Position numbers and translations under genes: made by a program | In this document: in pieces, positions 1 to 64,000 of the stretch | How the letters are laid out: each line of letters starts with the position of its first letter | Position numbering within the stretch: position 1 is the stretch's first letter | Source of the DNA: Flavobacterium sp. | GTDB taxonomy: Bacteria > Bacteroidota > Bacteroidia > Flavobacteriales > Flavobacteriaceae | Length of the DNA stretch: 64,000 nucleotides | Direction of reading: 5' to 3' | Assembly (NCBI GenBank): GCA_010365135.1 | Contig: JAAFGY010000002.1 | Location: 1-64,000, forward strand | Notes under the pieces: generated by a model | Databases searched by the model: none | The model's input: the letters and a program-made list of their open reading frames with translations, nothing else | Told to the model about the DNA's origin: nothing

Positions 1-2
1 TA

Positions 3-515
3 GAATTCAATCAAAAAGAATTCAACAACACAAAAGCAATCTTTGACAAAAAACAAATTGCAAAAAGTCTAATGTATGCAGAATTATTAAAACTAATTGA
101 TGAAGTTGTAGAACCGACTGAAAGCATCGAAAACAATCCTTTGCAGTATTATTATGATTGGTTATTAGAAAAGTATAAAGACCGTAATCTTATGCTTTTA
201 AATGCTATTAAATTAATTGATTTACTAGAGATTGATTTAACAAATTTCAAAGAAGCTATTGCTAAAAATAATTTAGTTCCTGAAGTTCCAAAACCAACTG
301 AAGAAGATTTTAAACTCTATGCAGAGACACCAGAGGAGCTGGCAAGGTTAATTTTATCGACTGATTTAGTCGCAGTAATCCAAAGAACAAAAAAGATTTG
401 CGGTTTTGTCAATTTGTCTTCATTAAAACCGATTATTATATTTGATGGAGCGGTTAATGATTATGTAGTTAGTAACGAGTTTGTAAAATCTAAATTTTAT
501 AAAAATGTGTTGTAA
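3..515 (+). CDS. hypothetical protein, C-terminal part of an ORF probably starting upstream of the window (mobile-element gene)
   Basis: ORF track starts at ATG 72, but the same frame is open back to base 3 (EFNQKEFNNTKAIFDKKQIAKSL-MYAEL...), so the gene probably enters from the left. Confidence 0.6.
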   Translation, partial: EFNQKEFNNTKAIFDKKQIAKSLMYAELLKLIDEVVEPTESIENNPLQYYYDWLLEKYKDRNLMLLNAIKLIDLLEIDLTNFKEAIAKNNLVPEVPKPTEEDFKLYAETPEELARLILSTDLVAVIQRTKKICGFVNLSSLKPIIIFDGAVNDYVVSNEFVKSKFYKNVL

Positions 516-723
516 AGACGAAATAATTATTCATTTATTGAATCAAACAGTAGAGAGTCAAAGTAAAATTATAGAAACTATTGAAGCCAAAGCCGAAACA
601 GGGGAACAGTTAATCGAGATTTTGACAAAACGACATTCAGAAATTTCTAATGAATTGCTACAGGCTAAAAATAAAATATTTAGTTTGGAACGCTCAAAAG
701 ACTTTTTAAAATTATCAAATTAA
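505..723 (+). CDS. small coiled-coil-like hypothetical protein
   Basis: 72-aa ORF overlapping the previous gene by 11 bp; same strand, tight packing. Confidence 0.55.
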   Translation: MCCKDEIIIHLLNQTVESQSKIIETIEAKAETGEQLIEILTKRHSEISNELLQAKNKIFSLERSKDFLKLSN

Positions 724-755
724 TAATTATCTAAAGTAGACAAAAGTAGAAAATC

Positions 756-1052
756 ATGAGAGAAAAAACAGGAGGGCGTAAATTAACTACCCCCAACAAA
801 AACACCCTTCAAATAAGAAACAGTTTTCAATTATTGATTGAAAATAATTTGGAGCAGTTAGAAACCGATTTAAAGCAACTCAAACCCTTGGAACGTCTAA
901 AAATTCTGTTAGAAATAGCAAAATTTGTTATTCCTACTTTGAAAGCAACAGAATTAAGCACCTCAACTGAAAACGGTTTTAAACCTATTGTTATTGAAAT
1001 GACAACCGAACGAGCAAGAGAAATAACGGAAATATTTAACGAACAGTATTAA
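756..1052 (+). CDS. hypothetical protein, phage/mobile-element-like (GGRK..TPNK N-terminus)
   Basis: 98-aa ORF; the MREKTGGRKLTTPNKNTLQIRNSFQLLIE start resembles small proteins common in Bacteroidota prophages (recognition from memory). Confidence 0.6.
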   Translation: MREKTGGRKLTTPNKNTLQIRNSFQLLIENNLEQLETDLKQLKPLERLKILLEIAKFVIPTLKATELSTSTENGFKPIVIEMTTERAREITEIFNEQY

Positions 1053-1053
1053 T

Positions 1054-1344
1054 ATGGAAATTAAAATTGATAGTTTTGAGGATTTAATCCACATTATAGA
1101 AAATAACGAATTTGATAAAAAGGAACTGGAGTTGCTAATATGGCATAGTTTGAACTCAATAGCTTTTTTTGAATCAAAAGCAGATTTGATAATTTCACTA
1201 AATGAGTACTGGAGTAAATGGAAAAACGCAAACGAGAAACCGATTTTTATAGGGCTTGAAAGTTTAGACGTAATTCCATTTGATAAGATGCTGGAAAATT
1301 CCGTTTTTAAGAATGAAATTGATAAGATAGAAGCAAAGTATTAA
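1054..1344 (+). CDS. hypothetical protein
   Basis: 96-aa ORF starting 2 bp after the preceding stop; operon-like. Confidence 0.55.
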   Translation: MEIKIDSFEDLIHIIENNEFDKKELELLIWHSLNSIAFFESKADLIISLNEYWSKWKNANEKPIFIGLESLDVIPFDKMLENSVFKNEIDKIEAKY

Positions 1345-1467
1345 AAGGAATTAATGCACGAAATGTAATAAATGCACCAAAAAGAAAACATTTATTTTTA
1401 ATTAAAATAGTCTATTTCGATAGGTTATTTTTTTGACCATACAATAATCGTACAAATATTAAAATAC

Positions 1468-1509
1468 AAAATCCTTAAACAACTGATTTATAGTAAGTTT
1501 AAGGATTTT
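1468..1509. terminator. hairpin terminator downstream of tRNA-Arg / end of the mobile gene block
   Basis: Perfect 13-bp arms AAAATCCTTAAAC ... GTTTAAGGATTTT. Confidence 0.75.
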
Positions 1510-1514
1510 CGTTG

Positions 1515-1588
1515 TGACCTCGGCAGGGTTCGAACCTGCAACCTTCAGAGCCGAAATCTGAAATTCTATCCAGTTGAACTACGAAGCC
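1515..1588 (-). tRNA. tRNA-Arg (anticodon TCG)
   Basis: Minus strand GGCTTCGTAGTTCAACTGGATAGAATTTCAGATTTCGGCTCTGAAGGTTGCAGGTTCGAACCCTGCCGAGGTCA; acceptor, anticodon (TCAGA-TTTCGGC-TCTGA) and T stems all form; TTCGAA T-loop. Confidence 0.93.
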
Positions 1589-1618
1589 ATTATTTTAATT
1601 AAGGATTTGGATTTTATA

Positions 1619-1660
1619 TTACGAATAAATAAGTATTCGTAATTTGAAACTCGTAATTAT
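1619..1660. repeat. 7-bp-period intergenic array (ATTCGTA|ATTTGAA|ACTCGTA|ATTATTT) with an inverted TTACGAA arm
   Basis: Units at 1635, 1642, 1649 and 1656; TTACGAA at 1619-1625 is the reverse complement of TTCGTAA; ends at the stop codon of the next minus-strand CDS. Confidence 0.6.
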
Positions 1661-2110
1661 TTATACTAAAAGTTTTTTGACAATTGTCGAAATAATTTTC
1701 CCTTCGGCAGTTCCGCCTAACTGTGCTGAGGCTATTCCCATTACTTTTCCCATTGAGGCAATGCCAGACGCACCCGTTTCTGCGATAATTTTTGCAATAA
1801 TGGCTTCCACTTCGGCTTCACTCATTTGTGCTGGGAGGAATTTTTCGATTACAGCAATTTGCGCTAATTCTGGTTCTGCTAAATCTAAACGATTTTGTTC
1901 TGTAAAAATTTTGGCGCTGTCCTTACGAGTTTTTACTAATTTTTGAAGTAATTTGATTTCGTCGGCTGTTGTGATTTCTTCTTTTGAACCAGTTGCTGTT
2001 TGAGCCAAAAGGAGTTCAGATTTAATAGCTCGTAAAGCTTCTAATGCAATGGTATCTTTAGCTCTCATGGCAGTTTTAATATCTTCCATGATTTGTGTTG
2101 ATAAGCTCAT
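1661..2110 (-). CDS. GatB/YqeY domain-containing protein
   Basis: 149-aa ORF, MSLSTQIMEDIKTAMRAKDTIALEALRAIKSELLLAQ...; YqeY family hallmark. Confidence 0.9.
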   Translation of the reverse strand: MSLSTQIMEDIKTAMRAKDTIALEALRAIKSELLLAQTATGSKEEITTADEIKLLQKLVKTRKDSAKIFTEQNRLDLAEPELAQIAVIEKFLPAQMSEAEVEAIIAKIIAETGASGIASMGKVMGIASAQLGGTAEGKIISTIVKKLLV

Positions 2111-2266
2111 ATAAAATTATGATTTTAGATTTAAAAATTTCAGATTGCCCATTTGAGTACGTTTAAAATCATATTTTCTTGGTTGCAATCAGGATGACAA
2201 ATTTAGAGAAATTTAATGGAATTAACAACTGATTGCATTGCCGTTCCTTGCCAAAAAGACAAAAAT

Positions 2267-2296
2267 AACCCGAAAATTATAATCAATTTTCGGGTT
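2267..2296 (-). terminator. terminator downstream of ftsZ
   Basis: Perfect 12-bp arms AACCCGAAAATT/AATTTTCGGGTT followed by a T-run on the minus strand. Confidence 0.75.
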
Positions 2297-2318
2297 GGGC
2301 AACTTTAGTTTGAATTAG

Positions 2319-4244
2319 TTAGTCAACATTATCGTGTAAATACGAATTGTTAGAGCGCAATTGAAGATCATCATTGCTGTCGGTTCCGACCGAAATTCTT
2401 GAATTCGTACTGTTTACTTGGGGTTTAGAAAGGTCTATTCCTAATCTTTTGTAGGCAGGTTCTTTTTCTAATTCATCAATTTTTGAAATATTATTGTGAA
2501 ATTTATAATTAAATTCCTTTAGCTTTTTTCTTCTTTCATCAGATCTAAATTTCAATGTTTCTTGAATTGTCATATCCATTGGAGAAATATTTTCGAAAGT
2601 TGAAGAGTCATTTAATGGCAAATTAACTTGCTTCATCGTGATCTTCATTTCTTCGGGAATTACTTCCTCAACAACTGCTAGTGGTTTAGAATCCAAAAAA
2701 GTATTCTCCATTTCTGTATATTCTTCCAGAGAATATCTGATGATGCCTCCGTCAGTCAATTCAGTTACTGGAACGAATTGGACAGGCTCGTTCACTTGAA
2801 TATCACGAGTTTCATTGCTTAGTTCAAAAAGAATTTTGCTTTCTTCTTTTTTTACTGGCTCAGATTTAAAAAGTGGCAAATCGAAGGAGAAACTAGCTTG
2901 TTCCTCTCTCCCAAAAACTTTTGGTTCAACTACATTAATATCTTTAATTTTTGATGAGTTAACTATAAAATCAAGATCTTTAATAGGAGAAACGATTTCG
3001 AAAGTCACATCTAAATTTTTAATAAATTCAGTCATTCCCATCACTTCTTCGCTATGAATCACTGTTTTTTTTGCTGGTTCCGCAACAGTGTCTTCTAATA
3101 ATTCGAAAATAATTCTTTCGTTTGTGTTTGAAGAAGGGGTTTCCTTATCCCAATTAAAATCTGGAAGGATTTTTTTGGACAGATCGTGAACACTTTTTTG
3201 CTCATCTTCAAGGGTGTGAATAATCTTTTTTGGTTCAACATTGACAATTTCATGTTGTTGTTCGATGTCAAATCCAGTTGCAATTATTGTAACCGAAATA
3301 GCGTCGCCCAGTGATTCATCTTCGCCAACACCCATAATAATATTGGCATTATGACCCGCTTCAACTTGGATATAATCGTTGATTTCGCCAATTTCATCAA
3401 TCGTGATTTCATCAGAACCAGAAACGATGAGCAACAATACGTTTTTGGCTCCAGTAATTTTATTATCATTTAATAATGGAGAATCTAAGGCTGAAATAAT
3501 TCCTTCTTTGGCTCTATTTTCGCCCGAAGAAACAGAGGAACCCATAATAGCAGTTCCGCTATTTGCCAATACTGTTTTGGCATCTTTTAAATCTATATTC
3601 TGAGTGTAATGATGCGTAATAACTTCGGCGATTCCTCTTGAGGCTGTGGCCAAAACTTCATCCGCTTTAGAAAATCCAGCTTTAAAACCCAGATTTCCAT
3701 ATACTTCTCTTAATTTATTGTTGTTGATTACGATTAGGGAATCAACTTGTTTGCGCAATTTATTAATACCTATTTGCGCTTGTTCTAGACGAACTTTTCC
3801 TTCAAATGAGAAAGGCAAAGTTACGATTCCAACGGTTAAAATGTCTCTTTCTTTGGCCAGCTGAGCAATTACTGGCGCTGCACCTGTTCCAGTTCCACCA
3901 CCCATTCCTGCGGTAATAAAAACCATTTTGGTATTGCTATCAAGCATTTTTTCAATTTCGGCAATACTTTCTATCGCAGATTGTTGTCCCACATCTGGAT
4001 TTGCACCTGCTCCAAGACCTTCGGTTAAGTTTACACCGAGCTGAATTTTGTTTGGCACAGAACTGTTATCCAAAGCTTGGGAATCGGTATTACAAACAAT
4101 AAAATCTACGCCTTTGATTCCTTGTTTAAACATGTGGTTTATGGCATTACTTCCCCCGCCACCTACACCTATAACTTTTATTACATTTGATTGATTTTTG
4201 GGTAAATCAAATGAAATGCTTCCAAATTCTGAGTTGCTCATCAT
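2319..4244 (-). CDS. ftsZ: cell division protein FtsZ with long C-terminal extension
   Basis: VIGVGGGGSNAINHM, GMGGGTGTGAAPVIA (tubulin signature); 641 aa; dcw context. Confidence 0.98.
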   Translation of the reverse strand: MMSNSEFGSISFDLPKNQSNVIKVIGVGGGGSNAINHMFKQGIKGVDFIVCNTDSQALDNSSVPNKIQLGVNLTEGLGAGANPDVGQQSAIESIAEIEKMLDSNTKMVFITAGMGGGTGTGAAPVIAQLAKERDILTVGIVTLPFSFEGKVRLEQAQIGINKLRKQVDSLIVINNNKLREVYGNLGFKAGFSKADEVLATASRGIAEVITHHYTQNIDLKDAKTVLANSGTAIMGSSVSSGENRAKEGIISALDSPLLNDNKITGAKNVLLLIVSGSDEITIDEIGEINDYIQVEAGHNANIIMGVGEDESLGDAISVTIIATGFDIEQQHEIVNVEPKKIIHTLEDEQKSVHDLSKKILPDFNWDKETPSSNTNERIIFELLEDTVAEPAKKTVIHSEEVMGMTEFIKNLDVTFEIVSPIKDLDFIVNSSKIKDINVVEPKVFGREEQASFSFDLPLFKSEPVKKEESKILFELSNETRDIQVNEPVQFVPVTELTDGGIIRYSLEEYTEMENTFLDSKPLAVVEEVIPEEMKITMKQVNLPLNDSSTFENISPMDMTIQETLKFRSDERRKKLKEFNYKFHNNISKIDELEKEPAYKRLGIDLSKPQVNSTNSRISVGTDSNDDLQLRSNNSYLHDNVD

Positions 4245-4290
4245 CTTATTGGGTTTTTATTATTTTTATAAATTTAATTTTTCCTAATTT

Positions 4291-5667
4291 TTATTCTGCA
4301 TTATCTAAAAAATCTTTAATCTTATCGACATATCGGTCAAAAAAAGATCTTCTTATTTTTGTTTCTGTTGATTCTTCTTTTTTTACATTATGAGCTTGTA
4401 CTTCGACTTGATTTGTAATTTCCTCAACTTCGTGTTTTAGAAAAACAGGCGGTTTAGGGCTAGTTTTTTCCGGAATTCCCGTGTCAATGCGTATGGCGCT
4501 TTGTGTCTTGTTTTCGATGCTATTCATCACTAATCCCACTGCTGTTGCGTATAAAGGACTTGATATTTCTTCGTCAGAATTGCCAGCCAAATGTTCGTTC
4601 GGATATCCAATTCTGGTGTCCATTCCAGTTATGTATTCCACTAATTGTTTGATGTGGTTCAATTGAGCTCCACCGCCAGTTAACACAATTCCGGCAATCA
4701 ATTTTTTGCGCGGATCTTCATGTCCATAATCTTTTATTTCGGTAAAAACTTGCTCAATAATTTCAACAACTCGCGCGTGAATTATTTTGGACAAATTCTT
4801 TAACGAAATTTCTTTTGGTTCTCTACCTCTTAAACCCGGAATCGAAACAATTTCGTTGTCTTTGTTTTCTCCTGGCCAAGCTGATCCAAATTTCACTTTC
4901 AATAATTCAGCTTGTTTTTCGATTATCGAACAGCCTTCTTTGATGTCATCAGTAATTACATTTCCTCCAAAAGGGATAACTGCTGTGTGGCGAATAATGC
5001 CGTCTTTGAAAATCGCCAAATCTGTTGTTCCACCTCCAATATCAATCAGTGCAACTCCGGCTTCTTTTTCTTCTTGACTTAAAACTGCATCTGCCGAAGC
5101 CAATGGTTCCAAGGTTAATCCTGATAATTCTATTCCGGAACTTTGAATGCATCTGCCTACATTTCGAATCGATGATGCTTGTCCAACCACAACATGAAAG
5201 CTTGATTCCAATCTTCCGCCGTACATTCCAATAGGTTCTTTAATTTCGGATTGTCCATCTATTTTAAATTCTTGTGGTAAAACGTGGATAATTTCTTCTC
5301 CAGGCAACATTGCTAATTTATTGACTTGATCAATCAAAAGCTGTATATCATTGCCTCCAATTACTTCCTCGGCATTTTTTCTAATGATATAATCGCTGTG
5401 CTGAATGCTGCGAATATGCTGTCCAGCAATTCCCACAACCACATCTTTTATCTTATAACCAGACTTGTTTTCTGCCTCAAGAACGGCTTGCTGAATCGAT
5501 TGTATCGTTTGAGTAATATTGTTGACCACTCCTCGAGCCACACCAAGACTTTTGGATTTTCCAACGCCCAAAATCTCCAGTTTTCCATATTCATTTTTCT
5601 TGCCTATCATGGCAACTATTTTTGTTGTCCCAATGTCTAGACCTACTGCAATATTCTCTTTTTCCAT
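4291..5667 (-). CDS. ftsA: cell division protein FtsA
   Basis: VGLDIGTTKIVAMIG, ALIDIGGGTTDLAIF, actin fold; adjacent to ftsZ. Confidence 0.97.
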   Translation of the reverse strand: MEKENIAVGLDIGTTKIVAMIGKKNEYGKLEILGVGKSKSLGVARGVVNNITQTIQSIQQAVLEAENKSGYKIKDVVVGIAGQHIRSIQHSDYIIRKNAEEVIGGNDIQLLIDQVNKLAMLPGEEIIHVLPQEFKIDGQSEIKEPIGMYGGRLESSFHVVVGQASSIRNVGRCIQSSGIELSGLTLEPLASADAVLSQEEKEAGVALIDIGGGTTDLAIFKDGIIRHTAVIPFGGNVITDDIKEGCSIIEKQAELLKVKFGSAWPGENKDNEIVSIPGLRGREPKEISLKNLSKIIHARVVEIIEQVFTEIKDYGHEDPRKKLIAGIVLTGGGAQLNHIKQLVEYITGMDTRIGYPNEHLAGNSDEEISSPLYATAVGLVMNSIENKTQSAIRIDTGIPEKTSPKPPVFLKHEVEEITNQVEVQAHNVKKEESTETKIRRSFFDRYVDKIKDFLDNAE

Positions 5668-5673
5668 TATCTA

Positions 5674-6396
5674 TTATTTAGTACACACCACTTGCTGCGC
5701 AAATCTGAGATCAATTGTTTTATATTTATAAAGCGAACTATCTAAAACCGCTTTTTGAAAAAGCGCTTTGTAATTATTAAATTTAGCTTTCATTCTTACG
5801 GTTCCACCAAAATCAATTTGATAATCATAATTTCGGTTCAGCATTTTTAAGCTTCCGTTTGGCATAATTTGAACACCAATGATGTTTTTTTTCAAAAACG
5901 CATCGTCATATATTATCCTAAATAATTCGGCTAATTCTTTGCTATTTTTTTTATTAATTTCCCCCGAAACAAGTGGAACTCTAGCTGTAAAATTTGCTGA
6001 CAAAGACATTGTATTCCCTTCATAATCAATATAGAAAGAATTCTCCCCGTCAAAAACTCTGGCTATAGGAGTTTTTTGTTTTACTACTGCTTTTAAAACC
6101 CCATCAATGCTCACAAACACATCTGATTTTTCAATCATTTCTTGTTCGTTTAGCCTTTTTTCCAATTTATTCAAATCTAATTTATCTTTACCTATATTTT
6201 TTGCGTCTTTGCTATTTTCTATTAACAATTTATTAACCGTTTCCTGATCTACAAAGGGAGCGTTATCTCCTACAAAAACAACAACTGATTTGGTCAATTT
6301 CCGATCATTATTTCGTTTTGATGTAAACGAAAACAGAACAATTACCAATGCGAACATCAGTATTAATCGAATATTTGAAAAATTAAAGAGTTTCAT
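5674..6396 (-). CDS. ftsQ: cell division protein FtsQ/DivIB
   Basis: Position between murC and ftsA; single N-terminal TM and POTRA-like region. Confidence 0.9.
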   Translation of the reverse strand: MKLFNFSNIRLILMFALVIVLFSFTSKRNNDRKLTKSVVVFVGDNAPFVDQETVNKLLIENSKDAKNIGKDKLDLNKLEKRLNEQEMIEKSDVFVSIDGVLKAVVKQKTPIARVFDGENSFYIDYEGNTMSLSANFTARVPLVSGEINKKNSKELAELFRIIYDDAFLKKNIIGVQIMPNGSLKMLNRNYDYQIDFGGTVRMKAKFNNYKALFQKAVLDSSLYKYKTIDLRFAQQVVCTK

Positions 6397-7732
6397 TTAA
6401 TGCTTTTTTTATTGATGAAACCATCTCGCCGATATCTCCTGCGCCAATTGTAACGATAACGTTTGCATCGCTTTCTAAAATTGACGCAACTAGTTCTTTT
6501 TTTGACACTAATTTCTTATGATTATTATGTATTTTATCCAATAACCATTGGGAGGTAATTCCTTCCATTGGCAATTCACGCGCTGGATAAATATCTAATA
6601 AAATTACTTCATCAAAAGCGGAAAGACTTTGGGCAAAATTATCCGCAAAATCTTTGGTTCTGCTAAACAAATGAGGCTGAAAAATGGCCAATACTTTTTT
6701 GTCAGGATACAATTCTCGAACCGCTTGATGTATTGCATTTATTTCCGTTGGATGATGTGCATAATCATCGATATAAACTAACTTTTCAGTCTTAATTTGG
6801 TACGAAAATCTTCTTTTTATTCCTTTGAATGAAAGCAAGGCACTAGCAATGTCTTCGGTTGGGAGGCCGAAAGTTTTTGCCATTGCTAATGCCATTAATG
6901 CATTCATCAAATTGTGTTTTCCCGGTAAACCGAATTCTATATTTTCTAAAGTTTCTGATGGTGTTTTCACATCAAAAACATATTGGCTATTACTTATTCG
7001 GATGTTAAATGCCATAAAATCAGCGTCTTCATTTACAGCACAAGTAACTCCTTTTATGGGTAACTCTTTTGTGATGAAAAGGTTGCTTTTGTCTTCTACT
7101 TTATCGGCAAATTCTCTAAAGGAAGCTTCGATAGCTGATTTATCGCCATAAATATCCAAATGATCCGCATCCATAGAAGTGACACAAGCAATATTGGGAT
7201 ACAAATGCAAAAACGACCGGTCAAACTCGTCGGCTTCGACAACTGTTACCGTTTTTCCGTTTCCTATTAAATTCGAATTATAATTTTCGACAATTCCTCC
7301 TACAAAAGCAGTAACATCAACGCCACTTTCAAATAAAATATGTCCAAGAATTCCTGAAGTTGTGGTTTTCCCGTGTGTTCCCGCCACTGCAAAACAAAAA
7401 GTATCTTTCGTAATAATTCCAAGAACTTCGGCTCTTTTCTTTACTTCATAATCTCTTTCCAAGAAATAATTCCATTCAGAATGTGTTTTTGGAACGGCTG
7501 GAGTAATAATAACGAGGGTATTTTCAGCGAAATATTCGGCTGGAATTAAATCAATTTTATCTTCGAAATGAATGTTAATTCCTAGATGATTAAGTTCTTT
7601 TGTAAGTTCAGTTTCGGTTTTGTCATAACCAGACACATTCTTGCCAATGGCTTTGAAATAACGCGCCAAAGCACTCATCCCAATTCCTCCAATTCCTATA
7701 AAATAGACGTTATGTATTTGATTTAGATTCAT
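6383..7732 (-). CDS. murC: UDP-N-acetylmuramate--L-alanine ligase
   Basis: MNLNQIHNVYFIGIGGIGMSALARYF, GTHGKTTTSG; start chosen at MNLNQ rather than the longer ORF start at 7774. Confidence 0.97.
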   Translation of the reverse strand: MNLNQIHNVYFIGIGGIGMSALARYFKAIGKNVSGYDKTETELTKELNHLGINIHFEDKIDLIPAEYFAENTLVIITPAVPKTHSEWNYFLERDYEVKKRAEVLGIITKDTFCFAVAGTHGKTTTSGILGHILFESGVDVTAFVGGIVENYNSNLIGNGKTVTVVEADEFDRSFLHLYPNIACVTSMDADHLDIYGDKSAIEASFREFADKVEDKSNLFITKELPIKGVTCAVNEDADFMAFNIRISNSQYVFDVKTPSETLENIEFGLPGKHNLMNALMALAMAKTFGLPTEDIASALLSFKGIKRRFSYQIKTEKLVYIDDYAHHPTEINAIHQAVRELYPDKKVLAIFQPHLFSRTKDFADNFAQSLSAFDEVILLDIYPARELPMEGITSQWLLDKIHNNHKKLVSKKELVASILESDANVIVTIGAGDIGEMVSSIKKALNETL

Positions 7733-7740
7733 TTTTATGA

Positions 7741-7830
7741 TTTCAATTTCAATCGTAATTTTAATGTTTAACAATCACGATTTGCAAATTTCATATTGCA
7801 ATTGATATTGTTATTGACATTGCTATTTTA
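7741..7830. repeat. 6-bp-period intergenic array (ATTGCA|ATTGAT|ATTGTT|ATTGAC|ATTGCT) with TTTCAA units on the other side
   Basis: Five ATTGNN units at 7795-7824 run into the murG stop; TTTCAA x2 at 7741-7752; arms are CAAT versus ATTG. Confidence 0.55.
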
Positions 7831-8911
7831 ATAATTTTACTATTTCGTCCACTATTTGTTTTGTGGCATTTGGCAAAGCCAAATGTTTGATGTTTTTACT
7901 CAACTGATCTTGTTTTCCTTGATCACGCAACAAGGCCTCAAAAACAAGGCTAAATTGTGAATTCAATTCGGATTCTTTCAGCATTAATGCTCCTTTTTTA
8001 TCCACTATGGATTTTGCGTTTTTAGTTTGATGATCTTCGGCAACATTGGGTGACGGAATAAAAATCACTGGTTTTCCCACGATACACAATTCTGAAACCG
8101 ATGATGCTCCAGCACGTGAAATTACAATATCTGCAGCGGCATAAACCAAATCCATTCTATCAATAAACGCTAAAACATGAATAGTATTCGAAATATATTT
8201 TTTATAATCTTCAAAATAAAATTTGCCACATTGCCAGATGATTTGCACTTCTAAAGCGGCGAATTTTTTTAGTTCTTTTTCAATTAATTGGTTGACTCTT
8301 CGTGCTCCAAGGCTTCCTCCAAGCACTAATAAAGTTTTTTTATTGGGATCTAAATTCAAATATTGTAGCGCTTCATCCTTTTTGCTATCGATGTCAATTA
8401 AATCCTGACGAACCGGATTTCCAGTCAAAATCGTTTTTTGTTTTGGAAAAAACCGTTCCAAGTTTTCGTAAGCAACACAAATCTTATTCGCTTTCTTGCT
8501 CAAAATTTTATTGGTAATCCCAGGATAAGAATTTTGTTCTTGAATCAAGGTTGGAATATTGAACATATTGGCCATTTGTAACAATGGTCCCGATGCAAAA
8601 CCTCCGGTTCCAATAACCACATTAGGTTTGAATTCCTTAATTATTTTTCGAGATTTCCATAAACTATCGATCAATTTAAAGGGAAACATAGCGTTTTGAA
8701 AGGTCAATTTTCGTTGTAAACCAGCAATCCAAAGCCCTTCAATTCTATAACCTGATTGTGGGACTTTTTGCATTTCCATTTTATCTTTGGCACCTACAAA
8801 AAGAATTTCAGCATCAGGGAAACGAGATTTTAGTTCATTCGCAATGGCAACCGCAGGATAGATATGTCCTCCAGTTCCGCCTCCACTTAATATGAATTTT
8901 AAATTTTTCAT
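7823..8911 (-). CDS. murG: undecaprenyldiphospho-muramoylpentapeptide beta-N-acetylglucosaminyltransferase
   Basis: [18 protein letters not shown]; dcw context. Confidence 0.97.
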
Positions 8912-8922
8912 TTATCGACCAC

Positions 8923-10224
8923 TTATTTATTCAAAACTGCATTCATTGGATTTTTCGCATTATCTTCAATTGAATAGTTTTCTTCAGTATTCATTTCGGC
9001 GTCATTTTCTTCTTCTATTTGCTTGTCAATTAGTTTTTGTAAGGCTGCTTCTCTTCTTGCTTTATCACTTATTTCTTGAGCAATTTCTTCGTCTTTTTTG
9101 GTCACATTAATAATGATTCCCAATGCAATACATGTCATCCAAATAGAGCTTCCTCCACTACTTATCAGCGGCAACGTTTGACCAGTTACTGGCAATAATT
9201 CAACGGCAACAGCCATATTGATCATCGCTTGAAAAATTAATGGAAATCCTAGTCCAACCACTAATAATTTTCCAAACAAGGAGTTCGCTTTATGTGCGGC
9301 AATTACAAATCTAAAAAACAGCAATAAATACAAAAATAATATTCCTAAGCCACCAATTAATCCCCATTCTTCGACAATAATGGCATAAATAAAATCGGAA
9401 GAAGATTGTGGCAAAAAGTGTTTTTGAACACTTTTCCCTGGTCCAAGCCCGTAAACTCCCCCAGAAGCTATTGCGATTTTGGCTTTTTCTATTTGGTAAT
9501 CATCTTCGCCTGGTTTGTCGGTTCTGAAATTTTCAATTCTACTTTCCCAAGTATCAACCCTACTGAAAAAATGAGAATCAGGAAATGCTTTTGCCAATAA
9601 AACAAATAATAATAATGCTGTAAATCCAGCTCCAATTATAAATCCTAAATATTTTAATGGGTATTTTCCAACGAAAGTCAACATCAATATCATCGAAAAT
9701 ATCAAAGCCGCTGTAGAGAAATTGGAAGGCAAAATAAATCCTAATGTCACAAAAATAGGAAGCCATAATTCTACAAGTGAGTCTTTAAAACTAATTTCTT
9801 CTTCTCGTTTTTTAGCCAAATATCTTGCTGTAAAAACAAACAAAACAATAGCTGCAAATGTTGATGTCTGAAAGGATATTCCAATAAATGGGATTTGTAT
9901 CCATCGACTGGCATTGGCTCCAGCGATGACCGTTCCTTTTATCATTGTGTACCCTAATAGCAACCAAACAATGGGTAAAGCGATCTTCGAAATTCCTCTA
10001 TAATAGTGAAATGGCACTTTGTGAACCCAATAAATAATTATAAAACCGATGAAAATATGAGCTAAATGTTTCAGTAAATAACTAATGGTATTCCCTGTTC
10101 CGTGACCAATATAAGCCAAATTACTACTCGCACTAAAAACAGGCATAAACGAAAACAACGCTAATAAAGCCACAAATGACCATATTACTCTGTCTCCTTT
10201 AAGATTGTTTACTAGTTCTTTCAT
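8923..10224 (-). CDS. ftsW: FtsW/RodA/SpoVE family peptidoglycan glycosyltransferase
   Basis: Polytopic; GGVYGLGPGKSVQK..FLPQSSSDFIYAIIVEEWG signature. Confidence 0.95.
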   Translation of the reverse strand: MKELVNNLKGDRVIWSFVALLALFSFMPVFSASSNLAYIGHGTGNTISYLLKHLAHIFIGFIIIYWVHKVPFHYYRGISKIALPIVWLLLGYTMIKGTVIAGANASRWIQIPFIGISFQTSTFAAIVLFVFTARYLAKKREEEISFKDSLVELWLPIFVTLGFILPSNFSTAALIFSMILMLTFVGKYPLKYLGFIIGAGFTALLLFVLLAKAFPDSHFFSRVDTWESRIENFRTDKPGEDDYQIEKAKIAIASGGVYGLGPGKSVQKHFLPQSSSDFIYAIIVEEWGLIGGLGILFLYLLLFFRFVIAAHKANSLFGKLLVVGLGFPLIFQAMINMAVAVELLPVTGQTLPLISSGGSSIWMTCIALGIIINVTKKDEEIAQEISDKARREAALQKLIDKQIEEENDAEMNTEENYSIEDNAKNPMNAVLNK

Positions 10225-10239
10225 TTTAATGTATGATTT

Positions 10240-10330
10240 ACGATATTTGAAATACGATATTTGAAAACGATTTTAAAGATTTATTACACCAACACAAATC
10301 GAAAATCGTATATCCTATATCGTATATTTT
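10240..10330. repeat. 7-bp-period intergenic array in two converging inverted arms
   Basis: Left arm ACGATAT|TTGAAAT|ACGATAT|TTGAAAA|CGATTTT (10240-10274); right arm AAATCGA|AAATCGT|ATATCCT|ATATCGT|ATATTTT (10296-10330). ATATCGT is the reverse complement of ACGATAT. Confidence 0.75.
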
Positions 10331-11667
10331 TACAGGTTTTTAACCGCTTGTTTAAATTGATTTCCCCTGTCTTCATAGTTTTCGAATAAATCGAAACTGG
10401 CACAAGCTGGAGACAATAAAACAGTATCTCCTTTTTCAGATAATTTTTGGGCCATTTTCACTGCATCTTCCATATTGTTTACTTCAATCATCATATCAAC
10501 TACGTTGCCAAAAACATCGATAATTTTTTTGTTATCCACACCTAGGCAGATGATGGCTTTTACTTTTTCGCGAACCAATGACATCAATTCGTTGTAATCA
10601 TTTCCTTTATCAACACCGCCCACAATCCATACTGTTGGCGTATTCATACTGTCTAATCCAAAAAATGTCGCATTGACATTAGTTGCTTTTGAATCGTTGA
10701 TGTATTGTACATTTTGGATTTTCAACACTTTTTCTAAACGATGTTCCACACCTTGAAAATTCGACAAACTTTCTCTAATGGTTGCATTTCTAATTTTCAT
10801 CAATTTTGCTACAGAAGTTGCCGCCATTGCATTTTTCATATTGTGTTTGCCTTCAAGTGCCATAGTTTCGGTTTCCATTGTGAATTCTTCCTCGTTGATG
10901 ATGTTTACTTCCATTGTTTTGTTTTTTATAAATGCTCCGTTTTCGAATGTTTTTGTCAGCGAAAAAGGAATTAATTGGGCTTTAGTTTTATGGTGTTTAA
11001 ACCATTCTGCGATTGCTTCGTCATCGGCATCGTAAATGAGGAAATCTTCCTCGGTTTGGTTCATTGTGATTCTAAATTTCGAAGCGATGTACTTTTCATA
11101 TTTATAATCGTATCGGTCTAGATGATCTGGACTTATATTCGTAATTATTGCAATATGTGGCTTGTAAGCTATAATTCCATCCAGTTGAAAACTGCTCAAC
11201 TCCAATACATAACTATCATATTTATCATCTGCAACTTGCCACGCAAAACTCTTTCCGATGTTGCCCCCCAAACCCACATTCAATCCGGCTGATTTTAGCA
11301 AATGATGCGTCAACATTGTTGTTGTTGTTTTTCCGTTGCTTCCTGTTATTCCAATCGTGATGGCTTTTGTGAAAGGCATTGCGAATTCAATTTCTGAAAT
11401 TACTGGGATTCCTTTTTCGAGTAATTTTTTTACGATTGCTGATTTTTTTTCAGGTATTCCAGGACTTTTCATTACCACATCGGCATTCAAAATCAGGTCT
11501 TCGGTATGAGTTCCTTCTTCCCAAGCAATGCCATTTATGATAAGAACTTCTTTGTAATTGTCTTTTATTTTTCCATAATCGGACACAAAAACATCATATC
11601 CTTTTTTCTTACCAAGAATTGCAGTTCCTATACCGCTTTCGCCACCACCAAGAATTACTAACCTCAT
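10330..11667 (-). CDS. murD: UDP-N-acetylmuramoyl-L-alanine--D-glutamate ligase
   Basis: MRLVILGGGESGIG, GITGSNGKTTTTML; start chosen at MRLVILGGG. Confidence 0.97.
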   Translation of the reverse strand: MRLVILGGGESGIGTAILGKKKGYDVFVSDYGKIKDNYKEVLIINGIAWEEGTHTEDLILNADVVMKSPGIPEKKSAIVKKLLEKGIPVISEIEFAMPFTKAITIGITGSNGKTTTTMLTHHLLKSAGLNVGLGGNIGKSFAWQVADDKYDSYVLELSSFQLDGIIAYKPHIAIITNISPDHLDRYDYKYEKYIASKFRITMNQTEEDFLIYDADDEAIAEWFKHHKTKAQLIPFSLTKTFENGAFIKNKTMEVNIINEEEFTMETETMALEGKHNMKNAMAATSVAKLMKIRNATIRESLSNFQGVEHRLEKVLKIQNVQYINDSKATNVNATFFGLDSMNTPTVWIVGGVDKGNDYNELMSLVREKVKAIICLGVDNKKIIDVFGNVVDMMIEVNNMEDAVKMAQKLSEKGDTVLLSPACASFDLFENYEDRGNQFKQAVKNL

Positions 11668-11669
11668 TA

Positions 11670-12899
11670 TTATCTTAATTTTAAGGTTACTATTGATAAG
11701 ATGGCGAGCATTATGGACACAATCCAAAATCGGGTTACAATTTTACTTTCGTGATAGCCTTTCTTTTGATAATGATGATGCAAAGGCGCCATCAAAAAGA
11801 TTCTTCGGCCTTCGCCAAAACGTTTTTTTGTGTACTTGAAATAAGCTACTTGTAAAACCACGGAGAAATTTTCGACCAAAAATATTCCACATAATAAAGG
11901 AATTAATAACTCTTTTCGAACGGCAATCGCCAAAACTGCAATAACTCCGCCAATAGTCAAACTTCCAGTGTCGCCCATAAATACTGACGCAGGATAGGAA
12001 TTATACCAAAGAAATCCGATCAACGCACCCACAAATGCGGCAATAAAAACGGTCATTTCTCCCGAATAGGGGATATACATAATGTTCAAATAATTGGAAA
12101 AAATAATATTTCCTGAAACGAAAGTAAAAATCCCCAATGCCAAGACTGAGACCGCAGAAGTTCCCGCAGCCAATCCGTCGATTCCATCGGTTAAATTGGC
12201 TCCGTTAGAAACTGCTGTTATAATAAAAATGACCATTGGAATAAAAATCAACCAAGCCCAATCTTCATAACCTTTTCCGGTCCAAGCTAATAATTCGGCA
12301 TAATCAAATTGATTGTTTTTAAAGAAAGGAATTGTTGTAGCGGTCGATTTTTCGTAAACCGGAGCTTGAGTAATTACATTTTCTGTCGGTGCTTTAAAAA
12401 TATTGCTTTTTTCGGTGTCGGTTCTAATGGTTACAACAGGATTAAAATACAGAACTGATCCTACTATTAAACCCAATCCCACTTGGCCAAAGACCTTGAA
12501 TATTCCTTTTAATCCTTGTTTGTCTTTTTTGAAAATTTTGATATAATCGTCAATAAAACCAATGGTTCCCATCCACAATGTGGTTACAATTAGTAATACG
12601 ATGTAAATATTTTGAAGTTTAGCAAAAAGAAATACTGGAATTAATGTGGCAAAAATGATGATTAATCCACCCATTGTTGGTGTTCCCGCTTTTTCGTTTT
12701 GACCTTCCAGTCCAAGTTCACGAACGGTTTCGCCAATTTGCTGTCTTCGCAAAAAACCAACCACTCTTTTACCATAAATAGTGGATAAAAGCAAGGAAAG
12801 CATAAAAGCCATTGCCGATCTGAAAGTAATATATTGAAAAACTCCTGCTCCCGGAATGTCCATTGTTTTGTCTAAATATTCAAATAAGTAGTATAACAT
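11670..12899 (-). CDS. mraY: phospho-N-acetylmuramoyl-pentapeptide-transferase
   Basis: [35 protein letters not shown]. Confidence 0.98.
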
Positions 12900-12905
12900 A
12901 TATTT

Positions 12906-14369
12906 CTATTTATGGAGTTGGTTTAGTAATTCCGAAACGGTTTTCATATCATCAAAATCGTGGCGAATACCTTGAATTTCCTGATAAGTTTCGTGTCCTT
13001 TTCCGGCAATTAAAATAATATCATTGGGCTGAGCCAATTGGCAAGCCGTTTTTATGGCTTGTTTTCTATCGGTAATTGACAAGGATTTTTTATAATTTTG
13101 AGGCGCAACTCCTTGTTCCATTTCGTTGATAATAACTTCTGGATCTTCATTTCTCGGATTGTCTGAAGTCAGAATAGTTTTATCGCTCAATTCAGTGGCA
13201 ATGTCCGCCATAATTGGGCGCTTGGCTTTGTCTCTATTGCCGCCACAACCTACAACTGTAATTAATTGCTCGTTCTTGGTGCGAATATCATTGATGGTTT
13301 TTAGTACATTTTCCAAGGCGTCTGGTGTGTGTGCATAATCCACAATCGCCGTAATATTGGAATTGGAAACAATGAATTGGAATCGACCTGAAACACTTTC
13401 TAAATCGGATAATAATCGCAATACTTCCAGACTTTCCATTCCCAATTGAATTGCCGTTCCGTAAATTGCCAATAAATTATAAGCATTAAAAGTACCAATG
13501 AGTTTTACCCAAACTTCATTGCCATTTATTTTTAACAACAATCCCGACAATTGATTTTCAAGAATTTGTGCTTTGTAATCGGCGTAGGATTTTAAGGCAT
13601 ACGTCAGTTTTTTTGCAGCCGTATTTTGCAACATTACTGGGCCATTTTTATCATCAATATTGGTTAATGCAAAAGCAGTTTTTGGCAAATTGTCGAAAAA
13701 TGATTTTTTAACGTCTCGATATTCTGCAAATGTGGGGTGATAATCTAAATGATCGTGTGACAAATTGGTGAAAATCCCGCCAACAAAGTGTAAGGCTTCG
13801 GTACGTTTTTGATGAATTCCATGAGAACTCACTTCCATAAAACAGTATTCAACACCGGCTTCAACCATTTCTTTTAAGTAATGATTTATTGTAATGGAAT
13901 CGGGTGTGGTGTGCGTTGCTTTGTATTCTAAATCATCGACCAAGATTTTTACTGTGGATAAAAGACCCACTTTGAAACCCGCTTTTTTGAATAATTGGTA
14001 CAATAAAGAAGCAATTGTTGTTTTGCCATTTGTTCCTGTAATCCCAATCAATTTTAATTTTTGCGAAGGATTATCAAAATAATTGGCAGCCATATAGGCC
14101 AAAGCTTTATTGGTGTCTATTACTTGAATATAGGTGATTCCCCTTGTAATTGTTTCTGGAAGAGTGTCGCAAATAACGGCAATTGCCCCATTCCAAATGG
14201 CGGTTTCAATAAAATCGTGACCGTCTGAAATCGTGCCACGAATAGCCACAAAAACATCATTGGCTTCAATTTTTCTGGAATCAAATTCCATTTTATTGAT
14301 AGCAATATCGGTCGAACCTTTTACAGCTTCAATCGCGACTTTGTATATGATTTCTTTTAAAATAATCAC
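12906..14369 (-). CDS. murE: UDP-N-acetylmuramoyl-L-alanyl-D-glutamate--2,6-diaminopimelate ligase
   Basis: GITGTNGKTTIASL; DNPRNEDP motif (meso-DAP type). Confidence 0.97.
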   Translation of the reverse strand: MIILKEIIYKVAIEAVKGSTDIAINKMEFDSRKIEANDVFVAIRGTISDGHDFIETAIWNGAIAVICDTLPETITRGITYIQVIDTNKALAYMAANYFDNPSQKLKLIGITGTNGKTTIASLLYQLFKKAGFKVGLLSTVKILVDDLEYKATHTTPDSITINHYLKEMVEAGVEYCFMEVSSHGIHQKRTEALHFVGGIFTNLSHDHLDYHPTFAEYRDVKKSFFDNLPKTAFALTNIDDKNGPVMLQNTAAKKLTYALKSYADYKAQILENQLSGLLLKINGNEVWVKLIGTFNAYNLLAIYGTAIQLGMESLEVLRLLSDLESVSGRFQFIVSNSNITAIVDYAHTPDALENVLKTINDIRTKNEQLITVVGCGGNRDKAKRPIMADIATELSDKTILTSDNPRNEDPEVIINEMEQGVAPQNYKKSLSITDRKQAIKTACQLAQPNDIILIAGKGHETYQEIQGIRHDFDDMKTVSELLNQLHK

Positions 14370-16372
14370 GATAATTCTAATATTATAGTTGTGTTTTTAT
14401 CTAAACTGCCTCCTGCTTGTATGGATTGTTTTTTTACTTTTCCAACGCCAATTATTTTAACTTTTACACCAAGATTTCCAAATAAAGCTACGGCGTCCAT
14501 TCCTGACATTCCTTTTACATTTGGCACAATAGACATTTGTTGTTTTTGTGATTTTGCGTAATAAGTGTCATAATCAGTTTCCTGTTTTGGTATTTTTCTA
14601 TCAATGTTTTTTATCTCATTTGTCGAAGGTGCATCGGTAAAAATCTTCTGTGCAATTCGTTTGAAAACGGGTCCAGCAACATCGGCGCCATAATAATTGT
14701 TTTTAGATGTATTGGGTTTATGAACCACAACAATGCAAGAATATTTAGGATTTTCAGCTGGAAAATAACCCACAAATGAAGAGGCATAGTATTTCTCTGA
14801 ACCTCCATTTTTTGCGTAATTTACTTGCGCTGTTCCTGTTTTTCCTGCCATCGAAAAATCTTTGGAATATAATTTAGCACCGGTTCCTTTTTTAACTGCG
14901 TTCAATAAAACTGCTTTCAGTTTCAAGATGGTTTCCTGCGAACACACCTTTGGATTTATGACAACTTTATCATATTTTTTGATAGTTTTGTCCCATTGTT
15001 TAATTTCGGAAACCATTTGTGGTTTGACCATTTCACCATTATTGGCAACCGCATTATAGAACGTAAGCGTTTGTAAGGGCGTAACCGAAACTCCATATCC
15101 AAAAGCCATCCACGGAAGGGATAGATTGGACCAGTTTTTATCTGTTGGTTGCGGAATTATTGGAATTCCTTCTCCTTTAAATTCCATTCCTAGTTTTTTA
15201 TTCAATCCAATGGCGTCAACGTGATTGACAAATTGAGAAGGATTATTTTTATAATTATTATAGACCGCTTGTACCATTACGGTATTCGACGAAACTTCAA
15301 ATCCTCGCGCTAAAGAAATTTTTCCGTAACCCCCTTTATGAGAATCTCTCACGGATTTTCCTGAATAAGTAACAACTCCTCCATAGGTGTTAAAAACGGC
15401 ACTGGTATCTATTTTTTTGTCATCCAAAAGAATCATTAAATCAACCAATTTAAAGGTTGAACCTGGCTCGTGAGACTCGGCATAAGCATAATTTGTGGTT
15501 TCATAATAGGTACCATCTGTATCTCTTCCTAAATTCGAAATGGCTTTTATTTTGCCCGTTTTGGCTTCCATAACCACAACGCAGCCGTGATCGGCTTGAT
15601 ATTCTTCTAATTGTTTTAACAAAGCGTGATGCGCAATATCCTGAATAAATACATCAATTGTCGAAATCACGTCATAGCCATCTTGAGGATCAACTTCGTT
15701 CACGTCACGAATGGGTTTCCATTGTCCTTTAGCAATTTTTTGTTTTAAAATTTTCCCGTCTTTTCCATTCAGATATTTCCTGTAAGCCCATTCAATTCCT
15801 TTTCCGTCGGGTGTTCCGTCAGGATTTCTTCTTTCATAGCCAATGGTTCGTTCCGCAATTTTTCCTATTGGATGTTCCCGAACGGTTTCTTGTTCGATAA
15901 TAATTCCTCCTTTATAAGCTCCTAATTTGAAAAGTGGAAAACTTTTAATTTTTACAAATTCGGTGTAACTTAAATCGCGAGCTACGAGATAATATCGGTT
16001 TTTATTGGCTCTGGCTTTTCGCAATTCATTAAGAAAAAAACCGCTTGGTTTTCTCAAAAGAATTGACAATGAATCGGCCAAGGGTTTAACATTTTTTTCG
16101 AATGCTTCTGATTTTGGGGCAACAGCATCAAATCGAATTTCATAATTGGGAATTGAAGTCGCTAATAAGCTTCCATCGGCAGAATAAATATTTCCTTTAT
16201 TGGCTGGAATAACAAAATTTCTCACCGTTCTTTCTTTGGCTAATTTTCTATAGTAATCGCCTTCGACCCATTGAATATTGGTCAATTTTATGACAATAGC
16301 GATTGCCATCAAAAAGACGACGAAAGCTACCAGATAAATTCGGTAGGATATATTTTTATCTTCTACTGCCAT
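14366..16372 (-). CDS. ftsI: penicillin-binding protein (FtsI-like transpeptidase) with C-terminal PASTA domain
   Basis: EPGSTFK, AGKTGTAQ, C-terminal VPNVKGMSGMDAVALFGNLGVKVK PASTA; 4-bp overlap with murE. Confidence 0.95.
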   Translation of the reverse strand: MAVEDKNISYRIYLVAFVVFLMAIAIVIKLTNIQWVEGDYYRKLAKERTVRNFVIPANKGNIYSADGSLLATSIPNYEIRFDAVAPKSEAFEKNVKPLADSLSILLRKPSGFFLNELRKARANKNRYYLVARDLSYTEFVKIKSFPLFKLGAYKGGIIIEQETVREHPIGKIAERTIGYERRNPDGTPDGKGIEWAYRKYLNGKDGKILKQKIAKGQWKPIRDVNEVDPQDGYDVISTIDVFIQDIAHHALLKQLEEYQADHGCVVVMEAKTGKIKAISNLGRDTDGTYYETTNYAYAESHEPGSTFKLVDLMILLDDKKIDTSAVFNTYGGVVTYSGKSVRDSHKGGYGKISLARGFEVSSNTVMVQAVYNNYKNNPSQFVNHVDAIGLNKKLGMEFKGEGIPIIPQPTDKNWSNLSLPWMAFGYGVSVTPLQTLTFYNAVANNGEMVKPQMVSEIKQWDKTIKKYDKVVINPKVCSQETILKLKAVLLNAVKKGTGAKLYSKDFSMAGKTGTAQVNYAKNGGSEKYYASSFVGYFPAENPKYSCIVVVHKPNTSKNNYYGADVAGPVFKRIAQKIFTDAPSTNEIKNIDRKIPKQETDYDTYYAKSQKQQMSIVPNVKGMSGMDAVALFGNLGVKVKIIGVGKVKKQSIQAGGSLDKNTTIILELS

Positions 16373-16713
16373 ATTTTTTGAAAGAAGTTTTTATCTTCTA
16401 TTACTTTTCTAACTTTTATTTTTGTTGGAGGAACCGTTGATGGAAATATGTTTCTTTCCACCATTTTTTCTGAAACGGTCGATTCCATTCTTAGTTTCAT
16501 TAATTCAGAACGTCTATCTACAAACTCGGAACGCAGTTCTTTCACCTGATTGGTCAACTCGGCAATTTTAAATACTTTTTGCTCAAAACGCTGGGTATTG
16601 GCAATCATAATAATGGCGAGAACAATCAAAAAAACGATAAAACGCCAGCTTTTTATGGCATCATCTTCTATAAGAAACCGCGCTTTTAATATGTCGTAAA
16701 CTCCTTTTTTCAT
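16363..16713 (-). CDS. ftsL: FtsL-like cell division protein
   Basis: Small single-TM coiled-coil protein between rsmH and the PBP. Confidence 0.85.
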   Translation of the reverse strand: MKKGVYDILKARFLIEDDAIKSWRFIVFLIVLAIIMIANTQRFEQKVFKIAELTNQVKELRSEFVDRRSELMKLRMESTVSEKMVERNIFPSTVPPTKIKVRKVIEDKNFFQKIWQ

Positions 16714-17615
16714 TTTTTTTCTGCTATTCTCAACTTGGCACTTCTTGCTCTATTGTTGATTTTGATTTCATCATAATCAGGAACAATTAGTTTTCCAATG
16801 GTTTTGAAGGGAACCGAAAAATTACCAAAAAAGTCCCGTTCTGGTTCGCCTTCGAACATTCCGTTTTTGATGTATCTTTTTACCAATCGGTCTTCCAATG
16901 AATGGTAAGAAATCACGCTTAATCGTCCTCCTGGATTCAATATTTCTAAGGATTGTTCTAAAAATTCTTTCAAAACGTCCATTTCCTGATTGACTTCAAT
17001 TCGAATCGCTTGATAGATTTGTGCCAATATTTTATTCCGAATTCGTTCTGGTAAATATTTCGCCAAAACTTCTTTCAAATCATCTGTGGTTTTAATGGGT
17101 TGATGCTCTCTAGCTTCGATAATTGTTCGTGCCAAAACTGCCGCGTTTTTCAATTCTCCATAATCCAAAAAAACTCTTTTCAGATTAGCATCATCATATT
17201 CATTGACTACTCGATAGGCATTCAAATCATTTTTTTGACTCATTCGCATATCCAATTCGGCATCAAAACGGGTTGAAAAACCTCGTTCAGGAACGTCAAA
17301 TTGATGTGAAGAAACACCTAAATCGGCCAAAATTCCGTCCACACTTTTCACACCATAAAAACGTAAAAACCTTTTTATAAATCTAAAATTTTCATTGATT
17401 AATGTAAATCTTTCGTCTGGTAAAGCATTGGCCAAAGCATCTTCGTCTTGATCAAAAGCAAACAATTTTCCGTTTGGACCTAATCGATTCAAAATTGCTG
17501 CCGAATGTCCGCCGCCGCCAAAAGTCACGTCAACGTAAACGCCGTCGGGTTTTATATTCAACCCATCAACCGATGCTTGAAGCAAAACTGGATTATGATA
17601 TTCCATTGTCGTCAT
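16710..17615 (-). CDS. rsmH: 16S rRNA (cytosine(1402)-N(4))-methyltransferase
   Basis: YHNPVLLQASVDGLNIKPDGVYVDVTFGGGGHSAAIL. Confidence 0.97.
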   Translation of the reverse strand: MTTMEYHNPVLLQASVDGLNIKPDGVYVDVTFGGGGHSAAILNRLGPNGKLFAFDQDEDALANALPDERFTLINENFRFIKRFLRFYGVKSVDGILADLGVSSHQFDVPERGFSTRFDAELDMRMSQKNDLNAYRVVNEYDDANLKRVFLDYGELKNAAVLARTIIEAREHQPIKTTDDLKEVLAKYLPERIRNKILAQIYQAIRIEVNQEMDVLKEFLEQSLEILNPGGRLSVISYHSLEDRLVKRYIKNGMFEGEPERDFFGNFSVPFKTIGKLIVPDYDEIKINNRARSAKLRIAEKK

Positions 17616-18063
17616 TTGTATTTCCCATTACTTCTTCGGCTAAATCTGCAAAATCTACATCTTCTCCGCTTATCGATTTTTCGTATAAATCTTTGTCCCA
17701 AATCTCAACAATGTTAACAGCAGACGAAAACACAGCGTCTTTCGAAATACTGGCAAAAACCACCAAATCTTTCGGTACCAATAATCTTCCCAAAGCATCG
17801 ATTTCAACTACTTTTACACCCGCTGTAAATCTGCGAATGAAATCGTTGTTTTTCTTAACGAATCGGTTCAGTTTATTGATTTTTTGCATCATCAAATCCC
17901 ATTCTTCCATTGGATACAATTCTAAACAAGGTTGAAAAACGGAACGCTTCAAAACAAAACCGTTTTGAAGAGATGCAGCCAGTTGTTTTTTTAGAGGCGC
18001 AGGCAAAAGCAACCTTCCTTTGGCATCGACTTTACATTCATATGTTCCGACAATTGTATTCAA
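17593..18063 (-). CDS. mraZ: division/cell wall cluster transcriptional repressor MraZ
   Basis: GTYECKVDAKGRLLLPAPLKKQL; first gene of the dcw cluster. Confidence 0.96.
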   Translation of the reverse strand: MNTIVGTYECKVDAKGRLLLPAPLKKQLAASLQNGFVLKRSVFQPCLELYPMEEWDLMMQKINKLNRFVKKNNDFIRRFTAGVKVVEIDALGRLLVPKDLVVFASISKDAVFSSAVNIVEIWDKDLYEKSISGEDVDFADLAEEVMGNTNDDNGIS

Positions 18064-18106
18064 GTTCGATTTTTTAAATGACGTAGAGCAAAAATATAAA
18101 ATTTAT

Positions 18107-18153
18107 TACCACAATTTACCACAATATACCACTTTGTTAATAAGTTTTACCAC
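18107..18153 (-). promoter_or_regulatory. putative MraZ operator: GTGGTA direct repeats at 10-bp period
   Basis: TACCAC on + at 18107, 18117, 18127 and 18148 (GTGGTA on the mraZ-sense strand); 44 bp upstream of the mraZ start. Confidence 0.65.
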
Positions 18154-18441
18154 TTCGGATGAAGAAAGCCTAGTTTTGAGTCAATCAGAAAGTTAGCTGC
18201 TTTTTTACTAGTGATTTGGGGTTATCGATTTTAGTAAAAAAACCGTAAGTAAAACCTATCAAAATTTTGTTTTTAAAGGAGGTTCAAATGCGGAATAACA
18301 TCAAAAAATTTAAAAGAAGGAATGGGAAGATGGATCAGTTTTTGAAAGAAAGGAATAAAATTCATTAAATTTGATTTCAGGAATTTTTTTTAATTTTTTA
18401 AAACCTATCTTTGTTGCAATTGAAAATTCGCGATAAAACGT

Positions 18442-19215
18442 ATGGAAAAATACTTTAAGAAAGAAGGCAGATACAGCTATTATGAAGCTGGAGAAGGAAC
18501 TCCTATTGTTGTTTTACATGGTTTAATGGGAGGTTTAAGCAACTTTGATGCCGTTGCAAGTTATTTTTCTGAAAAAGGATATAAAATAGTCATCCCAGAT
18601 TTGCCTATTTATACCCAAAATATTTTGAAAACTAACGTAAAAGCTTTTGCAAAATATGTAAAAGATTTTATCACTTTTAAAGGATTTGACAGAGTTATTT
18701 TGTTAGGAAATTCACTTGGAGGACATATTGCGTTGTATCACACCAAGATGTACCCAGAAAAAGTTGCAGGACTTGTATTGACAGGAAGTTCAGGTCTTTA
18801 TGAAAGTGCAATGGGCGACAGTTACCCGAAAAGAGGCGATTATGAATACATCAAAAAGAAAGCTCAAGACGTTTTTTATGATCCAAAAATTGCCACTAAA
18901 GAACTTGTTGACGAAGTGTATGCCTCAGTAAATGACAGAATAAAACTGATAAAAACATTGACTATTGCTAAAAGTGCTATTCGACATAATATGGCTAAAG
19001 ATTTGCCAAAAATGCATGTGCAAACTTGTTTAATTTGGGGAAGAAATGACCGAGTTACTCCTCCGTCTGTTGCTGAAGAATTCAATGAATTATTGCCAAA
19101 TGTTACTTTGTATTGGATAGACAAATGTGGTCATGCAGCGATGATGGAAAATCCAGACGAGTTCAATCGCTTACTTGAAGATTGGTTAACCCACACGCAT
19201 TTGAAAGCGCACTAA
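18442..19215 (+). CDS. alpha/beta hydrolase
   Basis: VVLHGLMGG, GNSLGGHIAL nucleophile elbow, CGHAAMMENPDEF. Confidence 0.93.
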   Translation: MEKYFKKEGRYSYYEAGEGTPIVVLHGLMGGLSNFDAVASYFSEKGYKIVIPDLPIYTQNILKTNVKAFAKYVKDFITFKGFDRVILLGNSLGGHIALYHTKMYPEKVAGLVLTGSSGLYESAMGDSYPKRGDYEYIKKKAQDVFYDPKIATKELVDEVYASVNDRIKLIKTLTIAKSAIRHNMAKDLPKMHVQTCLIWGRNDRVTPPSVAEEFNELLPNVTLYWIDKCGHAAMMENPDEFNRLLEDWLTHTHLKAH

Positions 19216-19225
19216 GTTCAAAATT

Positions 19226-19846
19226 ATGAAAATCACTACCGCCGAATTTATTGTAAGTAACTCCGAAGTGGACAAATGCCCGAAAGACTTCTTGCCCGAA
19301 TATGCTTTTATAGGTCGCTCCAATGTTGGGAAATCCTCCTTGATTAATATGCTTACCAATCATAAAAATTTGGCTAAAACATCTGGAAGACCTGGAAAGA
19401 CACAGTTGATCAATCATTTTAAGATCAATAACAATTGGTTTTTGGTCGATTTGCCGGGTTATGGTTACGCTAAAGTTTCGAAGAAAACAAAATCTGTTTT
19501 TCAACAATTTATCACGGATTATTTTGAAACGAGAGAACAACTTGTGTGCGCTTTTGTCTTGATTGACATTCGTCACGAAGCACAAAATATCGACATCGAA
19601 TTTATGGCGTATATGGGCGAAAGCGAAATTCCGTTTTGTATCGTTTTCACCAAAGCGGACAAGATTAGCAAAGTGAAAATCGATTCCCATATTGCTGCTT
19701 ACAAAAAGAAAATGTTTGCCAACAATTGGGCCGAAATGCCTCAGTATTTTGTAACTTCCGCAACCGAATTTACTGGAAAAGAAGAAGTTTTAAACTATAT
19801 TGAAGAAGTAAATCAGGAAGTTTTTAAAAACAATAATGAGTTTTAA
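19226..19846 (+). CDS. engB: ribosome biogenesis GTP-binding protein YihA/YsxC (EngB)
   Basis: GRSNVGKSSLINML, DLPGYGYAKVSK. Confidence 0.97.
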   Translation: MKITTAEFIVSNSEVDKCPKDFLPEYAFIGRSNVGKSSLINMLTNHKNLAKTSGRPGKTQLINHFKINNNWFLVDLPGYGYAKVSKKTKSVFQQFITDYFETREQLVCAFVLIDIRHEAQNIDIEFMAYMGESEIPFCIVFTKADKISKVKIDSHIAAYKKKMFANNWAEMPQYFVTSATEFTGKEEVLNYIEEVNQEVFKNNNEF

Positions 19847-19863
19847 ATCAAATTCAAAAATAA

Positions 19864-19904
19864 AAAAATCCCAAATTTCTATTTTTTTGAAATTTGGGAT
19901 TTTT
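19864..19904. terminator. bidirectional terminator between engB and gldC
   Basis: Perfect 15-bp arms AAAAATCCCAAATTT/AAATTTGGGATTTTT in a convergent gap. Confidence 0.88.
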
Positions 19905-19912
19905 CAATTATT

Positions 19913-20251
19913 TTATTTAGCCTTCAACTCTAGTTTCTCTGCAAAATAATCGCAAAAATCCTGCATCGTTGCTGACATCTTTTCGTCGCCGGTAGCTCGT
20001 TGAAAAGTTTCTGTCATAGATAACAAAGTTTGATGAAAGAAGATTTTCATTTCTTCAACCGACATATCTTTTGTCCACAATTCGATACATTTTGTTGCTT
20101 TTTCATTGCTGTTCCAAACCGAAAGCATAAAGGCTTTTGCCTCTTCAAGGTTTACGCCACCTTCAACCGCCGCCCACGATAATTTTTCGGGAATTCGGTT
20201 TTCGTCTAATTCAATTTGAATTTTTATTTCGGATGTATTGTTATTCGCCAT
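19913..20251 (-). CDS. gldC: gliding motility protein GldC
   Basis: MANNNTSEIKIQIELDENRIPEKLSWAA...; start at MANNN, 11-bp overlap with gldB. Confidence 0.93.
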   Translation of the reverse strand: MANNNTSEIKIQIELDENRIPEKLSWAAVEGGVNLEEAKAFMLSVWNSNEKATKCIELWTKDMSVEEMKIFFHQTLLSMTETFQRATGDEKMSATMQDFCDYFAEKLELKAK

Positions 20252-21206
20252 TTTTTTTGGGTTTATATTTAGATTTTTCAAATAATTCTTTGGCATTCAA
20301 TTTTAACATTTCTTCTAGCGGCACTTCGTTGTTTTTCATAAATGAACGCACCATTTGCCAACCTATCCAAGCGCCAACTCTTCCTGGAGATTCATTGTCA
20401 ATTTCGAGATAAAATTTCGAGAACGGAGCTGGATTTATGAAACGGTTATTCAGTTTTGGATCGTTGTTGTAGAGCAGTTCATTTTCTAGGAAATAGCGCC
20501 ACATATAGCTTTCATTTTCTGCACACCATTTGATTTGTTCTGGCGTGTAACCCATTTTGTCAGCATCTGTGTAATCAGGCAAAAGCAAATCTTTTAGGTA
20601 CAATTGTTTGCCAAAATAAATCATTTGACCTAACAAATTTTTGTCTGTAATTGGAGCAATTTTTTGTGCAGAAAAACTCGAAACCACATCGGGAAGGATT
20701 TGTTTCTGTTCGAAATTTTGTTTCAAATACTTCGGAAATTGATAAAATTTATGTGTTTTACCCAAATACAATTCGAGAGAAATAATCACTAGACTATCGG
20801 CATAAATTACCTTTGTGTTATAATCCATTTCAGAAATAACGGTGATTACCTTTGGCGTTTTGGTTTTTGGAAAATAGTATTTTATGTGTTTAAAAAGGGT
20901 CGTAAGTTCTACTTTAATCGGTTCAAAATTGGAATATTTTTTTTGAACTTCGTTATATAATTCTCGCCAAAGTGGATTTTGCATTTTTTCTAACCAAACG
21001 CTATCTGGAGTTCCTTGTGGGAAAAAAAAAGGAAATTGTTTTTTTAATTGGTTCAAATCCTTTGGAGAAGTTTCAAAAAATAGTTTGTCGAAACGCTCCA
21101 CTTTGAGTTCCAACGGGATTTTTTCGACCGCTTTTTCGACTTTTGTTTTTTTATCACAAGAAACAAAAGCGATTATAATGACAATTATAAAAAGTATTCT
21201 TTTCAT
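20241..21206 (-). CDS. gldB: gliding motility lipoprotein GldB
   Basis: Lipoprotein signal MKRILFIIVIIIAFVSCDKK; HKFYQFPKYL, GAWIGWQMVRSFM; adjacent to gldC. Confidence 0.93.
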   Translation of the reverse strand: MKRILFIIVIIIAFVSCDKKTKVEKAVEKIPLELKVERFDKLFFETSPKDLNQLKKQFPFFFPQGTPDSVWLEKMQNPLWRELYNEVQKKYSNFEPIKVELTTLFKHIKYYFPKTKTPKVITVISEMDYNTKVIYADSLVIISLELYLGKTHKFYQFPKYLKQNFEQKQILPDVVSSFSAQKIAPITDKNLLGQMIYFGKQLYLKDLLLPDYTDADKMGYTPEQIKWCAENESYMWRYFLENELLYNNDPKLNNRFINPAPFSKFYLEIDNESPGRVGAWIGWQMVRSFMKNNEVPLEEMLKLNAKELFEKSKYKPKKNGE

Positions 21207-21217
21207 TTTATTTTTTT

Positions 21218-21304
21218 TAGCCCCGATAGCAATGAAAATCCTTTTCTTTTTTTCTTTAAAAAAGAAAAGATTGAAATGAATAGCGGGAATAGCTCCTTAA
21301 AATT
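21218..21304 (+). repeat. structured intergenic repeat, copy 1 (TAGCCCCG...CGGGAATAGCTCCTTAAAA)
   Basis: Same primary and secondary architecture as 28932-29015: outer AGC/GCT, CCCG/CGGG helix, inner hairpin CTTTTCTTTTTT/AAAAAAGAAAAG with a bulged C. Confidence 0.75.
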
Positions 21305-21306
21305 AT

Positions 21307-21314
21307 TATTTTTG
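21307..21314 (+). promoter_or_regulatory. Bacteroidota -7 element (TATTTTTG) upstream of nadE
   Basis: Matches TAnnTTTG; 40 bp upstream of the nadE start; no clear -33 TTG. Confidence 0.5.
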
Positions 21315-21354
21315 CAAATATACAATTACTACCCTAATAAAAAACCACCCTCTT

Positions 21355-22158
21355 ATGACTAAAAAAAGTAGCTTGCAAATCGAAAAAGTAAATACATATA
21401 TTGTCAATTGGTTAAAAACCTACGCTGAAAACGCCAATGTTAATGGGTTTGTTGTGGGGATTTCTGGCGGCGTTGATTCGGCGGTTACTTCGACGCTTTG
21501 TGCGCAAACTGGCCTGCCTACTTTGTGTGTCGAAATGCCTATTCATCAAGCGCCAAGTCACGTAAGTCGTGGTCGTGAACATATTGAACAACTGAAAAGT
21601 AGATTCGCAAATGTTTCAAATATTGAAGCCGATTTGACGCCAGTTTTTGAAAGTTTTAAAAGCCAGGTTCCGAATAATGATGAATATAAAACTCATTTGT
21701 CGCTTGCGAATACTCGGGCGCGTTTGCGAATGACAACCTTGTATTATTTTGCGGGGATTTATGGTTATTTAGTTGCGGGAACGGGTAATAAAGTGGAAGA
21801 TTTTGGAGTTGGTTTTTATACAAAATATGGCGATGGAGGAGTAGATTTGAGTCCAATTGCTGATTTAATGAAGTCAGAAGTGTATGTTTTGGCCGATTTT
21901 TTGAAAATTCCAAGAACTATTTTGGTTGCATTACCTACTGATGGATTATTTGGAGATGATAGAACTGACGAGGATCAACTTGGTGCTAGTTATGATGAAT
22001 TAGAGTGGGCCATGCTGGAGGAAGAAAAAGGAAAAATAGCCGCAGATTTTTCAGGAAGAGAAAAAATCGTCTTCGAAATTTACATTAAATTAAGTACAAT
22101 TAATCATCATAAAATGGTTGCAATTCCTGTTTGTACGATACCAAATGAATTTAAGTAG
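21355..22158 (+). CDS. nadE: NAD+ synthase
   Basis: GISGGVDSAVTSTL, GTGNKVEDFGVGFYTKYGDGGVD. Confidence 0.97.
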   Translation: MTKKSSLQIEKVNTYIVNWLKTYAENANVNGFVVGISGGVDSAVTSTLCAQTGLPTLCVEMPIHQAPSHVSRGREHIEQLKSRFANVSNIEADLTPVFESFKSQVPNNDEYKTHLSLANTRARLRMTTLYYFAGIYGYLVAGTGNKVEDFGVGFYTKYGDGGVDLSPIADLMKSEVYVLADFLKIPRTILVALPTDGLFGDDRTDEDQLGASYDELEWAMLEEEKGKIAADFSGREKIVFEIYIKLSTINHHKMVAIPVCTIPNEFK

Positions 22159-22245
22159 TATTTTTCTAATATTTTCTAAAAAGTTTAAATTATTTTTATT
22201 AACTTTACTAATCGATAAGTATAGGGAACTCTAAAAATTAATATT

Positions 22246-22875
22246 ATGATAAAAGTTTGTTTAGCAAATAATCATCCCGTTGTGCATTTTGGGGTAAAAT
22301 CTTATTTTAAAGATCACGATGACATCTCAATTGTAGCCAATGTTGGGAATTTTTTAATGGTACGTGACATTCTCCTAAATAAGGAGATTGATGTTTTAAT
22401 TTTGGATCTTGAATTAGAAGGTCTTTCAAGTATTTTTGAAGTAAAAAATATTTTGAAAAACTTTCCAAAAACTAAAATCATCATATTTAGTGATCTTTCT
22501 GAACAAATTTATGCGCCAAATGCGATAAAAGCTGGTGTTTCAGGATTTGTTTCTCAAAAAGAAAAATTGGAAACTTTAGGTCAAGCGATTGTTAAAGTGA
22601 ATCAAGGAAAGATTATCATTGACGAAACCGTTAAGAAAAATCTTGCTCTAATTGCGAAACAGAACAAAAGTGAGCGTTTGTATCGCAAACTTTCGAATCG
22701 CGAAGTGGAGGTTTTACGCTATTTGAGTGACGGTAAGAAAAACAATGAGATTTCTAGAATTTTGGGTCTCAACGAAAAAACAATAAGCACTTATAAATTA
22801 AGGCTATTGCAAAAATTGAATGTTACTAACTTAGTAGATTTGGTCAACAAAGCCAAAACGCTAGAAATAGTTTAA
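22246..22875 (+). CDS. NarL/FixJ-type response regulator with atypical receiver
   Basis: C-terminal LuxR HTH (LSNREVEVLRYLSDGKKNNEISRILGLNEKTISTYKLRLLQKL); receiver with ANNH in place of the usual acidic pair. Confidence 0.9.
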   Translation: MIKVCLANNHPVVHFGVKSYFKDHDDISIVANVGNFLMVRDILLNKEIDVLILDLELEGLSSIFEVKNILKNFPKTKIIIFSDLSEQIYAPNAIKAGVSGFVSQKEKLETLGQAIVKVNQGKIIIDETVKKNLALIAKQNKSERLYRKLSNREVEVLRYLSDGKKNNEISRILGLNEKTISTYKLRLLQKLNVTNLVDLVNKAKTLEIV

Positions 22876-24854
22876 TTATAGCGTGACATTACTCTTCCCA
22901 ATTTTTTCGAAAACGAATTGATTAATTTGTAGTAATCCATTGCCATAGATAAAGGCTCAATGTTATCAGAATCCGCTTCTGATGATATTGAGCCTTTTAT
23001 TTCTTCGATAATTCGATCTACTAAATACCATCTTAAAGTTAGAATTGTTTCAGAAACATATTGACTGATGGTATCGTTTTTAGTCTTTGGAAAAATGCTT
23101 TGGCCTTCCCAATTGTGCAAGACAACTCTTTCATCTTCCATCAAAATATCCGTAACTTCTTGAGCAAATTCAGGTTGCAAATGCATTAAATATTGCTCTA
23201 TGTTAAAAATTTCGTTTTGAAGATAGTAGTTTATTAAATTATTAAAAATGTCCCTGAATAAAGGGTTTGCCAATTGCACTTCATCTTCCTGTAAACTCAA
23301 ATAGATTCTTTGAAATACTTTATATTCCTTTTTTTCTATCAAATTTTCGATTTCGCCAGCTTCATTTGTTTTCAAAAGCACGTCTTCAAATTCCTCGGTT
23401 TTATTTCCATACAATAGAAGAATTTCTATAATTTTTCTTTCTAAACCATAAAGAATATCAATTTTTTGAATCTGAATTGGTCCGTCATTTTTTACAACCT
23501 CAAAAGCTTTATCTTTTTGTTCCTGTTTTAATTTTTTTCCAACTTCAGCAACATCTTTTTGAACTAATTGTGCCAAAGTGCTTACCAAAACTTGTTCCGA
23601 AATATCCATAATTCGAGAACATTCCTGAATGTAGACTTCTCTTTGAATTCGATCTGGAATTTTGGAAATACTGACCACCATATCTCGAATTAAATCGGCT
23701 TTTTTGATGGGGTCATTTTTTGCATCATTCATTAAAATTGACGCTTTGAACTGGATAAAATCTTTAGCATTTTCGTCCAAATATTTTACCAATTCTTCAT
23801 AAGGTGTTTTTTTTGCAAAACTATCTGGATCTTCTCCGTCGGGAAAGGCGCAAACTTTAACGTTCATTCCTTCCTCCAGAATTAAGTCGATTCCTCGAAT
23901 AGAAGCGCGTAATCCCGCAGCATCACCATCAAAAAGGACAGTAATATTTTTAGTCAATCTATTAATTAGTCGGATTTGATCTGGTGTCAAAGCTGTTCCA
24001 GACGAAGCCACAACATTCTCTATTCCCGCTTGATTGAATTGAATCACGTCGGTGTAACCTTCAACCAAATAACAATTATTTTGTTTGGCAATAGCTTGTT
24101 TGGCTTGAAAAATTCCATACAAAACTTTGCTTTTATGATAGATTTCACTTTCAGGTGAATTCAGGTATTTTGCCGCTTTTTTGTCAATGCCTAAAATTCT
24201 TCCTCCAAAACCCAAAATCCTTCCCGACATACTTTGAATGGGAAACATTACACGTCCTTTAAATCTATCAAACGGTCTGTCGTCTTTTGGAATTGTTAAT
24301 CCAGTGCTTTCTAGAAACTCCACTTTATAGCCTTTTCCCAAAGCTTCTTTGGTAAAAGCATCCCAAGTTTCGGGCGAGTAACCAAGTGTAAATTTCTTGA
24401 TGGTTTCGCCTGTAAAACCTCTTTCTTTAAAATAGGAAAGTCCAATGGCTTTGCCTTCTTCCGAATGTAAAAGCGTGTTGTGGAAATATTCTTTGGCAAA
24501 TTCAGAAACCAAATACATACTTTCGCGAACATCGGTATTGGCTTTTTCTTCGTCAGTTTGTTCGGTTTCTTCGATTTCTATATTGTATTTTTTGGCCAAA
24601 TATCGAATGGCTTCTGGATACGTAAAATGCGAGTGTTCAATGAGGAAAGCTACAGCGTTTCCGCCTTTTCCCGAGCTAAAATCTTTCCAAATCCCTTTGG
24701 CAGGCGAAACCATAAATGAAGGAGAACGCTCATCCGAGAACGGACTCAATCCTTTGAAGTTGCTTCCAGCACGTTTCAATTGCACAAAATCGCCAATAAC
24801 TTCCTCAACGCGAGCAGTTTCGAAAACAGAGTCTATGGTGGCTTTTGAAATCAA
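22872..24854 (-). CDS. dnaG: DNA primase
   Basis: FSDERSPSFMVSPAKGIWKDFSSGKGG, VEGYTDVIQFNQAGIENVVASSGTALT. Confidence 0.97.
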   Translation of the reverse strand: MISKATIDSVFETARVEEVIGDFVQLKRAGSNFKGLSPFSDERSPSFMVSPAKGIWKDFSSGKGGNAVAFLIEHSHFTYPEAIRYLAKKYNIEIEETEQTDEEKANTDVRESMYLVSEFAKEYFHNTLLHSEEGKAIGLSYFKERGFTGETIKKFTLGYSPETWDAFTKEALGKGYKVEFLESTGLTIPKDDRPFDRFKGRVMFPIQSMSGRILGFGGRILGIDKKAAKYLNSPESEIYHKSKVLYGIFQAKQAIAKQNNCYLVEGYTDVIQFNQAGIENVVASSGTALTPDQIRLINRLTKNITVLFDGDAAGLRASIRGIDLILEEGMNVKVCAFPDGEDPDSFAKKTPYEELVKYLDENAKDFIQFKASILMNDAKNDPIKKADLIRDMVVSISKIPDRIQREVYIQECSRIMDISEQVLVSTLAQLVQKDVAEVGKKLKQEQKDKAFEVVKNDGPIQIQKIDILYGLERKIIEILLLYGNKTEEFEDVLLKTNEAGEIENLIEKKEYKVFQRIYLSLQEDEVQLANPLFRDIFNNLINYYLQNEIFNIEQYLMHLQPEFAQEVTDILMEDERVVLHNWEGQSIFPKTKNDTISQYVSETILTLRWYLVDRIIEEIKGSISSEADSDNIEPLSMAMDYYKLINSFSKKLGRVMSRYN

Positions 24855-24917
24855 TTTAGTTGGAAAGATTTAATTATTGGAAAGTGGTAAAAATACGTAA
24901 TCTGAATCAAAAAGAAT

Positions 24918-25895
24918 TTATTTTTTTCTTTCAATAACGTAATTTACCATCAAAATCAGTGCGTCTTTAAAGTCGGATGAAGGATAATTATTTAAAAGCA
25001 ACAATGCTTCTTGCTGAAATTCGGCCATTTTTTGTTCGGCATAAAGTAAACCGTTATGGTCTTTCACGAACGAAATAACTTCTTTCACTCGTTTTTTGTC
25101 TTTGTTGTGGTTTTTGATCGAGTTGATTACCCAGGATTTTTCTTTCGAAGTGCAATTATTTAAAACGTGAATCAACGGCAATGTCATTTTTTGTTCCTTG
25201 ATGTCGATTCCTGTGGGTTTGCCAATTGCTTCGTCAGTATAATCGAATAAATCGTCTTTGATTTGAAACGCCATTCCGATGAGTTCACCAAATTTTCGCA
25301 TATTTTCAACCTGAATTTCATCTTCAATCACTGATTTTGCGCCTAATGCACAACATGCAGCAATTAAAGTAGCCGTTTTTTGTCGGATGATTTCGTAGTA
25401 AATATCTTCGGTGATATCGAGTCTTCTGGCTTTTTCGATTTGCAATAATTCGCCTTCACTCATTTCTCGAACGGCTACCGAAATGATTCTCAGTAAGTCG
25501 AAATCGCCATTATCTATTGACAATAACAAGCCTTTTGAGAGTAAATAATCGCCAACAAGAACGGCAATTTTGTTTTTCCAAAGCGCATTAATGGAGAAAA
25601 AACCTCTTCGGCGATTGCTATCATCGACCACATCATCATGAACCAAAGTTGCGGTGTGAATTAATTCAATTACACAAGCTCCACGATAGGTTCTTTCGTT
25701 TACAATTCCTTCAGAAACCATTTTGGCAGTTAAGAAAACAAACATAGGACGCATTTGTTTTCCTTTTCGATTGACAATATAATAGGTAATTCTGTTGAGT
25801 AAAGCCACTTTTGAAGTCATCGATTCATAGAACTTTTTTTCGAAAAGTTCCATCTCGTTAAATATGGGCTGCTTTATTTGAGAAGTAATATTCAT
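24918..25895 (-). CDS. polyprenyl synthetase family protein
   Basis: LVHDDVVDDSNRRRG and FQIKDDLFDY prenyltransferase motifs. Confidence 0.96.
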   Translation of the reverse strand: MNITSQIKQPIFNEMELFEKKFYESMTSKVALLNRITYYIVNRKGKQMRPMFVFLTAKMVSEGIVNERTYRGACVIELIHTATLVHDDVVDDSNRRRGFFSINALWKNKIAVLVGDYLLSKGLLLSIDNGDFDLLRIISVAVREMSEGELLQIEKARRLDITEDIYYEIIRQKTATLIAACCALGAKSVIEDEIQVENMRKFGELIGMAFQIKDDLFDYTDEAIGKPTGIDIKEQKMTLPLIHVLNNCTSKEKSWVINSIKNHNKDKKRVKEVISFVKDHNGLLYAEQKMAEFQQEALLLLNNYPSSDFKDALILMVNYVIERKK

Positions 25896-26129
25896 TTAGG
25901 ATCCAAATATACTATTTTCGAATAAAAAAACGTTATCTATTTAGTTTAAAAGATGGGTTTTCAAAATTATTTTGTTTTATTCTGAACCGTTTTCGAAATT
26001 AGGTTCTCTGCGCATTTTTTTTAGCAGAATGTATTGTCCAACTTTTAACAATTAAAAATTTTAAACCATTCAATATTAGGCAAATAATACACCTTAAAAA
26101 GTGTAGATCGTCGATTGTTACGCGAAAAT

Positions 26130-26161
26130 TTGTTTATTTTGTATTTATTTGCATAGATTTG
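26130..26161 (+). promoter_or_regulatory. Bacteroidota promoter TTG-N21-TAGATTTG
   Basis: TTG 26130-26132, TAGATTTG 26154-26161; upstream of the lipoprotein ORF at 26224. Confidence 0.45.
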
Positions 26162-26223
26162 ATAACCCCAAGTAAACCTTTTATTAATTTCTAACTCAAA
26201 GAATATATCTAAAAAAAATTATT

Positions 26224-27093
26224 ATGAAAACAAAAATTTTATTTTTCGCAACGTTGCTTGCCATGACGTTATTTATTGGTTGTAATTCCAATGAAACTGT
26301 TGATGCAACTGCCACTTCAAGTACAATTACAGCCGAAGATGCTATTGCAAACTCAGAAATTGATGCTGCGGTTGATGATGTTTCTCTTGTTGCAGAAGAC
26401 CAATTTGATATGCAAAAAAGTTCAGCAGCCAAAACCAGTTCGGGAATGCCAAGTATGATGCCATCTTGCGCTACAATAACGACAGTTTTGACCAATGATA
26501 CTTGGACACGAACTATTGATTTTGGCACTCAAGGTTGTGCTTTGCCTAACGGAAATGTGGTAAAAGGAAAAATTATTGTCAGTTTTTCTAAAAATTTCAC
26601 AACTCCTATTAAGACTATTTCTTATAATTTAGTAGGGTTTTATCACAATGGAAAATTAATTGAAGGAAGTAAAACCATTACTCATGAATTAAAAACTTCT
26701 GATTTATTAACAGCAATTCACCCCGTAACAACTCATTCTATAGATGTGAAAATTACATTTGCTGATGGCAAAATTTATTCCAGAATTGGAACTAGGGTTC
26801 GAGAAATGGTCGATGGATTTGCCACAATGACCAATTGGGAAGACAATGTTTTCAAGGTTTGGGGATACAATATCACTACTTTTCCTAATGGATCAAAATA
26901 TACTTGTACCATACAAAAAACAGTGCCGCTTGTAATTAAAATGAGTTGCAAAATGCCTTTCCCAGTTTCGGGTATTGTAGAAATTACAAAAAATGATGGG
27001 AAAGCTACTCTTGATTTCGGAAAAGGCGATTGTGATGATCTTGCCACAATTTCTTTAAATGGAGTTGTAAAGGAATTTCATCTTAAAAAATAG
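26224..27093 (+). CDS. hypothetical lipoprotein
   Basis: Signal MKTKILFFATLLAMTLFIGCNS; no family recognised. Confidence 0.85.
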   Translation: MKTKILFFATLLAMTLFIGCNSNETVDATATSSTITAEDAIANSEIDAAVDDVSLVAEDQFDMQKSSAAKTSSGMPSMMPSCATITTVLTNDTWTRTIDFGTQGCALPNGNVVKGKIIVSFSKNFTTPIKTISYNLVGFYHNGKLIEGSKTITHELKTSDLLTAIHPVTTHSIDVKITFADGKIYSRIGTRVREMVDGFATMTNWEDNVFKVWGYNITTFPNGSKYTCTIQKTVPLVIKMSCKMPFPVSGIVEITKNDGKATLDFGKGDCDDLATISLNGVVKEFHLKK

Positions 27094-27111
27094 ATTGAAA
27101 ATTTCAAGAAT

Positions 27112-27149
27112 AAAAAGCGTCCCGATATTTTTTATTGGGACGTTTTTTT
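27112..27149. terminator. bidirectional terminator between lipoprotein gene and rlmN
   Basis: CGTCCC ... GGGACG flanked by A- and T-runs in a convergent gap. Confidence 0.8.
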
Positions 27150-28188
27150 ATGCTTCTTTGTTGGCCAATTGACCGCAAGCAGCATCAATGTCTTTTCCCC
27201 GACTTCTTCGCACTTTTACTACTATTCCGCTGGCTTCAAGTGCTTTTATGTAGGCATTGATAGACTCTTCTGAAGCTTGTTGAAAGTCGCCATCATCAAT
27301 CGGATTGTATTCAATTAAATTAACTTTGCAAGGAACATATTTGCAAAATTTGACTAAGGCATCAACCGACGCTTTATTGTCGTTGATTCCTTTCCAAACC
27401 ACGTATTCGAAGGAAATTTTACTTTTGGTTTTTCTGTACCAATATTCCAATGCTTCTCTTAAATCGACCAAAGGAAAACTGGCGCTGAAAGGCATAATCT
27501 TGGAGCGAATTTCATCAATTGCCGAATGTAAAGACACCGCTAAATTGAATTTCACCTCATCATCAGCCATTTTTTTAATCATTTTTGGTACACCAGAAGT
27601 CGAAACGGTGATTCGTTTTGGAGACATTCCTAAACCTTCATTTGAAGTTATCATTTCGATGGCTTTCATCACATTATTGTAATTCATGAGCGGTTCGCCC
27701 ATTCCCATAAAAACAATATTCGACAACGGATGATTGTAATACAAACGACTTTCTTTATCGATCGCAATAACCTGATCGTAAATTTCGGCTGGTTCTAAAT
27801 TTCGCATTCTTTTCAGTCTGGCTGTGGCACAAAAATTACAATCCAAACTGCAACCTACTTGACTCGAAACGCAGGCCGTTGTTCTTGTATTGGTTGGAAT
27901 CAAAACACTTTCGACTACTAAACCATCGTGTAAACGAACCGCATTTTTCACCGTTCCATCTTCACTTCGTTGCATTGTATCGACCTTGATGTGATTGATG
28001 ACAAAGTTATTTTCGAGCATCGTTCGAGTCGCCTTTGCTACATTGGTCATATCGTCAAAACTATGTGCGCCTTTGCTCCACAACCATTCAAAGACTTGGT
28101 TTCCGCGGAAAGCCTTATCGCCATTGGCTATAAAAAAATCTCGTAATTCTTCTTTTGACAAGGCTCGAATGTCTTTTTTCTCCATCAT
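27148..28188 (-). CDS. rlmN: 23S rRNA (adenine(2503)-C(2))-methyltransferase
   Basis: Radical SAM CNFCATARLKRMRNL; NPIDDGDFQQ. Confidence 0.97.
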   Translation of the reverse strand: MMEKKDIRALSKEELRDFFIANGDKAFRGNQVFEWLWSKGAHSFDDMTNVAKATRTMLENNFVINHIKVDTMQRSEDGTVKNAVRLHDGLVVESVLIPTNTRTTACVSSQVGCSLDCNFCATARLKRMRNLEPAEIYDQVIAIDKESRLYYNHPLSNIVFMGMGEPLMNYNNVMKAIEMITSNEGLGMSPKRITVSTSGVPKMIKKMADDEVKFNLAVSLHSAIDEIRSKIMPFSASFPLVDLREALEYWYRKTKSKISFEYVVWKGINDNKASVDALVKFCKYVPCKVNLIEYNPIDDGDFQQASEESINAYIKALEASGIVVKVRRSRGKDIDAACGQLANKEA

Positions 28189-28192
28189 CGTG

Positions 28193-28244
28193 CAAAGTTA
28201 ATGACTATTTGTTGATTTGTACATTTGATAATTTGATAACTTTG
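28193..28244. promoter_or_regulatory. divergent promoter region with mirrored -7 elements
   Basis: CAAAGTTA (28193-28200, minus-strand TAACTTTG) and TAACTTTG (28237-28244); plus-strand TTG at 28217-28219 with N17 spacing; TTTG repeats every 8 bp between them. Confidence 0.6.
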
Positions 28245-28259
28245 ACAAAAATTAAAATA

Positions 28260-28901
28260 ATGCACTTCATTTCCCAAGATTTAGAAAATTATATCGAGCA
28301 ACATTCTGAAAAAGAGCCAGAATTGTTGGCGGCTTTAAATAAAGAAACGTATCAAAAAGTCTTGTTGCCCCGAATGCTAAGCGGGCATTTTCAAGGACGT
28401 GTATTGAGTATGTTGTCCAAGTTGATTCGTCCTGTGAATATTCTCGAAATTGGGACTTACACAGGTTATTCAGCTTTGTGTTTGTGCGAAGGAATACAGG
28501 AAAATGGTACGATTCACACGATTGACATCAAAGAAGAATTGGTCGATTTTCAGCGCAAACATTTTAATAAATCGCCTTGGGGAAACCAAATTGTGCAACA
28601 TCTTGGCGAAGCTTTGGACATTATTCCAACTTTAGATTTGAAATTCGACTTGGTTTTTATTGATGCCGACAAGGAAAATTATATCAATTATTTTGAACTG
28701 ATTGTTCCAAAAATGAAGAAAGGTGGCATAATTCTTTCGGATAATGTTTTGTGGAGCGGAAAAGTTCTCGAACCCTTGCAACCCAATGATATGAGTACAA
28801 AAATAATCTTGGAATACAATCAATTATTAAAAAACGACCCGAGAGTGGAAACGGTTTTATTGCCTATTCGCGATGGTTTGACGGTTAGTCGTGTTTTGTA
28901 A
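28260..28901 (+). CDS. class I SAM-dependent O-methyltransferase
   Basis: ILEIGTYTGYSALCL, FDLVFIDADKENY; start chosen at MHFISQ. Confidence 0.94.
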   Translation: MHFISQDLENYIEQHSEKEPELLAALNKETYQKVLLPRMLSGHFQGRVLSMLSKLIRPVNILEIGTYTGYSALCLCEGIQENGTIHTIDIKEELVDFQRKHFNKSPWGNQIVQHLGEALDIIPTLDLKFDLVFIDADKENYINYFELIVPKMKKGGIILSDNVLWSGKVLEPLQPNDMSTKIILEYNQLLKNDPRVETVLLPIRDGLTVSRVL

Positions 28902-28931
28902 ATCAGATTTTAGTATTGAAAGCGGCTGTCC

Positions 28932-29015
28932 TAGCCCTGTTGGCAGCGGCATCCTTTTTCTGGCTTCTTTAGACAGAAAAAGATATAGCGTACAGCAGGA
29001 AAAAGCTCCTAAAAA
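28932..29015 (+). repeat. structured intergenic repeat, copy 2 (TAGCCCTG...CAGGAAAAAGCTCCTAAAAA)
   Basis: Aligned with 21218-21304; CCTG/CAGG replaces CCCG/CGGG; inner hairpin CTTTTTCTG/CAGAAAAAG; lies between convergent genes. Confidence 0.78.
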
Positions 29016-29579
29016 TTAAACTGGAAAATTTCTCTTCTGCGCTATTTGATACAATTTGAACATCAAAAAAGCTACTATTGCGCCACATAAATATCCACCA
29101 ATAATATCCAAAGGATAGTGTAAACCCAAGTAAATGCGGCTATAGGCGAAGATTAACGGCCATAAAAATAACAACCAAAAATATTTGAAATCTTTCTTGA
29201 AAATAAGGTATAAAAAAGTGGCAACTCCCATTGAACTTGAGGCGTGACCTGAGAAAAAACCAAAAGAAGATCTGGATTGTACTATTCGAATAAAAGTATT
29301 TATTTCGGGATTGTTGCAAGGTCGAAGTCTTTGAAATCCGTTTTTGAATCCGTTTGCGATTTGGTCTGTAAAAACCAATAATATCCCCACGAACAGCATT
29401 AAATACAGGGTTTGTTTGGTTCCTAATTTTCTGGAAATGAGATACAGCAAGAATAAGAAAAGCGGAATCCAAGAAGTTTGTTTAGTAATTAGCAACCAAA
29501 GTGCATCATATTTTTCCGAACCCAAACCGTTTAAAAAAACGAATAGTTTGGTATCCATCGAGAGGATTTTCTCCAACAT
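29016..29579 (-). CDS. phosphatase PAP2 family protein
   Basis: SGHASSSMG and SRIYLGLHYPLDIIGG motifs. Confidence 0.94.
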   Translation of the reverse strand: MLEKILSMDTKLFVFLNGLGSEKYDALWLLITKQTSWIPLFLFLLYLISRKLGTKQTLYLMLFVGILLVFTDQIANGFKNGFQRLRPCNNPEINTFIRIVQSRSSFGFFSGHASSSMGVATFLYLIFKKDFKYFWLLFLWPLIFAYSRIYLGLHYPLDIIGGYLCGAIVAFLMFKLYQIAQKRNFPV

Positions 29580-30049
29580 TATTTAGTACGTTTTATTGGC
29601 CCTAAATGCTCTTGACTCTCTTCCGTTTTTGGCGCTTTTTCAGGGGTTGAATCGTCTTTATTGTTGTCAATTTCTAGTGAGAGCGCAACTGAAGTTTCGG
29701 TTATAGGAGGAGTATTTTTGGACATTATTGTACTTGCAACTTTGTCCACTTCTGACGAAAAATTATCTGAAATTCCTAGTAAAGGATTCTTGTCTCCTCC
29801 TAATAAATTAGCTTTAGCACTATTGATTTCAGAAGTGATATTGTGGGTCAAATCGCTTAACATATTTTGGTCGAAGCCATTGGCATCTGCACCTTTTTGA
29901 ATTTCGCTTTTTATGTCGTTGGTCGCATTTTTTAATTGCGCCATCGCTTTTCCCATAGTACGCGCTATTTCTGGAACTTTATCAGAACCAAAAAGCATTA
30001 AAACCACAAACATTATAAAAATTAATTCGCCTCCGCCAATTCCAAACAT
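29579..30049 (-). CDS. tatA: twin-arginine translocase TatA/TatE family subunit
   Basis: MFGIGGGELIFIMFVVLMLFGSDKVPEIARTMGKAM. Confidence 0.92.
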   Translation of the reverse strand: MFGIGGGELIFIMFVVLMLFGSDKVPEIARTMGKAMAQLKNATNDIKSEIQKGADANGFDQNMLSDLTHNITSEINSAKANLLGGDKNPLLGISDNFSSEVDKVASTIMSKNTPPITETSVALSLEIDNNKDDSTPEKAPKTEESQEHLGPIKRTK

Positions 30050-30210
30050 AATCTATTATTTAGTTTGCAAAGTTACACAGATGTACTGTTACAAAATGGT
30101 TTAATTAATAATTATTTAACGATAATTGAATTTGATTTTTCCATTACCAAATGTAGTAATTCTTTTGAATTCTTTGTTTTTTTGACCGTAGAATCTAGTG
30201 TTTTTGAGTT

Positions 30211-30939
30211 TTATTGTTGCCCTGAAATAATTTCGTTATATTTTAATGCCAAAGGAACAATCAAAAAATTTATTTTAGCTATGTTTTTTGATTTTAAAGC
30301 TTCCGCCAAATTTTTGTCTTCAATACAATAATACTGAAATCCTTTGATGTAATCTGAAGGAATTTTAAGTGTATGAGTGAAATATTTGTAGTCAAATAGG
30401 GAGCCAAATACCACTAATAAACGCACTTTTTTTTCTACTTCAAGTTCTTTTTTGAGCATGGCTGTACGTCCTGAAATTGCATTAATTAGTGCGGTGATTG
30501 GTGTTGAATTCGCACTGTATAATCTTCTTTCTCCCCGAGTTCGCTGAATAATTCCTTTGGGAGAAATCCCCAGTGCAACCGCATTTATTTCAGGGTGTTT
30601 GTTGATGGTTACCTCTTCGAGTTCAATGACTTTGGACATCATTTTGACGATTAAAATATCTGATTTCAAATCCTCTTCTTCGATTATCTTTCTATGATAT
30701 TCTAAATTTATTGACGAAAAAACCAATAAATCCTCGGCTTTCGCCAAAATATAGAAATCGCCCTTGCTATTGCTTGCAGTACTTTTTTCATTTACTAAAT
30801 TGATGATTGTTATTCCTTCGACGTTGCCAGATTCTACAACAATTTTTCCATGGATCAATTTCTCGCCAGCAATTTGACCATAAGTTATTTGGCACAATAA
30901 CAAAAAAAGGACAAGTGTATTATTGGTTCTCACTAGCAA
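30211..30939 (-). CDS. carboxypeptidase-regulatory-like domain protein, paralog B
   Basis: N-terminal signal and CarboxypepD_reg-like beta domain; homologous to the upstream gene. Exact start uncertain (GTG/TTG). Confidence 0.82.
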   Translation of the reverse strand: MLVRTNNTLVLFLLLCQITYGQIAGEKLIHGKIVVESGNVEGITIINLVNEKSTASNSKGDFYILAKAEDLLVFSSINLEYHRKIIEEEDLKSDILIVKMMSKVIELEEVTINKHPEINAVALGISPKGIIQRTRGERRLYSANSTPITALINAISGRTAMLKKELEVEKKVRLLVVFGSLFDYKYFTHTLKIPSDYIKGFQYYCIEDKNLAEALKSKNIAKINFLIVPLALKYNEIISGQQ

Positions 30940-31684
30940 TAATTTTAATATAATTTTCTGCCAAAGTAACCATTGCGAATTCTATATTGGTTTTGTTTTT
31001 GGTTTTCAAAACGGTAGTAAATCTTGCATTCTCTACAATGTAATATTCAAATCCTTTTATGTAATCCAAAGGTATTTTTAAATGATTAGCAAAATAATTT
31101 TTGTCAAACATATTTTCTAATTGTAGTAAGTAAAATTCTTTATTTTCGACTTCAAGTTCCTTTTTAAGCATTTTTGTTCTTCCTGAAATCCAGTTTAACA
31201 AAGGATCCGCCGATATCGAACCGCCAGCCATTCCTGTGTAACTGGATGTTGGACTCAAGCTTGTTGCGGTATATAATTTTCTCTCTGCCGGCGTATAAGA
31301 TCTTTTTCCTTTCGAAACAATACCTAAAGAAAAAGCATTAATATTGTCATATCTTTTTACAACAATCTCTTTTAGGTAGGTGATCATTGGTTCCATTTTC
31401 ACCAAAAATAATCCTTTTTCAAAATCTTCTTGATGCAAACAAATTCGAATTTCTTTTAAATGAACTGCTGAAAATAGGAGAGTGTCGCCAGGAATTGCAC
31501 TTATAGCGAAGTAACCTTCCTTTTCAGAAATGGTCGATTTTTCGGTTTTTAAATTGATAACATAAACTCCTTCAAGATCCATACTATTGGCGTTGATTTT
31601 TCCATTTAATACAATTCTAGGCGATTCTTGAGCCAAAATAATATTGGCAATCAAAATAAATCCAATACATATTCCTAATTTCAT
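30920..31684 (-). CDS. carboxypeptidase-regulatory-like domain protein, paralog A
   Basis: Shares the ISGRTxMLKKELEVE...KIPLDYIKGFxYY blocks with the downstream ORF. Confidence 0.85.
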   Translation of the reverse strand: MKLGICIGFILIANIILAQESPRIVLNGKINANSMDLEGVYVINLKTEKSTISEKEGYFAISAIPGDTLLFSAVHLKEIRICLHQEDFEKGLFLVKMEPMITYLKEIVVKRYDNINAFSLGIVSKGKRSYTPAERKLYTATSLSPTSSYTGMAGGSISADPLLNWISGRTKMLKKELEVENKEFYLLQLENMFDKNYFANHLKIPLDYIKGFEYYIVENARFTTVLKTKNKTNIEFAMVTLAENYIKIIASENQ

Positions 31685-31845
31685 TAATGGGGCTAATCAA
31701 TTATTTTTATGATGTAAAATTATTCCAATCTCTTCCAAATTAAATATTAAGGAATTCGTAAGAATATGTTAATTAAAATTTGGGAATTGCAGCACTAAAA
31801 GCACGATTTCATACCTTTAACGCAAATTTATAGTACTTAAATAAA

Positions 31846-32553
31846 ATGAAAAATATAATTATTGCAAGCACATCAACCGTTCACGGAGGAGATTATTTGG
31901 AGTATTTGTTGCCCGAATTAAAGACTCATTTCGAGCATTGCAAAACTATTTTGTTTATTCCTTTTGCACGACCGGCTGGCCTTTCACACGGGGATTACAC
32001 TGCAAAAGTGGCTTTGGCCTTCGCCAAAATCGATAAAGAACTTAAAGGAATTCATGAGTTTGATGATTATTCTACGGCAATTAATAGAGCTGATGGAATC
32101 TTTACAGGTGGAGGAAACACTTTTTTATTGGTAACGCAATTGTATAAATACAATATAATAGATGTTCTTGCCGAAGCGGTTAAAAGCGGAACGCCTTATT
32201 TAGGGACAAGTGCCGGCAGCAATATTTGCGGACTGACGATGCAGACCACTAATGATATGCCTATAATTTATCCGCCAAGTTTTGATACCTTAGGGTTGAT
32301 TCCTTTTAATTTAAATCCTCATTATTTGGATGCGAATTTGCAATCGACACATATGGGAGAAACACGTGAAACTAGAATAAACGAGTTTCATTCGTTCAAC
32401 AGTTTTCCGGTTTTAGGATTGCGTGAAGGAAGTTGGTTGGATGTAAAAGGCGAAAGAATAATTTTGAAAGGAAATCTAACCGCTCGACTTTTTAGACAAG
32501 ATCAAATTCCATTAGAAGTGGAAAGCGAATCTGATTTGAGTTTTTTAAAATAA
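31846..32553 (+). CDS. pepE: dipeptidase PepE (peptidase S51)
   Basis: GIFTGGGNTFLLVTQLY, GTSAGSNICGLTMQTTNDMPI. Confidence 0.94.
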   Translation: MKNIIIASTSTVHGGDYLEYLLPELKTHFEHCKTILFIPFARPAGLSHGDYTAKVALAFAKIDKELKGIHEFDDYSTAINRADGIFTGGGNTFLLVTQLYKYNIIDVLAEAVKSGTPYLGTSAGSNICGLTMQTTNDMPIIYPPSFDTLGLIPFNLNPHYLDANLQSTHMGETRETRINEFHSFNSFPVLGLREGSWLDVKGERIILKGNLTARLFRQDQIPLEVESESDLSFLK

Positions 32554-32555
32554 AA

Positions 32556-32580
32556 AACCCCAAACTTTCGTTTGAGGTTT
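32556..32580. terminator. terminator between pepE and tRNA-Gly
   Basis: AAACCCCAAAC-TTTC-GTTTGAGGTTT with one G-T pair, flanked by A- and T-runs. Confidence 0.7.
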
Positions 32581-32584
32581 TTGG

Positions 32585-32657
<73 letters not shown>

Positions 32658-32854
32658 ATTACAACGGTGCAAATATAAATAATTAGTTGGTTTCTGTGCA
32701 AGTTTTTTTTTGAATTTTAACATAAAAGATTTTAATTTTTTATAACCGTTTTAAAACTAAATCATTATAATTCGATTATATTTATATTCGTATGTCAATC
32801 CTAATAAAAATACCACACCTAGCACATTTATAGTAAAACGACCAGTTCTTAAAA

Positions 32855-32884
32855 TTGGAAAACCTCTTGAAAGTTGTATTTTTG
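32855..32884 (+). promoter_or_regulatory. Bacteroidota promoter TTG-N19-TATTTTTG
   Basis: TTG 32855-32857, TATTTTTG 32877-32884; upstream of the L,D-transpeptidase. Confidence 0.65.
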
Positions 32885-33029
32885 CAAGAATTCAAATGAG
32901 GATTTAATTTGATTTAATGCTAGGGAATTGGCGTTATTCTGTTAGCAAAAAATGGGTTGCTCAAAACAATATTTCTTTTTGGAATAACCGATTTGGGAGC
33001 GCTTGTTCTCATGTTTAAAAAATACATTC

Positions 33030-34613
33030 ATGAAATTTATTTTAATAATATTATTGATATTCAGCATTTTAAGTTGTGAAAAAGAAAAGCCGCGAAAGTC
33101 GTCTGCTCCAGCTCCTGCCCATATCACTACCATTAAACCAGAGGGAAAATCGGTTTTGATTGACAGTGCTTTGGTCAACTCTTATGGCAGCAAAACGCTT
33201 AAGGAGTTTTATTTCTCTTCTGGGTTTAAATCGGTTTGGCAATCCAAAGAAGACAGAAAAATCATTTTAGAGCAACTCTTGAATTCTGCGGAAGACGGGT
33301 TAAATCCTGCTGATTATTCCATTGAAAAATTACAAAAATTTGAAAAAATATATGCTAATTTAAGTGATAAAGACAGAGGAATTTATGATATTTTATTTAC
33401 TCATAGCTTTCAAAAATACATATTGCACCAGACTAATGGAAGACTAAATCCCAGGAATTTATATAAAGATTGGGATCTAAAAGAAAATAAAATCGATATC
33501 AATGGGACTATTGCAAAATTAATTAAAAGCGATTCATTAGTGTTTAGAATAGAACAATTAAAACCCAATCATCTCGTTTATAAAAGTCTGAAAAAAGCAC
33601 TCAAAATCATTAATACTTTTCCAAACGATAATTTTAAAGCGATCGAAATAGCTAATAAAATTATTCAAAATGATACAAACACTGCATTGATTGACATAAA
33701 AAAGAGATTAATTTATTGGAAGCTTTTGCATCCAAAAGACAGCTTGAGTTCTATTTATGACAATGAAACTGCTGAAGCCGTTAAAAAATTTCAAATGCTT
33801 CATGGTTTAGCAGCAGATGGAGTTATTGGAAAAGGAACTATTGCATCACTCAATTTTACGAAAAACCAACGAAAAAAACAAATTATTGCCAATCTGGAAC
33901 GCTGGAAATGGTATCCAAAAGAAATGGGAAAAGAATATTTAATAATTAATATTCCTGATTATAGATTGACTTTGGTCAAAGATAATGACACAATAAGAAC
34001 GCATAAAGTTATAGTGGGAAGCGCCAAGAGACGAACTCCAGTGCTATCGTCAAATATAACTCATGTGATTTTTAATCCCACTTGGACTGTGCCACCGACG
34101 ATTCTAAAAGAAGACGTAATTCCCGCAATTTCTAGAAATCGAAATTATTTAGCTCAGTCCAATATAAAAGTGTACGATAGTAACGGAAAGGTAGTTTCTG
34201 CCAATAATTGGTTGCTTTCAAGAGCAAAAAGTTATCGGTACGTACAAAGTCCTGGAACATTTAATTCCTTAGGGATGGTGAAACTGGTATTCCCAAATCG
34301 GTTTTCGATTTATTTGCACGATACCAATCATCGAGATTTTTTTGGAAAACAAATGCGTTCTCTCAGTTCAGGTTGTGTACGAGTGGAACATCCATTAAAA
34401 TTGGCTGAATATTTACTTGACGATGAGCGCAATTGGAATTTAGAAAAGATTACCCAAACACTCCAAAACGAAAAAACGAAGCAGATAAAAATCAAGAATG
34501 ACGTTACCATTCACGTTTTATATTGGACCGCTTGGAGCGAAGACAACAGATTAATTTTTAGAGACGACATCTATAATCTTGATGCCAATTTGTATCAAAA
34601 ATTAAGAAAATAA
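33030..34613 (+). CDS. L,D-transpeptidase (YcbB/LdtD-like) lipoprotein with peptidoglycan-binding domain
   Basis: MKFILIILLIFSILSC lipobox; VKKFQMLHGLAADGVIGKGT; HDTNHRDFFG...SSGCVRVEHP. Confidence 0.93.
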   Translation: MKFILIILLIFSILSCEKEKPRKSSAPAPAHITTIKPEGKSVLIDSALVNSYGSKTLKEFYFSSGFKSVWQSKEDRKIILEQLLNSAEDGLNPADYSIEKLQKFEKIYANLSDKDRGIYDILFTHSFQKYILHQTNGRLNPRNLYKDWDLKENKIDINGTIAKLIKSDSLVFRIEQLKPNHLVYKSLKKALKIINTFPNDNFKAIEIANKIIQNDTNTALIDIKKRLIYWKLLHPKDSLSSIYDNETAEAVKKFQMLHGLAADGVIGKGTIASLNFTKNQRKKQIIANLERWKWYPKEMGKEYLIINIPDYRLTLVKDNDTIRTHKVIVGSAKRRTPVLSSNITHVIFNPTWTVPPTILKEDVIPAISRNRNYLAQSNIKVYDSNGKVVSANNWLLSRAKSYRYVQSPGTFNSLGMVKLVFPNRFSIYLHDTNHRDFFGKQMRSLSSGCVRVEHPLKLAEYLLDDERNWNLEKITQTLQNEKTKQIKIKNDVTIHVLYWTAWSEDNRLIFRDDIYNLDANLYQKLRK

Positions 34614-35324
34614 AGCAGAAATTTTTTCGAAACTTCTGGACGGGTGATAAATAAACAAACAAGATTTGTTCTTTATTGTATTGACAATTTCCTTAAGAGA
34701 TTCTTCTGGAATTGCTGGACATCCTTGACTTCTTCCTAATCTTTTGTTACATTTAATGAAAGAATTTGAGACATAATTTGCCGAATGCATCACCACGCCT
34801 CTTTCTCTTGCATTGTCATTAATACCTTTTTCTAGGCCGTCTAATTTAAGGGACATGCCGTGTTTGCCGTTATAAATTTCGCCGGTAGCATAAAAACCCA
34901 AACTGCTTTTGAATGAGCTATTTGTATTTGAAAAACTATTGGCATATTCCTCACCAGTATTCCTTCCGTGCGCCACTAAGGAATTATACAAAATTGTATT
35001 GGTGTCTAGATCGATTACCCAAAGCCTTTTAACATTGGACGACAAACTAAAATCTACTAAGGTCAAAATATTTTTTTGGATTAAACCTCTCTCTTTCAGC
35101 GAATAAAAACCTTTTAGCGCTTCTTTAAAACTTTCGAGATTAGGTAGATCAAAATGATTGGAATTCAGGCTTTTATAAAGGGTTTCGATTTTGGACTCGG
35201 AACTTGTGCTTATTAAGCTTGCGACTTCTTTTTTTTGTAGTTTTACTGGATTAGTAAAATTTGTTTTACTGGTATAAATAGAGAACAGCAAAAACATAGC
35301 GGCAGGAAATATCTTATAAATCAT
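34602..35324 (-). CDS. murein L,D-transpeptidase catalytic domain family protein
   Basis: VVMHSANYVSNSFIKCNKRLGRSQGCPAIP. Confidence 0.92.
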   Translation of the reverse strand: MIYKIFPAAMFLLFSIYTSKTNFTNPVKLQKKEVASLISTSSESKIETLYKSLNSNHFDLPNLESFKEALKGFYSLKERGLIQKNILTLVDFSLSSNVKRLWVIDLDTNTILYNSLVAHGRNTGEEYANSFSNTNSSFKSSLGFYATGEIYNGKHGMSLKLDGLEKGINDNARERGVVMHSANYVSNSFIKCNKRLGRSQGCPAIPEESLKEIVNTIKNKSCLFIYHPSRSFEKISALFS

Positions 35325-35462
35325 TGAAAATGTTTAGGTTAGACATTGAATTTGGGACTGCAAATATACGATAGAAATGTTGTTCCCATCAAATTTTAAG
35401 AAAATAATGTGATTTCAATACTCGATGTAGCGCAATTTTAGGTTGTTAAAAATCGCGTTTTT

Positions 35463-35492
35463 TTGTTTTTTGTGTTAATATTACTATATTTG
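35463..35492 (+). promoter_or_regulatory. Bacteroidota promoter TTG-N19-TATATTTG
   Basis: TTG 35463-35465, TATATTTG 35485-35492; 20 bp upstream of the start codon. Confidence 0.65.
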
Positions 35493-35512
35493 CTTTATAA
35501 TTATCTTAATTT

Positions 35513-37960
35513 ATGTCGAAGTTTTATCCATCCTTTCTACTTTTTTTTGTTTTTATAAATCTAGGCTGTTATGCCCAAAAAAAGACACTTCAGGCAAAAT
35601 CTACTGCCGAAAATATCACTATAGACGCTAAAAATGATGAGGAAGCATGGAAAACTGCTCCAATTGCGACTGATTTTATAATGTTTGAACCGGATAACGG
35701 GAAACCTATCAGCGAAAGCAAGAAAACAGAGGTAAAAGTTTTATACGATAATACGGCTATTTACATTTCGGCCATTTTGTATGACGATGAACCCAATAAA
35801 ATTTCTAAAGAATTAACGAATAGAGATGATTTTGGCGTTGCTGACAATTTTTCAGTTTCGATCAACGGAAATAATGATGGTCAACAAGATTTTAGATTTT
35901 TTGTTAGCGCTGCCGGAGTTCAGATGGATTGTTTGGCAACGGAAAGCCTCGAAGATTTTAATTGGGACGCGATTTGGGACAGTAAAGTAAAGATAACGAC
36001 TTTCGGTTGGATTGTCGAAATGAAAATTCCTTATGCAGCTCTTCGATTTTCAAACGCAGCCAAACAAACGTGGGGCTTGAATTTTAAGCGAGATATAAAG
36101 CGTGGTGCCAAAGACCAAAGTTACACTTGGAATTTTGTCGATACAAAAATTGGTTCCATAATCACACAAGAAGGCATTTTGGAAGGAATCCAAAACATAA
36201 AAACACCTACTCGTCTTTTCTTGATTCCATATACATCGGCCTATTATCAAAAAGATGACTATGCTTCTGATAAAACTTTAAAGGCTGGAATGGATATAAA
36301 ATTTGGAATAAATGATGCCTTTACACTTGATGCAATCTTAGTTCCTGATTTTGGACAAACAAAATTTGACAATGCAATTTTAAATTTAGAGCCTTTTGAA
36401 CAACAACTCAATGAAAACAGGCCTTTTTTTACCGAAGCAACCGACTTATTTGCCAAAGGAAATCTGTTTTATTCTCGTAGAATTGGCGGAAGCCCAATAA
36501 TAGACAGTTATGCGCTTCAGAATCAATTAGCTGCAAATGAGGAAATCACAAATTTTCCTAGCACTGTCGATTTAATAAATGCGGTAAAAATTTCTGGTCG
36601 AACCGAAAAAGGATTAGGAATTGGATTTTTGAACGCTATTACCGAAAAAACGTATGCCAAAATTCAAGATACTATATCGGGAGTAACGCGAAAAGAAGTC
36701 ATACAACCCTTGACAAATTACAATGTTTTGGTCTTAGATCAGCGTTTTAATCAAAATTCATCGGTTACTTTAGTGAATACAAATACCATTCGAAACGGAA
36801 ATTTTCGCGATGCCAATGTCGCAGCTTTATTATTCGATTTGAATACAAAAGCAAATACCTTTAAATTGTCGGGTGATTTTAAATACAGTTCTATAAAGGA
36901 TAGCGATATTAATTATGGGTCAATGTATGGATTAGAAAATTACGATGGTTATAAAACAGCATTGAATTTTTCCAAAACAAGGGGAAAATACCGGTATTTA
37001 TTTTCGGGAAAATATCTTTCTGAAAATTATGATGTCAATGATTTGGGTTTGATTTTTGTAAATAATTATCACTCGGGTTATGGAGAAATGACGTATCGAA
37101 TAGTTAATCCTACCAAGGTTTTTAATTCCTTTAAAATTAACCAGAACATAAATGTTGAAATTCAAAATACAACTGGAAAAACTCAGGAAGCTTGGTATCA
37201 AGCTATAATGACGGCCACGACAATAAAAAACCATTATCTTGAAGGTAAACTTCAAATTAACCCTGTAAATCGATTCGATTTTTATGAACCACGCGTTTAT
37301 GCAAGATATGTGTTTAAGCCTAAAAGTGCTTTACTATATGCACTGTTTTACTCGAACGACAATAAACCATTTCATTATGAAATTGAGGGATATATTGAGA
37401 AATTTGATGAAGATAATAGAAACACCTACACAGTAAATGGTGGAATAAAATACCGATTCAACGACAAACTTTCCTTATCCTATAATATTCTTTACACTCG
37501 AAAAGTAAATGACAGAGGGTTTGTTTCCCTATTACAAAACAATGATATCATTTTTGGAGAACGCAATCGAGAAATAGTAGAGCATTATTTTAATGGTAAA
37601 TATTCTATAAATGATAAGATGACTTTTAATCTTATCGCTCGTTATTATTGGTCATATTCTGAAAATCACGAATTTTTCACGCTGCAAGAGGACGGCTATT
37701 TGGCTCCAAATTCAACATATTCCAAAAATAAAAATAGAAATTTTAACTCTTGGAACTTAGACTTTTCTTATTCTTGGTGGTTTGCTCCTGGAAGCGAAAT
37801 CTCTGTTTTGTATCGAAATTATGCCTTGGAAAGCACCAATCTTGTCCAAAAAAACATGTCTACAAATCTTAGCAATGTGTTCGATACTAATTTGACTAAT
37901 ATTTTTTCAGTAAGCTTACGCTATTATATCGATTATAATTCCTTGAAAAGAAAGAAATAA
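35513..37960 (+). CDS. carbohydrate-binding family 9-like / DUF5916 outer-membrane protein
   Basis: CBM9-like N-terminus (DAKNDEEAWKTAPIATDF...), beta-barrel-like C-terminus (…FSVSLRYYIDYNSLKRKK). Confidence 0.88.
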   Translation: MSKFYPSFLLFFVFINLGCYAQKKTLQAKSTAENITIDAKNDEEAWKTAPIATDFIMFEPDNGKPISESKKTEVKVLYDNTAIYISAILYDDEPNKISKELTNRDDFGVADNFSVSINGNNDGQQDFRFFVSAAGVQMDCLATESLEDFNWDAIWDSKVKITTFGWIVEMKIPYAALRFSNAAKQTWGLNFKRDIKRGAKDQSYTWNFVDTKIGSIITQEGILEGIQNIKTPTRLFLIPYTSAYYQKDDYASDKTLKAGMDIKFGINDAFTLDAILVPDFGQTKFDNAILNLEPFEQQLNENRPFFTEATDLFAKGNLFYSRRIGGSPIIDSYALQNQLAANEEITNFPSTVDLINAVKISGRTEKGLGIGFLNAITEKTYAKIQDTISGVTRKEVIQPLTNYNVLVLDQRFNQNSSVTLVNTNTIRNGNFRDANVAALLFDLNTKANTFKLSGDFKYSSIKDSDINYGSMYGLENYDGYKTALNFSKTRGKYRYLFSGKYLSENYDVNDLGLIFVNNYHSGYGEMTYRIVNPTKVFNSFKINQNINVEIQNTTGKTQEAWYQAIMTATTIKNHYLEGKLQINPVNRFDFYEPRVYARYVFKPKSALLYALFYSNDNKPFHYEIEGYIEKFDEDNRNTYTVNGGIKYRFNDKLSLSYNILYTRKVNDRGFVSLLQNNDIIFGERNREIVEHYFNGKYSINDKMTFNLIARYYWSYSENHEFFTLQEDGYLAPNSTYSKNKNRNFNSWNLDFSYSWWFAPGSEISVLYRNYALESTNLVQKNMSTNLSNVFDTNLTNIFSVSLRYYIDYNSLKRKK

Positions 37961-38236
37961 TTTTTCTAAGTTCGAAAATGTAATATATACCATTTCGACC
38001 GACTATTTTATAGAATTCTGTCTAATTTTATACGTTTTTATTTAATCAAGGAAATAGTTTTTAGGCAATGGTTTTGAAATGGAATGTTGAAATTTTTTCC
38101 TTGGAAAACATATTTTTCTACATGGTTTTCGGACATTTTTTGTTGCATTTATTGTATCAAAACGCCCATTTTGCAGCAGATTTTTAAGTATTTATTGCTC
38201 TTCTCTTTTTTATATATAATAGTAGTTATGACGTAC

Positions 38237-38265
38237 TTGTATTTTTTTGGAAAGCTTTACCTTTG
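38237..38265 (+). promoter_or_regulatory. Bacteroidota promoter TTG-N18-TACCTTTG
   Basis: TTG 38237-38239, TACCTTTG 38258-38265; 17 bp upstream of gpmI. Confidence 0.65.
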
Positions 38266-38282
38266 CATAAAAATTCAAGACA

Positions 38283-39800
38283 ATGAACAAAAAAGTAATC
38301 CTTATGATTCTAGATGGTTGGGGAAATTCTCCTGACCCAAAAGTATCCGCAATAGACAATGCAAACATTCCTTTCATCAAAAGTTTATATACAAAATATC
38401 CCGTTGGACAGCTTCGGACCGATGGTTTAAACGTGGGTTTGCCTGAAGGCCAAATGGGAAATTCTGAAGTAGGACATATGAATCTTGGCGCAGGAAGAAT
38501 TATTTACCAAGATTTGGCCAAAATAAATCTTGCAGTCGAAAACAAAACCTTAAACACGGAACCTGTACTTGTTGAGGCATTTCAATATGCAAAAGATAAT
38601 AATGTAGCTATTCATCTTCTTGGATTGGTTTCTGACGGTGGTGTCCATTCACACACTTCGCATTTGCGCGGTTTGATCGATGCTACACAAAATTTCGGAT
38701 TGCAGAAAGTCTTCGTTCACGCTTTTACCGATGGTCGTGATGTGGATCCAAAATCTGCTTCTACTTACATCCAAAATTTAGAAAATTATATAGCAAATAC
38801 TGCTGTAAAAATCGCTTCGGTGGTGGGAAGATATTATGCAATGGATCGTGATAAACGTTGGGAAAGAGTAAAAATTGCCTACGATTTATTGGTAAACGGA
38901 ACCGGAACCCATTCTAAAGATGCAGTACAAAGCATTGAAGAAAGCTATATAAATAACGTGACCGACGAATTTATCAATCCAATTATTATGGTTGATGCCT
39001 ACGATGAACCATTGGCTATAATTAAAGAAGGGGATGTTGTAATTTTCTTTAATTTCAGAACCGATAGAGGACGTGAACTTACCGAAGTTTTATCGCAAAA
39101 AGACTTCCACGAGCAAAATATGCACAAACTCAACTTGTACTATGTTACGCTGACCAATTATGACGAAACGTATGAGAATGTAAAAGTAGTTTACAATAAA
39201 GACAACGTTACAGAAACCCTTGGCGAAGTCTTAGAAAAAGCAAACAAAAAACAAATAAGAATCGCCGAAACTGAAAAATATCCTCACGTAACCTTTTTCT
39301 TTTCTGGCGGTAGAGAATTGCCTTTTATTGGCGAAAGTCGAATCTTGAAAAATTCTCCAAAAGTAGCGACTTACGATTTACAACCCGCAATGAGTGCTTT
39401 TGAATTGGCTGATGCTTTGGTTCCTGAACTGAATAAAGGGGAGGTTGATTTTGTTTGTTTAAATTTTGCCAATGGCGATATGGTTGGGCATACAGGCGTA
39501 ATGAGCGCAGCAATTCAAGCGTGTGAAGCAGTAGATAAATGTGTAGAAAAAGTGATTACTGCGGCTTTGGCCAATGATTATACGACATTGATAATTGCTG
39601 ACCACGGAAACTGTGAAACGATGATTAATCCTGATGGAAGTCCGAACACCGCACATACCACCAATCCGGTTCCAATTATTTTGGTAGACAAAGAACTAAA
39701 AGCCATTCACGATGGCGTTTTGGGCGATTTGGCACCCACCATTTTGGAATTAATGGGAATCGAAAAACCCGAAGTTATGACACGACATTCACTTCTGTAA
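38283..39800 (+). CDS. gpmI: 2,3-bisphosphoglycerate-independent phosphoglycerate mutase
   Basis: LMILDGWG, GQMGNSEVGHMNLGAGR, ADHGNCE. Confidence 0.98.
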   Translation: MNKKVILMILDGWGNSPDPKVSAIDNANIPFIKSLYTKYPVGQLRTDGLNVGLPEGQMGNSEVGHMNLGAGRIIYQDLAKINLAVENKTLNTEPVLVEAFQYAKDNNVAIHLLGLVSDGGVHSHTSHLRGLIDATQNFGLQKVFVHAFTDGRDVDPKSASTYIQNLENYIANTAVKIASVVGRYYAMDRDKRWERVKIAYDLLVNGTGTHSKDAVQSIEESYINNVTDEFINPIIMVDAYDEPLAIIKEGDVVIFFNFRTDRGRELTEVLSQKDFHEQNMHKLNLYYVTLTNYDETYENVKVVYNKDNVTETLGEVLEKANKKQIRIAETEKYPHVTFFFSGGRELPFIGESRILKNSPKVATYDLQPAMSAFELADALVPELNKGEVDFVCLNFANGDMVGHTGVMSAAIQACEAVDKCVEKVITAALANDYTTLIIADHGNCETMINPDGSPNTAHTTNPVPIILVDKELKAIHDGVLGDLAPTILELMGIEKPEVMTRHSLL

Positions 39801-39824
39801 AAAGAATAATGAGTTTATAAAGAG

Positions 39825-39853
39825 AGTCCTGCAAATTTGCAGAACTTTTTTTT
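39825..39853 (+). terminator. terminator downstream of gpmI
   Basis: CTGCAAATTTGCAG palindrome followed by a T-run. Confidence 0.7.
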
Positions 39854-41126
39854 ATTTACAATTTATTAAATTATAATATTCTCTATCAATCCATTCTTGA
39901 TGGTTTGGATGCGCAATTTTCACCAATTCGGCTGCACGTTGTCGTAGTGTTTTTCCATACAAATCGGCAATTCCATTTTCGGTAATAATGTATTGAATAT
40001 GAGAACGAGTAGTTACAACTCCAGCACCTTGTTTTAAACAGGGTACAATTCTGCTGTCGCCATTTTTTGTCACAGAAGGTAGTGCAATAATAGCTTTTCC
40101 TCCTTCACTTAATGACGCGCCACGAATAAAATCCATTTGACCACCCACTCCAGAATACATTCTTGCGCCAATAGAATCGGCACAAACCTGACCCGTTACA
40201 TCTACTTCTATTGCTGAATTTATAGCAACCATTTTGGGGTTTTTTCGAATTCTGGCGGTATCATTTACATACGATGACTCTCGCATTTCGACAAACGGAT
40301 TGTCATTTACAAAATCATACAATCGTTGGGAACCAATTAAAAAGGTAGCCAATGCTCTTCCTCTCGAAACTCCTTTAAAATTGCCATTAATAACGTTGCT
40401 TTCTATTAAATCGATCACTCCATCCGAAAACATTTCGGTGTGCAATCCTAAGTTTTTATGATTGGTTAACTTGGACAAAGCAGCATTTGGAATAGAGCCA
40501 ATACCCATTTGTAAAGTGCTTTCATCTTCGATTAATGAAGCAATATAATTTCCTATTTTATCTTCTAATGGAGATGATTCTCCCATTGCATGCTCGTATA
40601 TTGGCGCATTGACTTCGACTAAATAATCAATTTCGGAAATATGAAGAAATCCGTCGCCAAAAGTTCTTGGCATATGCGGATTTACTTGTGCAATTACCGT
40701 TTTTGAACTTTCAATTGCTGCCAATGTTGCTTCCACCGAAACGCCAAGCGAACAATATCCGTGGCTATCAGGTGGCGAAACATGAATAAATGCAACGTCC
40801 AGAGGTAGTACTTTTTTTCTAAACAGATAGGGCAATTCACTCAAAAAAACTGGGGTATAAGAACCATTTCCTGCCGCCAATGTGTGTCTTACATTTGGAC
40901 CAATAAAAAAGGAATTCACATGAAAACTTTTTGCGAATTCTGGATTTGCATAACGCGCTTCTCCCTCAATGTGTAAGTGACAAATCTCTACACTTCTTAA
41001 TTCAGATGCTCTTTCTGTCAATGCGTTTGCCAATATCGTAGGGGCAGCCGCAGCAGCTTGAAGATAAACTCTATCTCCAGATTTCACAACTTTTACGGCT
41101 TCTTGGGCGGTTACATATTTGCTCAT
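39852..41126 (-). CDS. acetyl-CoA hydrolase/transferase family protein
   Basis: MSKYVTAQEAVKVVKSGDRVYLQ; GIGSIPNAALSKL; GVGGQMDFIRGA; start chosen at MSKYV. Confidence 0.93.
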   Translation of the reverse strand: MSKYVTAQEAVKVVKSGDRVYLQAAAAAPTILANALTERASELRSVEICHLHIEGEARYANPEFAKSFHVNSFFIGPNVRHTLAAGNGSYTPVFLSELPYLFRKKVLPLDVAFIHVSPPDSHGYCSLGVSVEATLAAIESSKTVIAQVNPHMPRTFGDGFLHISEIDYLVEVNAPIYEHAMGESSPLEDKIGNYIASLIEDESTLQMGIGSIPNAALSKLTNHKNLGLHTEMFSDGVIDLIESNVINGNFKGVSRGRALATFLIGSQRLYDFVNDNPFVEMRESSYVNDTARIRKNPKMVAINSAIEVDVTGQVCADSIGARMYSGVGGQMDFIRGASLSEGGKAIIALPSVTKNGDSRIVPCLKQGAGVVTTRSHIQYIITENGIADLYGKTLRQRAAELVKIAHPNHQEWIDREYYNLINCK

Positions 41127-41224
41127 ACGCTTTAAATTTTTAAACAAAGTTACTATCAAATTCCATAGAAATATATGATAAAACTCATACATAATCAAAT
41201 TTTTAAATAATCAGTTTTTAATTG

Positions 41225-41232
41225 TATTTTTG
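41225..41232 (+). promoter_or_regulatory. -7 element TATTTTTG upstream of map
   Basis: Matches TAnnTTTG; 18 bp upstream of the map ATG. Confidence 0.45.
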
Positions 41233-41250
41233 CAGTCAGAAAAAAGCATT

Positions 41251-42069
41251 ATGATTATCCAAAAAACCCGTGAAGAAATAGAATTGATGCGCGAAAGTGC
41301 CTTAATTGTTTCAAAAACATTAGGAATGATAGCTTCCGAAATCAAAGTAGGAGTCACCACTTTGTATTTAGACAAATTAGCCGAAGAATTCATAAGGGAT
41401 CACGGCGCCGTTCCAAGTTTTCTTGGTTTATATGATTTTCCAAACTCGCTTTGCATGAGTCCAAATGCCCAAGTGGTACACGGAATTCCGAACAACAAAC
41501 CATTAGAAAGTGGCGATGTGATTTCAGTAGATTGTGGCGCATTTAAAAATGGATACCACGGTGATCACGCTTATTCATTCGAAATTGGTGAGGTTGCTCC
41601 CGAAGTTAAAAAATTGTTGCGCGTAACCAAAGAATCTTTATACGTAGGAATTCGGGAATTTAAAGCTGGAAATCGGGTAGAAGATGTGGGAAATGCTATT
41701 CAAAAATATACCGAAGGTCACGGATATGGCGTGGTTCGCGAACTTGTTGGTCACGGTGTCGGTCAAAAAATGCACGAGGATCCAGAAATGCCTAATTACG
41801 GAAAACGCGGTCGTGGAAAACTTTTTGTCGAAGGAATGGTCGTCGCTATTGAGCCAATGATTAATTTGGGAACCAAAAATATCAAACAACTCAAAGACGG
41901 TTGGACAATCCTAACTGCCGACGGAAAACCAAGTGCTCATTTTGAACACGACGTGGCGTTAATTGACGGAAAACCAGAACTGCTTTCGACTTTTGCGTAT
42001 ATTTATAAAGCATTGGGAATTGTAAGTAATGAGGAAGATGAGTTTAGAAAAATTCCTTTTGTTCTTTAA
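41251..42069 (+). CDS. map: type I methionyl aminopeptidase
   Basis: MIIQKTREEIELMRESALIVSKTL; VGHGVGQKMHEDPEMPNYG. Confidence 0.97.
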   Translation: MIIQKTREEIELMRESALIVSKTLGMIASEIKVGVTTLYLDKLAEEFIRDHGAVPSFLGLYDFPNSLCMSPNAQVVHGIPNNKPLESGDVISVDCGAFKNGYHGDHAYSFEIGEVAPEVKKLLRVTKESLYVGIREFKAGNRVEDVGNAIQKYTEGHGYGVVRELVGHGVGQKMHEDPEMPNYGKRGRGKLFVEGMVVAIEPMINLGTKNIKQLKDGWTILTADGKPSAHFEHDVALIDGKPELLSTFAYIYKALGIVSNEEDEFRKIPFVL

Positions 42070-42086
42070 ACACAGATTTTACCATT

Positions 42087-42857
42087 TTGAAAAAACTTTT
42101 TAAACTAATACTCAATACCATTCCTCGTCCGATATTAATTAGACTGAGTTATGCTGCACGTCCTGTTTTAGCTTTAGCTTTAAAAGGAAATACATTTACC
42201 GACCCAATTGATGGCAAAAGTTTCCGTATGTTTTTGCCTTATGGCTACGGAAAACAGAGAAATAATGCGCTTTCACCAAGTACGCTTTCGCTCGAAAGAC
42301 ATCGTTTGTTGTGGTTGTATTTAAAAAACGAAACCGATTTTTTTACTTCCAATGAAAGAAAAAAGGTTCTTCATTTTGCGCCAGAACAGGCGTTTTATAA
42401 ACTGTTTCGAAACCAGAAAAATATCGATTATACTACAACCGATTTGTTTTCTCCTTTAGCTGATGTAAAAGCAGACATTTGTAACTTGCCTTTCGAGGAC
42501 AATTCTTACGATATTATTTTTTGCAATCACGTTTTAGAGCACATTCCGGATGACACCAAAGCGATGCAGGAACTGTTTCGAGTTTTGAAAAAAGGTGGAA
42601 TGGCTATTCTTCAAATTCCCCAAGATTTAAAAAGAGCACTCACTTTTGCAGATGATTCCATCATAGATCAAAAGGAACGTGCAGCAATCTTTGGACAATA
42701 TGATCACGTTCGCATTTATGGGCAAGATTATTTTGATAAACTAAGAAGCATTGGATTTACTGTAGTTGAAGAAGATTACACCCATAAAATCGCTCCCGAA
42801 TTAGTGGAGAAATATTGTTTGGACAAAGGCGAAATTATTCCTGTTTGTTTTAAATAA
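42087..42857 (+). CDS. class I SAM-dependent methyltransferase
   Basis: DICNLPFEDNSYDIIFCNHVLEHIPDD...ELFRVLKKGGMAIL; TTG start. Confidence 0.92.
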   Translation: MKKLFKLILNTIPRPILIRLSYAARPVLALALKGNTFTDPIDGKSFRMFLPYGYGKQRNNALSPSTLSLERHRLLWLYLKNETDFFTSNERKKVLHFAPEQAFYKLFRNQKNIDYTTTDLFSPLADVKADICNLPFEDNSYDIIFCNHVLEHIPDDTKAMQELFRVLKKGGMAILQIPQDLKRALTFADDSIIDQKERAAIFGQYDHVRIYGQDYFDKLRSIGFTVVEEDYTHKIAPELVEKYCLDKGEIIPVCFK

Positions 42858-42974
42858 TTAAACAATTCTATATTTATTCCTTTTTTGCATTTTTGTGTAT
42901 AAAGCAAAATGGCGGTTTTTTTTATCGTACCTTTAATTGCGCAATTGGCGGTGCCTTATTAAAATTACAAAACG

Positions 42975-43814
42975 ATGAAGATAGTAAAACATTCAGGCGA
43001 TATTGTTGATTTTAACCCAAGTAAACTCAAACAGTCACTTTTGAAATCAGGAGCGAGTCAAGAAGTTGTCGAAACTATTTTGAAAAGCATTCAAAATGAA
43101 ATCTACGAGGGAATTTCGACCAAACATATCTACAAAATGGCTTTTGGTCTGCTGAAAAAAGCTTCAAATACCAATGCTGCTCGATATAATTTGAAAGAAG
43201 CTATCCGATTATTAGGGCCTGCTGGATTTTTCTTCGAAAAATATATTGCTCGGCTTTTCGCTTCTGAACAGTACGAAACCCAAACGAATTCGATTCTTCA
43301 AGGCAACTGCGTTTCGCACGAAATTGATGTTTTGGTCCAAAAAGATCATGTCATTTCGATGATTGAGTGTAAATTTCATATGGGAAAAGATGCCAATTCG
43401 GATGTAAAAGTACCCATGTATATTTTGTCCCGTTTTAATGATTTGAAAGAAAGAAAACACGTCATTTTCTCTGGGAGAGAATCTATATCAAAATGTTGGA
43501 TTGTTACCAATAATCGATTTACATCGGATGCAATTCAGTTTGCAAATTGTTCGGGATTGAGTTTGTTAAGTTGGAATTTCCCTGAAAACAATAATTTAAA
43601 AACTAAAAACGACGACAATTATCTTTATCCAATAACCTGTTTGACCACTTTATCATTGCCAGAAAAAGACAGATTGCTAGTCCTTGATGTGATTTTAGTA
43701 AAAGAATTAATAAACAATTCCGAATGTTTAGAAAAAATAGGATTGAGTCCTAATCGGATAAAGAACGTTTTGAAAGAAGCCTCAGAATTGTGTAAATATA
43801 TCAATAGCCAATGA
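42975..43814 (+). CDS. ATP-cone domain + PD-(D/E)xK (Mrr-like) nuclease
   Basis: N-terminal MKIVKHSGDIVDFNPSKLKQSL (ATP-cone); CVSHEIDVLVQKDHVISMIECKFH (E-x-D...ECK nuclease core). Confidence 0.85.
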   Translation: MKIVKHSGDIVDFNPSKLKQSLLKSGASQEVVETILKSIQNEIYEGISTKHIYKMAFGLLKKASNTNAARYNLKEAIRLLGPAGFFFEKYIARLFASEQYETQTNSILQGNCVSHEIDVLVQKDHVISMIECKFHMGKDANSDVKVPMYILSRFNDLKERKHVIFSGRESISKCWIVTNNRFTSDAIQFANCSGLSLLSWNFPENNNLKTKNDDNYLYPITCLTTLSLPEKDRLLVLDVILVKELINNSECLEKIGLSPNRIKNVLKEASELCKYINSQ

Positions 43815-43842
43815 TTTTAACCGTTGATAAAAATAGGAAATC

Positions 43843-45198
43843 ATGAAAATTAAGTTTATTGGAGGAGCAGGAACGGTAACAGGTTCAAAAACATTAATTG
43901 AAAGTAATGGGGTTCGAATTTTAATCGATTGCGGACAATTTCAAGGCATTAAACCATTGAGAGAACTAAACTGGCAGTCCTTACCAGTATTGCCTTCAAC
44001 CGTAGATATTGTATTGTTGACTCACGGTCATTTGGATCATTGTGGTTGGTTGCCAAGATTGGTAGAGCAAGGATTTAAAGGGAAAATATATTGTACGAGT
44101 CCAACTAAAGACATTACCAAACTCATCCTTTCAGATAGTGCAAAAATTCAAGAAGAAGAAGCCAATAAGGCGAATAAAGAGCATTATTCTAAACACGAAA
44201 TTGCCGAACCACTTTATAATTTAGAACAAGCCGAAGCTGTTTTTCCTCTTTTTAGAGTCGTAAAAATCAATGAAAATATTGCTTTGGATGCCGAGATTTC
44301 AGCTGTTTTTGTCAATGCTGGACACATTATTGGAGCTTGCAGCATCGAATTGAATTTGGAAAATAAAACGCTGGTTTTCTCAGGAGATATTGGTCGTGAT
44401 AACGATATTTTAATGTATCCGCCGACCAAACCCAAAAAAGCGGATTATATTTTCTTGGAAAGCACTTACGGAAATCGCCTTCATCCCGACTCGAATGTCA
44501 AAGCAGAACTAGAAATGTATATTAACAATACAGTTCAAAAAGGCGGAACAATTATTATTCCGAGTTTTGCTGTAGAACGCGCTCAAACAGTGATGTACTT
44601 GCTGTGGCAACTTAAAACTGAAGGTAAAATTCCAAATATTCCGTATATAATTGATACTCCAATGGGAATTAGTGTTGTGGAAATTTTTGAAAATAATAAA
44701 AAATGGCACAAATTGCCCGAACAAGATTATGTCGCAATGTGTCAAATGTTTACAATGATTTCGGATTATCAAGATACTATTGAAGCGATTTACAAAAAAC
44801 GGTCGAAACTAATTATTGCAGCTAGCGGGATGATTACCGGCGGTAGAGTTTTGAGTTATTTAGAACGTTATATTGGTTTGCCTGAAACTACCGTAATCAT
44901 CATTGGCTATCAAGCCGAAGGAACACGTGGCAGAAAATTATTGGAAGGCGAAAAAGAAATTAAAATTTATGGCAAATTCTATGATGTTAAGGCCAATATC
45001 CTCAACATAGAAGGATTGTCGGCTCATGGCGATCAAAAGGATTTGATCAATTGGCTTTCTGAATTGGAAAATACTCCTAAAAAAATATTTTTGGTTCACG
45101 GAGAAGATGGGGCTTTAGAGGAACTCGGCATTAAAATCAATGAAAGGTATGGTTTTGAATGTGTAATTCCACAAATGAATCAAGAGTTTGAACTTTAG
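43843..45198 (+). CDS. beta-CASP metallo-beta-lactamase nuclease (RNA-specificity/RMMBL type)
   Basis: LLTHGHLDHCGWLPRL; STYGNRLHP; IIPSFAVERAQTVMYLL; GMITGGRVLSYL; LSAHGDQKDLINWL. Confidence 0.94.
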   Translation: MKIKFIGGAGTVTGSKTLIESNGVRILIDCGQFQGIKPLRELNWQSLPVLPSTVDIVLLTHGHLDHCGWLPRLVEQGFKGKIYCTSPTKDITKLILSDSAKIQEEEANKANKEHYSKHEIAEPLYNLEQAEAVFPLFRVVKINENIALDAEISAVFVNAGHIIGACSIELNLENKTLVFSGDIGRDNDILMYPPTKPKKADYIFLESTYGNRLHPDSNVKAELEMYINNTVQKGGTIIIPSFAVERAQTVMYLLWQLKTEGKIPNIPYIIDTPMGISVVEIFENNKKWHKLPEQDYVAMCQMFTMISDYQDTIEAIYKKRSKLIIAASGMITGGRVLSYLERYIGLPETTVIIIGYQAEGTRGRKLLEGEKEIKIYGKFYDVKANILNIEGLSAHGDQKDLINWLSELENTPKKIFLVHGEDGALEELGIKINERYGFECVIPQMNQEFEL

Positions 45199-45324
45199 AA
45201 AAAAACTACAATAACCCATATTGTATTAAATATTTATTAAAAAAGCCGAAATCCATTTCCTTGATAGTGCTATTTCGCTAAAATATAATTACTTTCACAA
45301 CCAAAAAAATTTTAAAATATTTTT

Positions 45325-45996
45325 ATGAGTAATTTCGATTGGACACAACTAGTAAATCCTGAATTTTATATTTTAATGGAATTTGGCGGAGTAAAAATGG
45401 GATTGATAGTCATTCTTTTTATAATTTTTGCCGAGACAGGATTATTTGCAGGTTTTTTTCTTCCAGGCGACAGTTTGTTATTTTTAGCGGGGATTTATAG
45501 TGAGTTATTAACTCGTCAAATATCAGTAGGCAACGATTTTGTTAATGTGGTTTTATTGTCTTCATTGGTTTCCTTGGCAGGTGTTTTGGGGAATATGGTG
45601 GGGTATTGGTTTGGCGTCAAAGGGGGCACTTATCTATATAACAAGGAAGATACTTTTTGGTTTAAGGAAAAATACCTTTTGCAATCCAGAGATTTTTTCG
45701 ATAAATATGGAGGAAAAGCAATAATTTTTGCAAGGTTCATACCCATTTTCAGAACTTTTGCGCCCATAGTTGCAGGAATTGCGTCAATGGATAAAAAGAA
45801 ATTTATGTTTAACAATATAATGGGTTCTGTACTGTGGTCCTTTAGTATGATTTTTGCGGGACATTATTTGTCGGATTTATTTAAAAATCAATTTGGTATA
45901 GATTTAAAAGCTCATATAGAATATATTGTCATTGGAATTGTTTTGGTAACAACGCTTCCTGTTTTATGGAAATTATTAAAAAAAAGAGTTCATTAA
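45325..45996 (+). CDS. DedA family membrane protein
   Basis: FFLPGDSLLFLAG; ARFIPIFRTFAPIVAGIASM. Confidence 0.94.
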   Translation: MSNFDWTQLVNPEFYILMEFGGVKMGLIVILFIIFAETGLFAGFFLPGDSLLFLAGIYSELLTRQISVGNDFVNVVLLSSLVSLAGVLGNMVGYWFGVKGGTYLYNKEDTFWFKEKYLLQSRDFFDKYGGKAIIFARFIPIFRTFAPIVAGIASMDKKKFMFNNIMGSVLWSFSMIFAGHYLSDLFKNQFGIDLKAHIEYIVIGIVLVTTLPVLWKLLKKRVH

Positions 45997-46009
45997 TATG
46001 AAAAAACAA

Positions 46010-46040
46010 AAAAATCCGAAGCTTTAAACTTCGGATTTTT
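46010..46040. terminator. bidirectional terminator between dedA and groEL
   Basis: Perfect 12-bp arms AAAAATCCGAAG/CTTCGGATTTTT. Confidence 0.88.
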
Positions 46041-46052
46041 TATTCAAATTAA

Positions 46053-46087
46053 CTTCGTAATTCGTATATCTTACTTCGTACTTGAAA
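46053..46087. repeat. 7-bp-period array CTTCGTA|ATTCGTA|TATCTTA|CTTCGTA|CTTGAAA
   Basis: Read directly; ends 1 bp before the groEL stop codon. Confidence 0.65.
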
Positions 46088-46088
46088 A

Positions 46089-47860
<1,772 letters not shown>

Positions 47861-47864
47861 AATT

Positions 47865-48140
47865 TTAGATTATTGCAAGAATATCATCCTCGCGCATTAT
47901 CAAATAATCTTTTCCTTCTAATTTCAATTCTGTTCCAGCGTATTTTCCGTAGAGAACAGAATCACCTACTTTTACAGTCATTTCGTGGTCTTTTGTCCCT
48001 TTTCCAACAGCAACGACAGTTCCTTTTTGTGGTTTTTCTTTTGCAGTATCTGGAATAAAAATTCCGGAGGCAGTTTGAGTTTCAGCAGCTACGGGTTCAA
48101 TAAGAACACGGTCTGAAAGTGGTTTAATATTTAAAGCCAT
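47865..48140 (-). CDS. groES: co-chaperonin GroES
   Basis: [33 protein letters not shown]. Confidence 0.98.
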
Positions 48141-48231
48141 AATGATAGAATATTTTATTATTATTAATTTGATAAGATTCGGATTTCAGAAATTATGCCA
48201 ACAGTTGAAAACTGACATTTTTTCTTAAAAA

Positions 48232-48259
48232 AAATGCCAGCTTTGACAGGCTGGCATTT
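48232..48259 (-). terminator. terminator downstream of secG
   Basis: AAATGCCAGC/GCTGGCATTT arms; T-run on the minus strand. Confidence 0.82.
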
Positions 48260-48277
48260 ATTATATGTTAATGTAAC

Positions 48278-48619
48278 TTATTTTTTTACAGGCTCAGTTG
48301 CCGGAGCAGGAGTCATTGGAGCAGGTGTTGTTGTTTTTGGAACAGCAGTTTCTGTTTTATCAATAATTTTTGAGTCCTTATCGCCTAATGATCCTCCAAA
48401 ACTTAAACTTGAGAGTAAAATAAGGACAATTAATATGGTGGCTAATGTCCAAGTGCTTTTGTCTAAAAAGTCGGTAGTTTTTTGTACACCACCTATTTGT
48501 GTTGAACCACCTAATGATGAAGAAAGTCCGCCGCCTTTAGGGTTTTGAACCATTATTACTACTACGAGTAAAAAACAAACTATTGTTATTAAAACTAAAA
48601 AAATTGAAAATGTGCTCAT
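48278..48619 (-). CDS. secG: preprotein translocase subunit SecG
   Basis: VVIMVQNPKGGGLSSSLGGSTQIGGVQKTTDFLDKSTW. Confidence 0.95.
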   Translation of the reverse strand: MSTFSIFLVLITIVCFLLVVVIMVQNPKGGGLSSSLGGSTQIGGVQKTTDFLDKSTWTLATILIVLILLSSLSFGGSLGDKDSKIIDKTETAVPKTTTPAPMTPAPATEPVKK

Positions 48620-48622
48620 TGT

Positions 48623-49441
48623 TTAATTATTATTTTGTTGTAAAATCTTAATATCCGAGATTCGGTCTGCAAAGAAACTACTTTTTTCTGGATATTTCAA
48701 AATTAATATCTCATAAGCTTGTATCGCTTTTTGATATTTTTTTTGCTCCAAGTAGACTCTTGCCAATGTCTCGGTCATTAAGTAGGAATTATCTGTTTTA
48801 TTACTATTGGTATTAAGAGAAGATGTTGCGTTTTGTTTTATTGGAGAAATCTTTGGACTAGCTTCGATAAATTTATCTATCAATTGCGCTTTTTTCTTTT
48901 TTTCATCGTCAATAAGCTTATTTTCAGGGTTTTCATCGCGAACTATGGGTTGCGTTCTGGAGAGTTGAAGCCATTCTTGAAAAGAATGTTTTTCGTCTTT
49001 GGAGAAACCAAAAGGCTTTCCGATTTCTAGATTTTCGGCCGCTTCTATTGGTGAAGCTTCTTTTATGGTGGTACGAATGGATTGTTCTAATTTGTTGGTT
49101 TTTGGCTCAAGCCGTATTTCTGGCTTAATTACTTCACAATCAATCACGCTAATGTCAAGAAGTTCAAGGATTTTTTTGTCGTACAACCCTTTTTGGATGG
49201 CCACAAAAGTATCCGATGTGATAAAGTCGAATAAAATGGTTCGGTCGGTTGTGTGCGCTGCAGTAACTTTCAAGGCATAATTATACCTAAAACTATTTTG
49301 ATTAAAAAGCCCTTTCAATCGTAAAGCTCTGGCACTTTGAAAATATGGAAATTCATCCAAAACTTTTCCTAAGTCGTCCGTTTGCTTTTCGTTGATAGCA
49401 TCTGGTTTATTAATTAAATAAGTATAATCGGTTACGTTCAT
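48623..49441 (-). CDS. tetratricopeptide-repeat-containing hypothetical protein
   Basis: ETLARVYLEQKKYQKAIQAYEILILKYPEKSSFFADRI (TPR). Confidence 0.85.
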   Translation of the reverse strand: MNVTDYTYLINKPDAINEKQTDDLGKVLDEFPYFQSARALRLKGLFNQNSFRYNYALKVTAAHTTDRTILFDFITSDTFVAIQKGLYDKKILELLDISVIDCEVIKPEIRLEPKTNKLEQSIRTTIKEASPIEAAENLEIGKPFGFSKDEKHSFQEWLQLSRTQPIVRDENPENKLIDDEKKKKAQLIDKFIEASPKISPIKQNATSSLNTNSNKTDNSYLMTETLARVYLEQKKYQKAIQAYEILILKYPEKSSFFADRISDIKILQQNNN

Positions 49442-49445
49442 TTCA

Positions 49446-49507
49446 GATTTGAGATTTGAGATTTGAGATTTGAGATTTCAGCAGCTAAACTGAAAACTGA
49501 AAACTGC
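49446..49507. repeat. 7-bp-period arrays: 4x GATTTGA + GATTTCA, then AAACTGA x2 + AAACTGC
   Basis: Units at 49446-49480 and 49487-49507; fills the gap between the TPR gene start and the LptE-like stop. Confidence 0.88.
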
Positions 49508-49516
49508 TCACTGGAT

Positions 49517-50020
49517 TTACCATTTTGCTAAAGATTCGTTGAATATATCTTGCGTAATTCTTTCGTAAATTGTTTTTATTGCACTGTCTAAAGTAAGGCC
49601 AGAAAGTTGTTGGGCTGCAGGATAATCAAAGAAAAATTCAAAAGTTTTTTCAAAATTATCGGCTTCTTTATTTTTATTGGTAAATCGTACATTAACTCTA
49701 ATTGTCAATCTATTTTGAGCAGCTGTAATATCGGCAGTGGCCATCATTGGACTTATCCTGTAATCTGTAATTTCGCCTTCGTAGGTTAAATCGCCTCCAT
49801 TTTTAACCAAATTCAAGTTAGTTTGATTTTGAATAAGGTCTTGCAATGTCAAGGTAAAAGTCCTGTCGATTCCGGGTTGAATTAACTCGGCATTATTTGG
49901 AAAAAAATTCACCTGAAAAGTTTTAGCATCAATTTTTCCAGTTCCTGTAAAGTTGTAAACCGAACATCCACTGATGGTAAAAAGGATCGCTATTGCAATG
50001 AGATAGTGTAGTTGTTTCAT
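49517..50020 (-). CDS. LptE-like LPS-assembly lipoprotein
   Basis: Lipobox LFTISGCSVYNFTGTGKID; LptB-E family arrangement seen in Bacteroidota. Confidence 0.82.
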   Translation of the reverse strand: MKQLHYLIAIAILFTISGCSVYNFTGTGKIDAKTFQVNFFPNNAELIQPGIDRTFTLTLQDLIQNQTNLNLVKNGGDLTYEGEITDYRISPMMATADITAAQNRLTIRVNVRFTNKNKEADNFEKTFEFFFDYPAAQQLSGLTLDSAIKTIYERITQDIFNESLAKW

Positions 50021-50052
50021 TTTATATTTAAAAGTTCAAAGATATCCAATTT

Positions 50053-51309
50053 TTAAAGATCAAATTGTTTTATTTTTCGATACAAAGTTCTTTCGGAAAT
50101 TCCCAATTCATCGGCGGCGGCTTTGCGTTTTCCTTTGTTTTTTTCCAAAGATTTTTTGATCATTTCAATTTCTCGTTGTTCTAATTTTAAAATTTCTTCT
50201 TCCTCAATGGTTTCGGCAAATTGGTAATTGTCCTCTTGTTCTAGGTAATTATTTTCGTTGTTTTGAGCTGTACTTATGCCAATTCTAGGCTCTTCTTCAT
50301 AATCTATTTCGCTGTCCTCTTCATTAGCGCCATATATTTTTTTAATAAGGTTAGAATTCGTTTCTTGAACTTTAGCGCCACCGTTTTGCATCAATTCCAA
50401 GGTTAATTTCTTCAAATCATTCAAATCGCTTTTCATATCAAAAAGTACTTTGTACAGAATTTCTCTTTCGGTGCTAAAATCATTTTTGCTTTTTTCGTCC
50501 TTGATTACCGAAGGCAAATTGCTCGCTTCTGAAGGTAAATAAGATTGCAAAGTCGCGGATGTTATGTCGCGGTTAGTTTCTAACACTGAAATTTGTTCCG
50601 CAACATTTCGCAATTGTCGAATATTTCCGCTCCATCTAAATTTTTGCAACAACTGAACGGCATAATCGTCTAATTTAATGGCTGGCATTTTATATTTATG
50701 AGCAAAATCAGCAGCAAATTTCCTGAATAATAAATGAATATCATCTTTTCTATCTCGTAATGGAGGCAAAGTAATGTCAACGGTGCTTAATCTATAATAC
50801 AAATCCTCACGGAATTTCCCTTTTTCAATGGCATCAAACAAATTGACATTGGTGGCAGCCACAATTCGAACATCGGTTTTTTGAACTTGGGATGAACCTA
50901 CTTTTAGGAATTCTCCATTTTCAAGAATTCTCAGCAAACGAACTTGAGTTGTTAGCGGTAATTCACCTACTTCGTCAAGGAAAATGGTTCCACCGCTGGC
51001 TACTTCAAAATAACCCTCACGAGTGGAAGTTGCTCCTGTAAAAGAGCCTTTTTCGTGACCAAAAAGTTCGCTGTCTATTGTTCCTTCTGGAATTGCACCA
51101 CAGTTTACGGCAATATATTTCCCGTGTTTTCTGTGCGAAAGCGAATGAATTATTTTGGGAATGCTTTCTTTTCCAACACCACTTTCACCCACAACCAATA
51201 CCGAAATATCCGTTGGCGCGACCTGAATGGCTTTTTCTATTGCGCGATTGAGTTTTGGGTCATTCCCAATAATCTCGAATCGTTGTTTTATTGATTGAAC
51301 TGTTTCCAT
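50053..51309 (-). CDS. sigma-54-interacting AAA+ transcriptional regulator (no receiver domain)
   Basis: GESGVGKE, GHEKGSFTGATSTREG, GGTIFLDEVGELP, C-terminal Fis-type HTH. Confidence 0.94.
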   Translation of the reverse strand: METVQSIKQRFEIIGNDPKLNRAIEKAIQVAPTDISVLVVGESGVGKESIPKIIHSLSHRKHGKYIAVNCGAIPEGTIDSELFGHEKGSFTGATSTREGYFEVASGGTIFLDEVGELPLTTQVRLLRILENGEFLKVGSSQVQKTDVRIVAATNVNLFDAIEKGKFREDLYYRLSTVDITLPPLRDRKDDIHLLFRKFAADFAHKYKMPAIKLDDYAVQLLQKFRWSGNIRQLRNVAEQISVLETNRDITSATLQSYLPSEASNLPSVIKDEKSKNDFSTEREILYKVLFDMKSDLNDLKKLTLELMQNGGAKVQETNSNLIKKIYGANEEDSEIDYEEEPRIGISTAQNNENNYLEQEDNYQFAETIEEEEILKLEQREIEMIKKSLEKNKGKRKAAADELGISERTLYRKIKQFDL

Positions 51310-51314
51310 ATTTT

Positions 51315-51446
51315 TTATTTCTCAGTTTTTACAGGAACTGTTTTTTCTACTTTTTGCTTTGGGAAATAGGTTCTAATGATATAAAAAGTGGAACCAAATC
51401 CAATAATGAAAGTAAGTATTGCAATAATTATGTTTTTTTTGGTCAT
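51315..51446 (-). CDS. 43-aa small single-TM protein
   Basis: Not in the ORF track (below length cutoff); reads about MTKKNIIIAILTFIIGFGSTFYIIRTYFPKQKVEKTVPVKTEK, between miaB and the sigma-54 activator. Confidence 0.6.
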   Translation of the reverse strand: MTKKNIIIAILTFIIGFGSTFYIIRTYFPKQKVEKTVPVKTEK

Positions 51447-51479
51447 GCTAAATAGTTTTGACTTAGTTCGTAGTGAAAA

Positions 51480-52925
51480 TTAATTCATTTCAGAATATCC
51501 AACCGCTTCCCCAATCAAAGTTCCGCTGGTGCAACTAGTGATTTTTACATTCACAAAATCTCCAATTTTATAATCCTCTTTTGGAAAAACAACCACTATG
51601 CTTTGTGAATTTCGTCCAGACCAATCTTTATCCGATTTTTTCGATGCTTTTTCAACCAAAACTTCTACGGTTTGCCCAACGAATTCCTGAGTTCTTATCG
51701 CGCTATGATTTCGTTGTAAATCGACAATTTCTTGTAATCTTCGCAATTTTGTGGTTTCGAGAACATCATCTTCCATTTTGCGTTCGGCCAGTGTTCCCGG
51801 CCGTTCAGAGTACGAATACATATAACCAAAACTGTATTTTACGTGTTCCATTAAACTCAACGTGTCTTGATGATCTTCTTCAGTTTCAGTTGGAAAACCT
51901 GAGATTAGGTCTTGGGTAACGGAACAATTTGGAATGATAGTTCTGATTTTTTCAATCAAAGTCATATATTCTATTCGAGTATGCAAACGGTTCATTGCCT
52001 TCAGAATTCTATCGCTTCCGGATTGAACTGGCAAGTGAATGTGCTTGCAAATATTAGGATGTTTCGCAATGACGTGCAAAACACTTTCGTGCATATCTTG
52101 CGGATTGGATGTCGAAAAACGGATGCGCAATTTTGGAAAACCCACCGCGACCATTTCGAGTAATTGATCAAAGTCAACTGCGGTTGCTTTTTGTATTTCG
52201 GAAACATTGACAAAATCTTTTTTCAGTCCACCACCATACCAAAGATAGCTGTCCACATTTTGTCCTAAAAGTGTAATTTCCTTAAACCCTTTATACCATA
52301 AATCCTGAATTTCTTTCATTATACTTTGTGGTTCCCGGCTGCGTTCCCGACCGCGAGTGAATGGAACTACGCAAAAAGTACACATATTATCACAACCGCG
52401 AGTGATGGAAACAAAAGCGGAAACGCCATTCGAATTGAGCCGAACGGGAGAAATATCGCCATACGTTTCGTCTTTTGACAAAATCACGTTGATGGCATCA
52501 CGACCTTCTTCGACTTCGGACAATAAATTGGGTAAATCTTTGTAAGCATCAGGACCAACAACAAGATCGACAATTTTTTCTTCGTCTAGAAATTTTTCTT
52601 TCAAACGTTCTGCCATACAGCCCAAAACGCCCACTTTCATCTTTGGATTCGTCCGTTTCACAGCATTGTATTTTTCCAGACGTTTGCGAATCGTTTGCTC
52701 TGCTTTGTCGCGAATGGAACAGGTATTGACCAAAACCAAATCAGCTTCTTCAAGGATTTGTGTTGTGTTATATCCGTTTGACGACAGGATGGAAGCTACG
52801 ATTTCGCTGTCGGAAAAATTCATTGCGCAGCCATAACTTTCTATAAATAGTTTCTTTGTATTCTCGGGTTTATTATCTAAAACTAGACTTTCGCCTTGCT
52901 TGCTTTCTTCAATAATCTTTTCCAT
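51480..52925 (-). CDS. miaB: tRNA-2-methylthio-N6-dimethylallyladenosine synthase
   Basis: ESYGCAMNFSDSE, RGCDNMCTFCVVPFTRGRERSR, TRAM domain. Confidence 0.97.
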   Translation of the reverse strand: MEKIIEESKQGESLVLDNKPENTKKLFIESYGCAMNFSDSEIVASILSSNGYNTTQILEEADLVLVNTCSIRDKAEQTIRKRLEKYNAVKRTNPKMKVGVLGCMAERLKEKFLDEEKIVDLVVGPDAYKDLPNLLSEVEEGRDAINVILSKDETYGDISPVRLNSNGVSAFVSITRGCDNMCTFCVVPFTRGRERSREPQSIMKEIQDLWYKGFKEITLLGQNVDSYLWYGGGLKKDFVNVSEIQKATAVDFDQLLEMVAVGFPKLRIRFSTSNPQDMHESVLHVIAKHPNICKHIHLPVQSGSDRILKAMNRLHTRIEYMTLIEKIRTIIPNCSVTQDLISGFPTETEEDHQDTLSLMEHVKYSFGYMYSYSERPGTLAERKMEDDVLETTKLRRLQEIVDLQRNHSAIRTQEFVGQTVEVLVEKASKKSDKDWSGRNSQSIVVVFPKEDYKIGDFVNVKITSCTSGTLIGEAVGYSEMN

Positions 52926-53171
52926 AAGTCACTTTCAAAAGTGTATTTTTAATAAGGATGCAAAGGTACAATTATTTGAATGAATCTGACAAGATGTCAG
53001 ATGAAGAATTAACAGTATTTTAAAACCAAACCCTTTAAAAGTTCAAAACTCCGAAAGGGTTGTAAGGTTCGTAATAATATTATATTGAAATTACTTTTTA
53101 TAGAAAAGGTTATTTCACTTTAAATAAAAGCAATTAAAACGCAATGAGCTAGAGTATTTTTAAACTCACTT

Positions 53172-55208
53172 TTATTCAGCCGAAATTAATTTTTTCAGAC
53201 TATTATATACTGCCAACTCTACGTCGGCGTGGTTTTTTGCATTGCATTGTTCCAGTAAATCATTTAATTTATTGGGATCAACAGTTTGTTTTTTTTCTAT
53301 TTTTAAAAGCAATTGTTGTGACAAATCACTTAAACTTTTTGATAAAGGTAATATCGGTTGAATGAGCGGAGCATTATTGCTTAATTCGCTCAACTTAGTA
53401 TTCACGTCAATCCATTTTTTTAAATAATTGGTTACCAAAATCTGGTTTTCTGAGTTTTTATTTTTCAGATAATTAGAAACAACTTCATCAAAATGTAAAG
53501 CATCGGTTGCATCTGGGGTGCAAGCATCGGCAAATAGGGTGAAAGGCGAATAGGTTTTATATTCGGTACCGTCACTGTTTCGAGAATATAGTTTTAAGGG
53601 TTCGCAAATATTCGAAAAATCTTCTAAAGCAGTATTCGTTTGATTGTTGCTGATGTTTCTCAAGAGCACTTCTTTATTCCGGATATGGGTGATTCCTAGG
53701 TTTTCTAATTGCAAAGAAATAACGTTCATTCTTTTGCGTAAGCTAGCCAAATCAGTAATGTTTTCATTAGACCATAATCTTTCGGCAATGGCAGCAGTTC
53801 TTGGCCAAATTCTAGAATCAATAGTCGTTGGAGTTACAAGTTCGCTCCACATTGTGGCTTCGCCGCCTAAAATTCTTGCTTTTTCTTCGGCAGTAAGCGT
53901 GATGTTTTTTGGCATTGGATCATTCAAATAATGATTTTCTACTCCCAGCATTAAATCTATATAATAACCATTTGAAAAAACTGTTTTATATCCATTTTTC
54001 ACAACATTTGCAAGTGATTGTCCTGTTGGAACGCCTTCATTTGTTCCTTTCCAAGAATGAATTATCGCGTCTTTTGAAAGGTTTTTGGTCATTATTTCTT
54101 CCCAACCCATCAATTGTTTATTGTGTTTTTTTAACATTGGAATCAATTGCATAGTGAAATAGGTTTGCAATTCATGATTATTAGCAAAATTATTTTTCTT
54201 TTTGAATTCCTGAATTTTTGGATTCGAATCCCAATCTTTTCCTTCGTTTTCGTCTCCGCCAATGTGGAAATAATTTCCTGAAAACAACGGACAAACTTCG
54301 TCAAAAATTTCACTCAACAATTGATACGTTTTTGGGTTTGAAGGGTCTAATGTTGGTGTGAAAATTCCTGAATTTCTCTCCAAGGAATAGGTATTTTCAT
54401 CAAAATTGACTTTGCTTCCTACTTCTGGATAAGCGGTCAGAATAGCTGATCCGTGACCCGGAACGTCAATTTCCGGAACAACCATAATGCCTCTTTCATC
54501 AGCATATTTTACTATATTTTTTATTTCTTCTTGGGTATAATAATTGCCGTCTGATGCCAATTGAGTTAGCTTGGGATGGTTTTTCAATTCGATTCTCCAG
54601 CCTTGATCATCAGTTAAATGCCAATGAAAAACATTCATTTTCAAGGCTACCATCGCATCCAAATTTCTTTTGATTACATCTACAGGTTGAAAATGTCGGG
54701 CTGCATCAATCATCAATCCACGCCAAGTAAATCGTGGGAAATCCGAAATCGCAGCCGTTGGAAAATAATAAGAATTACTTTTATTATGGAGTAACTGCAA
54801 TAGGGTTTCCAATGCGTGAATCGCTCCTAAATCGGAATCTGCATTAATGGTTATTTTGTTGGATTGAATTTCTAGTTGATAACTTTCATCTTGGTTTATT
54901 CCAACTTTTCCAGATTGCGAACAATTGATTTGCAATTGTGCAGTGGGAAATTCATTGATTTTGGTCACGAAACCTTGATCAAAAAACAGTGCAGTTCTAC
55001 CATCTAATCTTCGCAAAAACTGTGATGTTCTGGCAAAAATTCGAGGATTTGGATTTCCAGTAATATTAACTTTAAAATTTTTGTCTAAAGCAAAATTGCC
55101 ATTTGTTAGGATAATAGATTGTGGCCATGGCATTAAATTTAAATCATTGGTTTTAATCTGAGCATTGCCTAAAAAGCCGAATACGAAGAGGATGAAAAAG
55201 TATTTCAT
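53172..55208 (-). CDS. beta-N-acetylhexosaminidase (GH20)
   Basis: FTWRGLMIDAARHFQPVDVIKRNLDAMVALKMNVFHWHLTDDQGWRIE; HIGGDENEGKDW. Confidence 0.96.
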   Translation of the reverse strand: MKYFFILFVFGFLGNAQIKTNDLNLMPWPQSIILTNGNFALDKNFKVNITGNPNPRIFARTSQFLRRLDGRTALFFDQGFVTKINEFPTAQLQINCSQSGKVGINQDESYQLEIQSNKITINADSDLGAIHALETLLQLLHNKSNSYYFPTAAISDFPRFTWRGLMIDAARHFQPVDVIKRNLDAMVALKMNVFHWHLTDDQGWRIELKNHPKLTQLASDGNYYTQEEIKNIVKYADERGIMVVPEIDVPGHGSAILTAYPEVGSKVNFDENTYSLERNSGIFTPTLDPSNPKTYQLLSEIFDEVCPLFSGNYFHIGGDENEGKDWDSNPKIQEFKKKNNFANNHELQTYFTMQLIPMLKKHNKQLMGWEEIMTKNLSKDAIIHSWKGTNEGVPTGQSLANVVKNGYKTVFSNGYYIDLMLGVENHYLNDPMPKNITLTAEEKARILGGEATMWSELVTPTTIDSRIWPRTAAIAERLWSNENITDLASLRKRMNVISLQLENLGITHIRNKEVLLRNISNNQTNTALEDFSNICEPLKLYSRNSDGTEYKTYSPFTLFADACTPDATDALHFDEVVSNYLKNKNSENQILVTNYLKKWIDVNTKLSELSNNAPLIQPILPLSKSLSDLSQQLLLKIEKKQTVDPNKLNDLLEQCNAKNHADVELAVYNSLKKLISAE

Positions 55209-55761
55209 TGTTTTTATAGTATTTATGATTGATTTTTAATAATCGGAACGCTTAATGCTTCGATGATTCATATTGGGCAAAAGAAAATTTATTGTAAATT
55301 TCAAATCTGATTTCTTCAAATTTAGATGGGCAATTGTAACCAATGTCGGATCTAATTTCTCAAGAAGTTTTCATCGTAATTTTTTTACTAATTTACAGCA
55401 TTTAATTTTATAAAGCCTTAGGTAAAATTTACTAAAACCAGTTTAAATTCACTAAAAATTAGAATGTTCCTATTTTTCTTTATTTTTCAATCCGGAGGTA
55501 CTGCATTTGTAATCACCAAAATTTGCTTTGAAACGTCAGAATACGCATAAGTCAAAATTACAACAACGACGTAAAGAGCAGAATTTTAGAATAAACTGTC
55601 TTGTCCTTATTATTTACTCATTAATTATTGTGGCAAATTACATGAAATTGTATTTAGAGAATCCGTGAGAATTTGTGCAAACTGTATTAAGATTATAGTG
55701 TTGACTAAGAATTAAAATCACTTTTAAAATTCCCAAAAGCGCAATATTTAAAAAATTCTTC

Positions 55762-55769
55762 TACTTTTG
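55762..55769 (+). promoter_or_regulatory. -7 element TACTTTTG upstream of topA
   Basis: Matches TAnnTTTG, 18 bp before the start codon; no clear -33. Confidence 0.45.
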
Positions 55770-55787
55770 TCCTAGAAAAATAAAGCA

Positions 55788-58322
55788 ATGGCAAAGAATT
55801 TAGTTATCGTTGAGTCCCCTGCGAAGGCAAAAACAATCGAAAAATTTCTAGGAAGCGATTATCAAGTCGAGTCAAGTTATGGGCATATTGCCGACTTACC
55901 TTCCAAAGAAATTGGCGTTGATGTAGAAAATGGTTTCAAACCCAAATATGAAGTTTCGGCCGATAAAAAAGCATTGGTAAGCAAATTAAAAACACTAGCT
56001 AAAAACGCTGAAATGGTTTGGTTAGCAAGTGATGAGGATCGAGAAGGGGAAGCTATTTCTTGGCATTTATCCGAAGAATTAAAATTAGACAAAAAGAAAA
56101 CTAAAAGAATTGTTTTTCACGAAATTACTAAAACTGCGATTCTAAAAGCTATTGAAAATCCACGTGAAATAGATTATAATTTGGTCAATGCACAACAAGC
56201 TCGTAGAGTTTTAGACCGCTTGGTTGGTTATGAATTATCTCCAGTTTTATGGCGAAAAATAAAAGGAGGCCTTTCTGCAGGACGTGTGCAATCGGTTTCT
56301 GTTCGTTTGATTGTTGAAAGAGAAAGAGAAATCCAGAATTTTCATCCAATAGCTTCTTATTCAGTTGTTGCTGAATTTACTAACGAAGCTGGAAAATCAT
56401 TCAAAGCCAAACTGCCAAAGAATTTTAATACTAAAAAAGAAGCCGAAGATTTCTTAAAAAAGAATATCGGTTCTGCCTATAAAGTTTCGGATTTAGAAAC
56501 AAAACCAACTAAAAAATCACCAACTGGGCCTTTTACAACTTCGACTTTACAACAAGAAGCGGCGAGAAAATTGTATTTGCCTGTAGGGATAACAATGCAA
56601 TTGGCGCAACGCTTGTATGAAGCTGGACTCATTACTTATATGAGAACGGACAGTGTGAATTTGTCGAAGAACGCAATGGAAGCCGCTCAAGCCGAAATTA
56701 TTAAATCCTATGGAAAGGAGTTTTCTAAGCCACGAACTTTTGTCAATAAAAGCAAAGGCGCGCAAGAAGCTCACGAGGCGATTCGTCCAACAGATATGTC
56801 GCGACATACTGTAAACATTGACAGAGACCAAGCACGTTTGTATGATTTGATTTGGAAAAGAACCTTGGCTTCGCAAATGAGCGATGCTGAATTGGAACGT
56901 ACTAATGTAAAAATTGTGGCCAATAATCATAGTGAAATTTTCACAGCATCTGGCGAAGTTTTGCTTTTTGAAGGTTTTCTCAAAGTATATTTAGAAGGAA
57001 ATGACGATGACGATGATGAGCAAGAAGGGATGCTTCCGGCTATGAAAGTCAACGAAAAATTACAAAATAATTATATTACTGCTACCGAAAGATATTCTCG
57101 TCCCGCTTCAAGATACACCGAAGCTTCTTTGGTAAAAAAATTAGAGGAATTAGGAATTGGTCGTCCATCGACTTATGCGCCAACAATTTCTACGATTCTC
57201 AACAGAAATTATGTCGAGAAAGGAAATCTTGACGGTCAAGAACGCAATTATACTCAACTGACTTTGCAATCAGGAAAATTAGGGGAGAAGTTGCTCAAAG
57301 AAAATACCGGTTCCGATAAAGGAAAATTGGTTCCTACAGATATTGGAACTATTGTTACGGATTTCTTGGTCAAAAATTTCGAAAATATTCTGGATTATAA
57401 TTTTACTGCTAAAGTAGAACAGGATTTTGACGAAATTGCTGAAGGAAACGTCAACTGGACAAAAATGATGCAGGAATTCTACGATAAATTTCACCCAAAT
57501 GTGAAAGATGTTGAAGCCAATGCTGATCGTGAAAGTGGCGAAAGAATTTTAGGAACTGATCCAAAAACAGGAAAACAAGTGTCCGTTCGTTTGGGAAAAT
57601 TTGGTCCAATGGCACAAATTGGAGAAGCCGATGACGAGGAGAAAAAATTTGCTAGTTTGATGAATGAGCAAAATATTGGAAACATCACTTTAGAAGAAGT
57701 TTTGGATTTATTTTTGTTGCCAAAAAATCTAGGAACCTATAATGGAGAAGAAGTTGAGGTAAGTAACGGTCGTTTTGGTCCGTATGTGCGGCACGGAAGT
57801 GTTTTTGTTTCCTTACCCAAAGGCGAAAATCCACTGGATGTAACCCCAGAAAGAGCCAAAGAACTAATTGACGAGAAAGCTCAAGCCGATGCACCAATTG
57901 CCACTTATAAAGGAGAAGGAGTTCAAAAAGGAACAGGTCGTTTTGGGCCTTTTATCAAATGGGATGGAATTTTCATCAATGTGAGTAAGAAATATAATTT
58001 TGATAATCTTTCGCAGTCCGACATTGAAGAATTGATTGAAGATAAATTGCAGAAAAATATTGACAAGGTGCTACATAACTGGGAAGCAGAAGGAATATTG
58101 GTGGAAAAAGCACGTTGGGGAAGATCAGTAATCACCAAAGGGAAAATTAAAATTGAATTGAGCAAAGATATTGATGCCACTAAATTGACATTAGCCGAAG
58201 TTCAAGAAATGATTGCCAAGAAAACACCAGCCAAAAAAGTCGCTGCCAAAAAAACTACTGCAACTAAAAAGCCTACTGCAAAGAAAGCAGTGGCTAAAAA
58301 AGCTGTCGCAAAAAAGAAATAA
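55788..58322 (+). CDS. topA: DNA topoisomerase I
   Basis: LVIVESPAKAKTIEKFLG; ITYMRTDSVNLS; Lys/Ala-rich C-terminal tail. Confidence 0.98.
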   Translation: MAKNLVIVESPAKAKTIEKFLGSDYQVESSYGHIADLPSKEIGVDVENGFKPKYEVSADKKALVSKLKTLAKNAEMVWLASDEDREGEAISWHLSEELKLDKKKTKRIVFHEITKTAILKAIENPREIDYNLVNAQQARRVLDRLVGYELSPVLWRKIKGGLSAGRVQSVSVRLIVEREREIQNFHPIASYSVVAEFTNEAGKSFKAKLPKNFNTKKEAEDFLKKNIGSAYKVSDLETKPTKKSPTGPFTTSTLQQEAARKLYLPVGITMQLAQRLYEAGLITYMRTDSVNLSKNAMEAAQAEIIKSYGKEFSKPRTFVNKSKGAQEAHEAIRPTDMSRHTVNIDRDQARLYDLIWKRTLASQMSDAELERTNVKIVANNHSEIFTASGEVLLFEGFLKVYLEGNDDDDDEQEGMLPAMKVNEKLQNNYITATERYSRPASRYTEASLVKKLEELGIGRPSTYAPTISTILNRNYVEKGNLDGQERNYTQLTLQSGKLGEKLLKENTGSDKGKLVPTDIGTIVTDFLVKNFENILDYNFTAKVEQDFDEIAEGNVNWTKMMQEFYDKFHPNVKDVEANADRESGERILGTDPKTGKQVSVRLGKFGPMAQIGEADDEEKKFASLMNEQNIGNITLEEVLDLFLLPKNLGTYNGEEVEVSNGRFGPYVRHGSVFVSLPKGENPLDVTPERAKELIDEKAQADAPIATYKGEGVQKGTGRFGPFIKWDGIFINVSKKYNFDNLSQSDIEELIEDKLQKNIDKVLHNWEAEGILVEKARWGRSVITKGKIKIELSKDIDATKLTLAEVQEMIAKKTPAKKVAAKKTTATKKPTAKKAVAKKAVAKKK

Positions 58323-58325
58323 GAT

Positions 58326-59474
58326 ATGGAATTTGATTTTCTAAAACCTTTAGATAATGAAATCCTTCAGTTTATAAAGGAGGTTTCTTCTCAGCAATTG
58401 GGCAGTAAAGTCGTGTTTCACTCGAATGAGGAATTTCCTGATTTAAATAAAATTAAAATCGCCATAATTGGAGTTTTAGAAAATCGTGGCGATGTAAATC
58501 AAACAGAGGAAGTAGAGCTAACACACATTCGAAAAGAATTGTACGGCTTATTTCCAGGAAATTGGAATGTTTCCCTTGGAGATTTAGGAAATATTCTCGC
58601 AGGAAATTCATGTGACGACACTTATTTTGCCTTACGAAAAGTAGTGTCGAGTTTAATTAAAAAGAAAATTATTCCCATTGTTATTGGTGGTTCACAGGAT
58701 TTGACGTATGCACTTTATAGAGCGTATGACGACTTGGAACAAATGGTAAATCTAGTTTCGATTGATAATAAATTTGATTTTGGAAAAGAAAATGACGCGC
58801 TTTCTGCAAATTCTTATTTGACCAAAATAATTATTGAGGAGCCTAATAATCTTTTTAATTTTAGCAATGTTGGCTTTCAAACCTATTTCAATTCGCAAGA
58901 AGAAATTGATTTAATTGATAAATTATTCTTTGATGCTTATCGATTAGGCGATATTTCTAACAATTTATCTATTGCTGAACCCGTTTTTCGAGATGCCGAT
59001 ATTGTGAGCATGGATTTGGCTTCGGTAAAATCAGCTGATTCAGGTAATTTCGATTCTTTTATGCCCAATGGATTTAATGGGAAAGAAATATGTGCTTTGT
59101 CTCGCTATTCGGGAATAAGCGATAAAGTTTCACTTTTTGGCATTTTTAACCACAATAATACTAAACAGGAATCCATTCTGATAGCTCAAATTATTTGGTA
59201 TTTCATAGAGGGCTATCATTATCGTTCGAATGAATATCCTTTTGGTAGTCGGGAGAATTATATAAAATATATCATACCTTTGGAAGAAGAATTAATTTTC
59301 TATAAGAGTAATAAAACGGACAGATGGTGGATAGAAATACCATTTATTTCTTCGGGTAATAATAAGTTAAAGAAAAGCACGTTATTACCTTGCTCTTACG
59401 AGGAGTATTTGGCAGCTTGTAATCAAGAAATCCCCGAAAGATGGTGGAAAGCTCAACGTAAAAACATAGTTTAA
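58326..59474 (+). CDS. arginase/formimidoylglutamase-fold protein with degenerate metal site
   Basis: IPIVIGGSQDLTYALYRAY, LVSIDNKFDFG, DIVSMDLASVKSAD align with GGDHS/DAHxD/SxDxDxxDP positions. Confidence 0.8.
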   Translation: MEFDFLKPLDNEILQFIKEVSSQQLGSKVVFHSNEEFPDLNKIKIAIIGVLENRGDVNQTEEVELTHIRKELYGLFPGNWNVSLGDLGNILAGNSCDDTYFALRKVVSSLIKKKIIPIVIGGSQDLTYALYRAYDDLEQMVNLVSIDNKFDFGKENDALSANSYLTKIIIEEPNNLFNFSNVGFQTYFNSQEEIDLIDKLFFDAYRLGDISNNLSIAEPVFRDADIVSMDLASVKSADSGNFDSFMPNGFNGKEICALSRYSGISDKVSLFGIFNHNNTKQESILIAQIIWYFIEGYHYRSNEYPFGSRENYIKYIIPLEEELIFYKSNKTDRWWIEIPFISSGNNKLKKSTLLPCSYEEYLAACNQEIPERWWKAQRKNIV

Positions 59475-59563
59475 TTTATCGACAAACGACACATAATTTT
59501 GTAATATTGCAAGTTATAGTCTAAGTTGATCGATTATTTTTTATAATAAAAAACCTATATAAA

Positions 59564-59646
59564 ACGATTTTTTCCGCTTTTTATCGATTTTTTTAGCATT
59601 TAATCGATATAATATTTTTTTCTTATCGTATTTAGTTTTAGATTTG
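59564..59646 (+). promoter_or_regulatory. 20-22-bp-spaced TCGAT/T-tract repeats ending in a TAGATTTG -7 element upstream of gldK
   Basis: CGAT/CGTA at 59565, 59585, 59605 and 59627, each followed by T-tracts; TAGATTTG at 59639-59646. Confidence 0.45.
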
Positions 59647-59741
59647 ATATGTGAAATAATAATACTCTAAATAATTGTTTTATTAAATAATAATAAATAG
59701 GTTTACGGACTTAATAATAATGAATATATAACCCTATTAAT

Positions 59742-61148
59742 ATGAAGAAGTTTATTGCGTTCACGGCAATTTTAACCCTGCTAATTGGATGTGGAAAAAT
59801 ATCCGACAAAGGAGAATTAGTTGGTGTTAAAGGTGCAAAATGGCATCCAGAGAAACCTTACGGAATGACTTTAGTTCCAGGAGGTTCGTTTATTATGGGA
59901 AAATCCGACGAAGATGTGGCTAGTGTTGGCGATGCAACTACAAAAACGGTTACCGTTCGGTCTTTCTATATGGACGAAACAGAAATAACTAATAGAGAAT
60001 ATCGACAATTTGTAGAATGGGTAAAGGATTCTACAATGAGAGTTCGATTGGCTATACTTGCGGACGAATCTGGGATTAAACCTGGTACAGCGAAAGGTAA
60101 AGGTAAAAATGCTGGAAGTATTGGCGATTTTGCTTTTAATGATCAAGATCCTGCAAAAATGACCGCTTACGATAAATATATGTACGATAATTATTATAGT
60201 ATTGGTACAGATGACGACCCTTATGCTGGTAGAAAACTCAACCATAAAGTAAAATTGATTAAAGATACTAAGGCATATCCAGACGAATACTACACTGAAG
60301 TAATGGATTCTATGTATATCCCACAAGAAGAAGCTTATAATGGTTTGAGAACCATTGACGTCAACAAATTAAAATTTAGATATTCTTGGATGGATATTCA
60401 AGCTGCGGCAAGAGCTAAAGTTGGAAAACGTAAAGAGTTTATCAGAACAGAACAAGTAAAAGTATATCCTGACACTACAACTTGGATTAAAGATTTTTCA
60501 TATTCTTATAATGAGCCGATGCACAATGATTATTTTTGGCACCAAGCTTATGGAGATTATCCTGTGGTTGGTGTAAATTGGAATCAGGCCAAAGCATTTT
60601 GTGCATGGAGAACGCTGAATAAAAATACCTATATTAAATCTAAAAAGAAAGGTCACGATCAGACTAATAGTTTCAGATTACCTACAGAAGCAGAATGGGA
60701 ATATTCCGCTAGAGGTGGTTTAGAATCAGCTACCTATCCTTGGGGCGGACCTTATACCAAAAATGACAGAGGTTGTTTCCTTGCCAATTTCAAACCTATG
60801 AGAGGTGATTATGCAGCAGATCAAGCTTTGTATACTGTTGAGGCAAAATCGTATGAACCAAATGGTTACAATCTGTATAATATGGCAGGAAATGTAGCGG
60901 AATGGACGGATTCTTCTTATGATCCTAATGCCTACGAATATGTTTCTTCAATGAATCCAAACAATACCGATACTTCAAACAAACGTAAAGTAGTTCGTGG
61001 AGGTTCTTGGAAAGATGTTGCTTATTTCCTTCAAGTAAGTACCAGAACTTTTGAATATGCTGATTCTGCAAGAAGTTTCATAGGATTTAGAACTGTTCAG
61101 GATTATATGGGAACACAATCAACTGAAAAAATCAAAAAGAAAAAATAA
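59742..61148 (+). CDS. gldK: gliding motility / T9SS lipoprotein GldK
   Basis: Lipobox LTLLIGCGK; FGE-sulfatase-like fold (GGSFIMGKSDEDV..., RLPTEAEWEYSARGG); followed by gldLMN. Confidence 0.96.
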   Translation: MKKFIAFTAILTLLIGCGKISDKGELVGVKGAKWHPEKPYGMTLVPGGSFIMGKSDEDVASVGDATTKTVTVRSFYMDETEITNREYRQFVEWVKDSTMRVRLAILADESGIKPGTAKGKGKNAGSIGDFAFNDQDPAKMTAYDKYMYDNYYSIGTDDDPYAGRKLNHKVKLIKDTKAYPDEYYTEVMDSMYIPQEEAYNGLRTIDVNKLKFRYSWMDIQAAARAKVGKRKEFIRTEQVKVYPDTTTWIKDFSYSYNEPMHNDYFWHQAYGDYPVVGVNWNQAKAFCAWRTLNKNTYIKSKKKGHDQTNSFRLPTEAEWEYSARGGLESATYPWGGPYTKNDRGCFLANFKPMRGDYAADQALYTVEAKSYEPNGYNLYNMAGNVAEWTDSSYDPNAYEYVSSMNPNNTDTSNKRKVVRGGSWKDVAYFLQVSTRTFEYADSARSFIGFRTVQDYMGTQSTEKIKKKK

Positions 61149-61192
61149 AAATACCAAATTCAAAATAAAATTTAACCTAAAAAACAAAGATT

Positions 61193-61846
61193 ATGGCATT
61201 GATAAGTAAACAAAAGATGAATTTCGCATACGGAATGGGAGCAGCAGTAGTAATTATTGGCGCTTTATTCAAAATTACTCACATTGAATGGGGTTTTATA
61301 ACTGGAAATTTAATGCTTACTATAGGACTTGTTGTCGAAGCTGGAATTTTTGCTCTTTCTGCATTTGAACCGGTAGATGATGATTTAGATTGGACTTTGG
61401 TTTATCCAGAATTGGCTAACGGTGAAGCTCGAAAAAAAGTAGCAAAAGTGGAAGCTCCTCTTGAAGATGCTCAAGGTTTATTGTCCAAAAAATTAGACGC
61501 AATGCTTAAAGATGCTAAAATTGATGGAGAATTAATGATGAGTTTAGGAAATAGCATCAAAAACTTTGAAGGTGCAGCAAAAAGCATTATGCCTACTGCC
61601 GATTCGATTGCTTCTACAAAAAAATATAGCGAAGAATTAACTTTGGCTGCAGCTCAAATGGAATCTTTGAATAGTTTATACAAAATTCAAATTCAAAGCT
61701 CTTCAAGAAACGCTCAAATTAATGAAGAGGTTGTTGAAAATAATTTAAAATTAAAAGAGCAAATGCAATCATTGACTTCAAATTTATCGTCATTGAACAA
61801 TGTTTATGGAGGAATGCTTTCTGCAATGAGTAACAAAGGTAATTAG
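61193..61846 (+). CDS. gldL: gliding motility / T9SS inner-membrane protein GldL
   Basis: KQKMNFAYGMGAAVVIIGALFKITHIEWG. Confidence 0.97.
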   Translation: MALISKQKMNFAYGMGAAVVIIGALFKITHIEWGFITGNLMLTIGLVVEAGIFALSAFEPVDDDLDWTLVYPELANGEARKKVAKVEAPLEDAQGLLSKKLDAMLKDAKIDGELMMSLGNSIKNFEGAAKSIMPTADSIASTKKYSEELTLAAAQMESLNSLYKIQIQSSSRNAQINEEVVENNLKLKEQMQSLTSNLSSLNNVYGGMLSAMSNKGN

Positions 61847-61890
61847 TTCACACTTTTATTTAAAAAACCAATAACTAATTATTAGAAAAT

Positions 61891-63441
61891 ATGGCAGCAG
61901 GAAAATTAAGCCCTAGACAGAAGATGATAAACCTAATGTACTTGGTTTTTATCGCGATGTTAGCATTAAATATGTCCAAAGAAGTCTTATCCGCGTTCGG
62001 AATTTTAAATTCAAAAATTATTGAGTCCAATTCAATTACCGATGAAAGAAATGAGAATTCATTCGGACAATTAGCCCAAAAAGCACAGGAACAACCAGGG
62101 CAATATGGTGAAAAGAAACTTATAGTTGAGAAAATTAGAAAAATATCAAAAGAATATTGTGATTATTTAGAAGGTATTAAAACTACGGTAACAAGAAAAA
62201 CCGAAAAAGATGCTCAAGGAAACTTTTTATATGAGCAAATGGATAAAGGGGATTTAGTAGATCGATTATTTTTTAAAGGAGAAAAACCATCAAAAGAAGG
62301 TCAGGAGTTTTTAGATAAAATTAAAGACTATCCAGCTCAAATCAAAGAAATTGCAGGAAGTAAACTTCCAGAAGTTGAAGTTAATAAAATTGAAAAAAGA
62401 TTTGCAACTACCGCTATTAAATCTAAATCAGCTGGAGCAACATTACCTTGGATTGATTATAATTACAAAGGATTTCCTTTAATTGCAACAGTTACTAAAT
62501 TGACACAATTGCAAGCTGATGTAAAAGCCACCGAAAGTGATGTGATGGCGTCAATGTTTCAATCTGATTTGATTGCAGCAGCTTCACTAACAGCCTATCA
62601 ACCAATTGTAGTTCTAGAAAAATCAGTTTTCTTTCAAGGAGAAGCTGTAAAAGGAAAAATTATTTTAGGAAAATTCGATCCAAAATTAATTGCTAAATCA
62701 GTAATTGTTAATGGTTCCAGTATACAAGCTTCAGCTGGTCAAGCAAATTTCTCATTTGGTTCAGGTAATATTGGAGAACATCCCATTAGTGGTTCTTTCA
62801 ACTTTGACGAAAACGGAAAAGTTATTAGCTTACCAATTAAAGACAAATATGTTGTTGTAGCCAGACCAAAATCAGCTACAATTTCTGCCGATAAAATGAA
62901 CGTAGTATATCGTGGGGTTGTGAACCCAATGACAATTTCATTTGCAGGAATTTCTGCTGACAAAGTAAAAGCTTCTGCACCAGGATTATCACCTTCAGGA
63001 AGTGCGGGAGCATATAGTATGCGCCCTGGCGGAGGAACTCAAGTGGTGATTAATGTTATAGGAACACTCCCAGACAATTCTATAGTTTCAGACAGAAAAA
63101 CTTTTAGAATTAAAGGAATTCCAGGTCCAACAGGAACTATTAGAGGAGAAATGGGAGTTGTAAAAGGTCCTAAATCGAGCTTAGAAATTTCAACAATTGG
63201 AGCTAAATTAGTAGATTTCGACTTTGAAGTTGGTCTTGATGTTGTTGGCTTCAATTTTAAAGTTGCAGGACAACCTACAGTTGTAGTTGCTGGAAATAAA
63301 TTGAATGCGCAATGTAAATCGGTTCTTTCTAAAGTAGGAAGAGGAGATCAAGTTACCATTTCGGAAATTAAAACAAAATTAGTTGGAGCAGGTAGTTATT
63401 TGTTGCCAAGAACTGCACCAGTAATTTATGAAATACAATAA
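61891..63441 (+). CDS. gldM: gliding motility / T9SS protein GldM
   Basis: MAAGKLSPRQKMINLMYLVFIAMLALNMSKEVLSAFG. Confidence 0.97.
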   Translation: MAAGKLSPRQKMINLMYLVFIAMLALNMSKEVLSAFGILNSKIIESNSITDERNENSFGQLAQKAQEQPGQYGEKKLIVEKIRKISKEYCDYLEGIKTTVTRKTEKDAQGNFLYEQMDKGDLVDRLFFKGEKPSKEGQEFLDKIKDYPAQIKEIAGSKLPEVEVNKIEKRFATTAIKSKSAGATLPWIDYNYKGFPLIATVTKLTQLQADVKATESDVMASMFQSDLIAAASLTAYQPIVVLEKSVFFQGEAVKGKIILGKFDPKLIAKSVIVNGSSIQASAGQANFSFGSGNIGEHPISGSFNFDENGKVISLPIKDKYVVVARPKSATISADKMNVVYRGVVNPMTISFAGISADKVKASAPGLSPSGSAGAYSMRPGGGTQVVINVIGTLPDNSIVSDRKTFRIKGIPGPTGTIRGEMGVVKGPKSSLEISTIGAKLVDFDFEVGLDVVGFNFKVAGQPTVVVAGNKLNAQCKSVLSKVGRGDQVTISEIKTKLVGAGSYLLPRTAPVIYEIQ

Positions 63442-63486
63442 TAAGGAGTTTGAAACAAAGTTACTTCAATAACTTACAATGATAAT

Positions 63487-64000
63487 ATGATGAATACGAG
63501 AAATTTTTTAATAGCTGTTATTTCCATTCTTGGCAGTGCAGTATCTTATGCGCAACCTAATTTGCTTAACGCAAAGATTCCTGAAGAGATAGGACTAAAA
63601 TCTGCTGGCCAACTCATTTCAGACAATGACAAACCATTGGAATATGGTTATGTTGATGATAGGGATGTTTTGATGGGAAAAACGGTTTGGGAAATTATTG
63701 ATTTAAGTGAAAGAATTAATTTTCCATTATATTTTCCAATTGATACTGCAAACATTGGTTCCGACAGACGTTCATTATACGATGTTTTGACAAAAGCAAT
63801 TCGAAGTGGAGAAATTACCGAAGTATATTCGGATAGTTATTTTAACACTAAAAAGTCTTACAAAGACATTGCCGCTGCTTTGACTCGTATTGATACAACG
63901 GATGCAGGAAAAGAACAAATAAATGCTGGACAAACAGTTTCTCCGGAGTATATTATAAAGCAAGATCTGACCGCTCAGGATGTAACACAATATAAAATAA
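63487..64000 (+). CDS. gldN: gliding motility / T9SS protein GldN (5' part, truncated by window end)
   Basis: Open frame from ATG 63487 to the window end: MMNTRNFLIAVISILGSAVSYAQPNLLNAKIPEEIGLK...DRDVLMGKTVWEIIDLSERINFPLYFP; not in the supplied ORF list. Confidence 0.93.
   Translation, partial: MMNTRNFLIAVISILGSAVSYAQPNLLNAKIPEEIGLKSAGQLISDNDKPLEYGYVDDRDVLMGKTVWEIIDLSERINFPLYFPIDTANIGSDRRSLYDVLTKAIRSGEITEVYSDSYFNTKKSYKDIAAALTRIDTTDAGKEQINAGQTVSPEYIIKQDLTAQDVTQYKI

Follow-up and report, generated by a model that had tools for sequence, protein, structure and literature searches.

What would a nuclease that carries an ATP-cone do immediately upstream of a beta-CASP nuclease, and do the two belong together? 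The question is raised by two neighbouring genes, A and B, in the window, a stretch of 64,000 nucleotides from Flavobacterium sp. ATP-cones are known to control both the synthesis of dNTPs and the transcription behind it, and an ATP-cone nuclease kept beside an RNase would extend this kind of control to nucleic-acid breakdown.

Domains and conserved residues of genes A and B

Gene A opens with the ATG at 42975 and closes with the TGA at 43814, and gene B, on the same strand, runs from the ATG at 43843 to the stop at 45198, with 28 bp separating the two (Table 1). An earlier note, made from the letters alone, had read the ORF 42975-43814 as an ATP-cone joined to an Mrr-like core, and this reading was borne out with exact coordinates, Pfam scores above the cut-offs and a fold match. 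Pfam assigned PF03477 (ATP-cone, 30.6 bits against a cut-off of 25.8), PF04471 (Mrr_cat, 26.8 bits against 21) and PF22357 (AF1548-like_C, 28.5 bits against 23.9) to the protein. With PF22357 above its cut-off, the note's "short C-terminal helical region" turns out to be a named domain. The dN/dS ratio was about 0.05-0.12 for both A and B, indicating purifying selection, and thus neither ORF is a chance reading frame.

Table 1. Positions of the two genes, the domains of A and a possible promoter element in the window
Feature	Position	Strand	Basis
Possible own promoter element of A, TCGTACCTTTA	42925..42935	+	visual comparison of upstream sequences, inference
Gene A: ATP-cone, Mrr-like PD-(D/E)xK nuclease and AF1548-like C-terminal domain, 279 aa	42975..43814	+	Pfam, PDB, conservation, AF2 model, fold match
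ATP-cone of A, residues 1-70	42975..43184	+	Pfam, NrdR fold match, alignment with host RNR cones
PD-(D/E)xK core of A, residues 84-198, putative catalytic E88, D118, E131 and K133	43224..43568	+	Mrr_cat, invariant columns
AF1548-like C-terminal helical domain of A, residues 218-272	43626..43790	+	PF22357, secondary structure of model
Gene B: MBL-fold beta-CASP nuclease with RMMBL, 451 aa	43843..45198	+	Pfam, NCBIfam, PDB matches, conserved residues

By sequence, A matched AF1548 (PDB 1Y88) in the PDB with an E value of 1.4e-28, and RNR and NrdR were absent from the PDB sequence matches of its profile, NrdR surfacing in the fold search only. The AF2 model of A, built on 50 homologues, reached a mean pLDDT of 94; its top fold match was again AF1548 (E 9.9e-17), followed by the Can2/Cdn1 and MspJI nucleases, and its ATP-cone part superposed on E. 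coli NrdR with an rmsd of about 1.6 over 79 columns. With an Mrr-like core and an AF1548-like C-terminal domain above the cut-offs, and with the 1Y88 match, A falls into the AF1548 family.

The residues E88, D118, E131 and K133 are invariant among the 50 homologues of A, and the last three fall within the motif SHEIDVLV...SMIECKFH. The model has a helix at residues 86-96 (with E88) and strands at 101-109, 114-123 (with D118) and 126-133 (with E131 and K133), which would place the putative catalytic residues on the first helix and on the second and third core strands, as a PD-(D/E)xK/Mrr nuclease should have them. On the catalytic geometry of the motif, which the note had made a condition of its proposal, the confident model agrees as far as the secondary-structure elements go. 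By alignment, D118, E131 and K133 correspond to D38, E51 and K53 of AF1548, which were predicted to be catalytic (PMC1821046). In the ATP-cone, K5 is invariant, and at least 90% of the 50 homologues share K17 and T49. All three align with residues of the ATP-cones of host ribonucleotide reductase, and from the literature on that enzyme we presume them to be nucleotide contacts. The cone of A may accordingly bind ATP or dATP and gate the nuclease.

In B, Pfam recognized the Lactamase_B, Beta-Casp and RMMBL domains, and at least 97% of 61 homologues share its residues H61, H63, D65, H66, H161, D182, E206 and H395. The protein combines MBL, beta-CASP and RMMBL parts with the HxHxDH motif and the downstream metal ligands, as TTHA0252/CPSF73-type enzymes do. 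Judged by these domains and residues, B is an intact MBL/beta-CASP/RMMBL nuclease of the TTHA0252/Cas14 type, and RNA cleavage is its predicted activity. The CPSF73-like beta-CASP hydrolase with an intact HxHxDH that the note had placed 28 bp on, on the same strand, was confirmed by Pfam, conserved residues and coordinates alike. Eleven unannotated "phage" records match B, and the five listed ones come from human faeces; such "Bacteriophage sp." records, MT836048.1 among them, carry B-like proteins of about 35-42% identity and may be bacterial contigs.

Inheritance of the A-B pair

Gene B lies directly 3' of A in all 35 of the closest loci, among which the flanking genes vary, and a full-length B directly follows A at 52 of 80 loci, mostly with gaps below 50 bp and in several cases with 4-bp overlaps. 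Of 248 sampled Bacteroidota genomes, 40 contain A, and a comparison of coordinates placed 29 of the 44 A genes, the window's own included, next to B. Ranked by similarity to the window's B, the 29 B genes adjoining A, again with that of the window, take the first 29 places; the next (50% identity) belongs to a genome (G350) that has no A. Within the genus, 11 genomes have both genes and four have neither, and B-like genes are widespread across the sampled Bacteroidota also where A is absent. Conservation of the pair was one of the note's own refutation tests, and the proposal came through it strongly.

The correlation between the pairwise distances of A and those of B is 0.86, against values of 0.50 and 0.54 for the two genes with PNPase; in the comparison with GroEL it is 0.80, against 0.65 and 0.60. 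These values are descriptive, pairwise distances not being independent; on them, the divergence of A and B follows that of the partner gene more closely than that of housekeeping neighbours. To judge from the sequence comparisons, A and B are a co-inherited two-gene unit. About a third of the A genes have no adjacent B, and A can therefore act alone. Among open-licence papers on ATP-cones together with Mrr or other nucleases, none was found to describe A or the conserved A-B pair; the domain architecture of A is already catalogued.

Genomic surroundings and regulation

The surroundings of A outside the genus were compared in regions of up to 20 kb, some shortened by contig ends, with 40 control regions at arbitrarily chosen coordinates of the same genome set. 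A universal stress protein was encoded in 10 of the 32 A regions and a P1B-type (copper-type) ATPase in 14 of them, each against none of the 40 controls. Furthermore, some loci with A hold AMP/thymidine phosphorylase, PRPP synthase, type II GAPDH and aldolase genes, and four-gene operons of A, B, phosphorylase and PRPP synthase occur on plasmids of Criblamydia and Pontibacter. Because phosphorylase and PRPP synthase lie near A in only one of the 32 regions of the unbiased sample, the link to salvage is suggestive, not general. Stress proteins, P-type ATPases, nucleoside phosphorylase and PRPP synthase as neighbours fit the "nucleotide stress or RNA turnover" that the note had put forward.

Only two plasmids were found to carry A, against 264 for B, and a phosphorylase gene adjoins B in 39 of the best 60 plasmid records with B, mostly from Proteobacteria. 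The Chlamydiota plasmid NZ_LK031773.1 carries phosphoketolase, acetate kinase, glucan phosphorylase and heavy-metal efflux genes in addition to the four-gene operon. A 152-aa "ATPase" beside B in Methylophaga was considered as an ATP-cone protein and rejected, having no Pfam match.

Several single loci have features of their own. At three Flavobacterium loci (L052, L059 and L060), the pair stands beside a PAS sensor, a response regulator, a P-type ATPase and a BON-domain-like protein, and at L059 and L060 also beside universal stress proteins. A small conserved protein of about 140-150 aa, beginning with M..TGIW.DK or similar, is encoded between the stress proteins and A at several loci (L162:10480-10890 and L031:2392-2850, for example); that of L031 had no match in Pfam or NCBIfam. 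Elsewhere in the genome of the window (contig C42:11410-11781) there is a decayed second A gene, interrupted by an in-frame TAG and cut short after about 125 codons; a universal stress protein gene lies upstream of it and a 6-phosphofructokinase-like fragment nearby. Flavobacterium-type loci (L041, L075 and L033) also occur on contigs labelled Bifidobacterium breve, Sphingobacterium thalpophilum and Lentimicrobium MAGs, which are probably misbinned or mislabelled.

As for regulation, most Flavobacterium relatives have, as judged by eye, a sequence resembling TCGTACCTTTA some 30-50 bp ahead of A. FNR-type sites were not enriched upstream of A operons over random stretches, and a single CRP-like site was seen. 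In Bradyrhizobium, the operon bll3117-bll3116-bll3115, encoding thymidine phosphorylase, PRPP synthase and an MBL hydrolase, is induced in microoxia in a FixK2-dependent manner (PMC6515984, PMC9104804); we assume that its MBL protein is an orthologue of B.

Possible roles and comparison with known systems

We tentatively favour, at somewhat short of an even chance, the reading that A and B form a nucleotide-gated nucleic-acid turnover or salvage module for energy or metal stress. Adenine nucleotides on the ATP-cone would probably set the nuclease activity of A, B would be its beta-CASP ribonuclease partner, and both would most likely break down or trim nucleic acid once energy, low-oxygen or copper stress alters the adenylate state; at the fuller loci, AMP/thymidine phosphorylase and PRPP synthase would recycle the products. 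We infer the substrates of A and B and the cooperation between them, and the two-gene version in the window may match the larger operons in function. In favour of this reading are the domains and predicted fold, the intact active-site residues, purifying selection, the conserved pairing, the stress, metal and sometimes salvage genes nearby, the FixK2-dependent Bradyrhizobium operon and the RNA-degrading relative TTHA0252. Counting against this reading, stress, copper-pump and salvage genes are not beside the pair in this genome or in most close Flavobacterium loci; the rarity of phosphorylase and PRPP synthase near A in the unbiased sample, the A genes that have no B next to them, the few plasmids with A and the lack of enriched FNR-type sites weigh on the same side. 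That ATP or dATP on the cone controls A as an adenylate-gated switch, with A and B releasing nucleotides from nucleic acid during energy or metal stress, is possible, and we hold it to be rather doubtful.

Alternatively, A could be a dATP-tuned nuclease of DNA maintenance, acting in repair or recombination like Mrr or a Holliday-junction resolvase, its link to B being one of regulatory convenience with no joint reaction. The Mrr_cat core, an ATP-cone otherwise typical of the control of dNTP synthesis (NrdR and RNR) and the third or so of A genes that stand without B all speak for it; however, repair or recombination genes were not recognized as recurring beside A, the informative contexts being stress proteins, metal pumps and nucleotide salvage, and the strong co-divergence of A and B also argues against an explanation that we consider unlikely. 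We judge it similarly improbable that B is an RNase of general mRNA turnover, with A as an accessory nuclease of RNA quality control whose cone is structural and senses no energy. TTHA0252, a relative of B, breaks down RNA and alters mRNA levels globally (PMC4229858), and the spread of B-like genes without A through the Bacteroidota agrees with such a role, but 90-100% of 50 homologues keep the lysines and threonine by which the cone presumably contacts the nucleotide, residues for which a domain of purely structural use would have no need.

An anti-phage system, in which phage-induced changes of the nucleotide pool switch on a sensing nuclease and an RNase, appears very unlikely. Its attraction lies in the nearest non-orthologous fold matches of A, which include the cyclic-oligoadenylate-activated Can2 and Cdn1, in a weak PADLOC similarity of A to CARF-PDDEXK and ZorD (best E 1.2e-5, mainly over the nuclease part) and in the resemblance of B to type VII Cas14, but all of these similarities reflect shared nuclease folds. 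The neighbours are stress, metal and metabolic genes, and recurrent defence genes were not recognized among them. PADLOC gave partial, weak matches and no full-length match to a defence protein, and searches of phages and viral contigs returned no homologue of A, so the "phage response" suggested in the note found no backing.

Among known systems, B aligns over its length with TTHA0252 (E 1.1e-62), with intact MBL motifs, and differs from the TTHA0252/CPSF73 type in belonging to a subgroup co-inherited with A. Its best match among solved structures is Cas14 of type VII CRISPR (E 1e-68); at 451 aa, B is shorter than Cas14 (about 610 aa), whose additional C-terminal part it does not have, and its identification as type VII Cas14 was rejected at an NCBIfam score of 396.7 bits, against an equivalog cut-off of 800, with 434 of 612 positions covered. 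The bll3117-bll3115 operon combines MBL hydrolase, thymidine phosphorylase and PRPP synthase as several B operons do, but, as reported, it has no ATP-cone nuclease, unlike the A-B loci.

A shares its nuclease core and C-terminal domain with AF1548 of Archaeoglobus fulgidus, whose solved chain of 199 residues covers residues 85-271 of A only, the N-terminal ATP-cone being the extra part of A. The structure of AF1548 was released in 2004 without an assigned role, and we found no functional study of it in the literature; the reading proposed here would suggest a function for AF1548 and for the widely distributed "ATP cone domain-containing protein". With the cones of NrdR and ribonucleotide reductase, A shares sequence and fold, but its cone is fused to a nuclease, whereas NrdR has a DNA-binding zinc ribbon and RNR a reductase. 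Can2 and Cdn1, CRISPR ancillary nucleases built of CARF and PD-(D/E)xK domains, would resemble A in the way they work, a nucleotide-sensing domain being fused to a nuclease; their CARF domain senses cyclic oligoadenylate, A has an ATP-cone in its place, and no CRISPR genes were recognized near A. If the adenylate-gated switch were true, A would represent a form of nuclease regulation parallel to that of the cyclic-oligoadenylate-activated CRISPR nucleases, using ordinary cellular nucleotides.
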